Source: Aliiglaciecola lipolytica
GTDB lineage: Bacteria; Pseudomonadota; Gammaproteobacteria; Enterobacterales; Alteromonadaceae
Assembly (NCBI RefSeq): GCF_018860635.1
Contig: NZ_JAHKPT010000004.1
Location: 62,001 to 126,000 of the forward strand
DNA: 64,000 nt
Reading direction: 5' to 3'
The translations under genes and the position numbers were made by a program. The notes beneath the pieces were generated by a model that saw only the letters and a program-made list of their open reading frames with translations, did no database searches and was not told the origin of the DNA. Of this stretch, positions 1 to 64,000 are shown one piece after another (position 1 is the first letter of the stretch; every line of letters starts with the position of its first letter).

Positions 1-457
1 TTGATGGGACTCCCATTGCAATCAAAAACTGTGCGTTCATATAGGCGTTACTGAATGTTTGGCGTCCTACATTTCCCGACGTCACTATTTTTGCCTGTGG
101 ATTATATTGCAATATTCTAATCGCCTCTGTAGCTCTTATTAGCGAACAAGGAGAAAGTTGAGACGTAATAGGGACAGCTCTATCATTGACATGGCCACAG
201 CCGAGTACGACGATATATTCGACCTTATTAGCAAGATCGTATTGTGGATATTGACGTTCTAAGGAATGCAATAGCGTATTTGGCAATGGCGCAAAAGAAA
301 CCAATATAAAACCGATGACTCCCGCACTCAAAAACACATTGGCTTTAGCGTATTTTTTCCGCCAGATATAGAAAATAGCGATTAACAAAAGCAATAGAAT
401 AATCGGAAGTGGCATTAAGAATACACCGATAAACTTTTTAATTAAGAACAAATCCAC
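1..457 (-). CDS. elyC: ElyC-like envelope biogenesis factor (DUF218/YdcF fold), C-terminus cut by window edge
   Basis: The reading frame opens at a GTG at 457 with GGAG upstream and runs off the left edge, so only about 152 N-terminal residues are present. Two hydrophobic segments come first (a run rich in PLPIILLLLLIAIF, then VFLSAGVIGFILVSF), followed by the start of a DUF218 domain: YIVVLGCGH, then a variable stretch, then an AKIVTSGN-type strand and a helix ending near AMGVP. In the family this inner-membrane protein affects peptidoglycan and undecaprenyl-phosphate lipid carrier metabolism. It is divergent from cmoM with 15 bases between the two starts; elyC (ycbC) and cmoM (smtA) are also neighbours in Escherichia coli, which supports the call. 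SanA-type DUF218 proteins are the alternative. Confidence 0.8.
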   Translation of the reverse strand, partial: MDLFLIKKFIGVFLMPLPIILLLLLIAIFYIWRKKYAKANVFLSAGVIGFILVSFAPLPNTLLHSLERQYPQYDLANKVEYIVVLGCGHVNDRAVPITSQLSPCSLIRATEAIRILQYNPQAKIVTSGNVGRQTFSNAYMNAQFLIAMGVPS

Positions 458-472
458 GTAAAATGATCTCCA

Positions 473-1279
473 ATGAAGTCACTAGAAGTGAACGCAACTT
501 GTTCACCCCAATATTATAATCCTATGAGTAAAAATTCAGATCAAAGCTTTGATTCGTTGATGGATAAATTTGCCAACAATATTTATGGTTCGAGTAAAGG
601 TAAACTGCGCCATGAATTGTTAGTTAATAACCTGCACGATTATATCAAGCTTGCAAATAAACCGCTCGATATAATCGATGTTGGTGGTGGCACAGGGATT
701 ATGAGTAAGGTAATGCTAGAGTTGGGGCATACCCTTACGTTTAATGACTTGTCGGCTGAAGCAGTTGAAATGGCAAAGGAAAACTTGGCTGAATTTGATG
801 ATGTGACTTTTGTTTGTGGTTCTCTAAATGACTTACCACCTAACAAAACCTATGACTTGGTGATTTGCCACGCTGTTTTAGAGTGGTTGAATTCACCGTT
901 TGAAGCTATTTCCGCATTGGTGTCTCAAGTCAAGCCAGGTGGCATTTTGTCGTTAAGCTTTTTTAATAAAGATGCGCACCGCTTCGGTAATCTCCTTTAT
1001 GGTAATTTTGATTATGTTGCTGCTGACATGAAAAATAAAAACACAGTGAGATTGAATCCTAACAATGCGTTAGAACCAAAAAAGGTCATAAGTCACTTAC
1101 AAAACTTGCCAGTAGAGATTATAAGCAGTGCAGGGATTCGGTGTTTTCATGATTATTTGAAAGATACAACGAAACAGCAAGACGAATATGAAAATATAAA
1201 AGCAGCGGAAATAAAATATGGCCATACCGAACCCTACAAATGGTTAGGTAAATATTTCCACCTTATTGTTCGTTGTTAA
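473..1279 (+). CDS. cmoM: tRNA 5-carboxymethoxyuridine methyltransferase CmoM
   Basis: A class I SAM-dependent methyltransferase of 268 residues. Motif I is IIDVGGGTG at about 67-75, and the downstream ICHAVLEW block (131-138), PGGILSLSFFN and FHDYL motifs match the CmoM (SmtA) family, which makes the methyl ester of cmo5U34 in tRNA. The family hallmark DKFANNIYGSSKG lies at 31-43, so a second methionine at residue 18 (base 524) is an equally good start; neither has a strong ribosome binding site. The gene is next to elyC as in enterobacteria, but no mukFEB follows. Confidence 0.88.
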   Translation: MKSLEVNATCSPQYYNPMSKNSDQSFDSLMDKFANNIYGSSKGKLRHELLVNNLHDYIKLANKPLDIIDVGGGTGIMSKVMLELGHTLTFNDLSAEAVEMAKENLAEFDDVTFVCGSLNDLPPNKTYDLVICHAVLEWLNSPFEAISALVSQVKPGGILSLSFFNKDAHRFGNLLYGNFDYVAADMKNKNTVRLNPNNALEPKKVISHLQNLPVEIISSAGIRCFHDYLKDTTKQQDEYENIKAAEIKYGHTEPYKWLGKYFHLIVRC

Positions 1280-1333
1280 AGTTGGCTTTAACAAAACCAC
1301 ATATGTTAAGCATCCATGCTCAATGAATCGGAT

Positions 1334-2323
1334 TTAGACTAAGAATGTGTGGGGATCTGATTGTTGTTTATCCATTAGCGCAATATTGTTAAGGGTAGTT
1401 TGCGCAATTTGTTGTAATGCCTCGTCGGTGAAAAAACCTTGATGGCCAGTAATTAGAACATTGGGAAACCCTACTAATCTATCAAATACGTCGTCTTGCA
1501 TTATTTCCCAAGATTTATCTTCAAAAAAGAGGTCTGATTCCATTTCGTATACATCTAAGCCTAATTGACCAATTTTTCGCGACTTTAGAGCCCTGATCAC
1601 AGCTTTACTATCTACCAAACCGCCACGAGAAGTATTAATTAGCATAACACCATCTTTCATTTTGCTAATTGAATCATCGTTTATCATGTGTTGGCTTTCA
1701 TTTGTTAGCGGGCAATGCAGACTTATGATATCTGAGTCGCACAGCAGGGTGTCGAGGGAAACAAAAGTGATGTCCTTTTGGTCGCTTGTTTGCGTCATGG
1801 GGTCATAACAGATTACTTTGCAGCCCAGTCCCAAAAGTATGTTCGCAGTACATTTTCCTATTTTTCCGTAACCCACAATACCTGCAGTTTTGCCATGAAA
1901 GTTGAAGCCAATTAATCCGTTAAGACTAAAGTTGTTCTCGCGAACGCGGTTGTAGGCTTTATGCAATTTTCTATTTAACGTCATCATTAACGCAACAGTA
2001 TGTTCAGCCACAGCTTCAGGAGAATAGGCAGGAACGCGAGATACCCTTATTCCAAGTTGTTTTGCCTTTTGTAGATCAACATTATTGAAACCAGCACAGC
2101 GCAATGCAATGTGTTTTATACCCATTTCTTTTAGCTGTTCAATAACTTGACTATCAACTTGGTCATTCACAAAAACACATATTGCTTCGTATCCCTGACA
2201 TAAAGCAACGGTATCAATGGATAACCTCGCTTCTTGAAAGTCTAAGGTGAAATTATACAGCGTGTTTTGTTTGTTAAAGTAACTAATATCATGCGATTTA
2301 CTACTGAAAAAAAGTGTTTTCAT
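1334..2323 (-). CDS. ldhA: D-lactate dehydrogenase, NAD-dependent (fermentative LdhA type)
   Basis: A 329-residue D-2-hydroxyacid dehydrogenase that reduces pyruvate to D-lactate. The NAD-binding glycine motif GYGKIG is at 151-156. The catalytic triad can be read as Arg233 (in NTSRGG), Glu262 (in DVYEMES) and His294 (in ITGHQGF). The stretch FFEDKSWEIMQDDVFDRL is typical of LdhA rather than of SerA or glyoxylate reductases. It lies 51 bases downstream of the peroxidase gene on the same strand and may be co-transcribed with it. Confidence 0.92.
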   Translation of the reverse strand: MKTLFFSSKSHDISYFNKQNTLYNFTLDFQEARLSIDTVALCQGYEAICVFVNDQVDSQVIEQLKEMGIKHIALRCAGFNNVDLQKAKQLGIRVSRVPAYSPEAVAEHTVALMMTLNRKLHKAYNRVRENNFSLNGLIGFNFHGKTAGIVGYGKIGKCTANILLGLGCKVICYDPMTQTSDQKDITFVSLDTLLCDSDIISLHCPLTNESQHMINDDSISKMKDGVMLINTSRGGLVDSKAVIRALKSRKIGQLGLDVYEMESDLFFEDKSWEIMQDDVFDRLVGFPNVLITGHQGFFTDEALQQIAQTTLNNIALMDKQQSDPHTFLV

Positions 2324-2374
2324 TCTGCTAGTCCCTTGTGCGCAAGTTGTGATTTTGGGATGACAAAAAGCGAT

Positions 2375-2857
2375 TTACAATAATGCTTCGATGTCTTTTT
2401 GAATCGCTTCGGGTTTTGTTTTGGGAGCGTATCTTGCCAGTACTTTGCCTTCTTTATTGACCAAAAATTTTGTAAAATTCCATTTGACACTTTTACTTCC
2501 TAACACCCCAGGAGCTTCAGCTTTGAGGAATTCATAAAGTGGTGATGCGTCTTTACCATTAACATCTGACTTTTTAAATAACGGAAAGTCGACATTAAAA
2601 TTTAAACTACAAAACTGTTCTATTTCAGAGTCTGAACCAGGCTCTTGATGACCAAATTGATCGCATGGAAATCCAAGAATTTCTAATCCTTGTGACTTGT
2701 ATTTTGTGTAAAGTGATTGTAATCCATCATATTGAGGAGTGAAGCCACATTTACTTGCGGTGTTGACTATCAATAGAACTTTGCCCTTATAATCGGAAAG
2801 CTCTTTTATTTCACCGTTATTCATGGGCATTTGAAAGTCGTAAATCGTATTTGGCAT
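2375..2857 (-). CDS. Glutathione/thioredoxin-dependent peroxidase (Gpx/BtuE family)
   Basis: A 160-residue cytoplasmic peroxidase without a signal peptide. The peroxidatic cysteine is Cys37 in NTASKCGFTPQY, and the other family signatures are GFPCDQFG (62-69) and WNFTKFL (126-132), which supply the catalytic Gln, Trp and Asn. A further cysteine, Cys83, could be the resolving residue, as in thioredoxin-dependent Gpx enzymes; it is a Cys enzyme, not a selenoprotein. It removes hydrogen peroxide and organic hydroperoxides. Same strand as ldhA, directly upstream of it. Confidence 0.92.
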   Translation of the reverse strand: MPNTIYDFQMPMNNGEIKELSDYKGKVLLIVNTASKCGFTPQYDGLQSLYTKYKSQGLEILGFPCDQFGHQEPGSDSEIEQFCSLNFNVDFPLFKKSDVNGKDASPLYEFLKAEAPGVLGSKSVKWNFTKFLVNKEGKVLARYAPKTKPEAIQKDIEALL

Positions 2858-3021
2858 AATTTTCTCGTTTATATTTTTAATGTCGCTAGGGATTGGATAC
2901 TTAGGTTGAAATTTCGCGTATTAAGCTAGCATTGTTTAAGTAATATATCATGGTGATAGATAGGAAGCAGATCAATAGAGGATTTTTATTTAGGTTTAAT
3001 TTTGTACTGTTTTTATCGTAC

Positions 3022-3059
3022 TAAAAGATGATTTAGGTAACGTCCTAAATCATCTTTTT
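3022..3059 (-). terminator. Intrinsic terminator after the FapA-like gene
   Basis: A perfect 15-bp hairpin (arms 3023-3037 and 3044-3058, loop TAACGT) lies just past the stop codon at 3067. The stem ends in AAAA/TTTT, so it could work in both directions. Confidence 0.8.
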
Positions 3060-3066
3060 ATGTGAA

Positions 3067-4722
3067 TTACACAAGAGGTTCGTAATTCCATTGATGTCCC
3101 GCATAATGGACCTTCGCTTTTGCATATTCTCGTTCAGCACGCCAAGTGCGGTTATTGAGTTTAACCACTACACCAGCGTACAAACGTTTATTGGCAATGA
3201 GTTTAATATCCTGCTGATAGGATTCTTTTGCCAATTTCATTTTTTCACACTTAGCCTCTAACCATTCCAATAATTGAGACTCGTTTTTGAACATTTCCTC
3301 GGCTTCTTTAAACTTACGTTGTAATTCTGGATGGATTTTTTTGCCGCGCATTAACTCGAATTTACCCCTGTGGCGAAGGTTATTATCGCGCAGTTGCAAT
3401 AAAAGCTCATCAACAGTGTCTTTTCTTTCCAGCAGAGTATTAAAGCCGTGGCTGAAATCAATATTCAGGTGGCTTCCAGATACAGCGCCAAGAGTGCCTG
3501 CGGTTATTGCACCTTTGCACTGAATATCACAGGCGAATAAGTTCCCATTTGGTTTATCAATAGGACCAACAGTGACACTACCACCGCAATTGATTTTACT
3601 GTAAGCCAATTGACGACCAATGGTGACATTTCCACTACACTGCACATTAAGACCTTGACCATGTTGCACATGGACGCTGCCCTCGGCTATTAACTTAGTA
3701 CTAAATTCGGTGCTATGTTCATTGACTTTGCCCATGGCTCCTTCCGTTATGATGATATCGCCACCTGCTTTGATGGTTGCTGATTCAACAAAGCCATTGA
3801 TCGTGACATCACCGCTGGCGGTAATTTCCATCTTTTCAGTAACATCGCCATTTACCAGCACCGCACCATCGTATTTAATATTACCTGTGCCTACATTTAC
3901 ACCTTTACAAATGAAGGTATCATCAACCCACATTTTGCCGTTTTGAAACTTTGGCATGCCGGTTATAGCAGCTAGATATAAATTTTCATCCTGATCGCTA
4001 CTCTTGATACCTTCACCTGGTTTGAATTTAATCCAATTGCCAGGTTTAGGGGCAATTATTCCGCCTTTAACGGTAAATCCACTGCGGCCTTTAGTAGGAG
4101 CGATTCGTCGTAACACTTCTGTATTGGCTTTGACACAAATGACATCACCTAAATTACGCATGTCTACGCGAGTAGAGCCACTTGACTGTGGTTTAAGAAT
4201 TCTTTCTAGTGCATTAGGGACCAATGGGTTCAATTTAGAATCTTTGCCATTTTTCACCGGCAGGCCTTTTGCTACTAAGTCTTCAATGATTGAACCCGGT
4301 TTTGCCGCTTTTGCTTTTGTTGCAATTTCATTGATGGTTTTATCACTTAGGCCTCTTACAACCCCTTTATCATTTGCTATTTTGACTAATTCACTAGCCG
4401 TAGGGGAATGACCTCCATATGCGGCAGTGACAGAGATAAAAGCCACCATGTCATTGTCTTCAATGCGAAACTTTACTGTCGCATCTTTTTTCTCCGCAAT
4501 AACTTCGCTAATAACCTCATAGCTGCCTTCTTTTCGCGCTTTGGTCAATAAATCATTGGCATTAATGACATTTTCATCAGATAAATACAAAGCTGAATAG
4601 TTGCTGTTATTAAAACTATTAATAAGGGATTTCACGTCTATATTGGGCGCAACTTCGCTTGGATTTATGAGTAAGCTTAAAAACGTTCCACTGTCATCAA
4701 GCCTAAAATTAATGCCTTTCAT
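3067..4722 (-). CDS. FapA (DUF342) family polymer-like beta-helix protein
   Basis: About 551 residues. An N-terminal region (to about 165) with an early DUF342-type domain is followed by repeated short beta-rungs such as GNIKYDGAVLVNGDVTE, ASGDVTINGFVES and CSGNVTIGRQLA, the bactofilin-like right-handed beta-helix of DUF342, and then a C-terminal charged coiled-coil (roughly 430-510). Annotated relatives are called flagellar assembly protein A, but the molecular function is not well established. I chose the ATG at 4722 because AGGTGG sits 5 bases before it; a GTG nine bases upstream overlaps that ribosome binding site. No flagellar genes are nearby. Confidence 0.8.
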   Translation of the reverse strand: MKGINFRLDDSGTFLSLLINPSEVAPNIDVKSLINSFNNSNYSALYLSDENVINANDLLTKARKEGSYEVISEVIAEKKDATVKFRIEDNDMVAFISVTAAYGGHSPTASELVKIANDKGVVRGLSDKTINEIATKAKAAKPGSIIEDLVAKGLPVKNGKDSKLNPLVPNALERILKPQSSGSTRVDMRNLGDVICVKANTEVLRRIAPTKGRSGFTVKGGIIAPKPGNWIKFKPGEGIKSSDQDENLYLAAITGMPKFQNGKMWVDDTFICKGVNVGTGNIKYDGAVLVNGDVTEKMEITASGDVTINGFVESATIKAGGDIIITEGAMGKVNEHSTEFSTKLIAEGSVHVQHGQGLNVQCSGNVTIGRQLAYSKINCGGSVTVGPIDKPNGNLFACDIQCKGAITAGTLGAVSGSHLNIDFSHGFNTLLERKDTVDELLLQLRDNNLRHRGKFELMRGKKIHPELQRKFKEAEEMFKNESQLLEWLEAKCEKMKLAKESYQQDIKLIANKRLYAGVVVKLNNRTWRAEREYAKAKVHYAGHQWNYEPLV

Positions 4723-4893
4723 TACTACCACCTGAAATTAATCCGATCTATTTGTTACTGCTGTATCGACTATATTTATGAATATATTAATTATAGACAA
4801 AATATACCATTAGGTTCGTCAGCTTACTTTGATTTTTCTGCGCATTAGCCAAATTTATATTTGGCGCTAAAAAATGTTTTCTGTTTTTCATAA

Positions 4894-6333
4894 CTACAGA
4901 CTTTCAGCGTAATGGTGTAGTGCTCTAATTATCGCTCTTTTTTCAGGATTATTCTGATACTCAAAAGTGAGTTGCTCTAATAAATCAAGGTATTCGGGAA
5001 GCTGTATACTCGCCGGCGAGTCTGGATCTGTCAGGCGGTACTGTCTATGTCGCTGCCACTTAATGACTTCTTCTTCATTTAAGCTTAAAGGATAATTTCT
5101 GGCCCTGTAACGGAATACTAGGGTGTTAAGTCTTGGATCGCTAAACTGCCAATCTTTTGGACCTAGATTGCTTGGGTCGATTTGATGAATTTGATCGAGT
5201 TTTTGTCGGTCCGAATCACTTAAAAAACCACCAGTATAGAGTGCGTAGTCCGGATCAATCGTTGGATCAGATTGACGTTCTTCATCAAATACCGCAGTAA
5301 GTTTTGTTGATAAACTGGGTTCATTTTTCAACTTAGCTAAATTTTGCAAACACAGATTGCGATCAATGCCCAAGCGCTCTGCATTTTCTTCGGTAAGGGT
5401 TTTAGCTGGTGCGATAATGGGACACTTATTCAAGTGAATAAGCTTTATCGGAAGTCTTTGCTGACCTTCCTGCATATCTGCAGTTCGTTGGTATAATCGA
5501 GCTTTTATTTCTTCAATATCTAAATCATAGAGGGGGCTGGGATCTAACCCAAGATTCAAACATATAATCGCATTCTTATTTGTTGGATGGTAAGCAATTG
5601 GCAGTACCCAGGTACAGCATCCATTTTGGGCCGGTAATTTTGATGAAATATGCACTAAGGGAACTTGTGCATCAATGTTGATATGCTCAGCCACCTTGCG
5701 TTTATTGCGCAGACTGAAAATGTAGTCATAAAGCTTAGGTTGGGCCTGTTTAATTAGTTTGGCAATGGCAATAGTTGCATATACGTCTGATAGGGCATCA
5801 TGGGCATCTGCGTGAGCAATATCATTCGCCTGGGTAAGGTCTTCCAATTTAAAGCTTGGTGTGCCATCTTCTTTATATACCCAATTTATCCCCTCTGGTC
5901 TTAGCGCATAACAAGCTCGCACTAAATCAATGATATCCCATCTGCTATTGCCATTTTGCCATTCTCGCGCGTAAGGGTCATATAAGTTTCGATACAGGGT
6001 GTAACGTGTGACTTCATCATCAAATCGAATACTATTATAACCAGCACTGCAGGTTCCTGGAGTGGCCATCTGTTGAAGAATTTTTTTGATAAATTCAGCT
6101 TCAACCAAACCGTCTCTTAAGGTTAATTGCGGAGTAATACCTGTGACTAAAGCTGCATGAGGATTAGGCAAATAATCATTGGGTATTTGACTGTACCATT
6201 TCACCGGCTTATCGATAATATTTAGCTCAAGGTCTGTTCTTATCCCAGCAAACTGACAAGGAAAGTCTTTTTGCGGGTTGACCCCCCATGTTTCGTAATC
6301 GTGCCAAAGGATTGATGGGTTCAAGGTACTCAC
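4894..6333 (-). CDS. sbcB: Exodeoxyribonuclease I
   Basis: A 479-residue 3'-5' single-strand DNA exonuclease used in mismatch repair and recombination. It starts with the DEDD-family motif LWHDYETWG, giving Asp12 and Glu14 as metal ligands; AGYNSIRFDDEVTRY is exo II and HADAHDALSDVYAT is exo III. The C-terminal part (about 200-479) matches the SH3-like and helical domains of ExoI. The start is a GTG at 6333 with only a weak GAGA before it. Length is as usual for SbcB (about 475). Confidence 0.95.
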   Translation of the reverse strand: MSTLNPSILWHDYETWGVNPQKDFPCQFAGIRTDLELNIIDKPVKWYSQIPNDYLPNPHAALVTGITPQLTLRDGLVEAEFIKKILQQMATPGTCSAGYNSIRFDDEVTRYTLYRNLYDPYAREWQNGNSRWDIIDLVRACYALRPEGINWVYKEDGTPSFKLEDLTQANDIAHADAHDALSDVYATIAIAKLIKQAQPKLYDYIFSLRNKRKVAEHINIDAQVPLVHISSKLPAQNGCCTWVLPIAYHPTNKNAIICLNLGLDPSPLYDLDIEEIKARLYQRTADMQEGQQRLPIKLIHLNKCPIIAPAKTLTEENAERLGIDRNLCLQNLAKLKNEPSLSTKLTAVFDEERQSDPTIDPDYALYTGGFLSDSDRQKLDQIHQIDPSNLGPKDWQFSDPRLNTLVFRYRARNYPLSLNEEEVIKWQRHRQYRLTDPDSPASIQLPEYLDLLEQLTFEYQNNPEKRAIIRALHHYAESL

Positions 6334-6613
6334 TCTCTAATATTGATTCACTCGAAACTACTGTTAAAACAAGGCGTATTTTCAACCTGTTTTTATTTGA
6401 GTCGATTTCGAGATATGAAAAATAAGAATTATACAGAAACCAATAGGTTCTGCTATGCAGAATGCAGTTACTTCGTTTTTCACTATAAAAAGATTTAAAT
6501 ATTATTAAAAAAGTTATGTTTTTTAATTGGTTATGACTATCTTTATATTAGGCGATCGGTTTAATCATTAAATTGATAACTAAACAAAACACTTTCGAAG
6601 CTAAGGAGAAAGG

Positions 6614-7030
6614 GTGGAATCATTAAAAGTAAATCATTATATGAATCGGCGGCCTGTTACATTCACCGATGAAATGCCTGTCGCTGAGGCGGTTGAACGC
6701 CTTTTAACAGGCAAGCAATCTGGTGGGGCAGTGCTCAATCCTCGCAACAAAGTAGTCGGATTCTTGTCGGAAAAAGACTGTATTGCTCGTATGATTACCT
6801 CGAGTTATTACCGAGAACAAGTAGCCCGTGTAAAAGACATTATGAAAACCGATGTTTTGGCGGTGAAATCCTATGATTCGATTATTGAAGTGGCGCAACG
6901 CTTTTTGAATGAAGGCACTAAATTGTATCCTGTGGTTGACGATGATGGTTATTTTATCGGCACCATAAGTCGTGCTGATGTCCTTTATGCTATCGATGTG
7001 CAACTGCGAGATGGATATAAACGAGCTTAA
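6614..7030 (+). CDS. Tandem CBS-domain protein
   Basis: A 138-residue cytoplasmic protein made of two CBS motifs (about 8-58 and 72-130), each with the beta-alpha-beta pattern, for example GGAVLNPRNKVVGFLSEKDC and TKLYPVVDDDGYFIGTISRAD. Such pairs usually bind adenine nucleotides and act as sensors. It starts at GTG 6614, with AAGGAG five bases upstream. It stands alone between sbcB (divergent) and hrpA, so its partner is unknown. Confidence 0.85.
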   Translation: MESLKVNHYMNRRPVTFTDEMPVAEAVERLLTGKQSGGAVLNPRNKVVGFLSEKDCIARMITSSYYREQVARVKDIMKTDVLAVKSYDSIIEVAQRFLNEGTKLYPVVDDDGYFIGTISRADVLYAIDVQLRDGYKRA

Positions 7031-7120
7031 AACCGTTTTATAGCTCACTTTGCTGGAAATTTGTTGGCGTTTCTTCTAGGATCCGTTGCGTTTTAAAGCA
7101 TCGAATTTTTTGAGAATATA

Positions 7121-10100
7121 TTGTCCAATAATCAAAATACAGCCGTTCCAAATCGCGAGGAGCTGCAAAAGCAGTTACAAGATTGCCTTGGTAGTGATAT
7201 TTTTCGACTTCAAAAACGATTGAATCGTTTAGTTTCAGGCAAAAGTAATGACTCTCAGTGGCAAGCAATTGCTACTGCCATTGAGGAGTCCAAACGCGTT
7301 CGCCAGTTCAAATTGCAGAATATTCCGGATATAGAGTATCCAGATTTGCCGGTGAGCGAACATAAAGATGCGATTAGTGATGCTATTGCTAATCATCAAG
7401 TTGTTATTATTGCTGGCGAAACAGGGTCGGGGAAAACCACCCAGATACCTAAGATTTGTCTACAACTCGGTCGCGGAGTAGATGGCCTTATTGGTCATAC
7501 TCAACCAAGGCGCTTAGCTGCCAGAACTGTTGCCGGACGTATCGCCGAGGAGTTGGGGACGACTGTCGGTGAAAAAGTTGGATTTAAAGTACGTTTTTCT
7601 GATCAGGTTGGTGATGATACTTACATCAAGTTAATGACGGATGGTATTTTACTTGCTGAAATGCAAGCGGATAGGTTTTTAAGTAAATACGATACATTAA
7701 TCATTGATGAAGCTCATGAGCGCAGTCTAAACATAGATTTTATTTTGGGGTATTTGAAACAATTATTACCCAAACGCCCTGAACTCAAATTAATCATAAC
7801 TTCAGCCACTATCGACCCTGAGCGTTTCTCAAAACACTTTAACAATGCCCCTATTATCCAAGTTAGCGGACGTAGTTACCCAGTTGAAATACGTTATAAC
7901 CCACTTCAAGACAATGATGAAGACAGTGATCAAATTCAAGGAATTATCCAAGCCGTTGATGAATTAAGTCGCGAAAAGCGAGGGGATATCCTGGTTTTTC
8001 TAAGTGGTGAGCGAGAAATTCGAGACACGGCTGACGCCCTGAGTAAACAGAATTACAAAGCCACAGAAATACTGCCTCTTTATGCTCGACTATCGGTGGC
8101 GGAACAAAATCGCATTTTCCAATCTCATGGCAATCGTCGAATAGTGCTGGCGACAAATGTGGCTGAAACCTCGTTGACTGTGCCTGGTATCAAATATGTG
8201 ATTGATCCCGGATTTGCAAGATTGTCTCGCTACAGTTACCGAAGCAAGGTACAAAGATTACCAATTGAAGCCATTTCTCAAGCCTCTGCTAATCAACGTG
8301 CTGGTCGGTGTGGTCGAGTCTCCGAAGGGATTTGTATTCGTTTATATTCAGAAGACGATTTTAATGGGCGTCCGGAGTTCACCGATCCGGAAATTCTTAG
8401 AACCAATCTAGCATCCGTCATTTTGCAAATGCTATCGTTAAAGCTCGGAGATATACAAGATTTTCCATTTGTTCAGCCTCCAGATAATCGGTTTATCAAC
8501 GATGGATTTCGTCTCTTAGAAGAGCTCACTGCGGTTGAAAAGCGTCACGGTAAATTGAGTTTGACCGAGACTGGGCGTCAAATTGCAAAGTTACCAGTAG
8601 ACCCTCGTTACGCTAGAATGGTAGTCGAAGCAGGTCACAATAATTGTGTATCTGAGTTAATCATCATTGCTGCAGGCTTGAGTATTCAAGACCCAAGAGA
8701 GCGACCACAAGATAAACGTGCAGCGGCGGATCAACAACATGAGAAGTATGCAGATAAGCAGTCTGATTTTGTTGCTCTGTTAAATTTATGGCAAGACTTC
8801 AAATTACAACAAAAAGAGTTAACCGCGAATCAATTGCGTAAGTGGTGTCGCACACATTTTATTAATTATCTTAGAATGCGTGAGTGGCAAGATGTCGTCA
8901 GCCAACTTAAAAAATCCATAGTCGAAGTTGGTTTTAGGTTAAATAAACAAGAAGCTGATTTTGATGATGTTCATAAAGCTATCCTCTCTGGGCTTTTATC
9001 TCATATTGGTTTTAAAGATAAAGAACGAGAATTTGAGGGGGCTAGGGGATCTAAGTTTTTAATCTTCCCTGGCTCAAACTTATCGAAAAAACCACCTAAA
9101 TGGACAATGGTCGCTGAACTGGTGGAAACCTCCCGATTATTTGGGCGTGTTGCCGCTAAAATTGAACCCGAATGGATAGAGCCCCTAGCTAAACATTTAA
9201 CCAAGTATCAATATAGTGAACCTGTCTGGTCGAAAAAACGTGGGGCAGTGCAAGCACTGGAAAAAGTGCTACTGTTTGGCTTGACTATAGTAAGCAATCG
9301 ACATGTTAATTTTAGTCAAATAGATCCTGATATCAGTCGTGAAATTTTTATTAGAGAAGCATTAGTGAATGCGGATACAAAGTTGTCTTACAACTTTATT
9401 CACTATAACCAATCGTTAATCGAGGACATACAATTACTCGAAGAAAAATCCCGCCGTCGCGACGTATTAGTCGATGAACAAGAGTTGGTGGCATTTTACG
9501 AACAAACTATTCCAAAGCATGTGTGTAGCGAAAGCGGCTTCAAAAAATGGTGGAACAAAGCTGAGTCTAGTGTTCAAGAAAGTTTGAAGTACGATCCTGA
9601 GCAACTAAAAAAACACCAAGCGGAACAAGTTAATGAGCTCAACTTCCCTGATAGTTGGCAGCAAAATAATTTAAATCTGAAATTAACCTATTGTTTTGAA
9701 CCCAATCAAATTGATGATGGTGTTAGCTTAATCATTCCATTACCGATTTTAAATCAGCTTGAAGAAAATGGCTTCGACTGGCTTATTCCTGGGTTTCGCC
9801 ATGAATTAATTGTGACATTAATTAAATCGCTCCCCAAACGGTTAAGGCGTAATTTTGTGCCTGCTCCTAATTTTGCCGATGCTTGTATGTTAGATATGCA
9901 GTCAAAAGATAATAAAGGCCATCCATTGCCATTTTTGACCGCGTTAAGCAAAAAACTACTAAAAATGACCGGGGTGAATGTTGCTGAAGAAGAATGGCAA
10001 TGGCAGTCGTTGCCTAATCATTTAAAGTTCAATTTCAAAGTGGTCGATGGCAAGGGAAATTTACTTAAACAGGGGCGTGATTTACACGTTCTCAAATATG

Positions 10101-11026
10101 GTTTGCAAGAAAAGATAAGTAGCACCTTAAAACAGGCGGCTTCTCCAGAAATTGAAAAAAGCGGACTAACTCAGTGGGATTTTACAGCGCTTGAAGAAGA
10201 ATATATCGATAACTCTCAGGGGTACGAAGTAAAGGCCTATCCGGCATTAGTGGATGATAAAAAGAGTGTCGCCATTAAGTTGTTCGAAAGCCCCGAAAAG
10301 GCATTAAACATGCATCGACAAGGTCTTCGACGTTTAATCATGTTGAACATTCCATCGCCGCTAAGTTATCTAAAAGAAAAACTACCAAATAAAGCTAAGT
10401 TGGGTTTGTACTTTAATCCTTTTGGGCAAATACAAGCGCTAATTAACGATTGTATCGAGGCCGGAGTAGATCACCTGATAACGCGTTTTGAGAGTGATAA
10501 TAATGTGCAAATCCGTTCACCCGAGGTGTTTAATCAAGCTCGAGATTACGTCAGAAAAGATATCAATGATGTAGTCTTGGATATTGCCAAAAAAGTGGAA
10601 GTCGGTTTAACCCAAGCTCATCAGGTCCAAAAGAAATTAAAAGGTAATGTAGCGCTTAATATGATTAGTGCCCATGGGGATATAAAACAACATTTGAATT
10701 CTTTGGTTTTCCCTGGTTTTATCACGCAATTTGGTATTGAGAAAATTGACGATTGGAATCGCTATATCAAAGGTATTGTTAGGCGTTTGGAAAAATTACC
10801 GATAGATCCTAACAAAGACCGGTTGCACCAGCTTAATATCGAAAAAGTGCAATCTCGATTTAATGCCGCATTGAGCAAAATACCAGACGGTAAACCCGTG
10901 CCTGCTGACTTAGCATTTGTTCGCTGGATGATAGAAGAGTTGCGTATTTCCTTTTTTGCTCAGCAACTTGGTACACCGATGCCGATTTCTATGAAGCGCA
11001 TTGAAAACCAATTGCTATCATTTTAA
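7121..11026 (+). CDS. hrpA: ATP-dependent RNA helicase HrpA (DEAH box)
   Basis: A 1301-residue protein, the same length as E. coli HrpA. Walker A is GETGSGKT (99-106), the DEAH box is at 196-199, SAT follows, and motif VI is QRAGRCGR. The long C-terminal region (DUF3418-like, about 600-1301) is specific to HrpA. The E. coli enzyme rescues stalled ribosomes and processes fimbrial mRNA. The likely start is a TTG at 7121 with only a weak GAG upstream; no ATG gives a full N-terminus. Confidence 0.95.
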   Translation: MSNNQNTAVPNREELQKQLQDCLGSDIFRLQKRLNRLVSGKSNDSQWQAIATAIEESKRVRQFKLQNIPDIEYPDLPVSEHKDAISDAIANHQVVIIAGETGSGKTTQIPKICLQLGRGVDGLIGHTQPRRLAARTVAGRIAEELGTTVGEKVGFKVRFSDQVGDDTYIKLMTDGILLAEMQADRFLSKYDTLIIDEAHERSLNIDFILGYLKQLLPKRPELKLIITSATIDPERFSKHFNNAPIIQVSGRSYPVEIRYNPLQDNDEDSDQIQGIIQAVDELSREKRGDILVFLSGEREIRDTADALSKQNYKATEILPLYARLSVAEQNRIFQSHGNRRIVLATNVAETSLTVPGIKYVIDPGFARLSRYSYRSKVQRLPIEAISQASANQRAGRCGRVSEGICIRLYSEDDFNGRPEFTDPEILRTNLASVILQMLSLKLGDIQDFPFVQPPDNRFINDGFRLLEELTAVEKRHGKLSLTETGRQIAKLPVDPRYARMVVEAGHNNCVSELIIIAAGLSIQDPRERPQDKRAAADQQHEKYADKQSDFVALLNLWQDFKLQQKELTANQLRKWCRTHFINYLRMREWQDVVSQLKKSIVEVGFRLNKQEADFDDVHKAILSGLLSHIGFKDKEREFEGARGSKFLIFPGSNLSKKPPKWTMVAELVETSRLFGRVAAKIEPEWIEPLAKHLTKYQYSEPVWSKKRGAVQALEKVLLFGLTIVSNRHVNFSQIDPDISREIFIREALVNADTKLSYNFIHYNQSLIEDIQLLEEKSRRRDVLVDEQELVAFYEQTIPKHVCSESGFKKWWNKAESSVQESLKYDPEQLKKHQAEQVNELNFPDSWQQNNLNLKLTYCFEPNQIDDGVSLIIPLPILNQLEENGFDWLIPGFRHELIVTLIKSLPKRLRRNFVPAPNFADACMLDMQSKDNKGHPLPFLTALSKKLLKMTGVNVAEEEWQWQSLPNHLKFNFKVVDGKGNLLKQGRDLHVLKYGLQEKISSTLKQAASPEIEKSGLTQWDFTALEEEYIDNSQGYEVKAYPALVDDKKSVAIKLFESPEKALNMHRQGLRRLIMLNIPSPLSYLKEKLPNKAKLGLYFNPFGQIQALINDCIEAGVDHLITRFESDNNVQIRSPEVFNQARDYVRKDINDVVLDIAKKVEVGLTQAHQVQKKLKGNVALNMISAHGDIKQHLNSLVFPGFITQFGIEKIDDWNRYIKGIVRRLEKLPIDPNKDRLHQLNIEKVQSRFNAALSKIPDGKPVPADLAFVRWMIEELRISFFAQQLGTPMPISMKRIENQLLSF

Positions 11027-11100
11027 ACGATGTTCGTTGACTTTATAGCAGATGCACCCTATAAAAGTGATAGGTGTTTATAGTTAGGATGAGGTAAAAG

Positions 11101-11403
11101 ATGTTGGGATACGATGACAAGCGAAACTTTTTTCGGATGATGTTGAACTCACCCTGTGAGTTGACAGTTCACGATGACGAATCGACTCGTTCTATGCCTG
11201 CAGTTTGCAAGGACATTAGTGCCACAGGCATGTCTTTTGAAGTTGAGGAAGAGTCTGTTGAAATAGGAACACTTGTTGACGTCGCGATTGAATCGACCAG
11301 CAGTCAAATACCTTCTCTAAGTGCTAAAGCGAAAGTTGTTCGCTGTGATAGCAGCACAGATAGTAGTTGTATTATTGGTGTTGAAATCATCGAAATGAAT
11401 TAA
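11101..11403 (+). CDS. PilZ-domain c-di-GMP-binding protein
   Basis: A single-domain PilZ protein of 100 residues. Both c-di-GMP-binding motifs are intact: RxxxR at residues 8-12 and DxSxxG at 38-43 (DISATG). The gene lies 74 bases after hrpA, with GATGAGG before the ATG. Stand-alone PilZ proteins act as c-di-GMP receptors for motility, pili or exopolysaccharide; the partner cannot be read from the context. Confidence 0.88.
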   Translation: MLGYDDKRNFFRMMLNSPCELTVHDDESTRSMPAVCKDISATGMSFEVEEESVEIGTLVDVAIESTSSQIPSLSAKAKVVRCDSSTDSSCIIGVEIIEMN

Positions 11404-11414
11404 CAAGCATTTTG

Positions 11415-11454
11415 GCTAAACGACCAAGCAGCATAATGTACTTGGTCTTTTAGC
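11415..11454. terminator. Hairpin between convergent pilZ and rlmI genes
   Basis: A 14-bp inverted repeat (GCTAAACGACCAAG and its partner) with one mismatch and a 12-base loop lies between two convergent genes. There is no clean T-tract on either side, so termination is inferred from position and shape. Confidence 0.5.
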
Positions 11455-11474
11455 TATTTATATTGCAAATTTAG

Positions 11475-12662
11475 TTAACTTACTCTGCAAACCAACCCTT
11501 TTAAATAAAAACCCTCTGGGTAATTACTGGCAACTGGATGATCGGGAGCTTGCCCTAATCTTTCCAAAAAATGTACGGTTTTATTCGCATCTAAAGCAGC
11601 ATCTGCCACCACTTTTTGAAATAAATCGGAAGACAAAAGTCCTGAACAACTGAAGGTTAACAGTATGCCGCCCGGATTGAGAATTTTCATTGCCAGCATA
11701 TTAATGTCTTTATATCCTCGACAGGCTCTATTTAAAGATGCTTTAGAGTCAACAAATTTAGGTGGGTCAAGCACGATCATGTCGAAGGTTGTGCCATTGT
11801 CACGATATTCCCTCAAGGCTTCAAACACGTCTTTTTTAACGAAACTCGCTTTAGATATATCTAGCTTATTTATTTCAAGATTTCGCTTGGCTGTTGCTAA
11901 CGCATTTTCAGATACATCCATATTGACTACGCTATTAGCACCACCTTTGAGGGCGTAACAGGCAAATGTTCCAGTATAACTAAAACAATTTAATACACTC
12001 TTATTGTCAGCATAACTTCCGGCAATGGCGCGGTTATCTCGTTGATCTAGATAAAACCCAGTTTTATGTCCTTGAATGAGGTCGACAATGATTTTTACCC
12101 CATTTTCTTCAATAATGACCTCATCGGGTACATCACCATGTAAGGTTTGAACAAGTTCTGGCAAGCCTTCCTTTGCTCTAACTGCTACATCACTGCGTTC
12201 TAAAATACTGCAATCAGGAAAGCGTTTGTTTAATGCCCAAACTATTTTTTTGCGGTGCTTTTCAGCACCAGCTGAGAGTAATTGGCAGACGATAACGTTG
12301 GCATATTTATCGATAGTGATACCCGGCAAACCGTCGGATTCAGCCGCGACTATTCGATATCCGGTTAAACCGTGTTTTAATACAATTGACTCTCTCAATG
12401 CTATCGCTTGATCTAGTTTTCGCAAAAAGAAACCGTTGTCGACCACTTCTTGGCGATCAAATGTCCAAACCCGCAATTGGATCTGCGACTCAGTAGACCA
12501 TGCTCCTTTGGCAAGAAATTCACCTTCACCACTGAATATATCTACGGTGTCGCCATTACGAACAACGCCTTTGTGTTCTTTGATAGCACTGTTAAATATC
12601 CACGGATGTCTACGTAATAAAGATTTTTCCCGGCCGGGGTGTAGAATGACAGATGCACTCAT
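11475..12662 (-). CDS. rlmI: 23S rRNA (cytosine1962-C5)-methyltransferase RlmI
   Basis: A 395-residue RlmI/RlmK-type enzyme. An N-terminal PUA domain (about 2-75) comes before the EEHEE-like region and a Rossmann methyltransferase domain with [14 protein letters not shown] (225-238), DPPKF (299-303) and the catalytic cysteine in FSCSG (Cys339). [11 protein letters not shown] at 198-208 is characteristic. It methylates 23S rRNA C1962. Monocistronic, convergent with the pilZ gene. Confidence 0.93.
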
Positions 12663-12753
12663 AAAAATTCCAAAATTGACTAATTTTGAGATTGTACAGC
12701 AGTCACTATATGATAGCTAAATTCGATTCTATTTTTTACATATGGAGTAATTT

Positions 12754-13746
12754 TTGAACAGTCAACAGAGCATGACATTTGTGGATTTTGAAAAAGGTGA
12801 GTCACCGAAGTCCCTTAAAATGAATAGCACTACTATCCCCACAATTGAATCAAACGAAGTGTTAGTTAAAGTTAATGCTTTTGGCGTAAATAGAGCTGAC
12901 ACTTTGCAACGCCAAGGAAAATATCCACCGCCTAAAGGTGAAAGTGAAATTTTAGGTTTGGAAATTGCCGGTGTTGTGGTGGCCGTGGGCAGTAATGTCA
13001 CAACGGTAAAAGAAGGTGAGCGGGTATTTGGATTAGTGGCAGGCGGCGGTTATGCGCAATACGCCAAAATTCTGAGTGACCATGTGTTTAAAACCCCTGA
13101 CAACTTAAGTTGTGCTGAAGCGGCGGGCATTGCTGAAGTCTTTTTAACGGCTTATCAAAGTCTTTGTGATATTGGTCAACTTAAACAAGGTCAGTCTGCA
13201 TTAATCCATGCTGGCGCAAGTGGAGTAGGACTTGCTGCAATTCAACTGGCTAATTTGATCGGTGCCAGTATTGCGGTAACTGCGTCTTCTCCTGAAAAGT
13301 TACAAGTCTGCGCTGATTTAGGTGCAGGTACATTAGTTAACTATCAGCAGCAAGACTTTGCCGATGCGTTATCGTCTACGGGGTTTAAAGCCGATGTGGT
13401 TATCGACTTTATCGGCGCTGAATACACTAATCGCAGTTTGAAAGTGCTAAATATGGATGGCTGTATTATTCAGTTAGCCATGCTAAATGGTCGCTTTGGC
13501 GATAACTTGGATATGGGCTTATTGTTAGGTAAGCGAGCAAAAATCCAAGGGTCTACTCTCAGAAATCGCAGCGATGAGTATAAAACGAAGTTAATTACGG
13601 AGTTTAGCCAAAGATTTTTAGACGAATTTAAGACTGGAAAATTGAAGCCTGTAATTGATACCGTTTATGCCGTTGAGAAGATTACTGAGGCGCATACTCG
13701 AATGGAAGACAATGACACTATTGGCAAATTAATTTGTACTTGGTAG
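12754..13746 (+). CDS. NAD(P)H quinone oxidoreductase, MDR superfamily (PIG3-like)
   Basis: A 330-residue medium-chain dehydrogenase/reductase of the zinc-independent quinone oxidoreductase group. It has GHGE-like GLEIAGVVVAVG, the cofactor-binding motif AGASGVGL (153-160), and no zinc-binding cysteines. Members reduce quinones with NADPH; the physiological substrate is not known. It starts at TTG 12754, with TGGAG six bases upstream. It is divergent from rlmI and convergent with rnhA. Confidence 0.88.
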   Translation: MNSQQSMTFVDFEKGESPKSLKMNSTTIPTIESNEVLVKVNAFGVNRADTLQRQGKYPPPKGESEILGLEIAGVVVAVGSNVTTVKEGERVFGLVAGGGYAQYAKILSDHVFKTPDNLSCAEAAGIAEVFLTAYQSLCDIGQLKQGQSALIHAGASGVGLAAIQLANLIGASIAVTASSPEKLQVCADLGAGTLVNYQQQDFADALSSTGFKADVVIDFIGAEYTNRSLKVLNMDGCIIQLAMLNGRFGDNLDMGLLLGKRAKIQGSTLRNRSDEYKTKLITEFSQRFLDEFKTGKLKPVIDTVYAVEKITEAHTRMEDNDTIGKLICTW

Positions 13747-13768
13747 CAGGGGACGGCCCCTGCTTCTT
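13745..13768 (+). terminator. Hairpin after the quinone oxidoreductase gene
   Basis: AGCAGGGG/CCCCTGCT with an ACGG loop overlaps the last base of the stop codon and is followed by a short TTCTT. The stem is GC-rich but the T-tract is poor. Confidence 0.5.
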
Positions 13769-13785
13769 AGACAATTCGCATTAGG

Positions 13786-14244
13786 TTATTGAAAACCGCT
13801 GTCTTCCAGTAAATTCGAGGATTCGGCAGCGGTTCTGGCTAACACATCACAGCGCTCGTTTTCTGGGTGTCCTGAGTGCCCCTTGACCCATTCCCACTTT
13901 ATCGTATGTTTTTGCGCTTGCTCATCAAGTCTCTTCCATAAATCTGCATTTTTAACTGGTTTTTTGTCTGACGTGCGCCAGCCATTTTTCTTCCAGTTTT
14001 TTATCCATTGATTTATGCCGTTTTTAACATACTGACTATCGGTAGTGAGCGTCACCTGACAAGGCTCTGTGAGGGTGTTCAAGGCTTCGATTGCGGCTAA
14101 TAGCTCCATACGGTTATTCGTTGTATGCTTAAAGCCTTGGCTTATTTCTTTATCATGCTGATTAAACTTAAGAACTGCACCGTAACCGCCAGGGCCAGGA
14201 TTACCAAGACAAGAGCCATCTGTATAAATTGTAATATGCTTCAT
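13786..14244 (-). CDS. rnhA: Ribonuclease HI
   Basis: A 152-residue enzyme that cuts the RNA strand of RNA-DNA hybrids. All active-site residues are visible: Asp9 (YTDGSC), Glu47 (NNRMEL), Asp69 (TTDSQYV), His123 (VKGHSGH) and Asp133. The basic handle region [17 protein letters not shown] is present. It is divergent from dnaQ with 73 bases between, the arrangement conserved across gammaproteobacteria. Confidence 0.97.
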
Positions 14245-14317
14245 GGAAATATTCGTGATTTAAAGTTACAGGCAAGTATAATGATTGCTACTACTAATTC
14301 CACTTGAGTTGATATAA

Positions 14318-15034
14318 ATGCGTCAAATCGTTTTAGATACGGAAACTACCGGTATCGATCCTAAACAGGGTCACAGGGTAATTGAAATAGGTTGTGTTGA
14401 GCTCGTTAACCGTAAACTTACCGGCAACCATTTTCATGTGTACATAAATCCAGAACGTATTGTAGAAGCAGAAGCCATAGAAGTTCACGGTATAACGAAT
14501 GAATTTCTCGCAGATAAACCCAAATTTAGAGAAATATGCCAAGGCTTCGTTGATTTTATTCGTGGTGCCCAGTTAGTTATTCATAATGCGCCTTTTGATA
14601 TCGGCTTTATGGATCATGAATTTCAGTTGATGAATGCTATCAACCCAATTAAAAGCAGAGAAATCTGTACTGTTCTGGATACCTTAGCCTTGGCCAGAGA
14701 GTTACATCCAGGGCAAAAAAATAATTTGGATGCTCTTTGTAAGCGCTATGGAATAGATAATTCCCATCGTGAATTGCACGGCGCTTTGCTGGATTCAGAA
14801 ATTCTGGCTGATGTTTATTTGTTGATGACCGGCGGGCAAACAGATTTAAATTTAAGTGGCAATAAAGCAAATGAAAATAACAATAACAATGCAAACATCA
14901 TTCAACGTCTAGATCCAAACCGAAAACCATTCAAGGTTATTCAAGCATCTGCCGATGAATTAGAACAACATCAAGCACGTTTAAAACTTGTAGAGGACAG
15001 CAGTGGTTCTTGTATCTGGCGTCAGCCAAATTAA
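14318..15034 (+). CDS. dnaQ: DNA polymerase III epsilon subunit (proofreading 3'-5' exonuclease)
   Basis: 238 residues. Exo I is VLDTETTG with Asp7 and Glu9, exo II is NAPFD with Asp94, and exo III is HGALLDSEILAD with His154 and Asp159. The C-terminal segment after about 175, with an Asn-rich linker, should bind the alpha subunit. It proofreads replication as part of the Pol III core. It is divergent from rnhA and overlaps the next gene by 32 bases. Confidence 0.97.
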   Translation: MRQIVLDTETTGIDPKQGHRVIEIGCVELVNRKLTGNHFHVYINPERIVEAEAIEVHGITNEFLADKPKFREICQGFVDFIRGAQLVIHNAPFDIGFMDHEFQLMNAINPIKSREICTVLDTLALARELHPGQKNNLDALCKRYGIDNSHRELHGALLDSEILADVYLLMTGGQTDLNLSGNKANENNNNNANIIQRLDPNRKPFKVIQASADELEQHQARLKLVEDSSGSCIWRQPN

Positions 15035-16478
15035 GTTAATCGGTCATTGGACAGCAATTGTATTGCTGTCACTTTTTAGCATAACTCAAATTTATGCCCA
15101 AACCCCTGCGGCAGAAAATCAGCAACCACTTCATGAATTAGGTGATCAATATCACAATAGTATAAAGCTATTGCAAAATCGCTTCCGGATAGATTACCAA
15201 GTAGATGAAATCACAATGGTATTTTTTCGTGAATTTGGCAGCGCTCCTGTTGTTCTTGTAAAACCCGATGGCTCAAAAATATTTGAAGCGGACGCCGATG
15301 GCGAGAATATTTTTTGGTATGACGCGGCGACTTATGATCTGGTCAACATCAAAAATCCCACTCCCGGTCCATGGCAGGCTGTAGGGCAAATATTGCCTGA
15401 TAGCCGAGTGATGGTGATAACCGATATTGAACTTCACGCAAAACCGCTTCCTGATGTGCTATTTTCAGGGGAAATCTTAAAGCAAAGCGCGCAATTAACC
15501 AATGGCGGTGAACCTATTGACAGCACTGAATTTCGCGATGTTGTTTCCTTGGAAATCAAATTTGTAAGTACAAATAATCCCAACTACAACAATTTTGGTG
15601 CTGAAGTCGCGACTATTGCGACCTTTGAAGATAATGGTCGCGGTATGGATGAAACGCCGCTAGACGGAGTCTTTACTGGACAATTTAATTTATCGGTAGC
15701 CAACGGTGAGTGGACACCGGTGTTTGTGGTAAATACCCCCATGCTCACCAGAGAACAGGTTGATCCGCCGCTGATGCTTTATCCAAATCCAATAAAGATT
15801 AGTATGATCGAAGATGGAGGAGGGGATGGATATCACAAATTGGTGATTGATGCTGAGCGAGAATACGTAGATATGAATTCGCTGTTGATTGATGGCAAAG
15901 TACGTTTCCCAAATGGTGATGTACAAAACTTTTCATTAACAGAACAAACGCCAAATGCACGAGAATATTTAATTGTTAATTATGAGTCTGGCGTCTACCG
16001 CATCAAACTAACTGCTTATGGCAATACCAAAAGTGGTCGGGACTTCATCTTAGATGTACCAGAGTATACATATTTAGTAGAAGAACCTGAGGTGGTAATT
16101 GAGCCGCAAATGCAAACGACTGGGGCTGATGGTCAAAATAATATTGATGCAAGCTCACAGTTAGAACAATCTCCGCCATCTAGTCAACCAGAGCCTGAAG
16201 AACAGCAAATGTCACAATTGATGTTCTGGGGGCTAATTATCGGAATTAATTTCATCATCATTGTTATTGGCTGTGTGACTTTGTGGTTATATTTAAAACC
16301 GCCTAAAAAACCGAAAGACCCAGAAAACACCCAACTTGAAAGTCAAAAAGTCGGTATGCTTGATAAAATTAAAAATAAGTTTTCGAAGAAAAACGTTCAA
16401 CAGCCAGAAATTACTCCAAGCAAGGAGAATAGTGAAGAAAGCGGAATTATCGATCTTTCTATTCCCAAAAAGGATTAA
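15003..16478 (+). CDS. TIGR03503-like membrane-anchored periplasmic protein
   Basis: A 491-residue protein of unknown function. It has an N-terminal hydrophobic signal (about 15-32, ending near YAQ), a large beta-rich periplasmic part of about 370 residues, a Gln/Pro/Glu-rich linker, a transmembrane helix at about 406-431 and a basic cytoplasmic tail of about 60 residues. Some periplasmic text, such as DNGRGMDETPLDGVFTG, recalls von Willebrand-associated chaperone-like domains. The start is GTG 15003 inside the end of dnaQ, with GAGGA five bases upstream. I recall proteins of this family next to dnaQ in Vibrio and Alteromonas; assignment to TIGR03503 rests on that and the layout. Confidence 0.7.
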   Translation: MVLVSGVSQIKLIGHWTAIVLLSLFSITQIYAQTPAAENQQPLHELGDQYHNSIKLLQNRFRIDYQVDEITMVFFREFGSAPVVLVKPDGSKIFEADADGENIFWYDAATYDLVNIKNPTPGPWQAVGQILPDSRVMVITDIELHAKPLPDVLFSGEILKQSAQLTNGGEPIDSTEFRDVVSLEIKFVSTNNPNYNNFGAEVATIATFEDNGRGMDETPLDGVFTGQFNLSVANGEWTPVFVVNTPMLTREQVDPPLMLYPNPIKISMIEDGGGDGYHKLVIDAEREYVDMNSLLIDGKVRFPNGDVQNFSLTEQTPNAREYLIVNYESGVYRIKLTAYGNTKSGRDFILDVPEYTYLVEEPEVVIEPQMQTTGADGQNNIDASSQLEQSPPSSQPEPEEQQMSQLMFWGLIIGINFIIIVIGCVTLWLYLKPPKKPKDPENTQLESQKVGMLDKIKNKFSKKNVQQPEITPSKENSEESGIIDLSIPKKD

Positions 16479-16599
16479 ACCAATAAATGCGTTCTCGCCA
16501 TAGGTCGATAAATGGCGTGTATTTATTGAGCAACTTTGACACTTTTGCACAAAATTAAAACAAATAGATGGATAAGGTTAGGATATACGAAAAAACTGG

Positions 16600-16635
16600 T
16601 TGACTCGCCAATAGTGAACCCTTATTATCTGCGCC
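16600..16635 (+). promoter_or_regulatory. Promoter of the tRNA-Asp cluster with GC-rich discriminator
   Basis: TTGACT (16600-16605), a 17-base spacer, then TATTAT (16623-16628), followed by CTGCGCC at the expected start. The GC-rich discriminator is typical of stable-RNA promoters under ppGpp (stringent) control. The first tRNA starts 62 bases past the -10 box. Confidence 0.75.
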
Positions 16636-16689
16636 GCGGTTGACTAGGGGGTTATACAAAACTAGTTAACAGCGCTTCAATAGGTCAGC

Positions 16690-16766
16690 GGAGTGGTAGT
16701 TCAGTTGGTTAGAATACCGGCCTGTCACGCCGGGGGTCGCGGGTTCGAGTCCCGTCCACTCCGCCA
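16690..16766 (+). tRNA. tRNA-Asp (GTC), copy 1
   Basis: A 77-base cloverleaf with encoded CCA. Acceptor stem GGAGTGG/CCACTCC, D-arm around AGTTCAGTTGG, anticodon loop CTGTCAC giving GTC, and T-arm GGGTTCGAGTCCC. It is very close to E. coli tRNA-Asp. First of three identical tandem copies. Confidence 0.98.
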
Positions 16767-16790
16767 ACATATTGAAGAAAATTTGCGAAT

Positions 16791-16867
16791 GGAGTGGTAG
16801 TTCAGTTGGTTAGAATACCGGCCTGTCACGCCGGGGGTCGCGGGTTCGAGTCCCGTCCACTCCGCCA
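16791..16867 (+). tRNA. tRNA-Asp (GTC), copy 2
   Basis: Identical in all 77 bases to the first copy, anticodon GTC, 3' CCA encoded. Separated from copy 1 by 24 unrelated bases; probably processed from one transcript. Confidence 0.98.
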
Positions 16868-16892
16868 GCAAATTTATTCTGTTTTAAAATGC

Positions 16893-16969
16893 GGAGTGGT
16901 AGTTCAGTTGGTTAGAATACCGGCCTGTCACGCCGGGGGTCGCGGGTTCGAGTCCCGTCCACTCCGCCA
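16893..16969 (+). tRNA. tRNA-Asp (GTC), copy 3
   Basis: Identical to copies 1 and 2, anticodon GTC, 3' CCA encoded. Separated from copy 2 by 25 bases. No clear terminator follows; a short ACTAGA/TCTAGT repeat lies just after it. Confidence 0.98.
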
Positions 16970-17101
16970 TTTAAAACAACACTAGACATCTAGTTACAAT
17001 CACATCTAAGCACAATTAAACCTAAGAACAATCCTTTCTAATATTAAATCCGTTTTAGTCTCAAATCCTTTTAGCAACAACATTACTTACCAGTCTGTTA
17101 G

Positions 17102-17944
17102 TTAAATTATTTGCTGCTTGATAATAACTTCTTCTTTGCTTTTAAGTATTTTGCCTTGTGTAATAGCTGTTTCAACACAAATCATGGTTTCATAGCTATC
17201 CGGCTGCATGTCTTTCATCCTTAGGCAGTTATCTTTCCAAGGGTTCCAAACTACAATACTGTCGTGTCCTGTTGAACGTACGCTGATATGATGGCCATTG
17301 TTGATTTCAACCAATACCGCTGGATGTAAATGGACACGATCGGTTTCTTCTTTTATTCGGTAGGTTTCTGGTGTTTCAAATTGTTCATAGTTTTGAGTTT
17401 TGTCTAAATAGGGACCGCTTAATCCGGCTAGCGTTACCCCATCAATATCGTCCACACTAAAATACGTATGTAGTGCACACCCAAGATGAATATCTTCAGC
17501 GTCCATGTTGCGTGTAATCAATTCTAGCACCAAGGTTTTACCCACAGTAACCTTGAGTTTTAAAGTGGTTTTAAATGCCCATCCAGGCCCTTGTGTGGAT
17601 TTGGGCGTCAATACCAATTGTGTACCCTGGTCATTTTCTTCGGCTGAGTCCAAAGACCAAATTTGGTTGCGGACAAATCCATGAGCGGGCAGGTCATCTC
17701 TATTTTGTTTATGCCCATCGCCAAACCAAGGCCAGCATACTGGAATCCCACCTCGTATTGCTGTTTTGTTATCAAATATCGCAGCGTCGCTGACCCAAAG
17801 TCTGTCTATATTATCTGTTTTGGGAATGTAACTTAGAATATGCCCACCAAATAAAGAAATTGTCGCTTTCGCAAAATCATTGTTGATTTCCAATATATCG
17901 TTCTCACCTCTTTTACTGGTGGAGATACTAGATGGTGTGTTCAT
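17102..17944 (-). CDS. yeaD: D-hexose-6-phosphate mutarotase (YeaD family)
   Basis: About 280 residues of the aldose 1-epimerase-like fold. Hallmarks are RGGIPVCWPWFG near residue 66, PAHGFVR near 88, and CALHTYFSVDDI with the catalytic His. It interconverts the alpha and beta anomers of glucose 6-phosphate and related sugars. I prefer the ATG at 17944 to a TTG six bases upstream. It lies downstream of gapA on the same strand, as yeaD does in enterobacteria, but a strong terminator separates them. Confidence 0.9.
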   Translation of the reverse strand: MNTPSSISTSKRGENDILEINNDFAKATISLFGGHILSYIPKTDNIDRLWVSDAAIFDNKTAIRGGIPVCWPWFGDGHKQNRDDLPAHGFVRNQIWSLDSAEENDQGTQLVLTPKSTQGPGWAFKTTLKLKVTVGKTLVLELITRNMDAEDIHLGCALHTYFSVDDIDGVTLAGLSGPYLDKTQNYEQFETPETYRIKEETDRVHLHPAVLVEINNGHHISVRSTGHDSIVVWNPWKDNCLRMKDMQPDSYETMICVETAITQGKILKSKEEVIIKQQII

Positions 17945-18043
17945 ACTCAAATACCTATTTTAAACATTGTAATTATTAATACCCTTAGGATGGGTAATAA
18001 TATGATCTATAAGAATTATTAACTAAAGTAGATTGGAATAACA

Positions 18044-18070
18044 TAAAAAAAGCGACCATAAGGTCGCTTT
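18044..18070 (-). terminator. Intrinsic terminator of gapA
   Basis: Hairpin arms AAAGCGACC (18049-18057) and GGTCGCTTT (18062-18070). Read on the minus strand it is followed by a run of seven T, giving a classic rho-independent terminator 26 bases after the gapA stop. Confidence 0.9.
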
Positions 18071-18095
18071 ATTACGTTTAAAAATTTTATTAAAC

Positions 18096-19100
<1,005 letters not shown>

Positions 19101-19117
19101 TCAATTTCACATTTGGT

Positions 19118-19132
19118 TGTAAGATAATTACA
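19118..19132. promoter_or_regulatory. HexR-like operator in the gapA leader
   Basis: TGTAAGATAATTACA matches the palindromic HexR consensus TGTAAT-N3-ATTACA with one mismatch. It covers the expected start point of the gapA promoter, which is a repressing position. HexR is a sugar-phosphate (KDPG)-responsive regulator of central carbon genes in gammaproteobacteria; the hexR gene is not in this window. Confidence 0.65.
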
Positions 19133-19135
19133 AAA

Positions 19136-19164
19136 ATTATGGATCATAATTGCCTATAAGGCAA
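19136..19164 (-). promoter_or_regulatory. Predicted sigma-70 promoter of gapA
   Basis: On the minus strand TTGCCT (19164-19159) and CATAAT (19141-19136) are 17 bases apart. The -35 box is part of a TTGCC/GGCAA inverted repeat. Transcription would start near 19129, inside the HexR-like box. Confidence 0.5.
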
Positions 19165-19542
19165 AAAAAACCCTGAAATTTGTTGTTTTATTACGATATA
19201 TTCACTGCAAACGTATTCAATAACGATTTATTAACATTATGACGGATAATGTAGACACCATCATAACAGAGTCTGTGGGGTAAAATTAGTACCTTGTTGG
19301 TCTGTTAACTTCATATAGACTTGAGAAACGAAGTTCTATTTAATAGTCTTTGAAGATCAATGAATAGGGATTTAATCAAGCATGATGGTGAGTCTTTAAA
19401 TTCGCTACTTAGGTAGTAAATGAAAAAATTGACAATATATCAACGCACATTTACCACTTATTAAGTAAAATTTCAGTTTTATATGAGACGAGGCTATTCT
19501 TAAAACTCGTCAAAGTACTATATTAATAGGACACAAAGCGGC

Positions 19543-21738
19543 ATGACTTCTCCTCTTATCGACAAGCTTGTAGATATAAAAGGTGTAGAATCGAACTACA
19601 TTGATGCATGGGGCAAACCCGAAATAGTTAAACAACAAAGTAAACGCAAATTATTGAGCGCCATGGGTTACCAAGTTGATGACGAGGAATCGTTAATCGC
19701 TCAGGTAGAAACAGAGTTTCAACAAATTTGGATGTCTCCACTTAATCCAGTTCAAGTAAATCGTGATACGGATGAGTTATTTATTACGGTTAGGCTTCCA
19801 ATAGAATTAGTTAATGACGACTTTGTCATCGCCATCGATTGTGAAGACAAAAGTACATTACAACAAAAGTTTGTACCTATAGATGGTGATTTAATCAACG
19901 CGACTATTATTGAAGATATAGAGTTTCAAGAATACCTAATTAAACTAAATCATTCTTTACCACTAGGTTACCATCAACTCAAACTGTTGGCGGATGACGG
20001 TGATCAGATTGCAGCAATGCGAATGATAATGGCACCTTCTTCTTGTTATCATCCTCAATCGATTCTAGATGGCCGCAAAGTCTGGGGGTTAAGCGTACAG
20101 CTTTACTGCCTTCGAAGCGAAAATAACTGGGGCGTTGGAGACTTCTCTGATTTGGCTCAATTGATTGCGTCTGCTGCTAAAAACGGTGCACAGTTTATTG
20201 GTTTGAATCCTATTCATGCACTTTATCCAGCAAATCCAGATGCGTGCAGCCCTTATGGACCTTCTTCCAGACGTTGGCTTAATTTTATATATCTAGATGT
20301 GACAGCTATTGATGGTTATAACTGTCCTGATGTACAAGAATTGGTGAATAATGCAGAATTTCAATCGCGCCTAGATCATGTGCGCAGTTTGGAATATGTG
20401 GATTACGAAGCGGTCACTCAATTAAAATTAGGTGCCCTTGAGCGTGTATTTGATAATCAAAATAGCCACTTTTTAAGTAAAAATACTAAGCAGAATAAAG
20501 CCTTTAAACAGTTTGTGAAAGAGGGGGGGGATAGTCTGCAAATGTTAGCCACATATGATGCTTTGCAAGAGCACTTGGCTAACCAAGGAAAACCCTCTTG
20601 GGGATGGCCTGTTTTTCCCAAAGAATATGCTGATTTTCAGTCGCCAGCGGTATCTAAATTTGTTAAAAAGAATGCAAAACGTGTCAAATTTTACTTGTTT
20701 TTGCAATGGCAAGCCGCGCTGCAACTAGAAGCAGCTAATCAAGTCGCAACACAAAATAACATGTCTATTGGTATTTATCGTGATTTGGCTGTTGGTGTGA
20801 GTGAAGGCAGCGCAGAGATATGGGGAAATAAAGATTTGTATTGCACAGATGCTAGCGTAGGCGCGCCGCCTGATGTGCTTGGTCCGTTAGGACAAAACTG
20901 GGGCTTGCCTCCAATGGATCCAGAGAAACTCTATCATCAGCAATATCAACCTATTATTGATTTGTTTGATTCAAATATGAGGTCTGCCGGAGCGTTAAGA
21001 ATTGATCACGTGATGGCGTTACTTCGTTTGTGGTGGGTAGCAAAAGGTGACAATGCAAAAGATGGCGGCTATGTTTATTATCCTGTAGATGATTTATTAG
21101 GTATCTTAGCCCTTGAAAGCCAGCGTCATCAAAGTTTAGTCATTGGTGAGGACTTAGGAACCGTACCTGAAGAAATCCGCAGTAAATTAGCTGATAACGG
21201 TGTTTACTCTTACCGTGTGTTCTTTTTTGAACAAGCTAAAGACGGCGGTTTTTATTCTCCATCAGATTATCCGGTTCAATCTATGTCAACGTTAACCACC
21301 CATGATATGCCAACGTTGTCGGGATATTGGCATTGTCACGATTTAGAACTTGGCAAAGAACTGGGGTTGTATCCTACTGAGGAAATATTGTCGGGGCTGT
21401 ATGCCAGTAGACACAGTAATAAGCAGCAAATCTTGAATAGTCTGCATGGACACCATGCCATTCCCGAATGGATGGATCGTCAAGTAGATCATCTTGGTAT
21501 GAGCAAAGAGTTAAACTATGACATGCAGGTGCATATGGCAACTGGGTCTAGCGCATTACTCAGTTTGCAACTTGAAGACTGGTTACAAATGGATAAACCT
21601 GTCAACATACCTGGTACTTTCAAAGAATATCCAAACTGGAAGCGCAAACTAAATCAGGATTTAGAGCAAATATTCTCTGATCCCGATATTGTGCTTTTAG
21701 CGAAAAAGCTAACGAAGGCTAGAGACAACGCAAAGTAA
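19543..21738 (+). CDS. malQ: 4-alpha-glucanotransferase (amylomaltase)
   Basis: A 731-residue GH77 enzyme with an N-terminal extension of about 170 residues like that of E. coli MalQ. The catalytic residues can be located: nucleophile Asp488 in RIDHVMALLRLWW, acid/base Glu536 in IGEDLGTVP and Asp588 in TTHDMPTLSGYW. It transfers maltosyl units between maltodextrins. First gene of a run with glgB and glgX, so it probably serves glycogen/maltodextrin turnover here. Confidence 0.96.
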   Translation: MTSPLIDKLVDIKGVESNYIDAWGKPEIVKQQSKRKLLSAMGYQVDDEESLIAQVETEFQQIWMSPLNPVQVNRDTDELFITVRLPIELVNDDFVIAIDCEDKSTLQQKFVPIDGDLINATIIEDIEFQEYLIKLNHSLPLGYHQLKLLADDGDQIAAMRMIMAPSSCYHPQSILDGRKVWGLSVQLYCLRSENNWGVGDFSDLAQLIASAAKNGAQFIGLNPIHALYPANPDACSPYGPSSRRWLNFIYLDVTAIDGYNCPDVQELVNNAEFQSRLDHVRSLEYVDYEAVTQLKLGALERVFDNQNSHFLSKNTKQNKAFKQFVKEGGDSLQMLATYDALQEHLANQGKPSWGWPVFPKEYADFQSPAVSKFVKKNAKRVKFYLFLQWQAALQLEAANQVATQNNMSIGIYRDLAVGVSEGSAEIWGNKDLYCTDASVGAPPDVLGPLGQNWGLPPMDPEKLYHQQYQPIIDLFDSNMRSAGALRIDHVMALLRLWWVAKGDNAKDGGYVYYPVDDLLGILALESQRHQSLVIGEDLGTVPEEIRSKLADNGVYSYRVFFFEQAKDGGFYSPSDYPVQSMSTLTTHDMPTLSGYWHCHDLELGKELGLYPTEEILSGLYASRHSNKQQILNSLHGHHAIPEWMDRQVDHLGMSKELNYDMQVHMATGSSALLSLQLEDWLQMDKPVNIPGTFKEYPNWKRKLNQDLEQIFSDPDIVLLAKKLTKARDNAK

Positions 21739-21811
21739 TTCTGTAATTATACTTTACTTAAACGGTTAAGGTTCTATATTTTGAACTGACGTTAACCCAT
21801 AAGGCGAATCA

Positions 21812-23995
21812 ATGTTAATAGAAGAAGAATTAAAGCAAGCTAATTGTACTGAACCATTTGAATTTTTAGGTAAAAAAACCATTGAAGAAATAACCCAATT
21901 TAATGTTTGGTTACCCGGAGCAAAAAATGTCAGTGTGTTTGACTTAGATTCTGGAAAAAACGTTGGCAAGCTAAAGCGAAAAAACAAAACAGATTTGTTT
22001 TGTGGTCAGTTTAAAAAGGTCAAAGAAGATTTGGTTTATGGTTTGAAAGTGGAAACTAAAGAAACTACCTATGACCTTATAGACCCTTATCAGTTTCAAG
22101 AACAAGCATTCCATGCGGTGCACTATGTTGATCATGCCCCTGAAAATGTGTATCAGCAATTGGGGGCACAGTTAATATCTTTAGACGTTGGACTGGATAA
22201 AAAAATAGAGGCAACTCGATTTGCGGTCTTTGCGCCTAACGCTAAGGCTGTATCTGTTATTGGTGATTTTAACTATTGGAATGGCAGTTGCCATCCGATG
22301 CAAAAAACGTCAATGGGTTATTGGGTTTTAATTATTCCAGGTTTATCTGCCGGCCAACGATATAAATATCAAATTAAAGATGCGAATGGCAATCAACTGC
22401 CTCACAAAGCTGATCCTGTGGGTTTTAGTGCTGAACAGTATCCATCTCACGCATCAATTATATTTAATCAAAATGATTATCAATGGAATGACGCTGAATG
22501 GATAGAGCAATCAAAAGCAGATAAATACTTACAGCCAATGAGTATTTATGAGGTGCATCTAGGTTCCTGGAAGCGACCAACTGATCCAGATAAAACCTAT
22601 TTAAGTTACCGCGAATTGGTCGATGACCTTATCCCTTATGTGAAAGACATGGGATATACTCATCTGGAAGTATTGCCGATTTCTGAGTTTCCGTTCGATG
22701 GCTCTTGGGGATATCAACCTGTAGGCTTGTTTTCACCCACTAGTCGATTTGGCGATCCCGACGACTTTAAATTTTTCGTAGATAAATGCCATCAAAATGG
22801 TATTGGCATTATAATCGATTGGGTACCGGCGCATTTCCCCGAAGATGGTCACGGATTAGCTCGTTTCGATGGTACTCATGTTTACGAGTACGAAGATCCG
22901 CGTAAAGGCTGGCATCCAGATTGGAACTCTTGTATCTATGACTTTGGTAAAGATACAGTGCGTCAATTTTTGGTGGCCAACGCATTGTTTTGGATAGAAC
23001 ATTTCCACATTGATGGACTGCGTGTAGATGCTGTAGCATCTATGTTGTACTTGGATTATTCCCGTAAAGATGGTGAATGGATCCCCAATGTTGATGGCGG
23101 AAACGAAAATTACGAAGCGATCAGCTTTTTGCAATGGATGAATAAAGCCGTTTATGAGAAGTTCCCTCGGGCAATGACCATCGCCGAAGAGTCGACTTCG
23201 TTTCCTAAAGTGTCTAAACCCGTATTCGAAGGTGGTTTAGGTTTTGGATTTAAATGGAACATGGGGTGGATGCACGATTCGTTGCATTACATCAGTAAAG
23301 ACCCTTCCTACCGACGTTATCATCATGGTGAAATAACCTTCAGCATGGTTTATTCCTTTAGTGAGAGCTTTGTTCTACCTATCTCCCACGATGAAGTGGT
23401 GCATGGTAAAGGGGCATTACTTAGAAAGATGCCTGGTGACGAATGGCAGCAAGCCGCCAATCTGAGATGCTATGCTGGCTTTATGTATGCACACCCAGGT
23501 AAAAAATTGAATTTTATGGGCAATGAAATTGGGCAAAGTTCTGAATGGAATCATGACGCTTCATTACAATGGGATTTGCTTAATTTTGATAAACACAAAG
23601 GCATTCAATCTTTGTATCGAGATCTAAACAACATATATCGCACTTATCCTGCGCTATATGAAAGTGATCATGATCCTGATGGGTTTGCATGGATCGATCA
23701 TGGGAATGCTGAGCAATCTATGCTTTCGTTATTGAGAAAGTCTAAAAATGGACAGCAAACGGTGATTGCGGTTAGTAACTTTACGCCAGTACCAAGGGAT
23801 GAATTTAGAGTAGGGGTTCCTGAAGAAGGTGAATACCATTTAATACTTAATTCTGACGACAAAAAATATTGGGGTAGTGGTTACAAGGTACTTAAAAATG
23901 TACAATCTGAAGCGGTAAAATGGAATAATCAACCTTATTCTATTCGTATTAATATGCCTCCTTTGGCTACATTGATGTTACAAATAACAGAGTGA
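21812..23995 (+). CDS. glgB: 1,4-alpha-glucan branching enzyme
   Basis: 727 residues. An N-terminal GlgB-N-like module and a CBM48 (about 120-220) precede the GH13 barrel. The nucleophile is Asp406 in DGLRVDAVASMLYLDYSR and the acid/base Glu459 in IAEEST, matching E. coli GlgB Asp405 and Glu458. It forms alpha-1,6 branches in glycogen. AAGG precedes the ATG, 73 bases after malQ; glgX starts 4 bases after its stop. Confidence 0.97.
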   Translation: MLIEEELKQANCTEPFEFLGKKTIEEITQFNVWLPGAKNVSVFDLDSGKNVGKLKRKNKTDLFCGQFKKVKEDLVYGLKVETKETTYDLIDPYQFQEQAFHAVHYVDHAPENVYQQLGAQLISLDVGLDKKIEATRFAVFAPNAKAVSVIGDFNYWNGSCHPMQKTSMGYWVLIIPGLSAGQRYKYQIKDANGNQLPHKADPVGFSAEQYPSHASIIFNQNDYQWNDAEWIEQSKADKYLQPMSIYEVHLGSWKRPTDPDKTYLSYRELVDDLIPYVKDMGYTHLEVLPISEFPFDGSWGYQPVGLFSPTSRFGDPDDFKFFVDKCHQNGIGIIIDWVPAHFPEDGHGLARFDGTHVYEYEDPRKGWHPDWNSCIYDFGKDTVRQFLVANALFWIEHFHIDGLRVDAVASMLYLDYSRKDGEWIPNVDGGNENYEAISFLQWMNKAVYEKFPRAMTIAEESTSFPKVSKPVFEGGLGFGFKWNMGWMHDSLHYISKDPSYRRYHHGEITFSMVYSFSESFVLPISHDEVVHGKGALLRKMPGDEWQQAANLRCYAGFMYAHPGKKLNFMGNEIGQSSEWNHDASLQWDLLNFDKHKGIQSLYRDLNNIYRTYPALYESDHDPDGFAWIDHGNAEQSMLSLLRKSKNGQQTVIAVSNFTPVPRDEFRVGVPEEGEYHLILNSDDKKYWGSGYKVLKNVQSEAVKWNNQPYSIRINMPPLATLMLQITE

Positions 23996-23999
23996 AAAT

Positions 24000-26075
24000 T
24001 TGGCTAATTCAAAACAACATGGTTTTTCAGTAACCGAAGGTGAATGCCTTCCTTTAGGTGCGACTTTAACAGAAACGGGCTGTAATTTTGCAGTCCACAG
24101 TCCAAATGCTCAACAAGTGTTGCTTTGTCTTTTTAAGCAAGACACTGAAGAACCAATAGAATATTTTGAATTGAAAGCAAAAACTGGTGAAGTATGGCAT
24201 GGCCATATTGAAGGTGTTTCAGCCGGCCAGTTATATGGCTATCGCACCCAAGGCGAGAACAAACCCTGTAATGGTAACTGTTTCCATCCAGAAAAATTAT
24301 TGATCGACCCTTACGCAAAGCAATTAAATCGCGCGCTACATTGGAACCGCAAAAAGTATGAAGGTGATAGCGCTTTAATGATGCCAAAGTGCGTGGTTGT
24401 CGCTGAAAATAATCCGCCTTTAACCGACGACCATCAAAGACCTCGCACTCCGTTAAGCGAAACTATCATATACGAAGCCCATGTTAAGGGCCTGACAAAA
24501 CTCCATCCCGATGTTCCTGAAAACCTCAGAGGCACGTATCTTGGTGCTTGCCAACCAGCAATTATTCAGCATTTAAAAGAGTTGGGGGTGACGGCTGTAC
24601 AATTTTTACCCGTTATGGCGTTTATGCCAGAGCCTTATATCACTGAAAAAGGACTGACAAATTATTGGGGTTACAACCCAATTAATTATTTCTGCCCTGA
24701 GATGCGCTATGCCATTGATGACCCTATTGCTGAATTCAAAACCTTAGTGGAAAAATACCATGAAGCGGGATTAGAGGTTATTTTGGACGTGGTATTTAAC
24801 CACACCGCGGAAGGGGGCTTTGATGGCCAAGTATTGTCGTTTAAGGGATTTGATAATGCGTCTTTTTATCTGTTTGAGAAAGATGAACACGATCTTAGGA
24901 ATTTCGAGCATTACGTCAATTATTCTGGATGCGGCAATAGTGTCAATACGGCTTCACCTTATGTCATGAAGATGGCGATGGATGCATTGCGGTATTGGGT
25001 TAGTTATATGGGCGTGGATGGCTTTAGATTTGATTTGGCCGCTGGGTTAGGGCGAGATCCTTATGAATTTTCAAGCACTTCAGGCTTTTTAACGACACTG
25101 CGTCAAGATCCTATTTTGGCTGGCGTTAAGTTGATAGCAGAACCCTGGGATATTGGCCATGGTGGCTACCGTTTGGGAGAGTTTCCTGCTAACTGGCAAG
25201 AAGTTAACGACAAGTTCAGAGATACGGTTAAAGGTTTTTGGCGTGGTGATGTCGGTTTAACCGGAGAATTTGCAACCCGCTTATTAGGATCCAGAGATAT
25301 ATTCCCAAAAGGTCGGCGCTCAATTCATTCGTCAGTGAATAATGTGACTTATCATGACGGATTTACGTTACATGATTTAGTTTGTTATTCGAGTCGGCAT
25401 AACGAAGCCAATTTAGAAGATAACCGAGATGGTCATGGGCATAACTTGTCTGCTAATTACGGTGTTGAGGGGCCAACGAAGGACGAAAATATCAATGCAT
25501 TGCGCGAAAAACAAAAGCGTAATTTATTCGCGACCTTAATACTTTCCCAAGGCATTCCCCATGTGTTAGGTGGCGATGAGCTGAGTCGAACACAACAAGG
25601 GAATAATAATGCCTACTGTCAGGATAACGAGGTAAATTGGTCACAGTGGCAATTAAACGAGTCACAACAAGACTTTTTGGCATTCTGTAAACAAGTGATT
25701 GCATTGCGAAAAAGCAGCATCATTTTAACCGACTTGTCTTTAAAGGATGACGAGTACAATCTTCATCACAACGTTGATGAAGTGAATTGGTATCGACCCG
25801 ATGGTGAAAATAAATTGGATTCGGATTGGCAAGATCCCCATAAACAATCTTTTGCGGTTGAATTGAAAGGATGCCCCAAACATACAGACGAACATTTGTT
25901 ATTAATTTTTAATACCTACGATCATGATGTTCGTTTTCAACTACCAAGCGGAATTTGGACGTTAGAACTTGATACACGATACAAGAAGCCGTCGTTACAA
26001 CCTAAAACCAAAATATCGAATGTATTCCTGCAAGCCTATCGAAGTGTTACTGTATTTAAACGAAGCTGTAATTAA
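24000..26075 (+). CDS. glgX: Glycogen debranching enzyme GlgX (isoamylase type)
   Basis: A 691-residue GH13 enzyme with CBM48 at the N-terminus (about 15-110). The nucleophile is Asp345 in GFRFDLAAGLGR and the acid/base Glu381 in IAEPWDIG; YHDGFTLHDLV and GGDEL are further signatures. It removes short alpha-1,6 branches from limit dextrins. The start is a TTG at 24000, almost touching glgB, which suggests translational coupling. glgC and glgA are not in the window. Confidence 0.95.
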   Translation: MANSKQHGFSVTEGECLPLGATLTETGCNFAVHSPNAQQVLLCLFKQDTEEPIEYFELKAKTGEVWHGHIEGVSAGQLYGYRTQGENKPCNGNCFHPEKLLIDPYAKQLNRALHWNRKKYEGDSALMMPKCVVVAENNPPLTDDHQRPRTPLSETIIYEAHVKGLTKLHPDVPENLRGTYLGACQPAIIQHLKELGVTAVQFLPVMAFMPEPYITEKGLTNYWGYNPINYFCPEMRYAIDDPIAEFKTLVEKYHEAGLEVILDVVFNHTAEGGFDGQVLSFKGFDNASFYLFEKDEHDLRNFEHYVNYSGCGNSVNTASPYVMKMAMDALRYWVSYMGVDGFRFDLAAGLGRDPYEFSSTSGFLTTLRQDPILAGVKLIAEPWDIGHGGYRLGEFPANWQEVNDKFRDTVKGFWRGDVGLTGEFATRLLGSRDIFPKGRRSIHSSVNNVTYHDGFTLHDLVCYSSRHNEANLEDNRDGHGHNLSANYGVEGPTKDENINALREKQKRNLFATLILSQGIPHVLGGDELSRTQQGNNNAYCQDNEVNWSQWQLNESQQDFLAFCKQVIALRKSSIILTDLSLKDDEYNLHHNVDEVNWYRPDGENKLDSDWQDPHKQSFAVELKGCPKHTDEHLLLIFNTYDHDVRFQLPSGIWTLELDTRYKKPSLQPKTKISNVFLQAYRSVTVFKRSCN

Positions 26076-26105
26076 TCAGTATTAAATTCTACTTTGGAGA
26101 TTTCG

Positions 26106-26498
26106 ATGAAATTAACCGATGAGCAATGGCGTGAAAAGTTAACCGAAGAAGAATATAGAGTATGCCGACAAAAAGGCACTGAAAGACCCTTTACTGGGGA
26201 ATTGCTGCATAATAAAGATACTGGGGACTACACCTGTACTTGTTGTGGCAGTATTCTTTTTTCATCTGAAGATAAATTTGATTCAGGTTGTGGTTGGCCG
26301 TCTTTTTCCGCACACACTAAACATGACAATGTGGCGTTCCATGAAGACAATTCATTGGGTATGCAACGAATTGAAATAGTGTGCAAAAATTGTGAAGCTC
26401 ACCTAGGACATGTTTTCCCCGATGGCCCAGCACCTACAGGCCAACGTTATTGCGTCAATTCAATTTCCGTTAAGTTTTCACCTGAAAAAGCGGAATAA
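26106..26498 (+). CDS. msrB: Peptide-methionine (R)-S-oxide reductase
   Basis: 130 residues from the ATG at 26106, which has GGAG six bases upstream. The catalytic cysteine is Cys116 in RYCVNS, the probable recycling cysteine is Cys62 in SGCGWPSF, and zinc is held by Cys44/Cys47 and Cys93/Cys96. It repairs R-methionine sulfoxide in proteins. It follows glgX by 30 bases and may share its transcript; in E. coli msrB lies beside gapA, yeaD and yeaC, all of which occur elsewhere in this window. Confidence 0.96.
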
Positions 26499-26532
26499 AT
26501 CGCAGTTTTTTAAAATAGTTAGAAATAATTTT

Positions 26533-26547
26533 TGTAATATTTTTACA
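26533..26547. promoter_or_regulatory. HexR-like operator upstream of the second GAPDH gene
   Basis: TGTAATATTTTTACA has one mismatch to TGTAAT-N3-ATTACA. It lies about 200 bases before the gene at 26746 and well upstream of the candidate promoter, a position that would suit activation. The AT-rich setting raises the chance of a random match. Confidence 0.45.
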
Positions 26548-26673
26548 GGAATTCCTAGCTAATTTCCTGCATAAGGCGTTGTTCTCCTTCATAACGGAAA
26601 TTTATGAGGTAAAATTACATTCAATACCTGCTTTCATTACTATTTTGTCTAAAAATTGAAACTTTATACCAGT

Positions 26674-26702
26674 TTGGTGATATGCATAACTACCTTTAGA
26701 AT
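26674..26702 (+). promoter_or_regulatory. Candidate promoter of the second GAPDH gene
   Basis: TTGGTG (26674-26679) and TAGAAT (26697-26702) with a 17-base spacer. The -35 box is weak. Confidence 0.35.
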
Positions 26703-26745
26703 ACCCGCGTTTTTTGATGCTATTAACAAATTAGGGTAGTAAAGA

Positions 26746-28191
26746 ATGAATCAGCAGTTTGAACAGGAACTCATGGGCAGTTGGCAAGAGCGTCAAGAAT
26801 ACGCTGAATTGATGCAGCCTGTACTTGGTAAATTATATCGTGACAGCGCTGTTGAAATCTCGATTTTTGGAAGACCTATGTTAGGTGCCAGCGCTATCGA
26901 CATTATAAAATCTCACCGTAAAGTTAGACGTCATACAGGTGATAAACTTCGACTAAGAGAAAGTTGGCCAATTCTAGAGGAAATGAGCAAGCTTCAATTA
27001 GCACCTGCACACATTGATTTAGGTAAATTAGCTTACGCATATCATCACGATGATAAATTTAAAGATATGGACATCAAGTCCTACTTAGATGAACAGCTAG
27101 TTAGTATTGCAGGAAAGCAAGATAATCACCCAGTTCAAGACGTGGTTTTATACGGCTTCGGTCGAATTGGAAGACTGTTGGCTCGATTGCTTATTGAGCG
27201 TCAAGGTAAAAACAATAAGTTACGCCTAAAAGCCATTGTCGTTCGTGGCGGAAAAGACGGTGATTTAGAAAAGCGTGCCAGCTTACTACGCAGAGATTCT
27301 GTTCATGGTCCATTTAGTGGCAGCATAACAGTTGACCACGAACGCAATGCTATAAAGGCGAATGGTTCATTTATTCAAGTTATTTACGCAGACTCCCCAG
27401 ACAGTGTTGATTACACTCAATTTGGTATAAAAGATGCCATTGTCATTGATAATACGGGTATTTGGCGTGACCGCGACGGTTTAGGTCTACACCTAAAAGC
27501 GAAAGGCACTAAAAAGGCTATTTTGACCGCACCAGGAAAAGGCGACGTTAAAAATATTGTTTACGGTGTAAACCATAGTGATATTACCAGCGACGATACT
27601 ATTCTGTCGGCCGCTAGTTGTACAACTAACGCTATTACACCAGTATTAAAAGCCTTAGATGAGCAGTTTGGTATTGAAAACGGTCATGTTGAAACGGTTC
27701 ACTCATTTACCAATGACCAAAACCTAATCGATAATTTCCACAAAGCAGAGCGACGTGGTCGCAGTGCAGCATTAAATATGGTTATTACGGAAACAGGCGC
27801 AGCAAAAGCCGTATCCAAAGCCTATCCGAAGTTAGAAGGTAAATTAACCGGCAACGCGATACGTGTACCAACGCCAAATGTATCTCTAGCTATTTTGAAT
27901 TTAAATTTGAATAAGTCGACAGATAAAGAGGAAATGAATAATTTCTTGCGCGACCTTTCATTGTTTTCTTCATTGCAACACCAGGTAGATTTTACTTCAT
28001 CTATTGAAATTGTATCTACTGACTTAGTTGGTTCACGAGCAGCATCAGTGGTTGATTCGCAAGCCACTATCGTTGCAGGTAATCGTGCTACCTTATATGT
28101 TTGGTATGATAATGAGTTTGGATATAGTTGTCAGGTTATGCGCGTAGTGCAAGCTATGGCAGGTTTAACTTACCCAACAATTCCAGCTTAA
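26746..28191 (+). CDS. N-terminally extended glyceraldehyde-3-phosphate dehydrogenase
   Basis: 481 residues, about 150 longer than GapA. A helical extension of about 130 residues precedes the NAD(P)-binding motif YGFGRIGR (from 136). The catalytic cysteine is Cys292 in SAASCTTNA, and the His follows in ETVHSFTND; the C-terminal WYDNEFGYSCQVMR is typical of GAPDH. Similar long GAPDHs occur in marine gammaproteobacteria and Pseudomonas, where I believe they serve gluconeogenesis; that role is inference here. The HexR-like box upstream supports a link to carbon flux. Confidence 0.88.
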   Translation: MNQQFEQELMGSWQERQEYAELMQPVLGKLYRDSAVEISIFGRPMLGASAIDIIKSHRKVRRHTGDKLRLRESWPILEEMSKLQLAPAHIDLGKLAYAYHHDDKFKDMDIKSYLDEQLVSIAGKQDNHPVQDVVLYGFGRIGRLLARLLIERQGKNNKLRLKAIVVRGGKDGDLEKRASLLRRDSVHGPFSGSITVDHERNAIKANGSFIQVIYADSPDSVDYTQFGIKDAIVIDNTGIWRDRDGLGLHLKAKGTKKAILTAPGKGDVKNIVYGVNHSDITSDDTILSAASCTTNAITPVLKALDEQFGIENGHVETVHSFTNDQNLIDNFHKAERRGRSAALNMVITETGAAKAVSKAYPKLEGKLTGNAIRVPTPNVSLAILNLNLNKSTDKEEMNNFLRDLSLFSSLQHQVDFTSSIEIVSTDLVGSRAASVVDSQATIVAGNRATLYVWYDNEFGYSCQVMRVVQAMAGLTYPTIPA

Positions 28192-28379
28192 AAAATTAAA
28201 TACACAGATTTGCCGTTTTGGTCAGAAAGTCCATTTGATTAGGGCGGCAAGCTGTTTTACTCGATATCCCCGCGCGAAATACTTCTCTTTTAGTTATTTA
28301 TATTTATGAGCCAATTTGATTTTTTTATCTAAATTAGTGGTTCAGCCTAACCCATTTTTTATCAGATTATGGTAGATTG

Positions 28380-29537
28380 ATGTCGGTTAAAATATCAGTG
28401 AGTCTGAATGTGAATATTAGCAGCAATTTTGATTCTGGCAATATCGTCGTAATCAACGCAGAAAATCCAAAACAAATCGAATTACAAATAAGAAATGACA
28501 ACCAGTCTGAATTTTATCAATGGTTTCATTTTAAATTAGATTCCACTCCCTTTTTAGAGCATAAGATTAAAATTAGTGACTTGGCTAAATCTGCCTATCC
28601 TGAAGGGTGGGAAGGTTATCAAGCTGTAGCGTCTTACGACCGACAGGAATGGTTTAGAGTCGACAGTGTCTTTGATGGTGACAATCTAACTATTTCCTTC
28701 ACCCCAGAGCATAAACACACTTACTTTGCTTACTTTGCACCCTACAGTTACGAACGACATTTAGATTTATTAGCTAGCGCCCAAGTGAATAACGATTGTC
28801 AATTGCACCATTTAGGTGAAACATTGGATGGTCGCGACATGTCAGTGTTAGAAATAGGGCAAGCCGAGGAAGAAAAACCCGTAGTTTGGATAACAGCAAG
28901 ACAACATCCCGGCGAAACCATGGCTGAATGGTTAATTGAAGGGCTATTAACGCGTCTTTTCGATCCTGATGACGGAGTGGCCAGAAGATTGCTAGACAAA
29001 GCAATATTTTACGTTGTGCCTAACATGAACCCAGACGGTTCCGTTCGTGGTCATTTGCGCACTAATGCAGTTGGCACAAACCTGAATAGAGAATGGCAAT
29101 CTCCTAGTTTAGAAAAAAGCCCTGAAGTCTTTTTGGTTATGCAGAAAATGCGTGAGACAGGGGTAGATCTGTTTTTAGATATTCATGGAGACGAATCGTT
29201 ACCTTATAATTTTGTCGCCGGTGCTGAAGGAAATCCCGGCTACAGTAAAAGAATCGAAAAGTTAGAAAATGCGTTTAAGTCAGCTTTTTTAACGGTCACA
29301 CCGGAATTCCAAGATGAGTTTGGTTACGACAAAGATGCACCTGGTGAAGGTAATATGACAGTGGCGACTAATGCGGTTGGACAATTATATGATTGTTTAG
29401 CTTATACCTTGGAAATGCCATTTAAAGATAATGCGCTTTTGCCAGATGCGGCTTATGGCTGGTCTCCAGAAAGATGCAAACAGTTAGGTGAAGATTTACT
29501 CGTAGCCGTGAATGCTGTGATTGATGATTTACGTTAG
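28380..29537 (+). CDS. M14-family zinc carboxypeptidase, cytosolic carboxypeptidase-like
   Basis: About 385 residues from the ATG at 28380 (a TTG lies three bases earlier). No signal peptide. An N-terminal beta-sandwich domain (to about 125) is followed by the M14 catalytic domain: zinc ligands His176 and Glu179 in RQHPGET and His269 in DIHGDE, and the likely catalytic Glu in YTLEMPF. This layout is that of the CCP/AGBL subfamily, whose eukaryotic members remove glutamates from tubulin tails. The bacterial substrate is unknown. Confidence 0.88.
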   Translation: MSVKISVSLNVNISSNFDSGNIVVINAENPKQIELQIRNDNQSEFYQWFHFKLDSTPFLEHKIKISDLAKSAYPEGWEGYQAVASYDRQEWFRVDSVFDGDNLTISFTPEHKHTYFAYFAPYSYERHLDLLASAQVNNDCQLHHLGETLDGRDMSVLEIGQAEEEKPVVWITARQHPGETMAEWLIEGLLTRLFDPDDGVARRLLDKAIFYVVPNMNPDGSVRGHLRTNAVGTNLNREWQSPSLEKSPEVFLVMQKMRETGVDLFLDIHGDESLPYNFVAGAEGNPGYSKRIEKLENAFKSAFLTVTPEFQDEFGYDKDAPGEGNMTVATNAVGQLYDCLAYTLEMPFKDNALLPDAAYGWSPERCKQLGEDLLVAVNAVIDDLR

Positions 29538-29601
29538 TGAAATAAAACACAATTAGAAACTTGTATTAAACACGATATAACAATAAAAAAAGGGGAGTCG
29601 T

Positions 29602-31275
29602 TTGGAAGTTTTTCATGATTTTTTAAAGCTATTAGATAGTTTTTTAGGGGGCAATGCTCTGTTTCCATTTATCTTGTTGGGAACAGGTCTGTTTTTTACA
29701 ATTTTTCTAGGTTTTCCGCAAATACGTTATTTTAAGCATGCGTGGAAAGTGGTTACCGGTAAGTTTGATAGTGATGATTCTCCCGGTGATACCAGTCATT
29801 TTAGAGCCTTAACTACAGCTTTATCCGGTACTGTCGGTACCGGAAATATTAGTGGTGTAGCATTTGCTATTTTCCTCGGTGGACCAGCAGCATTGTTTTG
29901 GATGTGGGCGACTGCATTTTTTGGTATGACTACCAAATTTGTTGAAGTGACCCTTTCTCATAAATATCGCGAAAAAACCGAAGATGGCACTATGGCTGGA
30001 GGCCCCATGTATTACATGGATAAACGTCTCAATATGAAGTGGTTAGCGGTGGCATTTGCGATTGCAACGGTAATCAGTTCTTTCGGTACAGGTAATTTAC
30101 CGCAAAGTAATGGTATTGCCACTAGTATTGAAGAGACCTTCGGCTTTGAACCTTGGATTGTTGGTAGTGTACTAGGGATTCTACTTGCGTTAGTCATCTT
30201 AGGTGGAATTCAACGTATAGCAGCGGTTACATCTAAAATTGTGCCTTTTATGGCGCTGATTTATTTAATCGGAGCTTTAGCCGTAATCTTCGCCAATTTA
30301 GAAAATATCGGACCTTCATTTACGTCAATATTCTCAGATTTGTTTACCGGTTCAGCAGCAACGGGAGGCTTCTTAGGCGCTTCTATTGCGTATGCATTTA
30401 ACCGTGGTGTGAATCGTGGTTTATTCTCCAATGAAGCGGGTCAAGGTTCAGCTCCCATCGCTCACGCGGCAGCAAAAACCAAAGAGCCTGTGTCTGAAGG
30501 TATGGTTTCAATATTAGAGCCGTTTATCGATACTATCGTTATTTGTACTTTGACCGGTCTCGTTATTTTATCTTCTGGTGTTTGGAAAGATAAACATATC
30601 AACCAATTCGAACGCTCCAGTTTAGAAATAGTCGCAGGTAGTTACTCTGAAGAAGATCCACAAGACAGAGAAAACTTGTACCACTATTTAAATAATATCG
30701 GTAGTTCAAGCGTTGAAAAATACAATGGTGATATTCAAGTTGTATCTGGCAAAGCGGTGAGTAGTGGTTTTACGATTATTCATGCTCGTTCTTTGGCTGA
30801 AGATGTGATGTTTACCGTGGGTGGAAACGAAGATTTATTCACCGGCTCAGTCAAAATAGTGGATGGCAGCATTGTAAAAGAAAACTTGATTTTAACCGGG
30901 AAATCTTTGGTACACTCGGCGCGTTTAACCACTATTGCATTTACTAAAGGCTTTTTCGGTGATTTTGGCCAATACATAGTTTCTGTTGGACTATTGTTGT
31001 TTGCCTTTTCGACTGCCATCGCGTGGTCTTATTATGGTGATAGGGCAATGACTTATTTACTCGGGCCGCGCTCAGTAATGCCATACCGAGTGGTTTATGT
31101 TGCCGGTTTTGTTTGGGCTTCATTTTCAGACACTGAGTTAGTTTGGACATTGGCAAGTGTCGCTATCGTTGTCATGACTTTACCGAACTTGTTTGGTATT
31201 TTAATGCTCAGTAAAGAGATGAAAAGTTCGGTTAAGGATTATTGGGAAAGATTTAATAAAGAAAATAAATCCTGA
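29602..31275 (+). CDS. Sodium:alanine symporter (AGCS family) with an inserted domain
   Basis: A 557-residue inner-membrane transporter. AGCS signatures are clear: [16 protein letters not shown] (72-87), GGPMYYM and [19 protein letters not shown] (271-289). It takes up alanine or glycine with Na+. Usual members have about 450-480 residues; here a hydrophilic stretch of about 105 residues (roughly 330-436) is inserted between two transmembrane helices. The start is TTG 29602 with GGGGAG upstream. An intrinsic terminator follows. Confidence 0.92.
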
Positions 31276-31310
31276 TTTAGTAAAATATAAGCAATAATCG
31301 ATTTGTGTAG

Positions 31311-31343
31311 CGTTGACGGAGGTAAAACTACCGTCAACGTTTT
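31311..31343 (+). terminator. Intrinsic terminator of the alanine symporter gene
   Basis: CGTTGACGG and CCGTCAACG form a 9-bp stem with an 11-base loop, followed by TTTT. It ends 17 bases before the next start codon. Confidence 0.75.
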
Positions 31344-31360
31344 GTATTTGGAGTATAAAT

Positions 31361-31687
31361 ATGGCACTGATAGACTGCCCTTCGTGCAATAAGAAAATTT
31401 CCGATAAAGCGGATACTTGTTCCCATTGTGATTTTCCGGTGGGCGATGCATCTGCTGAAGATCTGTTACGAAAAAAGAATTTAAACAAATTTAAGAAACA
31501 ACACAGTATTCAAAATCAGTCTTTGCTGGCGATGTTGATGTTTGTGGCTGGCTTTGGTTTTATGTATTGGGGTGGGGCGCAACCCGGTGACCTGCAACAT
31601 ACTATGGCGATTGCCGTTTCCGTTACTGGTTTTGTTTGGTACGTGGTCAATCGAATTCGATTAATTTTTATAAAGCGAGCTAATTAG
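31361..31687 (+). CDS. Small zinc-ribbon membrane protein
   Basis: 108 residues from the ATG at 31361, preceded by GGAG; an upstream in-frame start would run through the terminator and is unlikely. The N-terminus is a zinc ribbon with Cys6, Cys9, Cys20 and Cys23, followed by a basic linker and two hydrophobic segments (about 49-66 and 76-95). Function unknown. Its stop codon overlaps the start of the YeaC-like gene by one base, so the two are probably translated together. Confidence 0.82.
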   Translation: MALIDCPSCNKKISDKADTCSHCDFPVGDASAEDLLRKKNLNKFKKQHSIQNQSLLAMLMFVAGFGFMYWGGAQPGDLQHTMAIAVSVTGFVWYVVNRIRLIFIKRAN

Positions 31688-31968
31688 TGAGTATAGATGC
31701 GTTAGTGTCGTCAATGACAAAAGATACCTATGAAAAGCTGCTACAAGCAGTGGAAACGGGAAAATGGCTTGATGGTTTGCCCTTGACAGAAAGCCAACGA
31801 GAGAGCAGCATGCAAGCGGTTATGATGTATCAGGTTAAAGTTTTAAAACTTGATCAACATATGACGTTAAATGCTGATGGCCAAATTAATCATAAAAGCC
31901 GTCAACAACTTAAAGAGCAGTTTGCTCCACAAAGCAGCATAGCACGGTTCAAGCAGGATGATTTTTAA
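31687..31968 (+). CDS. yeaC: YeaC-family protein (DUF1315)
   Basis: A 93-residue soluble protein that aligns by eye along its length with E. coli YeaC: SMTKDTYEKLLQAVETGKW, then DGLPLT, QAVMMYQ and SRQQLKEQF. The function is not known. It starts at GTG 31687, inside the stop of the zinc-ribbon gene, and its end overlaps the DUF349 gene by 11 bases. Confidence 0.88.
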   Translation: MSIDALVSSMTKDTYEKLLQAVETGKWLDGLPLTESQRESSMQAVMMYQVKVLKLDQHMTLNADGQINHKSRQQLKEQFAPQSSIARFKQDDF

Positions 31969-34768
31969 ACACTTTTTTCGACCCAAATATCAGGATCCTA
32001 ATCCGCAAGTTAGAATCCAAGCAATTGCAAACTTAATCCCAGAAGAATCTCAACATAAGACTCAATTACACGAGCTCGCCTTTAATGACGAAGATCCAAA
32101 TGTAAGTTTGGCTGCTTTAACGCGACTAAATAGTTTCGCGCTGTGGTGTAAAATGGCTGAAACAGCCAAGTCTGAACGGGTTAAGAAACGGGCACAGATC
32201 ACAGTGGAAAATGCTTTGTTTGAACAAGGTGATTTGTTGATCACCGATCAGGAAAGACAAAGATTTATTGCTGAATGCAAAAGTAATTCATTGTTGGAAA
32301 AGCTGCTGCAATTACCATCGGTTAAAAATGATGAGTCTGGTTTATTGCTCAAGGTATTAAACAAGCTAAATAAGCCCCATGTCACCAAACAACAATTTAT
32401 CAATAGCAATAATGAAAAGGTACAACTGAGTTTATTGGCATTGATAGATGATGAGTCTACTCTAAATAAAGCGTTAAAAAGAACGGCTTTTAGTGGAGTA
32501 AAAGACGCGATTACCAGTAAGCTTCAAAAAATCGAAGAAGCAAAACTCAAGCCCTTAGAAATTGAGAAAGACGCAAAATTAGTACTGTCTCGTTTATTGG
32601 CGTTAAAAGATAAATCTGACTATGCATTAATCAAACAACAAAACCGAGAACTGACGGATTCATTTACTGCTCTGCAACAAGAATTTGCTTGTTTAAAAGA
32701 CGAAACAAAAGAGCAATTAAATACGCGATTCGACGAAATTAGCCACAAAGTCACCAGCTTAATTCAACAATTAGCACCCAAGTTCGAAGCAGCAGAGCAA
32801 TTTAAAGCGCTTAATGCACAGCTAGAAAAAATTGCACAAAAAGTGGATTTAATTTTAGCTGAAGCGAATAAAGAGTTGTCACAAGATGTGGAAAAGGTAA
32901 CTCTTGGGGCTGTGGAAGCTTATGAACATGCGTTGCAAGATTGTCAGCAACAATTAACTATAATATTTCCTGAACTATCTCACGATATTGCACTAAAACG
33001 AATTTGGGAATCTATTTCTTCACAAATTATTCAATGCCGTTCAACCTTAGAACGTTTGCCTGAATTTAAAAAAGCGGTGACTCTTGGTAAAGAGTTTATT
33101 GAGCAATTTAAACGTCTCAAGCCGCCTACAGATATAAGCCAGATTAGTGCCTCTAAAGAGTATTTAACTGAGCAAACATCATATTGGAAAGCGTTGTCTG
33201 CGCCTTACGGTTCAGGTTGGCCTAAGGAACTTGAAGTTGAGTGGCAGGATTGCCGTAAAGCGTTTAACGCGGGATTAAAAAAGCTTTTAGATGATGTTAA
33301 ACAGAACGAAAATCGCTGTAAAGCCAAGTTAAGAGCCATCGACGGACTGATTTCCCAAGGTAAATATAATGCTGCAATGGGCTTGTATGAAAAAGTCACA
33401 AGTTGGTATGAGCAACTTCCTGAACGCAATCAACATTTTGTTAGCCGTCAACTCCAAGCAATTAAAGAACAAGTTGAAAATCTAAAAGATTGGCAGCAGT
33501 ACATTGCTCAACCTCGTAAACCTGCAGTGCTCAAAGAAGCCGAAACTATTGCTTTGCATCCATTGCCTGTTGAACAACAAGTCGCGGAGGTTAAACGCCT
33601 AAGAAGTGCTTGGAATAGTCTCGGCAATACAGACTCAGAGGCGGACACTATTCTTAACAAAGCCTTTGATATGGCGATTGAAAAAGCATTTGAACCTTGC
33701 CGCATACATTTCGCTGAGATGGAGTCTCAACGCAAAGACAATGAACTGCAAAAGTTAGCATTAATCGAGCGCTGCAAATTATTGCAAACTGAAGAGAAAT
33801 CAGTCAGTGCAATAGCGGAAGAAGTCAGTCAAATTCAACAGCAGTGGAAGTGTATTGGTAAAGTGGATTATAAGATTTTAGATACAATCAATGAGGCATA
33901 TTCAAATGCACTCAAACCACTAAAAACGCAAATTCAGCAATTCCACCATGACAACGCAGAATCTAAGCAAATGCTAATTAGCAAAGCGCAGGTGTTGCTT
34001 ACCCATGAAGATATTAATGAAGCAATTGAGCAAGCCAAAAAGCTGCAACATCAGTGGAAAGAAATCGGTAATGCTGGTCGCAAACAAGACGCTTTATTAT
34101 GGAAACAATTTAGACATGTTAATGACCAGTTATTTGCAAAACGCAATGACATTCAAAACAACAATAAACAAGCATTGCAAAAAGGCATTGAAGAAGCTGA
34201 AGTTGCTTTGCAGGTGATTCAACAAGGAGCAGATGGTGCCGACAGTTTATCTGCTATTGAGAAAGTAGTTGAACAATTGCAGCAATTTAAAGCCAGTCTT
34301 GATGATAATGAACAGGTCTTAAAGTCGCTTAGCAGTAAATTAATCAAAATTGAGAAACAACTCGCCAGCAAAAAACGATCGGTGACTAGTGATAAGCAGC
34401 GCCGAATGTTAGATAACGTATTCGAATTGTTAGGCGGCTCAATCAGTGAGCAAGAAACTAAAGACTTAGTAGAGCAGTTACCCCAAGCATGGAGACAAGC
34501 TTACCTTAGTGATAAAGTGACTGATTTTAACCGTAACCAAATTGCAGTTTTGTTGGAGATTCTTGGATCTGAAGAAAGTCCAAAAGAGGATTCTCAATTG
34601 CGTAAAAATCTGCAGTTACAAATGATGACCGATAAGTTACAACACGGTGAACAGCTAGATAAAGACACATTACTATTACAGTTTATTCAACAAGGGAAAT
34701 TAGCTGCGGAGGCGAGTGATAAAGATCGGCAGTTACTCGAACGGGTAAAATCTCACTTTATCAATTAA
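31958..34768 (+). CDS. DUF349-repeat protein
   Basis: A 936-residue soluble, Gln- and Lys-rich, mostly helical protein. The first 200 residues have HEAT-like pairs of helices (for example PNPQVRIQAIANL and EDPNVSLAALTRL), about 210-300 is a likely coiled coil, and the middle and end carry DUF349 repeats with the W-x-x-I/L-G signature (SAWNSLGNTD, QQQWKCIGKVD, HQWKEIGNAGRK). The function of DUF349 proteins is unknown. It begins inside the end of yeaC, so translation is probably coupled. Confidence 0.85.
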   Translation: MIFKHFFRPKYQDPNPQVRIQAIANLIPEESQHKTQLHELAFNDEDPNVSLAALTRLNSFALWCKMAETAKSERVKKRAQITVENALFEQGDLLITDQERQRFIAECKSNSLLEKLLQLPSVKNDESGLLLKVLNKLNKPHVTKQQFINSNNEKVQLSLLALIDDESTLNKALKRTAFSGVKDAITSKLQKIEEAKLKPLEIEKDAKLVLSRLLALKDKSDYALIKQQNRELTDSFTALQQEFACLKDETKEQLNTRFDEISHKVTSLIQQLAPKFEAAEQFKALNAQLEKIAQKVDLILAEANKELSQDVEKVTLGAVEAYEHALQDCQQQLTIIFPELSHDIALKRIWESISSQIIQCRSTLERLPEFKKAVTLGKEFIEQFKRLKPPTDISQISASKEYLTEQTSYWKALSAPYGSGWPKELEVEWQDCRKAFNAGLKKLLDDVKQNENRCKAKLRAIDGLISQGKYNAAMGLYEKVTSWYEQLPERNQHFVSRQLQAIKEQVENLKDWQQYIAQPRKPAVLKEAETIALHPLPVEQQVAEVKRLRSAWNSLGNTDSEADTILNKAFDMAIEKAFEPCRIHFAEMESQRKDNELQKLALIERCKLLQTEEKSVSAIAEEVSQIQQQWKCIGKVDYKILDTINEAYSNALKPLKTQIQQFHHDNAESKQMLISKAQVLLTHEDINEAIEQAKKLQHQWKEIGNAGRKQDALLWKQFRHVNDQLFAKRNDIQNNNKQALQKGIEEAEVALQVIQQGADGADSLSAIEKVVEQLQQFKASLDDNEQVLKSLSSKLIKIEKQLASKKRSVTSDKQRRMLDNVFELLGGSISEQETKDLVEQLPQAWRQAYLSDKVTDFNRNQIAVLLEILGSEESPKEDSQLRKNLQLQMMTDKLQHGEQLDKDTLLLQFIQQGKLAAEASDKDRQLLERVKSHFIN

Positions 34769-34781
34769 TTAAATGCAAAAA

Positions 34782-34809
34782 TTGGCCGGTGAATTAACTT
34801 AATTCACCG
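34782..34809 (-). terminator. Hairpin at the end of ansA
   Basis: CGGTGAATT/AATTCACCG (34787-34795, 34801-34809) overlaps the ansA stop codon. On the minus strand a run of five T follows after a few bases. It also sits between convergent genes. Confidence 0.5.
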
Positions 34810-35807
34810 CGCAAATTTGTTATTAATTGACGTTTTATTTCTTCCACTGGAAGCTCTTTACTGAGCAGATAATGTAGTTTCGCTAATGCTGCTTCTGGTG
34901 TCATATCATGTCCAGACACCACTCCAACTTCACGCAATACATGACCGTTTGCATAGCCACTCATGTTCACTTTACCACTAAAACATTGTGTGCAATTTAG
35001 TACAATAATATTGTTCTGCTGGGCTTCTTTGAGTTGTGCTAACAACGACGGGTTTTGCGGTGCATTACCGACACCATAACTCAATAAAATTAACGCTTTG
35101 ACTGGTTGCTGTAAGGTGTTTCTAATGACTTCTGCACTGATCCCCGGATACAAGGTTACTACACCTATGGGTTGTGCATTTACAGGGCTGACCTTCATTA
35201 CTTTTTGGCTGTCTTGGCTGATTTTCCCAGCAATAAGTTCGATATCGATTCCCGCTCTAAGTAGTTCTGGATAATTTGGTGAGCCAAAAGCGTCAAAACC
35301 ATCAGCGTCAACTTTGCGACTACGATTTCCACGAAACAGACGGTTATTGAAATATAATGATACTTCGGAAATAGGGTAGTTAGCCGCGATGTAAAGGGCA
35401 TTTAACAGGTTTACTTGACCGTCTGAACGCAATTCAGCAAGGGGAATTTGCGAGCCTGTCACAATCACTGGTTTGCCTAAGTCTTCTAACATGAAGGATA
35501 GCGCTGAGGCCGTATATGCCATCGTATCAGTACCATGCAAGATAATAAAACCGTCATAGTCGGCATAGTTAGCACTGATATCATCGGCGATGTTTTGCCA
35601 ATCATGGGGGCTCATGTCTGAAGAATCGATTAGACTTTGATACTCCTGAATCGTAAATTCGGGCATCTCAGGGCGATGAAATTCAGGCATATTATTAAGG
35701 GTCTCGGTCAAAAAACCAGAGACTGGAACATAACCATGGGATGAAGGGCGCATACCAATTGTGCCGCCAGTATAGGCCACGTAAATTCGTTTTTTAGTGT
35801 GAGTCAT
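34794..35807 (-). CDS. ansA: L-asparaginase, cytoplasmic type I
   Basis: 337 residues without a signal peptide, which points to the cytoplasmic type I enzyme. The first active-site motif is YTGGTIGM with Thr14; the second is LHGTDTMAYT with the catalytic Thr-Asp pair. It hydrolyses asparagine to aspartate and ammonia. Monocistronic and convergent with the DUF349 gene. Confidence 0.94.
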   Translation of the reverse strand: MTHTKKRIYVAYTGGTIGMRPSSHGYVPVSGFLTETLNNMPEFHRPEMPEFTIQEYQSLIDSSDMSPHDWQNIADDISANYADYDGFIILHGTDTMAYTASALSFMLEDLGKPVIVTGSQIPLAELRSDGQVNLLNALYIAANYPISEVSLYFNNRLFRGNRSRKVDADGFDAFGSPNYPELLRAGIDIELIAGKISQDSQKVMKVSPVNAQPIGVVTLYPGISAEVIRNTLQQPVKALILLSYGVGNAPQNPSLLAQLKEAQQNNIIVLNCTQCFSGKVNMSGYANGHVLREVGVVSGHDMTPEAALAKLHYLLSKELPVEEIKRQLITNLRGELS

Positions 35808-35962
35808 TATTTTTTATGTCTATTAATGCAATGCCGACATTCTAACCTGAAATATTCCCTTATTGACGATATATTGTTGTAATTTCACTGAGTATTTACA
35901 AAAATGATGATAACGAGGTAACTATCTAAAGTGGGTAGTTTTTCAAAAGCAAAGGACAAATT

Positions 35963-37306
35963 TTGATTAATATAAAGACAGTTACTTTATTAACGATAAT
36001 TCTAGTAAGCACTTTGTTTGCAGCGACTTCCCACTCAGAAGAAGTGTTGAGTATGCGCGAACGTGCGGCATTAATAGATGACATACTCAAAGATCGTCTT
36101 GAGCGAACGCTTCCCAAGTTGATGGAGCGGGAAGGGATCGACATGTGGATTTTGATATCTAGGGAGTATAACGAAGATCCAGTGTTAAAAACCATGTTAC
36201 CAGCAACCTGGCTATCGGCTAGACGCAGAACTATTTTGGTGCTGTTTAATCCCGGAAATGGACAAGCTGTGGAACGTCTTGCAGTAAGTCGATACGACGT
36301 CGATAGCATGTTTAGAAAAGGATGGGATAAAGAAAAACAACCCAACCAATGGCAACGCCTTGTGGAATTAATAAAACAAAAAAATCCACAAAAAATAGCC
36401 CTCAATAAATCTGCTCATTTTGCTTTAGCTGATGGTCTGAGTGCAACAGAATACCAAGAGTTAATGGACGCTTTACCTTCCGAGCTATCCAACAAAGTGG
36501 TTTCATCACAAAATTTAGCCATCGCGTGGTTAGAAACCCGTAGCGGCAAAGAAATGGAATTGTATCCAAGCTTAATTAAAATCGGTCATCGCTTAATTGC
36601 TGAGGCTTTTTCCAATCAGGTTATTACTCCCGGAGAAACAACTACGGAAGATGTGGTTTGGTGGTTAAGGGAAAAAAGCAGAGAACTAAAATTAACCAAT
36701 TGGTTTCATCCATCCGTTTCAATTCAACGCTCAAGTACAGTGAAGTTTGACCATTTAAAAGCCTTTACAGCTAGCAATGCGGAACAGGTTATTCAAGCGG
36801 GTGACCTTTTGCACGTGGACTTCGGATTGGTTTATTTGCGTTTACATTCTGATCAACAACAGCATGCTTATGTGTTAAAACCAGGTGAGACGGATGCACC
36901 TGACTATCTGCAAAAGGCATTTACAAAAGCTAATCGATTACAAGATATTTTTACCAATAACTTCAAACCAGGACGAACGGGAAATGAAGTACTAAAGATG
37001 TCTAGAGAGCAAGCTATTGCTGAGGGTATTAAACCCTCAATTTATACTCACCCAATTGGTTATCATGGTCATGCAGCTGGAACCACTCTTGGGATGTGGG
37101 ATTCTCAAGGTGGTGTACCGGTCACAGGTGATTATCCCTTGCACCTCAACACCGCTTATTCCATCGAATTGAATGCCGCTTCTTTTATTCCAGAATGGAA
37201 AAAGGAAATTCGGATTATGTTAGAGGAAAATGCATTTTTTGATAGTAGCGGAGTGCATTACCTAGATGGCCGGCAAACAAAACTCCACCTAATTCAGCCT
37301 AAATAG
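35963..37306 (+). CDS. Exported M24-family metallopeptidase (Xaa-Pro aminopeptidase-like)
   Basis: 447 residues. A signal peptide covers about 1-25 (cleavage near ATSHS-EE). A creatinase-like N-terminal domain is followed by the pita-bread domain with candidate metal ligands Asp286 (HVDFG), Asp297 (HSDQ), His368 or His370 (GYHGH), Glu402 (SIELN) and Glu421/422 (MLEEN). The ligand set looks intact, so an active periplasmic dimetal peptidase is likely. It starts at TTG 35963, with AAGGA six bases upstream. Confidence 0.85.
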   Translation: MINIKTVTLLTIILVSTLFAATSHSEEVLSMRERAALIDDILKDRLERTLPKLMEREGIDMWILISREYNEDPVLKTMLPATWLSARRRTILVLFNPGNGQAVERLAVSRYDVDSMFRKGWDKEKQPNQWQRLVELIKQKNPQKIALNKSAHFALADGLSATEYQELMDALPSELSNKVVSSQNLAIAWLETRSGKEMELYPSLIKIGHRLIAEAFSNQVITPGETTTEDVVWWLREKSRELKLTNWFHPSVSIQRSSTVKFDHLKAFTASNAEQVIQAGDLLHVDFGLVYLRLHSDQQQHAYVLKPGETDAPDYLQKAFTKANRLQDIFTNNFKPGRTGNEVLKMSREQAIAEGIKPSIYTHPIGYHGHAAGTTLGMWDSQGGVPVTGDYPLHLNTAYSIELNAASFIPEWKKEIRIMLEENAFFDSSGVHYLDGRQTKLHLIQPK

Positions 37307-37433
37307 AGCATGATTTATAACACTTTCTAGAAATAAAAAGTGTTACAGGATTTATATTATCAAGCTAGTCTCGAAGTGCTTTGTTATGCTTGACATCTAA
37401 CAATAAAAACACGCACTAACACAGGAAAAAAAT

Positions 37434-39281
37434 ATGAAAATTAGAATTAAGCCGATGGCGATAAAACAAGCACTGATCGCTATGTCTGTATCAATTGCTT
37501 TAGCGGGTTGTGCAGGTAACAGCACGGACAATTCAACGGGTAATCAGGTGGCGGCTGAAAAAATGACTCAATTAGCTGAGTCGAAAAAAATCCAAGAATT
37601 AACTGAAAATTACTTTAATGAAAGTATGGCGTTTAATCCGATTTATTCTACTTTTGTTGGCGAAACTAAATATAACGATCAATTTGATGAACCGCTAACG
37701 GAAGCTGTTTTCGCTAAACGTTTAGCCTTTGAGAAGAAATATTTAGCGGCTGTTAATACTATCGATTCAAGTAAATTGAGTGGTCAGGATTTATTGAGCT
37801 ATGAAGTATTTAAACGGGATCTTGAAGTAGGTATCAGAGAGTTTGAATTGCCTGAACACTTGATGCCAATAAGTCAGTTCGGTGGCGTACATAGTTATTT
37901 TGCAATGTTAGGCTCAGGCAGTAGTGCACAGCCTTTTAATACCGCGCAAGATTATCGTAACTTTATGAAGCGCTCGGTTGGCTTTTCTGCTTACATGGAC
38001 AGCGTAATTACGACTATGCAAGAAGGCATTAAAAAAGGTGTAGTCCATCCCAAGCCAATTATTGAAAAGCTGATACCGCAATTAAGTGCTCATGTTGTAG
38101 ATGATGTTAGCAAAAGCGTTTTTTACGGCCCAGTAGCCGCGTTAGAGGATAATGAAAATATATCCGAAGATGAAAAAGCTAAATTAAAAAGTGAATATAT
38201 TGCCGTTATTAAGCAAGTCATTATTCCTGCATATGCGAAGGTGGCAAAATTTGTAGCAGGCGAATATCTGCAAAATGGCCGTGATACTGTTGGCTTATCG
38301 GCACTTCCTAACGGTAAAAAATGGTATGAATACCGAATCGAAACGAATACCACATTACCTTTAACCGCTGAAGAAATACATGAATTTGGCAAGCAAGAAG
38401 TGGCTCGCATTTTATCAGAAATGATTAAAGTAAAAGAAACTGTCGGCTTTGAAGGGGATTTACCTGCATTTTTCGAGTTTTTGCGTACAGATGACCAATT
38501 TTACTTCGATTCTAAGCAAGGGATCATTGATGGTTATACAGAAGTAAAAGAAAAGATTAATGAAAGACTACCATTACTGTTTGAAGTATTTCCTAAAGCG
38601 GATTACGTGGTGAAACCGGTTGAGGCATACAGGGAAGCTTCTGAAGCAGGAGCCAGTTATATGCCTCCGGCACCGGATGGCTCGAGACCGGGGATTTTTT
38701 ATATTAATACCCGTGATCTAAAAGGCCAACCAAAGTTTTCACTAGAAACCTTAAGTATTCATGAAGCGGCACCCGGGCACCATTTCCAAATCGCGATTCA
38801 GCAAGAAGTAGAATCCCTTCCAAAATTCCGTAAATTTGGTGGTTACACTGTGTTTGCTGAAGGTTGGGCGTTATACGCAGAAAGCTTAGGTAAAGAGTTA
38901 GGGCTCTTCACTGACCCTTATATGTGGTACGGGCGACTAAGCGACGAACAATTGCGTGCTATGCGTTTAGTGGTCGACACTGGATTACATGCATTCGGCT
39001 GGACTAGAGAGGAGGCCATCGCCTACATGTTAGCCAATTCATCTATGGCCAAAAGCGATGTTGTTGCAGAAGTTGAACGTTATATTTCAATCGGCGGCCA
39101 AGCGCTCGCTTACAAAATAGGTCAACGACATATCCGGATGTTACGCAATAAAGCCTCAGCAGCACTGGGTGATAAGTTCGACGTGCGTAAGTTCCATACC
39201 CAAGTGCTAATAGATGGCGCATTACCTATGCCAATTCTTGAAGCAAAAATTGATCGTTGGATCGAGAGTCAAAAAAGTTAA
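37434..39281 (+). CDS. DUF885 lipoprotein, putative metallopeptidase
   Basis: 615 residues with a lipoprotein signal, lipobox LAGC with Cys26. The DUF885 domain fills the rest, with HEAAPGHH at 443-450 as the probable zinc-binding motif and FAEGWALYAE following. DUF885 proteins resemble gluzincin peptidases; the substrate is unknown. AGGA lies before the ATG, and a strong terminator follows, so it is transcribed alone. Confidence 0.88.
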   Translation: MKIRIKPMAIKQALIAMSVSIALAGCAGNSTDNSTGNQVAAEKMTQLAESKKIQELTENYFNESMAFNPIYSTFVGETKYNDQFDEPLTEAVFAKRLAFEKKYLAAVNTIDSSKLSGQDLLSYEVFKRDLEVGIREFELPEHLMPISQFGGVHSYFAMLGSGSSAQPFNTAQDYRNFMKRSVGFSAYMDSVITTMQEGIKKGVVHPKPIIEKLIPQLSAHVVDDVSKSVFYGPVAALEDNENISEDEKAKLKSEYIAVIKQVIIPAYAKVAKFVAGEYLQNGRDTVGLSALPNGKKWYEYRIETNTTLPLTAEEIHEFGKQEVARILSEMIKVKETVGFEGDLPAFFEFLRTDDQFYFDSKQGIIDGYTEVKEKINERLPLLFEVFPKADYVVKPVEAYREASEAGASYMPPAPDGSRPGIFYINTRDLKGQPKFSLETLSIHEAAPGHHFQIAIQQEVESLPKFRKFGGYTVFAEGWALYAESLGKELGLFTDPYMWYGRLSDEQLRAMRLVVDTGLHAFGWTREEAIAYMLANSSMAKSDVVAEVERYISIGGQALAYKIGQRHIRMLRNKASAALGDKFDVRKFHTQVLIDGALPMPILEAKIDRWIESQKS

Positions 39282-39341
39282 TCACATAAGGGTTGCTAGC
39301 TTTACAGCGTTTTCAGCGCTCTTTCGATGAGTTAGTATGAT

Positions 39342-39367
39342 AGGCGAGGCTTAGGTCTCGCCTTTTT
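39342..39367 (+). terminator. Intrinsic terminator after the DUF885 gene
   Basis: AGGCGAG and CTCGCCT form a 7-bp GC-rich stem with an 8-base loop, followed by TTTTATTT. Confidence 0.85.
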
Positions 39368-39411
39368 ATTTCCCTTAATAATTTCCAATATCGTAATTTT
39401 AAAGGACTTTT

Positions 39412-40539
39412 GTGAAGTTTTTACATACCTCAGACTGGCATATTGGCCGTCAATTCCACAACGTTTCTCTACTTGAAGATCAACAATATGTGCTTAATCA
39501 GTTGATCGAGTACATTAAACAACAAGAAGTTGATGCGCTAATTATAGCTGGGGATATATATGATCGTGCATTACCGCCAGCTAACGCAGTAGAGTTGCTT
39601 GATCAAGTCCTTACAACTATCTGTATAGATTTAAAAATTCCAACTATTTTGATTCCAGGAAATCATGATAGTGCTGAAAGAGTCAGGTTTGGCGCAAAAC
39701 ACATGAAACAATCTGGCCTGCATATTATCGGTGATTTACAGCAGATTACACAGCCAACTATCATTGATATAAAAGGGGTTGAAGTTGCTTTTTACGGTAT
39801 TCCATATTGTGAGCCAGCAATGGTTAGAAATACCTTTGATGTGGAGGTTAGCAGTTATGATGAGGCTCACAGTTACTTGGTCGAAGAAATTAAAAAAGTG
39901 ATGTCAGACAAACAAAAAAATGTGTTGATCAGCCATTGTTTTATTGATGGTGCCAGCGAATCTGACTCTGAACGACCATTACAAATAGGCGGTGCAGACC
40001 GAGTGAGTTATCAACCTTGTATCGACTTTGATTACGTGGCCTTAGGGCACCTGCATAGTCCGCAGTTTAAAGGAAAAGAACATATCCGTTACTCTGGTTC
40101 GATCATGAAATATAGTTTTTCAGAGCAGCACCAGAAAAAAGGTGTAACCCTTGTTGAATTCGACTCTGAAATGCCAGTATCAATGACACACCTAGCGCTT
40201 AAGCCACTCAGAGACATGCGTATTATTGAAGGTGAATTAAGCACTATTTTAGGACAAGGTAAAGTCGACCCCAACAATGACGATTATCTTTTAGTTAGGC
40301 TAACAGATAAGCACGCAATCTTAGATCCCATGGGTAAGTTAAGAGAGGTGTACCCCAATGTGTTGCACCTTGAAAAACCTGGCATGCTAGAAACCAACTC
40401 AACACAATTAAATCAAGAGTCGTTAAAGCAAGGGGAGCTGGATATGTTTCGAGATTTCTATTCGCAAATTGCCGGCCAAGCCATGTCAGAGGCTCAAGAT
40501 AAATTGGTCTCCGAACTAATTAATCGATTAACCAAATAG
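39412..40539 (+). CDS. sbcD: Exonuclease subunit SbcD (Mre11-like)
   Basis: A 375-residue calcineurin-like nuclease. Metal-binding motifs are in order: TSDWHIGR (Asp8, His10), AGDIYDRA, PGNHDSAER, ISHCFIDG and LGHLHSPQ. With SbcC it cleaves hairpins and protein-blocked DNA ends. It starts at GTG 39412 after AAAGGA. sbcC follows after 10 bases. Confidence 0.96.
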   Translation: MKFLHTSDWHIGRQFHNVSLLEDQQYVLNQLIEYIKQQEVDALIIAGDIYDRALPPANAVELLDQVLTTICIDLKIPTILIPGNHDSAERVRFGAKHMKQSGLHIIGDLQQITQPTIIDIKGVEVAFYGIPYCEPAMVRNTFDVEVSSYDEAHSYLVEEIKKVMSDKQKNVLISHCFIDGASESDSERPLQIGGADRVSYQPCIDFDYVALGHLHSPQFKGKEHIRYSGSIMKYSFSEQHQKKGVTLVEFDSEMPVSMTHLALKPLRDMRIIEGELSTILGQGKVDPNNDDYLLVRLTDKHAILDPMGKLREVYPNVLHLEKPGMLETNSTQLNQESLKQGELDMFRDFYSQIAGQAMSEAQDKLVSELINRLTK

Positions 40540-40549
40540 GGACATTAAC

Positions 40550-43500
40550 ATGAAGCCACTTAAACTGACTGTACATGCTTTTGGCCCTTTTTCTGGTACT
40601 GAATGTATTGATTTTGCGGAGTTGGGATCTAACCCCTTATTTTTGATAAATGGCCCTACAGGCGCGGGCAAAAGCTCCATACTTGATGCCATCTGTTTTG
40701 CCTTATATGGCCAAACAACCGGGGCTGAACGCTCAGCCTCACAAATGCGCTGTGATTTCGCCGATATAAATTTACTGACCGAGGTAACCTTAGATTTTAG
40801 CTTGGGCAATAAGGCTTATCGTATTTCTCGGATCCCTATGCAAGAGAGGGCTAAGAGTGTTGGAGAAGGCACCACGTCGCAAAATTCCAAAGCCAGCCTT
40901 TGGGAGCTTGATGGTAGCGAGAACAATCGGCTACTAGTTTCATCTAGCGTGAAAGAAGCAGACAACCAGATTAGAAGTCTTATTGGATTAGATGTTGAAC
41001 AATTCCGTCAGGTTATGGTGTTACCTCAAGGTAAGTTTAGAGAATTGTTGTTAGCGGACTCTAAAGATCGCGAAAAAATATTTAGCCAGTTATTTCAAAC
41101 TTCCATCTATAAGAGGATTGAAGATGGTTTAAAACTCCAAGCTGCAGAGATTAAAAAAGCGGTGGAGCAACATCAGAACCAAATAAAAGGCATATTGCAA
41201 AGTGCTGACGTCAACTCAGAAGAGCAGGTTGAAACAAGCATTGTGCAGATAAAACCAGAACTTGTACTGGCATTTACTCAAAAACAAGATGCACAAAGCC
41301 AGGTTAAACAAACGGAAAAAGCCTTAGAAGCGGCTAATCAATTAGTTAAAAAGTTCACCGACTTTGAGTTGAAAAGTCATGAGTTAGAACAACTTAAAGA
41401 ATCCATTCCCGCGTTCGACAAGCTAAAACAACAGCTGAGGCTTGCCCAAGTTGCACAAAAGTTAGCACCTCTTTTTAAAGACAAAAAGAGCGTGGCATCA
41501 AAACTAGCTCAAGGGCAGGAAAAATTAGCTAACAGTCAAACGGCATTAAGCCAATATGACGCCCAGTTAAAACAAGCAGTAGAAAGATTTAGCGCCGCAC
41601 AAGTTGAGCAGCAACAAGTTGAGTCTGTGCAAAAACAACTCAATCAACTGGAACAGTTTTTAAAAGTGGCGCAAAACTTAAACGCCGCCACAGTGTTAAA
41701 AGAAAAGGCCCAATCACAGGCGACGGAGAGTAAAAGTAAACTTAATAAGCAACAAGGTCAGATAGACACTATCAGTTCACAAATAATGAGTTTAGAACAA
41801 CAATGGCAGCAACTTTCAGAGCAAATAAGCGCCATCGCAGCACAACAACTATTACTTGAAAAGTTAAGTCAAAACTTGACCAAGGGTAAAAATTTACAGA
41901 AATTACGGGACGAATTAAAGCAACTGCAACAGCAAAGTGCTCTGGCCAGACGTGATTATGATTCAGCCCAAAATAGCTTATTAGACAGTTCACGCTTAGT
42001 TAAAAAAACCGAGTTTTCTTGGCATGCTAGTCAAGCGGCTATTTTGGCCCAAGAGTTAGAAGACGGAGAGCCATGTCCTGTGTGTGGTAGTTTGCAGCAC
42101 CCTAATATTGCCACGACACAAGGTGTTATTGAATTCACCAGCAAAGAAAAAGTCGATGAGGTTAGAGCCCTAGAACAACAAGCAACTAACACGCGAGATA
42201 AGGCAAAAGCACTATTAGATAACGCTGTCAGCAAGGAAACCGTTAAACAGAGCTTAATTGATTCCCTAAACCAAGAGTTAGGCGATATTGCATCTAAAAG
42301 CATAGAAGAGATGCAAACTGAGCACGACACTCAGCAGCACAAAGTCAGTGAGTTATTAAGGGTTCAAAAAAACCTGACAACTGTAGCTGAAAACCTAGAA
42401 AACAATAAAAACACACTCAAAGAGTACCAAGCTAAACTCTCTGGTTTGCAAGACCAAGCAGCGGTAGATGAGAAAGGTTTGATCACAGCTGAAGCGAATG
42501 TTGCGCAACTTGAAAAACAAGTCCCCCCTCAGCAACGTAATATTTCCGAGCTAGAATCCAATATAGATGGTCTAAAACGTAAGATTAGCCAGCTTAATGA
42601 GGCCTTAGTGTCTGCTCGACAAGACAAAGAAGTCGCCCAATCTCAATTCGACCAAGGTCATGCCAACAACCAGGCATTACAGGCAAATTTAGCTGAGCTG
42701 GAAACCGAAAGTCGAGAGGCCGAAAAAAATTGGGAAACCGCTTTAGGGGCAAGTGAGTTTATTAATGAAGACGCTTTTTTAGCCGCGCAACTAAGTGATC
42801 AACAACAACTTGAGTTACAAACCAATATTGAAGGGTTTAAAACTAGGCTGGATAATTTAACCGGAGCGGTTTCCCAACTTAAATCTGAGTTAACCGCCCA
42901 AACCAAACCTAACCTTGTTGTGATCCAAGACGAACTTGCCTTGGCTAATTCAGTGCTTAATGAAAAAGATCGCATATGGCGGGAATTAGAAGAGCGCAAA
43001 AATCAGCTTCTTTCGGTACAAACCAAGTTAATTGCTGCCCATAAAAAGAACCAAGCACTTGAAGTGCAATATCAAACCGTAGGAACCTTATACGAGGTAT
43101 CCAACGGACTCACCGGTGATAAAGTTAGTTTGCAGCGATTTGTGCTCAGTGTCTTGTTAGATGATGTATTGATACAGGCTTCACAGCGATTGTCGTTAAT
43201 GAGTAAAGGCCGATATCAACTTATTCGCAAGGAAGAGCGTGCGAAAGGCAACAAAGCATCTGGACTTGAACTGGAAGTAGATGATGCCTACACCGGCAAA
43301 TCGCGTCCTGTTGCCACTCTGTCAGGGGGAGAGTCCTTTATGGCTGCCTTATCATTAGCCTTGGGTTTGTCTGATGTGGTGCAGTCCTATTCAGGTGGTA
43401 TTCGACTGGATACATTATTTATAGATGAAGGGTTTGGTAGTTTAGACTCTGAGTCGTTAGATTTAGCCATCCGCACTTTAATCGATTTGCAATCCACTGG

Positions 43501-43612
43501 CCGCATGATTGGGATCATTTCCCATGTTAGTGAGTTAAAAAGTCAAATGGCCCTGCGAGTTGATGTGAAATCAGGCAGAGCGGGTAGTCAAATTGAGGTG
43601 TTAACTGCATAA
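40550..43612 (+). CDS. sbcC: Exonuclease subunit SbcC (Rad50-like ATPase)
   Basis: A 1020-residue SMC-like protein. Walker A GPTGAGKSS at 35-43, long coiled coils on both sides of a zinc hook CPVC at 509-512 (almost the exact middle), the ABC signature LSGGESF and Walker B DTLFIDEGFGSLD near the C-terminus. It is the ATPase and DNA-tethering partner of SbcD. sbcB, encoding another exonuclease, lies at 4.9-6.3 kb in the same window. Confidence 0.97.
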   Translation: MKPLKLTVHAFGPFSGTECIDFAELGSNPLFLINGPTGAGKSSILDAICFALYGQTTGAERSASQMRCDFADINLLTEVTLDFSLGNKAYRISRIPMQERAKSVGEGTTSQNSKASLWELDGSENNRLLVSSSVKEADNQIRSLIGLDVEQFRQVMVLPQGKFRELLLADSKDREKIFSQLFQTSIYKRIEDGLKLQAAEIKKAVEQHQNQIKGILQSADVNSEEQVETSIVQIKPELVLAFTQKQDAQSQVKQTEKALEAANQLVKKFTDFELKSHELEQLKESIPAFDKLKQQLRLAQVAQKLAPLFKDKKSVASKLAQGQEKLANSQTALSQYDAQLKQAVERFSAAQVEQQQVESVQKQLNQLEQFLKVAQNLNAATVLKEKAQSQATESKSKLNKQQGQIDTISSQIMSLEQQWQQLSEQISAIAAQQLLLEKLSQNLTKGKNLQKLRDELKQLQQQSALARRDYDSAQNSLLDSSRLVKKTEFSWHASQAAILAQELEDGEPCPVCGSLQHPNIATTQGVIEFTSKEKVDEVRALEQQATNTRDKAKALLDNAVSKETVKQSLIDSLNQELGDIASKSIEEMQTEHDTQQHKVSELLRVQKNLTTVAENLENNKNTLKEYQAKLSGLQDQAAVDEKGLITAEANVAQLEKQVPPQQRNISELESNIDGLKRKISQLNEALVSARQDKEVAQSQFDQGHANNQALQANLAELETESREAEKNWETALGASEFINEDAFLAAQLSDQQQLELQTNIEGFKTRLDNLTGAVSQLKSELTAQTKPNLVVIQDELALANSVLNEKDRIWRELEERKNQLLSVQTKLIAAHKKNQALEVQYQTVGTLYEVSNGLTGDKVSLQRFVLSVLLDDVLIQASQRLSLMSKGRYQLIRKEERAKGNKASGLELEVDDAYTGKSRPVATLSGGESFMAALSLALGLSDVVQSYSGGIRLDTLFIDEGFGSLDSESLDLAIRTLIDLQSTGRMIGIISHVSELKSQMALRVDVKSGRAGSQIEVLTA

Positions 43613-43664
43613 CGAGTCTGAATATAAAAAGCCATGGCATAAATAGACAAAAAAACATATCTGC

Positions 43665-43692
43665 TTGACAACTTAGTGCATATAGTTACCAT
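43665..43692 (+). promoter_or_regulatory. Predicted promoter of the monooxygenase/marR pair
   Basis: TTGACA (43665-43670), a 16-base spacer, and TACCAT (43687-43692). The -10 box matches in four of six positions and lies inside the 24-bp palindrome, so a bound regulator would block it. Confidence 0.45.
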
Positions 43693-43703
43693 GGTAACTA
43701 TAT
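43680..43703. promoter_or_regulatory. Perfect 24-bp palindrome, likely MarR-family operator
   Basis: Half-site ATATAGTTACCA is followed directly by its exact reverse complement. It is centred 34 bases before the predicted GTG of the monooxygenase-like gene and overlaps the predicted -10 box. The MarR-type regulator two genes downstream is the likely ligand (inference). Confidence 0.7.
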
Positions 43704-43725
43704 TGTTTTGATTAAGGACTGCTCT

Positions 43726-44010
43726 GTGCATTGTATCTTTGCCACCATTACACCAAAGCCCCAATATTTTAAATATGCAAAAAAAGCTATCCTTGGAATA
43801 TTAGGGGCTACTCGAAAAGAAGAAGGCTGCTTGCAATTTGACGTCCACACAAATCAAAGTGAAACACAGCTATTTTTATATGAACAATGGCAGGATGAAA
43901 GTGCCCTTGAACAACATTATCAGCAAGATTATACAAAACAGGTGTTTACTGCTTATCAAGACTGGTTAGCTGAGCCTGTTGAGATAAAAACCATGGCTTT
44001 GCTTAAATAA
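43726..44010 (+). CDS. Antibiotic biosynthesis monooxygenase (ABM) domain protein, YgiN-like
   Basis: 94 residues from GTG 43726, which has AAGGA seven bases upstream; an in-frame TTG lies at 43708. It is a single ferredoxin-like ABM domain: FATITPKP, then ARTKEEGCLQFDVH-like text (TRKEEGCLQFDVH) and FLYEQWQDESALEQH. Such small dimeric proteins oxidise quinols or other aromatic compounds. A marR gene follows after 18 bases, which suggests a regulated response to quinones or xenobiotics. Confidence 0.82.
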   Translation: MHCIFATITPKPQYFKYAKKAILGILGATRKEEGCLQFDVHTNQSETQLFLYEQWQDESALEQHYQQDYTKQVFTAYQDWLAEPVEIKTMALLK

Positions 44011-44028
44011 TGGTAGAAGTTTAAAAGT

Positions 44029-44466
44029 ATGTTTTTTCTAAAAGAGCTACCGACTCAAGCAATGATAAACCGCTACAGTGAAGATTACTTTCCTGAGCGA
44101 AGTGAAGATGTCGCTAAAAAATTGCAAGGACTGCGAGAATACAGCACTTTGATTCGAAAATTAGAGGACTACTTTGCTAGCCACAACCTTTCTCAATTAC
44201 GATTTTTAGTCATGATGGTGATTGATCGTGAGCCGGATCGTGATCACCTCCTTGCCCATGAAATAACAGAAAGGTTAGATGTATCAAAGCCGGTATTGAG
44301 TCGAGCCATAAAGAAGCTTATTGCAGCCTCGTTATTGTCTTCCAAAAAGGATAAGCAAGATGCAAGGGCAGTTTTGCTATCTTTGACTCCAACAAGTAAA
44401 GAATTACTGAGGTCAATATTGCCCGGCTATTTTGACATTCTGAGTGCTCAAAGCCACTCGGTGTAG
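44029..44466 (+). CDS. MarR-family transcriptional regulator
   Basis: 145 residues with the winged helix-turn-helix in the middle: HEITERLDVSKPVLSRAIKKL is the recognition region (about 82-102) and KDKQDARAVLLSLT the wing (about 110-123). It is downstream of the ABM gene and probably co-transcribed, so it likely controls the pair through the 24-bp palindrome. Convergent with the cyclophilin gene, 9 bases away. Confidence 0.87.
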   Translation: MFFLKELPTQAMINRYSEDYFPERSEDVAKKLQGLREYSTLIRKLEDYFASHNLSQLRFLVMMVIDREPDRDHLLAHEITERLDVSKPVLSRAIKKLIAASLLSSKKDKQDARAVLLSLTPTSKELLRSILPGYFDILSAQSHSV

Positions 44467-44475
44467 ATAAAACCG

Positions 44476-45327
44476 TTATTCGTTTATGTAAGTTTTGGGC
44501 TTGTAGTAGCACATGTCCAAGTTACCGTTAGCCTTAAAGTGAAAGAATTCACTTTCTAAACCACGAGCGCTTTGTAAACGCTTTTGGAAGGCGTCAGAGT
44601 CCTGTTTTTGTATTTCAATTTTAATGCGCTCTTCAGGGGCAATATTTTCTGCCATTTTAATCCAATGTATTTTACTACGCTGCTCAGCTTGTTCGATAAC
44701 GCCACTCGCTTCATTGACACTTGCCCGTTTTAAGGATTGCAAGGCAGGCATGCCATAGATAACCTGACCAAAGGAGCTCATGTTTCGATCTAGGTGTCGA
44801 GTAGCTTGGCCAATGACCATATAAAAATGGGTAGTGGCTGAGTCTTTATTTACATCCCTGGCCATGGCTACATTACCTGGGCAGTGAAGAAGCCACTCTT
44901 CTTTACTTTGTAAATCTCGACCGGCAGGAAATTCATGTAAATAGCCAGTTTCAGGTGCCATGAAATCATTTTTTTGTTCCAGTTGAAAGGCACTAATGGG
45001 GGGAATAGGGCGGGTAAACTCTGCCTTTAATGGACTATTAAATTGAGTTGGTTTTTTATCCTCAAGATCACCTGCTTGGGCAACAAAACCGTCTATCACC
45101 CGATAAAAGTCTAAGCCGTCGTAATAACCTTCACTAATCAGGTTTTTAAAGCGTTTTACATGCTCAGGAGCGATAAACGGCGCTAATTCAATGATCACTA
45201 GTCCTTCATCAGTTTGCATATAAACTTGGTTTTCTAATCTAGGTGCACGCCATTCTGTTTGGACTTTACTCAAAGCTGAACAAGAAAAGAATGCAACAAC
45301 GATTAAAAGTGTAGTGAAAGGTTTCAT
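44476..45327 (-). CDS. Periplasmic cyclophilin-type peptidyl-prolyl isomerase
   Basis: 283 residues with an N-terminal signal (about 1-20). The cyclophilin domain shows VYMQTDEGLVIIELAP, the conserved FYRVIDGFVAQAGD, GNVAMARD and a SFGQVIYGM block. It is larger than PpiA because of an insertion between about 90 and 140 and a C-terminal tail of about 50 residues. It should help protein folding in the periplasm. FFSCSA is a poor lipobox, so I do not call it a lipoprotein. Confidence 0.9.
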   Translation of the reverse strand: MKPFTTLLIVVAFFSCSALSKVQTEWRAPRLENQVYMQTDEGLVIIELAPFIAPEHVKRFKNLISEGYYDGLDFYRVIDGFVAQAGDLEDKKPTQFNSPLKAEFTRPIPPISAFQLEQKNDFMAPETGYLHEFPAGRDLQSKEEWLLHCPGNVAMARDVNKDSATTHFYMVIGQATRHLDRNMSSFGQVIYGMPALQSLKRASVNEASGVIEQAEQRSKIHWIKMAENIAPEERIKIEIQKQDSDAFQKRLQSARGLESEFFHFKANGNLDMCYYKPKTYINE

Positions 45328-45341
45328 GGTTATTCCTTGTA

Positions 45342-45376
45342 TAAAAAAGCCCGTTAATGACTACATTAACGGGCTT
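45342..45376 (-). terminator. Intrinsic terminator of the ybeD-lipB-lipA operon
   Basis: A 13-bp stem, AAGCCCGTTAATG and its exact partner, with a 4-base loop. On the minus strand it is followed by a run of T. It lies 33 bases after the lipA stop. Confidence 0.9.
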
Positions 45377-45408
45377 TGTTTAATCCGTAAACTTAATTAG
45401 GTTTTTGG

Positions 45409-46371
45409 CTATTTTACTTCGACCCCAGCGGCTTGCTTGTCAGCATGATAACTGGAACGCACCATAGGTCCGCAGGCTGCGTGAGTAAATCCAATGCTGT
45501 GAGCATAGTCACCTAATTCGTCAAATTCAGACGGGTGTACATAACGTTTTAAAGGGTAATGATGTTTACTAGGTTGTAAATACTGTCCTAATGTAAGCAT
45601 ATCAACGTTGTGAGCACGCAAATCGTCTAACACTACGCTTATCTCTTGCTTGTCTTCACCCATTCCCATCATTAAGCCTGATTTAGTCGGGATCTCAGGA
45701 TGTTGTTCTTTGAATTTTTTGAGAAGATCGAGTGACCACTGATAGTTTGCCCCTGGACGACATTCTCGATAAAGACGAGGTATGGTTTCCAAGTTATGAT
45801 TAAACACATCTGGCACACCTTGTTTAAATATTTCTAGTGCGCGATCCATACGGCCACGAAAGTCGGGTACCAGTACTTCAATTTTGGTCGATGGGCTGTG
45901 TTCACGAATAGCATTAATACAATCGACAAAATGTTGAGCACCGCCATCACGCAAATCATCACGGTCAACAGACGTAATGACCACGTACTTTAATCCCATC
46001 TCAGCAATGGTTTTAGCAAGTTTAATCGGTTCTTCTGCACTTGGAGGTAAAGGCTTTCCGTGGGCAACGTCACAAAATGGACAACGTCTGGTACAGATAT
46101 CACCCAAAATCATAAAGGTAGCTGTACCATGGTTGAAACACTCCGCTAAGTTAGGGCAGCTTGCTTCTTCACATACAGAATACAGATTATTTTTGCGCAG
46201 GGTTTGTTTGATGTGATCAATTTTTTCCGTTGTACGGGGTAATTTAATTTTGATCCACTCAGGCTTACGCAACATTTGTTCTTTTTCTGTGGGAACAATC
46301 GTAATGGGAATGTGTTTTACTTTCTCATCATCGCGGAGTTTTACTCCAGCTTGTGGTCGTGCGTTACTCAT
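45409..46371 (-). CDS. lipA: Lipoyl synthase
   Basis: A 320-residue radical SAM enzyme. The auxiliary cluster cysteines are Cys67, Cys72 and Cys78 ([12 protein letters not shown]) and the radical SAM cysteines Cys93, Cys97 and Cys100 (CTRRCPFC); MVRSSYHA near the end holds the cluster-ligating serine. It inserts sulfur into octanoyl groups to make lipoate. I chose the ATG at 46371, which has AAGG five bases before it and overlaps the end of lipB by 8 bases; this gives the usual length. Confidence 0.98.
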
Positions 46372-47005
46372 CAAAACCTTCTTTATATTCTTTGTGATCA
46401 ATATTTAACAAATTGCAAAAGTGCTCAACCAATTTAGTGCCTGCTGCATTTACAGATTGCGGGCCACCAATAGTTGCGCAATTTATCATCTCAAGGCCAG
46501 CATAGCCACAAGGATTAATACGATTAAATGGCGACAAGTCCATGTTTACATTCAATGCTAAGCCGTGAAATGAGCAGCCTTTACGTATACGTAGCCCAAC
46601 TGAGCAGACTTTCTTTTCGTCAACATATACCCCAGGAGCGTCAGCTTTAGGATAAGCGTTGATTGCATAATCCTGCAAAGTATTCACAACACAGCTTTCA
46701 AGGGCAGTTACCAAGTTCCTTACACCAAGCTTACGCCGCTTAATGTCCAACAAAACATACATAGTTTGCTGACCTGGACCGTGATAAGTAACCTGTCCAC
46801 CTCGGTCGACTTTCACCACGGGGATATCCCCAGGTGCTAATAAGTGTTCTTCTTTACCAGCCTGACCTTGGGTAAACACAGGTAAGTGTTCAACTAACCA
46901 TATTTCATCTGCAACAGTTGCGTCTCGAGAATCGGTAAAATCTTGCATTGCCTGCCAGATGGGTTGATAACTTTGTTTACCTAATTGACGAACAACTAAA
47001 GACAT
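46364..47005 (-). CDS. lipB: Octanoyltransferase
   Basis: 213 residues from the ATG at 47005 (an in-frame TTG lies nine bases earlier). Active-site residues are Lys132 ([10 protein letters not shown]) and Cys166 (NPCGYAG), with the conserved [12 protein letters not shown] at 68-79. It transfers octanoate from acyl carrier protein to lipoyl domains. It lies between ybeD and lipA, overlapping lipA, as in most gammaproteobacteria. Confidence 0.97.
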
Positions 47006-47032
47006 ATTACGCAAACGCCACTACCGATTTCA

Positions 47033-47296
47033 TTACAGCACAACTCTTACTAATTCTAAGCTAGATAACTCAGTGTAAATGGTTTCCATATGTTCTTTAC
47101 TAGTCACCTTTACGCTAATAGATAGCGAATGGTAGGTACCTTTAGAACTGGGTTTTACTGTTGGGCTGTAATCACCTGGTGCATGGTTCTGCAAACAAGA
47201 AATAACATCATTAGGAAGCTGCTCATGAGCAACTCCCATTACTTTGAATGTCTGCAAACAAGGAAAATCCAACAATTGATCGAATTTAGTATCCAC
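47033..47296 (-). CDS. ybeD: YbeD family protein (DUF493)
   Basis: An 87-residue ACT-like domain protein ([25 protein letters not shown]). Always found upstream of lipB; proposed to regulate lipoate metabolism, but the function is not established. It starts at GTG 47296 after AAGAG. Part of the ybeD-lipB-lipA operon. Confidence 0.92.
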
Positions 47297-47341
47297 TTTT
47301 TACTCTTCACTAATTTAGGGATTTGAATGCTAGTGAATTGA

Positions 47342-48514
47342 CTAGTCACCAAATCCAAGTTGTAATTTTATATAATCATATGCCCGGTCAAACAATCCGC
47401 CTTCTTGCACTTCATGCAGGGCGACTAACGGGTATTCAGCAATATCTTCACCTTCTAGTTGCAAAAATAGCTTACCAACCACTTCACCTTTTGCGATGGG
47501 GGCTTCCAAACTTTTTTCTAGTTCAAAGTTTGCTTTGAGATTTTTGACCTGACCTCTAGGGATAGTTATGGGGGTGTCTTGGTTAATTCCCAAGTCTACA
47601 GTTTCTTTATCACCCATATAAATACGGTGGGAAACAAAGCTGTCACCCGCTTTATATGGCGTGACGGTTTCAAAGAAACGGAATCCATACTTTAATAATT
47701 TTTTATTTTCATTTTTACGGGCTCTTTCACTATCAGCGCCCATAACCACTGCCACCAAGCGCATATCACCTTGGGTAGCAGATGTAACTAAGCTGTAACC
47801 AGCATCAGAAGTATGACCGGTTTTGATCCCGTCTACATTTAAGCTTTTGTCCCACAACAGACTATTACGGTTATATTGTTTTATATCGTTGTAAGTAAAT
47901 TCTTTCTCTTCATACAAAGCGTACTCTTCAGGAACATCATTAATTAGTGCACTAGCAAGAATAGCCATATCACGGGGAGACGTGTAATGATCCGCATCAT
48001 GCAAACCATGACTATTAACAAAATGGGTTGATGTCATGCCTAATTTTTCAGCATGGGCATTCATTAAACTAACAAATGCACTCTCTGTTCCGGCAATGTG
48101 TTCAGCCATGGCCACGCAAGCATCGTTACCTGATTGAATGATAATGCCGCGATTTAAATCGTGTACTGAAACTTGCTTACCGACTTCAATAAACATTTTC
48201 GATGAATCTGGAAAGTTTTTGGCCCACGCATTTTCAGATACCGTCACCATATCGGATTCTGAAATATTACCTAACTTGAGTTCATTGCCGATAACATAAC
48301 TGGTCATCATTTTAGTTAAACTTGCTGGAGCAAGTTGTATATCCGCATTTAGTTCTGCAATCACATGACCGGTATTATGATCGATCAACAAGAAGCCTTT
48401 AGCGGCAACGGTCGGAGGAGGGGGGATGACTACAGCTGAAAATGCACTAACCGAAAATACGGCTGTGCTTACTGAGCAAAACAACCCGAAAAAAATAGAC
48501 TTAATATTGTTCAT
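47342..48514 (-). CDS. dacA: D-alanyl-D-alanine carboxypeptidase (PBP5/6 family)
   Basis: 390 residues. A signal peptide (about 1-27) is followed by the peptidase S11 domain with SLTK (Ser65-Lys68), the SGN motif in QSGNDACVAMAEH and KTGHT. The C-terminal beta domain ends in an amphipathic helix (FDRAYDYIKLQLGFG) that anchors the protein to the inner membrane. It trims the terminal D-Ala from peptidoglycan stems. Confidence 0.96.
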   Translation of the reverse strand: MNNIKSIFFGLFCSVSTAVFSVSAFSAVVIPPPPTVAAKGFLLIDHNTGHVIAELNADIQLAPASLTKMMTSYVIGNELKLGNISESDMVTVSENAWAKNFPDSSKMFIEVGKQVSVHDLNRGIIIQSGNDACVAMAEHIAGTESAFVSLMNAHAEKLGMTSTHFVNSHGLHDADHYTSPRDMAILASALINDVPEEYALYEEKEFTYNDIKQYNRNSLLWDKSLNVDGIKTGHTSDAGYSLVTSATQGDMRLVAVVMGADSERARKNENKKLLKYGFRFFETVTPYKAGDSFVSHRIYMGDKETVDLGINQDTPITIPRGQVKNLKANFELEKSLEAPIAKGEVVGKLFLQLEGEDIAEYPLVALHEVQEGGLFDRAYDYIKLQLGFGD

Positions 48515-48571
48515 TGACCTACCATTATTATTAATCTTTTAAAAAGTGTTTCTTGAGCGGTGCGTAATATA

Positions 48572-48679
48572 TCATTTCTGCCAATCACTTTCGTGAAAAA
48601 TATCTTCAAGTTCGTTTAATCGTTTAGATTTTATGGCGGACGACATATTTGGCTCAACAATAGACGCATGGGTATTCAC
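48572..48679 (-). CDS. Possible 35-residue small ORF between rlpA and dacA
   Basis: On the minus strand a GTG at 48679 opens a 35-codon frame ending at 48572; an internal ATG would give 24 residues ending LEDIFHESDWQK. The text is charged and looks like a helical protein rather than random AT-rich sequence, but there is no good ribosome binding site. It could be a small gene, a remnant, or chance. Confidence 0.25.
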   Translation of the reverse strand: MNTHASIVEPNMSSAIKSKRLNELEDIFHESDWQK

Positions 48680-48773
48680 TAAATATCCACAACTCCCTTA
48701 ATTACAACTCATGTTACGACCACTAAAAGTTAAAAAAAGTTTAACTTGTTTTTCAACTCAGTATACAACTTCA

Positions 48774-49595
48774 TTAGGGGGTCATAGTCGTTTGGCTGTA
48801 TATGCGAAAGGCACTGTTATAGCCATCTAATTTTAATTGTTGCAAAAGTTGTTCTGCATGATTTTCATCATCCAAAGGACCTAAATGCAGTCTGAATAGA
48901 CCATTTTCGTTTGGTGTGTTGACGGATACTTGATACTGGCTTTGAAGACCTTGAGCTAATGCTTGTACTTTTGTTGCATCTTGTAAAGCCGCAACTTGAA
49001 TAAATAGCTGGTTATCTGCTTTTGCTGATGCTATTTCAGACGCTGATGGCGCTGGTGTATTACCTACAGTCAGCATGCCATTTTGATCCACGTGCATTAC
49101 TTCTACTTTCACATGAGCCGTTCCGGTATCTAACACGCCAATTTTCATCGCTGCTGCATAAGATAAATCGATGATACGATTGTGATGGAATGGCCCTCGG
49201 TCATTGACTCGTACCACAGCAATTTTACCATTTTCTATGTTTGTCACTTTGACGATCGATGGCAGCGGTAGGGTTTTATGGGCGGCACTCATGGCAAACA
49301 TATTGTAGACTTCGCCGTTAGCGGTTAAATGGCCGTGGAACTTCTGTCCGTACCAAGATGCAATACCTTGTTTAACGTAGCCTTTTCCTGTTGTAAGAGG
49401 TTTATAATATTTGCCTAAAACAGTGTACGGTCGCATCGATGCGGCAAGATATGGTTCGTATTTAGGCTGCACATCACGAAAATCAATATCTCGACTAATC
49501 GTTTTTGGTTTTGAATCTGAATGCTGGCTATAACGACCTGTATTACTACAAGACGCAATTAGCGCACAAAGTATCAAACAACCAATTATTCTCAT
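48774..49595 (-). CDS. rlpA: Septal-ring lytic transglycosylase RlpA
   Basis: A 273-residue outer-membrane lipoprotein with lipobox IASC (Cys16). The double-psi beta-barrel domain (about 78-170) has GIASWYGQKFHGHLTANGE and VRVNDRGPF, and the C-terminus (about 195-268) is a SPOR domain that binds denuded glycan at the septum. Its ATG overlaps the mltB stop by 4 bases (ATGA). Confidence 0.94.
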   Translation of the reverse strand: MRIIGCLILCALIASCSNTGRYSQHSDSKPKTISRDIDFRDVQPKYEPYLAASMRPYTVLGKYYKPLTTGKGYVKQGIASWYGQKFHGHLTANGEVYNMFAMSAAHKTLPLPSIVKVTNIENGKIAVVRVNDRGPFHHNRIIDLSYAAAMKIGVLDTGTAHVKVEVMHVDQNGMLTVGNTPAPSASEIASAKADNQLFIQVAALQDATKVQALAQGLQSQYQVSVNTPNENGLFRLHLGPLDDENHAEQLLQQLKLDGYNSAFRIYSQTTMTP

Positions 49596-50599
49596 TTTAA
49601 TTCCATTGCTTGTTGTAGCTGTTGACTAAACTGAAATACTGCCATGGCATATAATGGGCTGTGATTATAGCGAGTTATCGTGTAAAAGTTAGGTAGTCCT
49701 ACCCAATACTCAGTATTATCAGGTTGTTCAAATGCGAGTAATTTCACGCTTTGTTGTGCTGATAAGGAAGTTTTGTCATCTAGTCTTACGCCCGCGTCAC
49801 TTAACTCTTGCCATGTATGCTTATATTTTAAACTTTTACTGACTAAATCATCAACTTTATTACTGGATGTTGCAACTGTTGCTTTAAATGCAATAGGTTC
49901 GCCTGATCGCCATCCATGACGTTTAAAGTAATTAGCCACGCTGCCAATCGCATCTGTGGGATTGTTTAATAGATCGCGAACGCCGTCGCCATCAAAATCT
50001 ACTGCATAATGCCGATAGCTAGAAGAGATAAACTGACCCCAGCCCATGGCCCCAGCATAAGAACCTTTAACATCGGATAAATCGAAGCCTTCTTCTCGGG
50101 TGAGTAGAAAATATTCTGCTAATTCACTTTTAAAAAAAGTGGCACGGGGAGGGTAGTAAAAACCCAGCGTATACAATGCATCTAATACCGAATATTTACC
50201 TTTATATGTGCCATAAAAGGTCTCAACTCCAATAATCGCGACAATGATTTGAGCAGGGACTCCGGTTTCTTGCTCAGCTCGTTGCAAATCTTCTTGGTGC
50301 TCTTGCCAAAAGGCTAGTCCTTTGGCAAGACGCTTTTCAGTTAGGAAAATAGGGAAGTATTGATGCCAAGGTTTGGCTTCCCAAGGTTTAGCAATGGCTT
50401 CTAAAATAGTCTGGTTCTTGTTAGCCCCGTTTAATGTTTGTTTTATAAAGTCGGGATCAAATTGATGCTTTTCAGCCATCATTGTAATGAACTCTTCTAT
50501 TTGCGCATCAACTTTTGAATCGACGTCTTGGTTGGCCATTCCCTGTGTCATATTCAGGCATAAAATGGAAAACAATATACATTTTGTTAGCGCACGCAT
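49592..50599 (-). CDS. mltB: Lytic murein transglycosylase B (GH103)
   Basis: 335 residues with a signal peptide (about 1-22) but no lipobox, so the product is probably soluble in the periplasm, unlike E. coli MltB. The catalytic glutamate is in IIGVETFYGTYKG; MGWGQFISSSY and DGDGVRDLLN (an EF-hand-like site) are family hallmarks. GGAGA precedes the ATG. It sits between rodA and rlpA and is translationally coupled to rlpA. Confidence 0.94.
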   Translation of the reverse strand: MRALTKCILFSILCLNMTQGMANQDVDSKVDAQIEEFITMMAEKHQFDPDFIKQTLNGANKNQTILEAIAKPWEAKPWHQYFPIFLTEKRLAKGLAFWQEHQEDLQRAEQETGVPAQIIVAIIGVETFYGTYKGKYSVLDALYTLGFYYPPRATFFKSELAEYFLLTREEGFDLSDVKGSYAGAMGWGQFISSSYRHYAVDFDGDGVRDLLNNPTDAIGSVANYFKRHGWRSGEPIAFKATVATSSNKVDDLVSKSLKYKHTWQELSDAGVRLDDKTSLSAQQSVKLLAFEQPDNTEYWVGLPNFYTITRYNHSPLYAMAVFQFSQQLQQAMELK

Positions 50600-50646
50600 T
50601 TTCTCTCCGCTTGGAAATCAGCCCGCTTAGGCCGTTTATTTAGTTA

Positions 50647-51765
50647 TTATTGTCTGGAAAGCAGACGTTTTTGGGTACTGATTGCCATTAGAATGCCAAA
50701 TCCGGCTAATAAAGTCACCATTGATGTTCCGCCATAGCTGACGAGTGGTAAAGGCACACCCACTACCGGCAATAAACCAGAGACCATTCCCATATTAACA
50801 AATACGTAAACAAAGAAGGTTAAGGTGATGCTACCAGCTAGTAGTTTAGCGAAAGCATCTTGAGCTCGCATGGCGATCATCAAGCCAACCACTATGATGT
50901 AGCAATATATGGCTAACAGCGCCAATATTCCAAACAAACCAAACTCTTCACTAAATACCGCAAAAATGAAGTCGGTGTGTCTTTCCGGTAGAAACTCTAA
51001 TTGGGACTGTGTTCCTTGCAACCACCCCTTGCCGCTAACACCACCGGAACCTATTGCTATTTTGGATTGAATTATATGGTATCCGGATCCTAAGGGATCA
51101 CTCTCAGGATTAAGAAAAGTCAAAACTCTCTGCTTTTGATATTCTTTCATTAGGAAGAACCACATAACTGGCGCAAAGGCCGACAACAAAAATGTGACCA
51201 TTAATATCAGGCTCCAACTCATGCCCGCTAGAAATAATACAAATACGCCTGAACTGGCGATTAACAGTGAGGTACCTAAATCTGGTTGTTTGGCGATCAA
51301 TAATGTCGGTACAGCCACAAATAAAAATCCGATACAAATGTTCCAGATTTTGGGGGGCAGGTTGTAGCGGCTAATATACCAAGCAATCATCATCGGAACG
51401 GCCAATTTCATTATTTCTGATGGCTGAAATCGCACAACCCCTAAATCTAGCCAGCGTTGCGCGCCTTTTCCTGACACCCCAAAAAGTAATACTGCAACCA
51501 GCATTAACACGCCTGCGATATAAAAATACACTGACATTCGTTGATACGCCAAAACGGGGATTTGCGCTAACATGAACATGACTAATAGGGCGACTCCAAG
51601 TCGAATTACTTGTCGTTGTATCAACGCCATATCTTGGCCGCCAGCAGAATATATAGTGACTAAACCCACAGCCATTAGAACTAATAGTCCAATCAACAAA
51701 GTAACGTCTATGTGTATTTTGGTGAAAATGGATTGTTTATTTGGTTCTAATTTTGTTCTTAACAT
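50647..51765 (-). CDS. rodA: Rod-shape peptidoglycan polymerase RodA (SEDS family)
   Basis: About 372 residues with ten transmembrane helices. SEDS signatures include GKGAQRWLDLG, FQPSEIMKLAVPM, KQPDLGTS and the C-terminal GVPLPLVSYGGTS. It polymerises glycan strands during elongation together with PBP2, encoded immediately upstream. I prefer the ATG at 51765 to a TTG six bases earlier; both start just after the mrdA stop. Confidence 0.97.
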   Translation of the reverse strand: MLRTKLEPNKQSIFTKIHIDVTLLIGLLVLMAVGLVTIYSAGGQDMALIQRQVIRLGVALLVMFMLAQIPVLAYQRMSVYFYIAGVLMLVAVLLFGVSGKGAQRWLDLGVVRFQPSEIMKLAVPMMIAWYISRYNLPPKIWNICIGFLFVAVPTLLIAKQPDLGTSLLIASSGVFVLFLAGMSWSLILMVTFLLSAFAPVMWFFLMKEYQKQRVLTFLNPESDPLGSGYHIIQSKIAIGSGGVSGKGWLQGTQSQLEFLPERHTDFIFAVFSEEFGLFGILALLAIYCYIIVVGLMIAMRAQDAFAKLLAGSITLTFFVYVFVNMGMVSGLLPVVGVPLPLVSYGGTSMVTLLAGFGILMAISTQKRLLSRQ

Positions 51766-51774
51766 AGTCAATGC

Positions 51775-53688
51775 TTATTGTTGTGTCTGATTATCGGTTT
51801 CAGATTCATCGACGTTAGTTTTAACCAACTGATGCTGTTTATCTTTAAAATAAAAATCCATCACTTTTCGAGCGATTGGCGCAGCTTGGGAGCTACCTCC
51901 ACCGGCATTTTCAAGTGCGACAGCAATGCTAATTTGCGGATCATCATAAGGCGCAAAACCGATATACATCGCGTTATCCCTATGTTTTTCTGCTAACTTT
52001 TCAGCGTCATATTTTGCATCTTGTGCAATAGACACAACTTGAGCAGTACCGGTCTTGCCAGCAGGCTCATAATTAACGTCTACAAAAGCGCCCCGCGCTG
52101 TACCATGAGGTTCATGGATTACTCCATACATAGACGCTAGAACCAGATCCCAATTTTCACTGTTTTTTATGGGGATGGGTTGGAGTTCTTTTAGTGGATC
52201 TAAAACCATTTCATTTTCAACAATTCTTCCTCGTAATATTTGAGGAACAATTCGTCTACCTTTATTTACCAACGTATTCACCGACTTTGCTAATTGCAGT
52301 GGCGTTGCGGTCCAATAACTTTGCCCAATGCCTACCGAAATGGTGTCGCCGATGTACCAAGGTTCGTTATAGCGTGCTTTTTTCCAACCGCGGCTTGGCA
52401 TATTTCCATCTGATTCTTCATAAATATCAACTCCGGTGTAATCACCAAATCCAAACTCTGTCATGGTTTCGTTAATGCGATCTATACCGAGGTGGTAGGC
52501 TAAATCGTAAAAGAAAAAGTCACAGGATACTTCTACTGACTTTTTGACATCTACCCAACCGTGACCCCAAGGAATCCAATCTCGCCATACATGGCTAACA
52601 TTTTTTAGTTGATAACGGCCATTGTCGAAAAGACGAGTTTCGCTGTCGATAACACCTTCTTCTAAGCCTGCTAACGCTAAGTGCGGTTTAACCGTTGATG
52701 CAGGCGGATATTGACCTTGTGTTGCGCGGTTAATCAGTGGTCTATCGGTTGATTGAAGTAGTTTTGAATAGTTTTTACTGCTGATACCGTGCACAAAATA
52801 ATTGGGATCATAGCTGGGGTTACTATAAAGCGCTAAAACACCACCGGTTTTTGCATCTAGTGCAACCACTGAACCTCGAGTGTCGCCCAAAATGTTCTGT
52901 ATTTCTAACTGCATTTTAACGTCAATATTGAGGATCAAGTCTTGACCTGGTTCAGGTGGTTGAAAGTTCAACGTACGGATAATCCGTCCTTTACTATTCA
53001 CTTCTACTTCTTGATATCCCACTTCGCCATGGAGTAATTCTTCATGGTACTTTTCGATACCTAGCTTGCCTATATCATGGGTAGCAGCATAGTTGTCTTC
53101 TTGCCCGGCTTCGCTGAGTTTTTGTAAGTCTTTTTTATTGATTCTTGCTACGTAGCCCAACGCATGAGTAAGTGCGCTACCAAAAGGATAATGACGGGTT
53201 AATCTGGCTTCAATCGACACCCCTGGGAATTTATGTTGGCTAGCTGAAAATAAAGCCACATCAGTATTCGTTAGACGATTACGTAAGGATACAGGTTTGA
53301 ACCGTCTTACTCGTTTCATATTGGCTTTAAAGTCAGAAATTTCATCTTCACTTAAATTAAGTAAACTAGTTAGTTCGGTAAGGGTTGCATCGAGATCTTC
53401 TATCTCTTCGGGAATTACCTCTAATGAAAAAACAGGTCGATTTTCAGCTAGTAGAATCCCGTTTCTGTCGTAAATAAGACCTCTATTGGGAGCAACCGGC
53501 AGCACTTTTATTCTGTTGCCATTGGAGCGTGTTTGATAGTCGGAAAATTTTGATACTTGCAGATAATATAAATTGCTTATTATTAACACCATCGCCACGC
53601 AAACCAATAGCATTGCAATGAAGCTGCGTCTTGCAAAAAGGTTGGCTTCGGCCGAATGGTCTTTAATAGTTACGCGATTAACAGCCAA
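51775..53688 (-). CDS. mrdA: Penicillin-binding protein 2 (elongation transpeptidase)
   Basis: About 637 residues from a TTG at 53688, directly after the rlmH stop; a frame extending to 53730 would overlap rlmH and add 14 atypical residues. One transmembrane helix near the N-terminus, a dimerisation domain, then the transpeptidase domain with Ser331-x-x-Lys334 (PPASTVKPH), SCD and KTGTAQV. E. coli PBP2 has Ser330. It cross-links peptidoglycan in the rod system with RodA. Confidence 0.96.
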   Translation of the reverse strand: MAVNRVTIKDHSAEANLFARRSFIAMLLVCVAMVLIISNLYYLQVSKFSDYQTRSNGNRIKVLPVAPNRGLIYDRNGILLAENRPVFSLEVIPEEIEDLDATLTELTSLLNLSEDEISDFKANMKRVRRFKPVSLRNRLTNTDVALFSASQHKFPGVSIEARLTRHYPFGSALTHALGYVARINKKDLQKLSEAGQEDNYAATHDIGKLGIEKYHEELLHGEVGYQEVEVNSKGRIIRTLNFQPPEPGQDLILNIDVKMQLEIQNILGDTRGSVVALDAKTGGVLALYSNPSYDPNYFVHGISSKNYSKLLQSTDRPLINRATQGQYPPASTVKPHLALAGLEEGVIDSETRLFDNGRYQLKNVSHVWRDWIPWGHGWVDVKKSVEVSCDFFFYDLAYHLGIDRINETMTEFGFGDYTGVDIYEESDGNMPSRGWKKARYNEPWYIGDTISVGIGQSYWTATPLQLAKSVNTLVNKGRRIVPQILRGRIVENEMVLDPLKELQPIPIKNSENWDLVLASMYGVIHEPHGTARGAFVDVNYEPAGKTGTAQVVSIAQDAKYDAEKLAEKHRDNAMYIGFAPYDDPQISIAVALENAGGGSSQAAPIARKVMDFYFKDKQHQLVKTNVDESETDNQTQQ

Positions 53689-53690
53689 AA

Positions 53691-54161
53691 CTATTCTCGG
53701 TGATAAGGGTGATTGGCATTCACCGACCAAGCACGATATAAACTCTCAGCAACAATTATACGAACCAAAGGGTGCGGCAAGGTGAGGGCAGATAGCGACC
53801 ACTTTTGTTCACTGGCTTGGATACACTCTGGCGCGAGTCCTTCAGGACCACCGATCAATAAGCTCACGTCTCTGCCATCCATTTGCCAAGCGGCAAGGTT
53901 TTGCGCCAAATCAGTTGTGGTCAAGGCTTTTCCTGTTACTTCAAGGGTGACAACTTTGTTACCTTTGGGTATTGAATTTAAGGTAAGTTCCCCTTCTTTT
54001 TGCAAAATCCGTTTAATATCTGCATTTTTGCCTCGTTTCCCTGCAGGAATTTCGGTTAAGGTTAACGATAAATCGCCGTTAAAACGGCGCTCATATTCTC
54101 GATAACCTGTTTCCACCCACGAGGGCATTTTGGTGCCTACTGCTATCAGTTGAATGCGCAT
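53691..54161 (-). CDS. rlmH: 23S rRNA (pseudouridine1915-N3)-methyltransferase RlmH
   Basis: A 156-residue SPOUT enzyme. The knot region shows [12 protein letters not shown] and [19 protein letters not shown], and YHRE closes the protein as in E. coli. It methylates pseudouridine 1915 of 23S rRNA. It lies between rsfS and mrdA in the conserved order. Confidence 0.97.
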
Positions 54162-54192
54162 TAGAACTAATTTCCTAGATTGAGTTTAGTCG

Positions 54193-54510
54193 CTATGCCC
54201 AAAGCTTTTCTAACTGGTAGAAATCACGAGTCTGATCTTGCATTACATGCACTACAATTTCACCAAGATCTACTAACACCCATTCGCCTTCGGCTTGACC
54301 TTCGACGCTGAGAGGCGGGTGGCCCGCTTTCTTAGTTTCGTAAACTACATTTTGTGCAATTGACGCCACATGACGTTTCGAATTCCCCGAGCAAACCAAC
54401 ATAGTGTCGGTTACTGTAGACTTGCCTTTTACATCAATATCAACGATGTCTCTGGCCTTAAGGTCTTCGATTTTATCGATTACAAATTTTTTGAATTCGT
54501 CGCTTTCCAA
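54193..54510 (-). CDS. rsfS: Ribosomal silencing factor RsfS
   Basis: A 105-residue protein of the Iojap/YbeB family with KARDIVDIDVKGKS and GEWVLVDLGEIVVHVM. It binds L14 and blocks subunit joining in starvation. It starts at TTG 54510 with AGAGGA seven bases before. Directly upstream of rlmH; the nadD gene usual at its 5' side in enterobacteria is absent. Confidence 0.96.
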   Translation of the reverse strand: MESDEFKKFVIDKIEDLKARDIVDIDVKGKSTVTDTMLVCSGNSKRHVASIAQNVVYETKKAGHPPLSVEGQAEGEWVLVDLGEIVVHVMQDQTRDFYQLEKLWA

Positions 54511-54590
54511 TTGTGTTCCTCTTAAAACGTTTTCTCAACGTGAATTGTATCAGAAATAATAACAAACTAGCATAGCTATCTATTACTTCA

Positions 54591-54622
54591 ATTATAAAGG
54601 GGTTGCAGCGTTACGCGTAACG
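54591..54622 (-). promoter_or_regulatory. Predicted promoter of rsfS-rlmH-mrdA with palindrome at -35
   Basis: On the minus strand TTACGC (54620-54615), 18 bases, then a perfect TATAAT (54596-54591). The -35 box lies within the 14-bp palindrome CGTTACGCGTAACG (54609-54622), a possible operator. Confidence 0.45.
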
Positions 54623-54629
54623 ATTGCAG

Positions 54630-55652
54630 TTATTCTAATGGTATAGAAGTTAAGTCAAACGGAATAAATAATAAACACAAATGACACAGCTCAACATAGG
54701 GACGCATTACTTGCGATTGTTTTATTCGTTGATCCAATATTTGCAGTTTTTGCTGGATATTGTCTAAGGTTGCTAAGGAAATCCGTTGCAAGGCACTCAT
54801 ATAGAACCCTTGTCTATTTTTCCATATCCGATGTTGGTTCCAATTGATGGCTTTACCTGCTTGTTTATCCGCTAGTAAGGAGCTTAAAACTTGCCATTCT
54901 CGGGTCAAAGCCCAACACACTATAGTCGGTTCTACTCCTTCAGCTTCTAATCGATACAACATTTTGACCATTCTATCAGCGTCACCTGAAAGCATGACAT
55001 CGACTAATTGGAATACGTTGAATCGAGACTGATCAACCACGGATTCAATGATTTGTTGTTCAGTGACCACGCCGTTAGGATACAACAACAGTAATTTGTC
55101 GATTTCCTGTTTGGCCGCTAATAAATTTCCTTCACAATAATCACTTAGCAGTTTGATTGACTCAGGTCCGGTTTTTAAGCCTGTCTCATTCATATAACCT
55201 GCAACCCATTGCTGCAGTTGCTTGCCTTCTAGGGCAAAACAGGGAACATAAATACCTTGTTTGTCTAATGCTTTAAACCACTTAGCATTTTGTACATCAC
55301 GTCCAATCTTTTGCCCGTGTATGAGTACGATAGTATCGGCATGAGAATTCGCAGCGAGTTCACAAAGCACTTTGCTGCCTTCCGTTCCCGGTTTGCCTGT
55401 AGGTAGTTCTAATTCGATAAACTGTTTTGAGCTGAACAGCGATAATGTCTGGGTTGCTTCGATTAGGCTGGACCACTGAAATTGATTGTCTACTGTGAGT
55501 TGCTGGCGCTCGTCAAATCCTTGTTGTAATGCTTGTTTGCGTATTGCTTCAATACTCAGCATTTTTTGCAGTGGTTCATCACCAAAAACCATATAAAAAC
55601 TATGGTCATTTTGTTTAACATGTTGGGCCAAGCGATTTGGATAGACCTGCAT
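54630..55652 (-). CDS. holA: DNA polymerase III delta subunit
   Basis: A 340-residue AAA+-like clamp-loader subunit. The beta-wrench region includes FYMVFGDEPLQKMLSIEAIR at the N-terminus; EGNLLAAKQEIDKL and DVMLSGDADRMVKMLYRLEAEG are conserved. It opens the beta clamp. Its ATG overlaps the lptE stop by one base. Confidence 0.95.
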   Translation of the reverse strand: MQVYPNRLAQHVKQNDHSFYMVFGDEPLQKMLSIEAIRKQALQQGFDERQQLTVDNQFQWSSLIEATQTLSLFSSKQFIELELPTGKPGTEGSKVLCELAANSHADTIVLIHGQKIGRDVQNAKWFKALDKQGIYVPCFALEGKQLQQWVAGYMNETGLKTGPESIKLLSDYCEGNLLAAKQEIDKLLLLYPNGVVTEQQIIESVVDQSRFNVFQLVDVMLSGDADRMVKMLYRLEAEGVEPTIVCWALTREWQVLSSLLADKQAGKAINWNQHRIWKNRQGFYMSALQRISLATLDNIQQKLQILDQRIKQSQVMRPYVELCHLCLLFIPFDLTSIPLE

Positions 55653-56167
55653 TAAAGTTCTCGGCTATCCAAACTAGGTAACATTCTGACAATGCGATCT
55701 GCGGCTTGATTACGCATCTCTTTAAGCACTAAGTCTAATTCCCGAGATTTAGCCAAAATAGCATCGGGATCATCTTGGTATTCCCGAGTAATATCAAATT
55801 CTACAATTTGCGGTTCTTTATCAGGAAAAATGACTTGCAGTTTAATGGTCAATACCAACTCATATTCCGCGACTTGGCCACTACTAAAAAGTGAAAGTAA
55901 CCTTCTATCAAGGCTGTCTGGATACAAATAAATAGCAATAGTGCTGTCTTTTTGTTGCACAGGAATGTTAGCCACATAGGCTATCTGATAGAAATCGAAG
56001 TGTTCTTTCACCGCGCGTTTTAAAGGTGAATATTCCTTAGGGCCAGACAGGTAGACCTGCTGAATACCGTTTGGCAAAGGCTGTGAACCTCGCAGTTTGA
56101 AGCCGCAACCTTGTATACCAAAGATCAAAAGAAATAATAAAAAAGCACGGGTTGAAAGAGTTTTCAT
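55652..56167 (-). CDS. lptE: LPS-assembly lipoprotein LptE
   Basis: A 171-residue lipoprotein with lipobox IQGC (Cys21) followed by GFKLRGSQPLP, the standard LptE opening. It plugs the LptD barrel and delivers LPS to the outer leaflet. It lies 4 bases after leuS and overlaps holA by one base, the conserved leuS-lptE-holA order. Confidence 0.95.
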   Translation of the reverse strand: MKTLSTRAFLLFLLIFGIQGCGFKLRGSQPLPNGIQQVYLSGPKEYSPLKRAVKEHFDFYQIAYVANIPVQQKDSTIAIYLYPDSLDRRLLSLFSSGQVAEYELVLTIKLQVIFPDKEPQIVEFDITREYQDDPDAILAKSRELDLVLKEMRNQAADRIVRMLPSLDSREL

Positions 56168-56171
56168 CTTA

Positions 56172-58775
56172 TTAGTTTGCCACTATGTTAACTAATTTAC
56201 CTGGTACATAAATTACTTTTCTAAGTGTTTTACCATCAGTAAATTGGGTTACGTTTGGTTGCTCAATAGCGAGTTCTTTAACTTCTGCTTCTGGCATGTC
56301 GGCCGCCACCATCATTTTAGCTCGAACCTTACCGTTGACTTGTACAATGATAAGTTTTTCGTCTTCAACAAGGGCTGACTGATCCGCCTGTGGCCATGCT
56401 TCAAAAGAAATTTCACTTGTGTGTCCAAATTGTTCCCATAATTCGTGGCATATATGCGGTGTTATAGGATTCAACATAAGTACCATTGCTTGTAAACCTT
56501 CATCTAACAACGCACGATCTTGGGCTGAATCTTGAGGCGCTTTTTGTAGGTGATTTAGCAGTTCCATAATCGCCGCTATCGCTGTATTGAAGGTTTGACG
56601 ACGACCTAGGTCATCGCTAACTTTATCAATGGTTTTGTTAATATGGCGACGTAGTGCTTTTTGATCAGTGCTAAGGGTTGAAACAGATAAACTTTCAACG
56701 GGTCCTAAGGCTAAATGATCTTGCACCAATTTCCAAAAACGTCTTAAAAAGCGGTTAGAACCATCTACTCCAGAATCAATCCATTCAAGCGTCTGCTCTG
56801 GTGGCGCAGCAAACATAGTAAACAAACGAATAGTATCTGCACCGTAAACATCAATGACCTGTTGAGGGTCGATGCCGTTGTTTTTCGACTTTGACATTTT
56901 GGTCATGCCGCCAAATTCAACTTCTTTACCGTCACTGGCTAATGTTGCACTAACAATTCGGCCTTTTTCATCTTTTTGAGTATCCACATTTGCCGGTGAA
57001 TACCACTGCTTTTTGCCTTTTTCATCTTCGCGATAAAAAGAGTCGGCTAAAACCATACCTTGGCAAAGCAACCGTTTGTATGGTTCGCTAGACTCTACTA
57101 AGCCTTCATCCCGCAATAACTTATGGAAAAAGCGCGAATACAATAGATGCAATATGGCATGTTCTATACCGCCTACATATTGATCTACTGGCAACCAATA
57201 GTTTGCTTGTGCTGGATCTAACATGGCTTGATCATTTTGTGCACTTGTATAGCGTGCATAATACCAAGATGACTCCATAAAGGTGTCGAAGGTATCTGTT
57301 TCACGTAGCGCAGGTTGGCCTTGGTATTCGGTTTTAGCCCATTCTGGATCCGCCTTAATAGGTGAAACAACACCATTCATCACGACATCTTCGGGTAAGA
57401 CAACTGGCAAATCTTGTTCTGGAACGGGGACAGATTCGCCATTCTCCAGATTCAGCATAGGAATCGGGGAACCCCAATAACGTTGGCGCGAAACACCCCA
57501 GTCACGAAGACGGTAGTTAACCTTACGCTGACCTTTACCTTGAGTTTCTAATTCTTGACTAATTTTTTCAAATGCTTGTTCTGAGGTTAATCCGTCAAAA
57601 TGTCCAGAATTAACTAATTTACCTTTTTCAGTGAATGCCGCTTCACTTAAGTCACAGGTAAGACCGCTGTTATCAAGTGGTTCAATTACTTGGGTAATAT
57701 TCAGTTTATATTTTGTGGCAAACTCATAATCTCGTTGATCATGTCCTGGTACCGCCATAACCGCACCTGAGCCGTAATCCATTAACACAAAGTTAGCGGC
57801 CCAGACCGGGACTTTGATACCGGAAATAGGGTGTACTGCATACAAACCTGTTGCACAGCCCTTTTTCTCCATAGTGGCCATATCCGCTTCTGCTACTTTG
57901 GTGTTTTTACACTCTTCAATAAATGCGGCCAATTCTGGATTACTATTTGCTGCTGCTAGGGCAATAGGGTGAGTCGCCGCAATACCAACATAAGTCACAC
58001 CCAATAGCGTGTCAGGACGGGTGGTATAAACTTCAAATTCGCTGATATTATCGATTGCTTGGGCAAGCTCAAACTTAATTTCTACCCCTTCAGAACGCCC
58101 AATCCAATTTTTTTGCATAGTGCGAACTTGCTCTGGCCAGTCTTCCAACTGTTCCAAATCTTGCAGAAGCTCTTCTGCATAGTCGGTTATCTTAATAAAC
58201 CATTGAGGAATTTCTTTTTGTTCAACCAAGGCTCCTGAGCGCCAACCGCGACCATCAATCACCTGCTCGTTAGCTAATACGGTATGATCAACCGGGTCCC
58301 AGTTTACGGTAGCATTTTTCTTGTAAACTAAGCCTTTTTCATATAATCGAGTGAAAAACCATTGTTCCCAACGGTAGTAATCTTGTTTACAGGTTGCTAA
58401 TTCACGGTTCCAATCATAGCCAAATCCAAGAGATTTGAGCTGCTGCTTCATGTAATCAATATTTGAATAGGTCCATTTCGCAGGAGCAGTATTATTATTA
58501 ATCGCTGCGTTTTCTGCTGGCAGTCCAAATGCATCCCAACCCATGGGCTGCAATACGTTCTTGCCTTGCATACGATGAAAACGGCTGATTACATCGCCAA
58601 TGGTATAATTTCTAACATGGCCCATATGTAAACGACCACTTGGATAGGGAAACATCGACAAACAATAAAATTTTTCCTTACTAGCATCTTCTTCAGCTCG
58701 GAATATGTCATTTTGTTCCCAATGGGATTGTACCTTTGATTCAATTTCTTGCGGGTCGTATTGTTTGTCAGCCAT
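56172..58775 (-). CDS. leuS: Leucyl-tRNA synthetase
   Basis: About 867 residues, a class Ia synthetase. The HIGH motif is HMGH at 50-53 in [15 protein letters not shown], and KMSKS is at 626-630. The CP1 editing domain (about 225-420) has the threonine-rich [13 protein letters not shown] and [11 protein letters not shown] chose the ATG at 58775; an in-frame GTG lies six bases upstream. First gene of the leuS-lptE-holA operon. Confidence 0.98.
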
Positions 58776-59019
58776 TAACACGGAATTCCAAAAATAGTAT
58801 ATTTATCTGTTAAAAGAAGCGAAAAGGACTTCTTAATGTTATTCCTTCAAGAATACCTTAGCTAGCCGTATGCAAACAACCGGAAATGCAGTTTAGAGCA
58901 ATTAAAAACGGTTAGTATGATTATTAATTAGCCGAAACTGAAATTACTAAGGGGTTTGACAGTTGACACAATTCAACATAAAGGTTTCACTGTGGCCAAA
59001 TTAACTTCAAAATAGACAT

Positions 59020-61407
59020 ATGCTGCAACCTACATCACTTAGTGTTGAACAATTAACCGCAATCCCTAGTCGTCGTTTGATTAATCAAGCGCTGCGCGAC
59101 GATAATGCGTTGTTGGCTACATTTATCGGACAACAAAGAGCCAGAGAAGCACTGTCTTTTGGTTTGGGCATACAAGCCAAAGGTTATAACCTCTATGTTA
59201 TGGGGGAGCATGCCACGGGCCGGTTTACCCTAGTTCAAGAATATATTGCCAAATCAGTAGACAAAGTCCCTACACCAGACGAGTGGTGCTACATCAATAA
59301 CTTTGAAGAAGAAAGGGAACCTTTCGTTCTGCGCTTAAAACCCGGCGAGAGTAAGCTGCTACATAAAGATATGGAGGGCTTAATTGACGAGCTCTTAGAT
59401 ACCTTTCCTGCCGCCTACGATAACCCTGGATACCAACGTAAAAAAGCGGCCATTGCTAGAGAGTTCGATCAACGTTATGACAGGGCTATTGATAAGGTAG
59501 AACAGTATGCACAATCTAAAAACGTTGCCTTGTTTGAAGAAAATGGCACCATAAGTTTTTCACCAATTGTAGATGACAAACCGATCACAGATGCGGATTT
59601 CACTAAATTAGATGATCAGCAACGTCAGCATTATTATCAACTAATTGACAAATTAGAGGATTATTTAAGTGAAGCTTTGTTGGAGTTGCCTAAGTGGAAA
59701 CGTCAATCATCTGAACAGTTACGTAAACTCAAGCGTGATACCGCTGAGCAAGGCATCAAACCGCTATTAAAAGACTTAGAGCACAAGTATGCCAACGAAT
59801 TAGCCATTCTAAAATTTTTAAGGCAATTGAAATCCCATTTAGTCGATACCATCGTTGAATTACTTGCTGGCGATATTAAAGATGATAAGCAAGATGAATA
59901 CGATAAACGTGATGTTTTAGAAGAACAATACCTACCTAATATTTTGGTATCTCATCATTTAAACGATGGGGCTCCGGTAGTTTACGAACCAAATCCCACC
60001 CATCAAAGTCTATTTGGTAAAATTGAATACACAAATGTGCAAGGTTCGATGTACACCAGCTATCGAATGATTCGAAGTGGCGCATTGCATAAGGCAAATG
60101 GCGGCTATCTTTTGTTAGATGCAGATAAAATGATTGACCAACCGTTTGTCTGGGATTCCTTAAAACTCGCATTAAAATTTGGACAGCTCAAAATGGAGTT
60201 GCCGCAACTTGACGTGGGAATGGTTAATTCTATGACGTTGAATCCGCAACAAATTCCGCTGAACGTGAAAGTGGTGTTATTGGGGTCCAGAGATTTATAT
60301 TATTTACTACAAGATTATGACGAAGAATTCGATGAATTATTTCGTGTATTAGTCGACTTCGATCATGAAATACCGCTCAATAAACGTACCCTTTATGATT
60401 TTGTCGGCCGGGTACGCAATCATGTGATATCACTTGGTTTGAATAGTATTTCTGATTCGGCGATGTACCGTTTGGTCGAGTACAGTTTACGACTTGCCGA
60501 ACATCAGCAGAACCTGTCTGCACGTTTTTCAGATGTGATCGAGTTAATTAATGAAGCTCATTATTTTTGCAGTTTAGAAAACTCAAGTGAAATTCAAACT
60601 AGTCATATCGAAACCGCTTTAAAGGCAAAAGTTGAAAGGACAGGGCGGGTAAGTCAGGCATTATTGGAAGATATTAAGCAAGGTCAGATATTGATTGCGA
60701 CCGAAGGAACTGCTATTGGCCAAGTTAATGGCCTGACGGTTCTGGAAATTGGTGACAGTGTCTTTGGCACACCTGCAAGAATCACCTCAACCGTGTACGC
60801 GGGGGCAAATGGCGTGGTTGATATAGAACGGGAGGTCGAGTTAGGCCAACCCATTCATTCCAAAGGGGTTATGTTACTTACCGGCTATTTGGGTAACAAG
60901 TATGCGCAGTATTTCCCTTTAACACTGTCTGCTAATATAGCCCTTGAGCAATCGTATGGGCATATTGATGGAGATAGCGCGTCATTAGGTGAATTAGTCG
61001 CGCTGATCTCAGCGTTAACAGAAGTGCCGGCACGACAAGACCTAGCCATTACGGGTTCAATAAATCAATATGGTGAAGTGCAAGCTATTGGCGGTGTAAA
61101 TGAAAAAATTGAAGGTTTTTTCAAGCTCTGTCAACATCGCGGATTGAATGGCACTCAAGGTGTGATTATCCCGCATTCTAATCATATTAATTTAATGCTT
61201 AATAGCGAAGTAATCGAAGCCGTAAGATCAGGTGTATTTCACATTTACACCGTTGCCACAGTAGACCAAGCTTTGTCTTTGTTGACCGGTAAAGAAGCCG
61301 GTGAGCTAAATTCTAGAGGACGCTATCCGAAAGGCACTATGAATTACTTGGCGGTAAATCGCTTGTATAACATAGCTTCAATAGTCAACGGTGCAGACGG
61401 AGATTAA
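59020..61407 (+). CDS. Lon-like ATP-dependent protease (LonB/COG1067 type)
   Basis: 795 residues. The N-terminal half is an AAA-like module with a P-loop GEHATGRFT at 62-70, in which the usual Lys is Arg68; a long helical insertion follows (about 150-290). The C-terminal part is a Lon protease domain with the dyad Ser653 (GDSASLGE) and Lys696 (NEKIEG), 43 residues apart as in E. coli Lon (679/722). It has no Lon substrate-binding N-domain. Similar to YcbZ and Pseudomonas AsrA; substrates unknown. A weak ribosome site precedes the ATG. Confidence 0.9.
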   Translation: MLQPTSLSVEQLTAIPSRRLINQALRDDNALLATFIGQQRAREALSFGLGIQAKGYNLYVMGEHATGRFTLVQEYIAKSVDKVPTPDEWCYINNFEEEREPFVLRLKPGESKLLHKDMEGLIDELLDTFPAAYDNPGYQRKKAAIAREFDQRYDRAIDKVEQYAQSKNVALFEENGTISFSPIVDDKPITDADFTKLDDQQRQHYYQLIDKLEDYLSEALLELPKWKRQSSEQLRKLKRDTAEQGIKPLLKDLEHKYANELAILKFLRQLKSHLVDTIVELLAGDIKDDKQDEYDKRDVLEEQYLPNILVSHHLNDGAPVVYEPNPTHQSLFGKIEYTNVQGSMYTSYRMIRSGALHKANGGYLLLDADKMIDQPFVWDSLKLALKFGQLKMELPQLDVGMVNSMTLNPQQIPLNVKVVLLGSRDLYYLLQDYDEEFDELFRVLVDFDHEIPLNKRTLYDFVGRVRNHVISLGLNSISDSAMYRLVEYSLRLAEHQQNLSARFSDVIELINEAHYFCSLENSSEIQTSHIETALKAKVERTGRVSQALLEDIKQGQILIATEGTAIGQVNGLTVLEIGDSVFGTPARITSTVYAGANGVVDIEREVELGQPIHSKGVMLLTGYLGNKYAQYFPLTLSANIALEQSYGHIDGDSASLGELVALISALTEVPARQDLAITGSINQYGEVQAIGGVNEKIEGFFKLCQHRGLNGTQGVIIPHSNHINLMLNSEVIEAVRSGVFHIYTVATVDQALSLLTGKEAGELNSRGRYPKGTMNYLAVNRLYNIASIVNGADGD

Positions 61408-61434
61408 CAACACAATGAAATGTAAGAGAAAAAT

Positions 61435-61917
61435 ATGACAATCAGTAAAGATAAAGTGGTTCAGTTTCATTATCGAATTAATGATCTTGAAGGTAACGAG
61501 TTAGAAACGAGTTTTGCTAGTGATCCTGCGGCATATTTGCATGGTCATAACAATGTGATGGTTGGCATCGAAGAATCCCTAGAAGGTAAAAGCGTTGGAG
61601 ATGAGTTCAGCGTTGAACTTCCAGCCCAAGAAACCTTTGGTGAAGTGATTAAAAATGCAGAACAGCGGGTTTCCGTTAAGCATTTGCAAGGGGCTAAAAA
61701 ATGGAAACCGGGAATGACAGCTGTTTTGCAAACTGAAAACGGTGCTAGGGAAGTGACCATTGTTAAGATGGGTAAATTTATGGCTACTGTGGATATTAAT
61801 CACCCGTTAGCTGGGCAAACCCTTAAATTCGATTTAAAAGTGGAAGATGTACGTGATGCCACTGATGAAGAATTGTCTCATGGACACGCTCACGGAGTTG
61901 GCGGCCACCATCACTAA
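61435..61917 (+). CDS. slyD: FKBP-type peptidyl-prolyl isomerase SlyD
   Basis: 160 residues. A split FKBP domain surrounds the insert-in-flap chaperone domain (about 65-130); FHYRINDLEGNELETS and GHNNVMVGIEESLEGKSVGD are typical. The short tail HGHAHGVGGHHH is a metal-binding His stretch, less Cys-rich than in E. coli. It folds proteins and may carry nickel. It follows the protease gene by 27 bases. Confidence 0.94.
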   Translation: MTISKDKVVQFHYRINDLEGNELETSFASDPAAYLHGHNNVMVGIEESLEGKSVGDEFSVELPAQETFGEVIKNAEQRVSVKHLQGAKKWKPGMTAVLQTENGAREVTIVKMGKFMATVDINHPLAGQTLKFDLKVEDVRDATDEELSHGHAHGVGGHHH

Positions 61918-61948
61918 CAGAAGTTATTCATTTCAACGACCATCAAGT

Positions 61949-61983
61949 ATATTTAGCGTGAATTAAAAATTTACGCTAAATAT
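61949..61983. terminator. Long inverted repeat after slyD
   Basis: ATATTTAGCGT and ACGCTAAATAT with further pairing of AATT across one wobble and an AAA loop make a stem of about 16 bp. There is no strong T-tract, so it may be a terminator or a protein-binding site. A third copy of the AATTTACGCTA unit lies at 61998-62008. Confidence 0.4.
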
Positions 61984-62008
61984 TTAACGATTTCGCGAAT
62001 TTACGCTA
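61954..62008. repeat. Three copies of AATT(T/C)ACGCTA before the GH19 gene
   Basis: One reverse copy (61954-61964) and two forward copies (61968-61978 and 61998-62008); the forward copies start 30 bases apart, about three helical turns. Possible regulator-binding cluster. Confidence 0.5.
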
Positions 62009-62116
62009 TCTTAATTAAGTCCTATCCTTTTTAACAACACATTACTTCACATGGATAGGTAATTAATGCATCGCAGTTAGAATGCACTTTGTTTTCATTA
62101 CATAAGGACATCTAAC

Positions 62117-62905
62117 ATGATTCCAGTGGATGGCGATTTCATCTTGGCGGTTGCACCGCGATTCTCAGGTGACAAAGCAGAAGCACAAATGCGAATAGTT
62201 GGTCAGCTTTCAGCTATATTCGCGCCAACCTTAGCCAGTTATCAAATTAATACCAGACTGCGGATTGCTCATTTCATGGGACAAGTTACCCATGAGTGTG
62301 CAGGTTTTCGAACCACCGAAGAGTTCGCATCAGGTGCAGCCTATGAAGGCAGGAGTGATTTGGGGAATGATCAAATTGGTGACGGTAAACGCTACAAAGG
62401 TCGTGGTCTGTTGCAATTAACAGGCAGAGCCAATTATCGACAGTATGGTAAAAAACTCAACTTGCCCTTGGAGGATGATCCTCAAATTGCTGCTGATCCG
62501 GCCATTTCCCTTAAAATTGCCTGTGAATATTGGCGTTCCAGAAAAATTAATGCTGCCGCTGATCTCGACGACCTAATCAGGGTTACAAAGCTTGTAAATG
62601 GTGGCACTAACGGTCTAGATGATAGGCGTAAATACCTGCAAAAAGCCAAACGAGCTTTAGCTAGTATTGAAGGTATCCGGATAGCGCTGAATGATGGCGA
62701 TAACGCAGTGGTTCTTCGTCGCGGATCCTTTGGTGATAAGGTGGGGGAATTACAAAAGATGCTAGCTGACAAAGGTTATGTGCTGTCAATTGATAATGAC
62801 TTCGGTGCGGGCACGGAAGGAGCCGTTATCATGTTCCAAAAGGACAATGGTTTGAAAGAAGATGGTATTGTGGGAAAATCCACTTGGCAGAAACTAGGTG
62901 CTTAA
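62117..62905 (+). CDS. GH19 chitinase/lysozyme-like protein with peptidoglycan-binding domain
   Basis: 262 residues. The GH19 catalytic domain (about 1-185) has THECAGFRTTEEF with likely catalytic Glu60 and Glu69, and YKGRGLLQLTGRANY. A PG-binding-1 domain fills about 200-262 (GSFGDKVGELQKML, DNDFGAGTEGAVIMFQ, KEDGIVGKSTW). There is no signal peptide, which is the layout of phage endolysins and some secreted effectors. AAGGA precedes the ATG. No phage or secretion genes are adjacent, so its role is open. Confidence 0.87.
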   Translation: MIPVDGDFILAVAPRFSGDKAEAQMRIVGQLSAIFAPTLASYQINTRLRIAHFMGQVTHECAGFRTTEEFASGAAYEGRSDLGNDQIGDGKRYKGRGLLQLTGRANYRQYGKKLNLPLEDDPQIAADPAISLKIACEYWRSRKINAAADLDDLIRVTKLVNGGTNGLDDRRKYLQKAKRALASIEGIRIALNDGDNAVVLRRGSFGDKVGELQKMLADKGYVLSIDNDFGAGTEGAVIMFQKDNGLKEDGIVGKSTWQKLGA

Positions 62906-62922
62906 CATGTTAGCACCTAGTT
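62892..62922. terminator. Hairpin over the GH19 stop codon
   Basis: AACTAGGTGCT and AGCACCTAGTT form an 11-bp stem around the stop codon, between convergent genes. No T-tract, so termination is uncertain. Confidence 0.4.
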
Positions 62923-62956
62923 AGGCGTATTTAGATTTGCGGTAGAGGCGGGGTTA

Positions 62957-64000
62957 TCATTGGTTAAATTGATAAACCCGATTACGACCGTTTTCTTTAG
63001 ATTCGTACAAAGCAGTATCTGCACCAGCAAATAGTTTTTCTAAACTGTATCCACAAGTCGAAGCATCAGCAACACCAAAACTAGCGGTGATTTTAAATTG
63101 ATGGTCGGTTTCGTGGGTATCGATGCTGGCAATGGCAGCACGGCAGATTTCAGCAACTTTACAAGCTTCATCAACGTTACAACCTGGCAATACAATGCCA
63201 AATTCCTCGCCACCCATGCGGCCAATAAGATCAATTGATCTGCATACTAATTTTGCTTCTTTTACTGATTTTTTAAGTGCCCAATCTCCGGTTTGATGAC
63301 CGTAAGTATCATTCACTTTTTTAAAGTGATCCAAATCAAACAACACAAAGCTAACAGGTTGTTTCTGATTTTCTGCATCGTCAATTATTCTTTTCGCTCG
63401 ATGATTGAAATGGTGACGATTACTGATCCCCGTTAGCTCATCAGTCTCTGCCAACTTTCGCAGTTTTATTTGGATTTTTCTGCTGCGATATAACCAAACA
63501 AATAGCAAAATAAGTAGAGAGACAGCCAAAGTAAGGGCAAGTCGATTATTACGTGATTGTTCGGCGGCTAATTCTGCTTGTGTGCGTAATAGTGCATTTT
63601 GTTTATCTAAAATAACGATTGTATTGTCTTGCTCCAACTTTTCGTATTTAGCTTGTTGAAACGCAAGACCTCGAGCTTTAGTGTCATCTATATAGGCTTT
63701 TTCAGCTTCATTAAATCGTTTTAAATATTCAACGGTTTGTTGGTAGTCGCCCTGAGCTTCGGCAGCTTTATATAACACCCCCAATGACCTTACTAAGCCT
63801 TTGGTTAAACCAAAATTTTGAATACTGTCATAGGCTTTTAAACCATATGTTTTAGCTAAATCAGGCTGATCTAAAAGTAAATAATTATTTGCCATCAAAC
63901 TATAAAATACACCAATTAGTGGTGGATATTTACTCTCTACAGTCTGTTTCTCGGCGTCTTGCAATAATTTGAGGGATTCTTTGATGCGACTTTCGTTGGT
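62957..64000 (-). CDS. Diguanylate cyclase (GGDEF) with helical-repeat sensor region, N-terminus beyond the window
   Basis: At least 347 residues; the frame stays open to the right edge, so the true start is outside. The N-terminal part looks like TPR helices (NNYLLLDQPDLAKTYGLKAY, QGDYQQTVEYLKRFNEAEK), followed by a coiled coil, one transmembrane helix (LALTLAVSLLILLFVWLY) and a GGDEF domain with GGEEF and an RxxD inhibitory site (RSID) five residues before it. It should make c-di-GMP with product inhibition. The PilZ protein at 11.1 kb is a possible receptor in the same cell. Confidence 0.92.
   Translation of the reverse strand, partial: TNESRIKESLKLLQDAEKQTVESKYPPLIGVFYSLMANNYLLLDQPDLAKTYGLKAYDSIQNFGLTKGLVRSLGVLYKAAEAQGDYQQTVEYLKRFNEAEKAYIDDTKARGLAFQQAKYEKLEQDNTIVILDKQNALLRTQAELAAEQSRNNRLALTLAVSLLILLFVWLYRSRKIQIKLRKLAETDELTGISNRHHFNHRAKRIIDDAENQKQPVSFVLFDLDHFKKVNDTYGHQTGDWALKKSVKEAKLVCRSIDLIGRMGGEEFGIVLPGCNVDEACKVAEICRAAIASIDTHETDHQFKITASFGVADASTCGYSLEKLFAGADTALYESKENGRNRVYQFNQ

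Follow-up and report, generated by a model that had tools for sequence, protein, structure and literature searches.

The two GAPDH genes in this Aliiglaciecola lipolytica DNA are best explained, with a probability of roughly 0.7, by control from two HexR operators, of which the one at gapA would repress and the one at gapB, phased relative to its promoter, would most likely activate, with sugar ending both effects. The gapA open reading frame (18096-19091, reverse strand) encodes a type I GAPDH of 331 residues (NCBIfam TIGR01534, 463.4 bits against a cut-off of 367.2), and that of gapB (26746-28191, forward strand) encodes a long GAPDH of 481 residues (NCBIfam PRK08289, 801.5 bits, cut-off 431). 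Each gene is preceded by a HexR-type box, TGTAAGATAATTACA at 19118-19132 for gapA and TGTAATATTTTTACA at 26533-26547 for gapB, and both boxes are confirmed, as reported in an earlier sequence-only reading, to differ at a single position from the consensus TGTAATNNNATTACA, against which all mismatches are counted here. On the evidence of their conservation, HexR very probably binds both boxes. The switching of two GAPDHs by KDPG sensors is a known principle, to which the present case adds another example; what is notable is the architecture, namely phased twin boxes at gapA and, at gapB, a distance between box and promoter that is held, or shifted by about one helical turn, despite replacement of the sequence, together with the possible Spot 42 link treated below.

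Within the window (the whole 64-kb stretch of DNA that was analysed), these two boxes are the only words with ≤2 mismatches, in comparison with 6.24 expected from whole-window shuffling. The window therefore shows no overall enrichment, and window-wide statistics were dropped as support for the boxes. The A. lipolytica genome contains 25 words with ≤1 mismatch versus 16 for a reversed control pattern, which is weak single-genome evidence, and the decision was consequently left to conservation. At the local level, a box with ≤1 mismatch arises by chance in 28 of 3000 shuffles of the malQ-gapA intergenic region and in 8 of 3000 shuffles of the msrB-gapB stretch. Conservation was compared with that of 59 permuted motifs in scans of the last 120 bp before gapA and the last 300 bp before gapB, and it constitutes strong evidence for the predicted boxes, with the proviso that the genome tallies count related sequences, not independent events.

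The inferred gapA promoter (19136-19164, reverse strand) consists of TTGCCT (19164-19159) and CATAAT (19141-19136) separated by 17 bp, the -10 element being kept in the genus alignment. The proximal box begins 3 bp past this conserved -10 in 7/7 genus genomes and lies over the transcription start, which, like that of gapB, is inferred from sequence. This position directly after the -10 element indicates a repressing geometry, in agreement with the earlier proposal. A box with ≤1 mismatch precedes gapA in 6/7 genus genomes (permuted mean 0.03) and in 21 of the 24 family genomes, the genus included (permuted mean 0.07), so that the box is conserved and not a random word. A second, weaker box at 19181-19195, its centre 63 bp from that of the proximal box, was overlooked in the sequence-only reading; it has 3 mismatches here and in genome G003, and 1-2 mismatches in the five other gapA-bearing genomes of the genus. 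Of 58 regions upstream of gapA, 25 have twin boxes, where permuted motifs give a mean of 0.64 and at most 7; the spacing is 63 bp in 14 of these regions, 62 bp in 10 and 61 bp in 1. Further upstream, the conserved TTGAATACGTTTGCA (19206-19220, reverse strand) occupies the 15 columns that are best conserved before gapA across the genus (0.99), and its shape is one that we take to resemble a LacI-family operator.

At gapB, the first base of the inferred -10 element, TAGAAT (26697-26702, forward strand), is located 157 bp downstream of the box centre, and the inferred start follows the box by about 170 bp. The activating geometry proposed earlier is at most partly supported: the box is far upstream of the gene, but a site at about -170 from the inferred start occupies no textbook activator position. 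Within the genus, the box is found with ≤1 mismatch in 6/8 genomes and with ≤2 mismatches in 8/8, the permuted controls giving means of 0.05 and 0.61 and maxima of 1 and 4, respectively. When 15-column stretches before gapB are ranked by conservation across the genus, the one in second place overlaps the box at its left half. The expected conservation in close relatives is thereby borne out; it does not extend beyond the genus to the 26 remaining genomes of the family, where the last 300 bp before gapB contain a box with ≤1 mismatch in none and with ≤2 mismatches in one. In Shewanella, all 13 loci carry a box with ≤2 mismatches 153-158 bp before gapB.

The distance from the gapB box to the -10 element is 156-157 bp in 7/8 genus genomes and 167 bp in the eighth, a count in which six of the seven cases are unselected, since G005 offers two boxes with 2 mismatches, at 223 and at 100 bp upstream of the ATG, and the one that fitted the spacing was picked. 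Across the interval between box and -10 element, these eight related genomes share 34-61% identity in all pairs except that of A. lipolytica (G000) with G003 (81%), and the length of the gapB leader varies from 48 to 90 bp across the genus. As the distance has been held while the sequence in between was replaced, helical phasing is suggested, and the gapB box may act at a fixed helical phase. An inverted repeat near the inferred -35 element, ACCAGTTTGGT (26668-26678), falls in the 15 columns that are best conserved before gapB across the genus (0.90).

The sequence-only reading depended on the presence of hexR, and the gene is found in a zwf|hexR-pykA layout, encoding HTH_6 and SIS domains and scoring 529.8 bits with the HexR NCBIfam model (cut-off 296); it is carried by 175 of the 196 family genomes. 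In the A. lipolytica genome, boxes without a mismatch lie before ppsA, pykA (between hexR and pykA), glgP, a Spot 42-like RNA and a DUF3718 gene. By count of mismatches, as opposed to a matrix score, the boxes of pykA, ppsA and glgP (0) come before those of gapA and gapB (1), and the zwf boxes have 2 at best. Upstream of a CBM48 gene, twin boxes 62-63 bp apart are present in 8/22 genomes; G006 has no 62-bp pair at this gene, and G005, with only 19 bases upstream of it, falls outside the judgement.

In the mechanism envisaged here, HexR, a protein of the RpiR family, would leave the DNA as KDPG, the edd product and an Entner-Doudoroff intermediate, builds up. Without sugar, HexR would sit over the gapA start and keep the glycolytic GAPDH off, probably bridging the promoter by means of the distal box, which lies 62-63 bp upstream and faces the same side of the helix. 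At gapB it would act on the promoter from about 170 bp upstream with its helical phase kept constant; activation is the most likely outcome, by way of a bend or of a loop in which a protein bound to the ACCAGTTTGGT repeat may take part. Once sugar is present, gapA would go up and gapB down. The sequences themselves show the boxes, their conservation and spacing, and the hexR gene. We infer the binding of HexR, the response to KDPG, the bridging or looping, the signs of the effects and the gluconeogenic role of the long GAPDH, and it is analogy with other bacteria that points to KDPG sensing, to the sign of each effect and to a flux switch.

Repression of gapB by HexR through a loop, instead of activation, is unlikely: a fixed phase across 157 bp would suit looping, and the conserved ACCAGTTTGGT repeat is placed by the inferred -35 element, but upstream HexR boxes are viewed as activating (PMC11906056, in part), and the long GAPDH is taken to be gluconeogenic like the Pseudomonas gap product, for which the long type is assumed (PMC5489143, in part). 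It is rather improbable that the gapA box alone is real and the gapB box a chance AT-rich palindrome. The lack of a gapB box with ≤1 mismatch outside the genus (0/26), the high genome-wide background of such words and the distance from the inferred promoter would all fit a chance origin, which is opposed by the genus counts of 6/8 and 8/8, where permuted motifs reach no more than 1 and 4, by the second-ranking conserved stretch over the left half of the box, by a spacing of 156-157 or 167 bp held over largely replaced sequence (with the caveat for G005) and by the box before the same gene in 13/13 Shewanella loci. More improbable again are real boxes that serve a different regulator, either a second RpiR-family protein (a 277 aa frame, L017) or another factor; a second HTH_6 protein is indeed encoded in the genome, and the HexR relative RccR of Pseudomonas controls a gluconeogenic gap and binds a TGTAGT/ACTACA palindrome (PMC5489143, in part), yet a mismatch-free copy of the word seen here precedes ppsA and another lies between hexR and pykA, hexR is present in most of the family, including all 74 genomes with the Spot 42 15-mer described below, and the predicted HexR motif of Vibrio is TGTAATTAAATTACA (PMC11906056, in part). 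HexR operators at both genes, with opposite effects, are the preferred reading. As an interpretation, the sequence-only reading is partly supported, HexR targets such as these being already of a known kind.

Among comparable systems, Cra/FruR of enterobacteria is a member of the LacI family whose ligand and operator differ from those of HexR, and it activates gluconeogenesis. It resembles the present case as a single sensor of sugar phosphate by which glycolysis is repressed and the direction of carbon flow is set (PMC4052901, in part). In Pseudomonas, KDPG sensors are likewise set over two GAPDHs, HexR over gap-1 and RccR over gap (PMC5489143, in part). Two regulators are used there, whereas a single type of box precedes both GAPDH genes here. 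The key paper on the HexR regulon of Shewanella and Vibrio is Leyn 2011. With that regulon the present one shares the regulator, the box and central-carbon genes including pykA and zwf (PMC5343134, PMC3223726 and PMC11906056, each in part), as well as a dual mode in which HexR is thought to repress from downstream and to activate from upstream of the promoter (PMC11906056, in the same part). In comparison with Shewanella and Vibrio, gapA and gapB are here separated by 7.6 kb that include glycogen genes, gapA has twin boxes 62-63 bp apart, and glgP and the Spot 42-like RNA also bear boxes; furthermore, the box lies about 170 bp upstream of the inferred gapB start here and about 65 bp upstream of a start inferred by eye in Shewanella ANA-3.

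The genes between the two GAPDH genes, all on the forward strand and assigned with NCBIfam from their open reading frames, are malQ (4-alpha-glucanotransferase, 19543-21738, divergent from gapA), glgB (glycogen branching enzyme, 21812-23995), glgX (glycogen debranching enzyme, 24000-26075) and msrB (methionine sulfoxide reductase B, 26106-26498, the ATG at 26106 being taken as its start). The window scan found no box with ≤2 mismatches around malQ-glgB-glgX apart from that of gapA itself, and the idea that the intervening glycogen genes are HexR targets via these boxes was dropped as unsupported. In V. parahaemolyticus, glgX is reported to be activated by HexR (PMC11906056, in part). The glycogen link that does hold, as a predicted one, is with glgP elsewhere in the genome; in two further loci a second glgP box lies at another distance (108 in L286, 123 in L299), and in G005 there is none.

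A HexR-type box is also present 49-53 bp upstream of the Spot 42-like RNA in 66 of 74 family genomes, and a degenerate box occupies the same place in 32 of 34 genomes from six other families of the order. The 74 genomes are those with an identical Spot 42 5' 15-mer among 196 in the family, the remaining 122 being outside the box count, and all 74 also carry hexR by by-eye comparison. Tentatively, and with the odds leaning slightly against it, HexR may control Spot 42 directly; with the degenerate palindrome at the same place in the six other families and in E. coli, KDPG would be an old second input beside CRP, lost in the Shewanella-like family. If true, HexR would act on transcription at gapA, gapB, ppsA and glgP and, in addition, by way of an RNA, its operators being set at fixed helical spacings (62-63 bp for the twins, 157 or 167 bp to the gapB -10 element); an Entner-Doudoroff sensor would be linked to a classic small RNA that responds to glucose, and the conserved spf promoter element would gain a function. 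A HexR box before a small regulatory RNA gene is a link that we have not come across in the literature searched: among open-access sources, no link between HexR and Spot 42 was found (co-mentions, in the parts of the texts available, concern Neisseria and make no link), HexR with spf and sRNA gave no match, no owner of the conserved spf promoter element was found, and a term search of the main text of PMC5864184, an Alteromonas start-site map, found no naming of gap, HexR or Spot.

Permuted motifs with the same letters score low at the -51 box of the Spot 42-like RNA. An UP element was rejected as the cause of this box, as the A-tract after the box fits and the palindrome does not. A CRP site was considered as its identity and set aside in a comparison with nine Shewanella loci, in which a putative CRP-like word lies 71-72 bp upstream of Spot 42 and no HexR box was seen. 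In the A. lipolytica polA-engB stretch, Rfam RF00021 gives no match at the gathering score of 80, and in E-value mode the RNA scores 24.8 bits (E = 0.015); the gathering score is passed by 1/19 family loci tested, and the RNA, which scores below it, is consequently classed merely as Spot 42-like. Of 77 loci (from the family, named and order sets, with some genomes counted twice), 62 have both polA and engB as neighbours of the RNA and the other 15 have one of the two. The first 15 bases and the polA-engB position are shared with E. coli Spot 42 (spf, under cAMP-CRP), where a box-like word with 2 mismatches lies at -52 and the CRP site has its published centre at -84.5; in the family of the window, a HexR-type box precedes the RNA by 49-53 bp.

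A HexR regulator is encoded in the 5.03 Mb genome: a 283-residue protein with HTH_6 and SIS domains sits between zwf and pykA, the same neighbours as those of E. coli hexR, scores 529.8 bits against the NCBIfam HexR model (cut-off 296) and has 58 of its first 80 residues in common with E. coli HexR. The regulator presupposed by the sequence-only reading was thus found, and hexR is present in 175 of 196 genomes of the family (E ≤ 1e-50). The genome also contains a second RpiR-family regulator (fetched locus L017 from 1501, C32:322533). The window lies on contig 32. In it, gapA (331 aa) is read leftward and occupies 18096-19091, and malQ, glgB, glgX, msrB and gapB, the long GAPDH gene (481 aa), run rightward; three tandem tRNA-Asp genes are found at 16690-16969. 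Judged by gapB, the closest named relatives are Alteromonadaceae.

The two words proposed as HexR sites, at 19118-19132 and 26533-26547, each differ at one position from the palindrome TGTAATNNNATTACA. Word counts alone do not show such boxes to be above chance: the window has 2 sites with at most two mismatches, fewer than the 6.24 expected from shuffles, and the genome has 25 sites with at most one mismatch, compared with 16 for the reversed pattern. Conservation decides, and compared with permutations of the half-site it supports the boxes across the family at gapA and, at gapB, only within the genus. Nine of the 25 genomic sites are in reading frames, 6 are intergenic without a connectable gene, and 10 precede the genes discussed here (ppsA, pykA, glgP, a Spot 42-like RNA, a DUF3718 gene (2), a CBM48 gene (2), gapA and gapB); the placement survey took in the 23 sites outside the window.

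Within the final 120 bp before gapA, a box with at most one mismatch is found in 6 of 7 genomes of the genus and in 21 of 24 from the family as a whole, the genus among them, against means of 0.03 and 0.07, respectively, for the permuted motifs (n = 59). Since this proximal box begins 3 bp past a conserved -10 element (CATAAT or CATACT) in all seven genus genomes, it would cover the inferred start, in agreement with the repressing geometry proposed for gapA. Another box is found 63 bp further upstream, with three mismatches in the own genome and a better match in most relatives. Under a twin-box rule of at most three mismatches and a spacing of 55-70 bp, pairs occur in 25 of 58 gapA regions, among which some genomes are counted in two collections, with spacings of 63 (14), 62 (10) and 61 bp (1); for the 59 permuted motifs the count averaged 0.64 and reached at most 7. 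In one genome (G029) an extra pair is spaced 68 bp apart, and one of its boxes also belongs to a 63-bp pair. Conservation in this region peaks (0.99) at TTGAATACGTTTGCA, positions 19206-19220 between malQ and gapA, a block that is almost invariant in the genus and that we take to resemble a LacI-family operator in shape.

At gapB, a box is found in the final 300 bp before the gene in 6 of 8 genus genomes with at most one mismatch and in all eight with at most two, compared with means of 0.05 and 0.61 (maxima 1 and 4) for the permuted motifs. In the same interval of 26 other family genomes, the counts are 0 and 1, respectively. When 80 named gapB loci were scanned, all 13 from Shewanella had a box with at most two mismatches 153-158 bp before the gene, and 11 of the remaining 67 had one anywhere in 400 bp; in the four named Alteromonas loci no such box was found in 400 bp. 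The distance from the box centre to the first base of the inferred -10 element (TAGAAT, 26697-26702, conserved in the genus) is 156-157 bp in seven of eight genus genomes (in one of these, G005, the spacing-fitting box was picked from two boxes with two mismatches) and 167 bp in the eighth. The intervening sequence is only 34-61% identical between pairs, except for the own genome and G003 (81%), with 0-2 gap columns needed in pairs without the eighth genome, and the leader from -10 to ATG ranges from 48 to 90 bp. An interval whose length is kept without its sequence, and altered once by about a helix turn, points to a phase-dependent contact. The activating geometry proposed for gapB is therefore possible but not standard; in Shewanella ANA-3 a start placed by eye lies about 65 bp downstream of the box, which is a distance more typical of activators. 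Other conserved blocks of this promoter region are the inverted repeat ACCAGTTTGGT (26668-26678) and AAAATTACATTCAAT (about 26611-26625).

The ppsA box, which has at most one mismatch in all eight genus genomes, is followed by a conserved TAAAAT and lies at about -59 from the inferred start (hand count); outside the genus, 9 of 22 fetched loci have a box with at most two mismatches within 300 bp. HexR is said, by Leyn in 2011, to have a dual mode and to act on ppsA. The proposed link to glycogen holds at glgP (glycogen phosphorylase), where, among loci L281-L299, 7 of 8 genus genomes have a box with at most one mismatch, but found no support at the genes that separate the two GAPDHs. Outside the genus, glgP is preceded by a box with at most two mismatches in 10 of the 11 nearest loci (L289-L299) and in 1 of the 11 more distant ones fetched. 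At four glgP loci (L287, L290, L291, L294) a further box stands exactly 113 bp from the first, and two loci have one at other distances. Twin boxes 62-63 bp apart precede the CBM48 gene in 8 of 22 genomes having it, among them 6 of 7 judgeable genus genomes; the own-genome pair (L014 1501-1577, C15:82599-82675) is 62 bp apart, nearly the gapA spacing, before a 102-aa protein. The DUF3718 gene (110-aa protein) has boxes at L002 1501-1515 and 1677-1691, with 0 and 1 mismatches.

In Pseudomonas, KDPG sensors control two GAPDHs via two regulators (PMC5489143), and HexR is described as a global regulator whose regulons have expanded in Shewanella and Vibrio (PMC5343134; for Shewanella also PMC3223726); activation of glgX by HexR is reported in V. 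parahaemolyticus (PMC11906056). The finding is thus real and, for the most part, an example of a kind already known. The functions of the boxes, the targets and the RNA link are all inferred from sequence.

In the own genome a perfect box lies between polA and engB, 50 bp upstream of an RNA (L004 1501-1632, C16:19368-19499) that has the first 15 bases of Spot 42 at its start and a terminator-like stem at its end; it is named Spot 42-like because it scores 24.8 bits against the Rfam model (gathering 80). The exact 15-mer occurs in 74 of 196 family genomes, 73 with a terminator-like stem within 130 nt. A box centred 49-53 bp upstream is found in 66 of the 74 (20 of 22 genera) with at most two mismatches and in 57 with at most one, compared with a mean of 0.19 and a maximum of 6 for the permuted motifs at two; the count is 65 if the best match across the 110 bp is used instead, whatever its position. 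The eight exceptions are the sole g16 genome, the six of g66 and one g5 genome.

The order-wide set comprised 43 further genomes with the 15-mer. In the 34 from six other families, the box takes a degenerate form at the same position, with at most two mismatches in 15 and three in 32 (the permuted motifs averaged 0.03 and 0.64, with maxima of 1 and 6). In the 9 of a Shewanella-like family (name inferred) no box was found at this place. At the Shewanella loci L272-L280 no HexR box precedes Spot 42, and a CRP-like word with 1-2 mismatches is centred 71-72 bp upstream of it in all nine. No mention of a HexR-type box at Spot 42 was found in the open literature searched on HexR and Spot 42. HexR would be an activator of the RNA if the rule for upstream boxes holds, but a repressor on the model of the glucose-induced Spot 42. 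In E. coli, TGAAAAAAAATTACA lies at -52 of Spot 42, and a CRP site is published at -84.5 (PMC3295665). Downstream of the own-genome RNA is a weak match to the suhB/mmgR family (L004 1857-1929, 34.5 bits, gathering 41).
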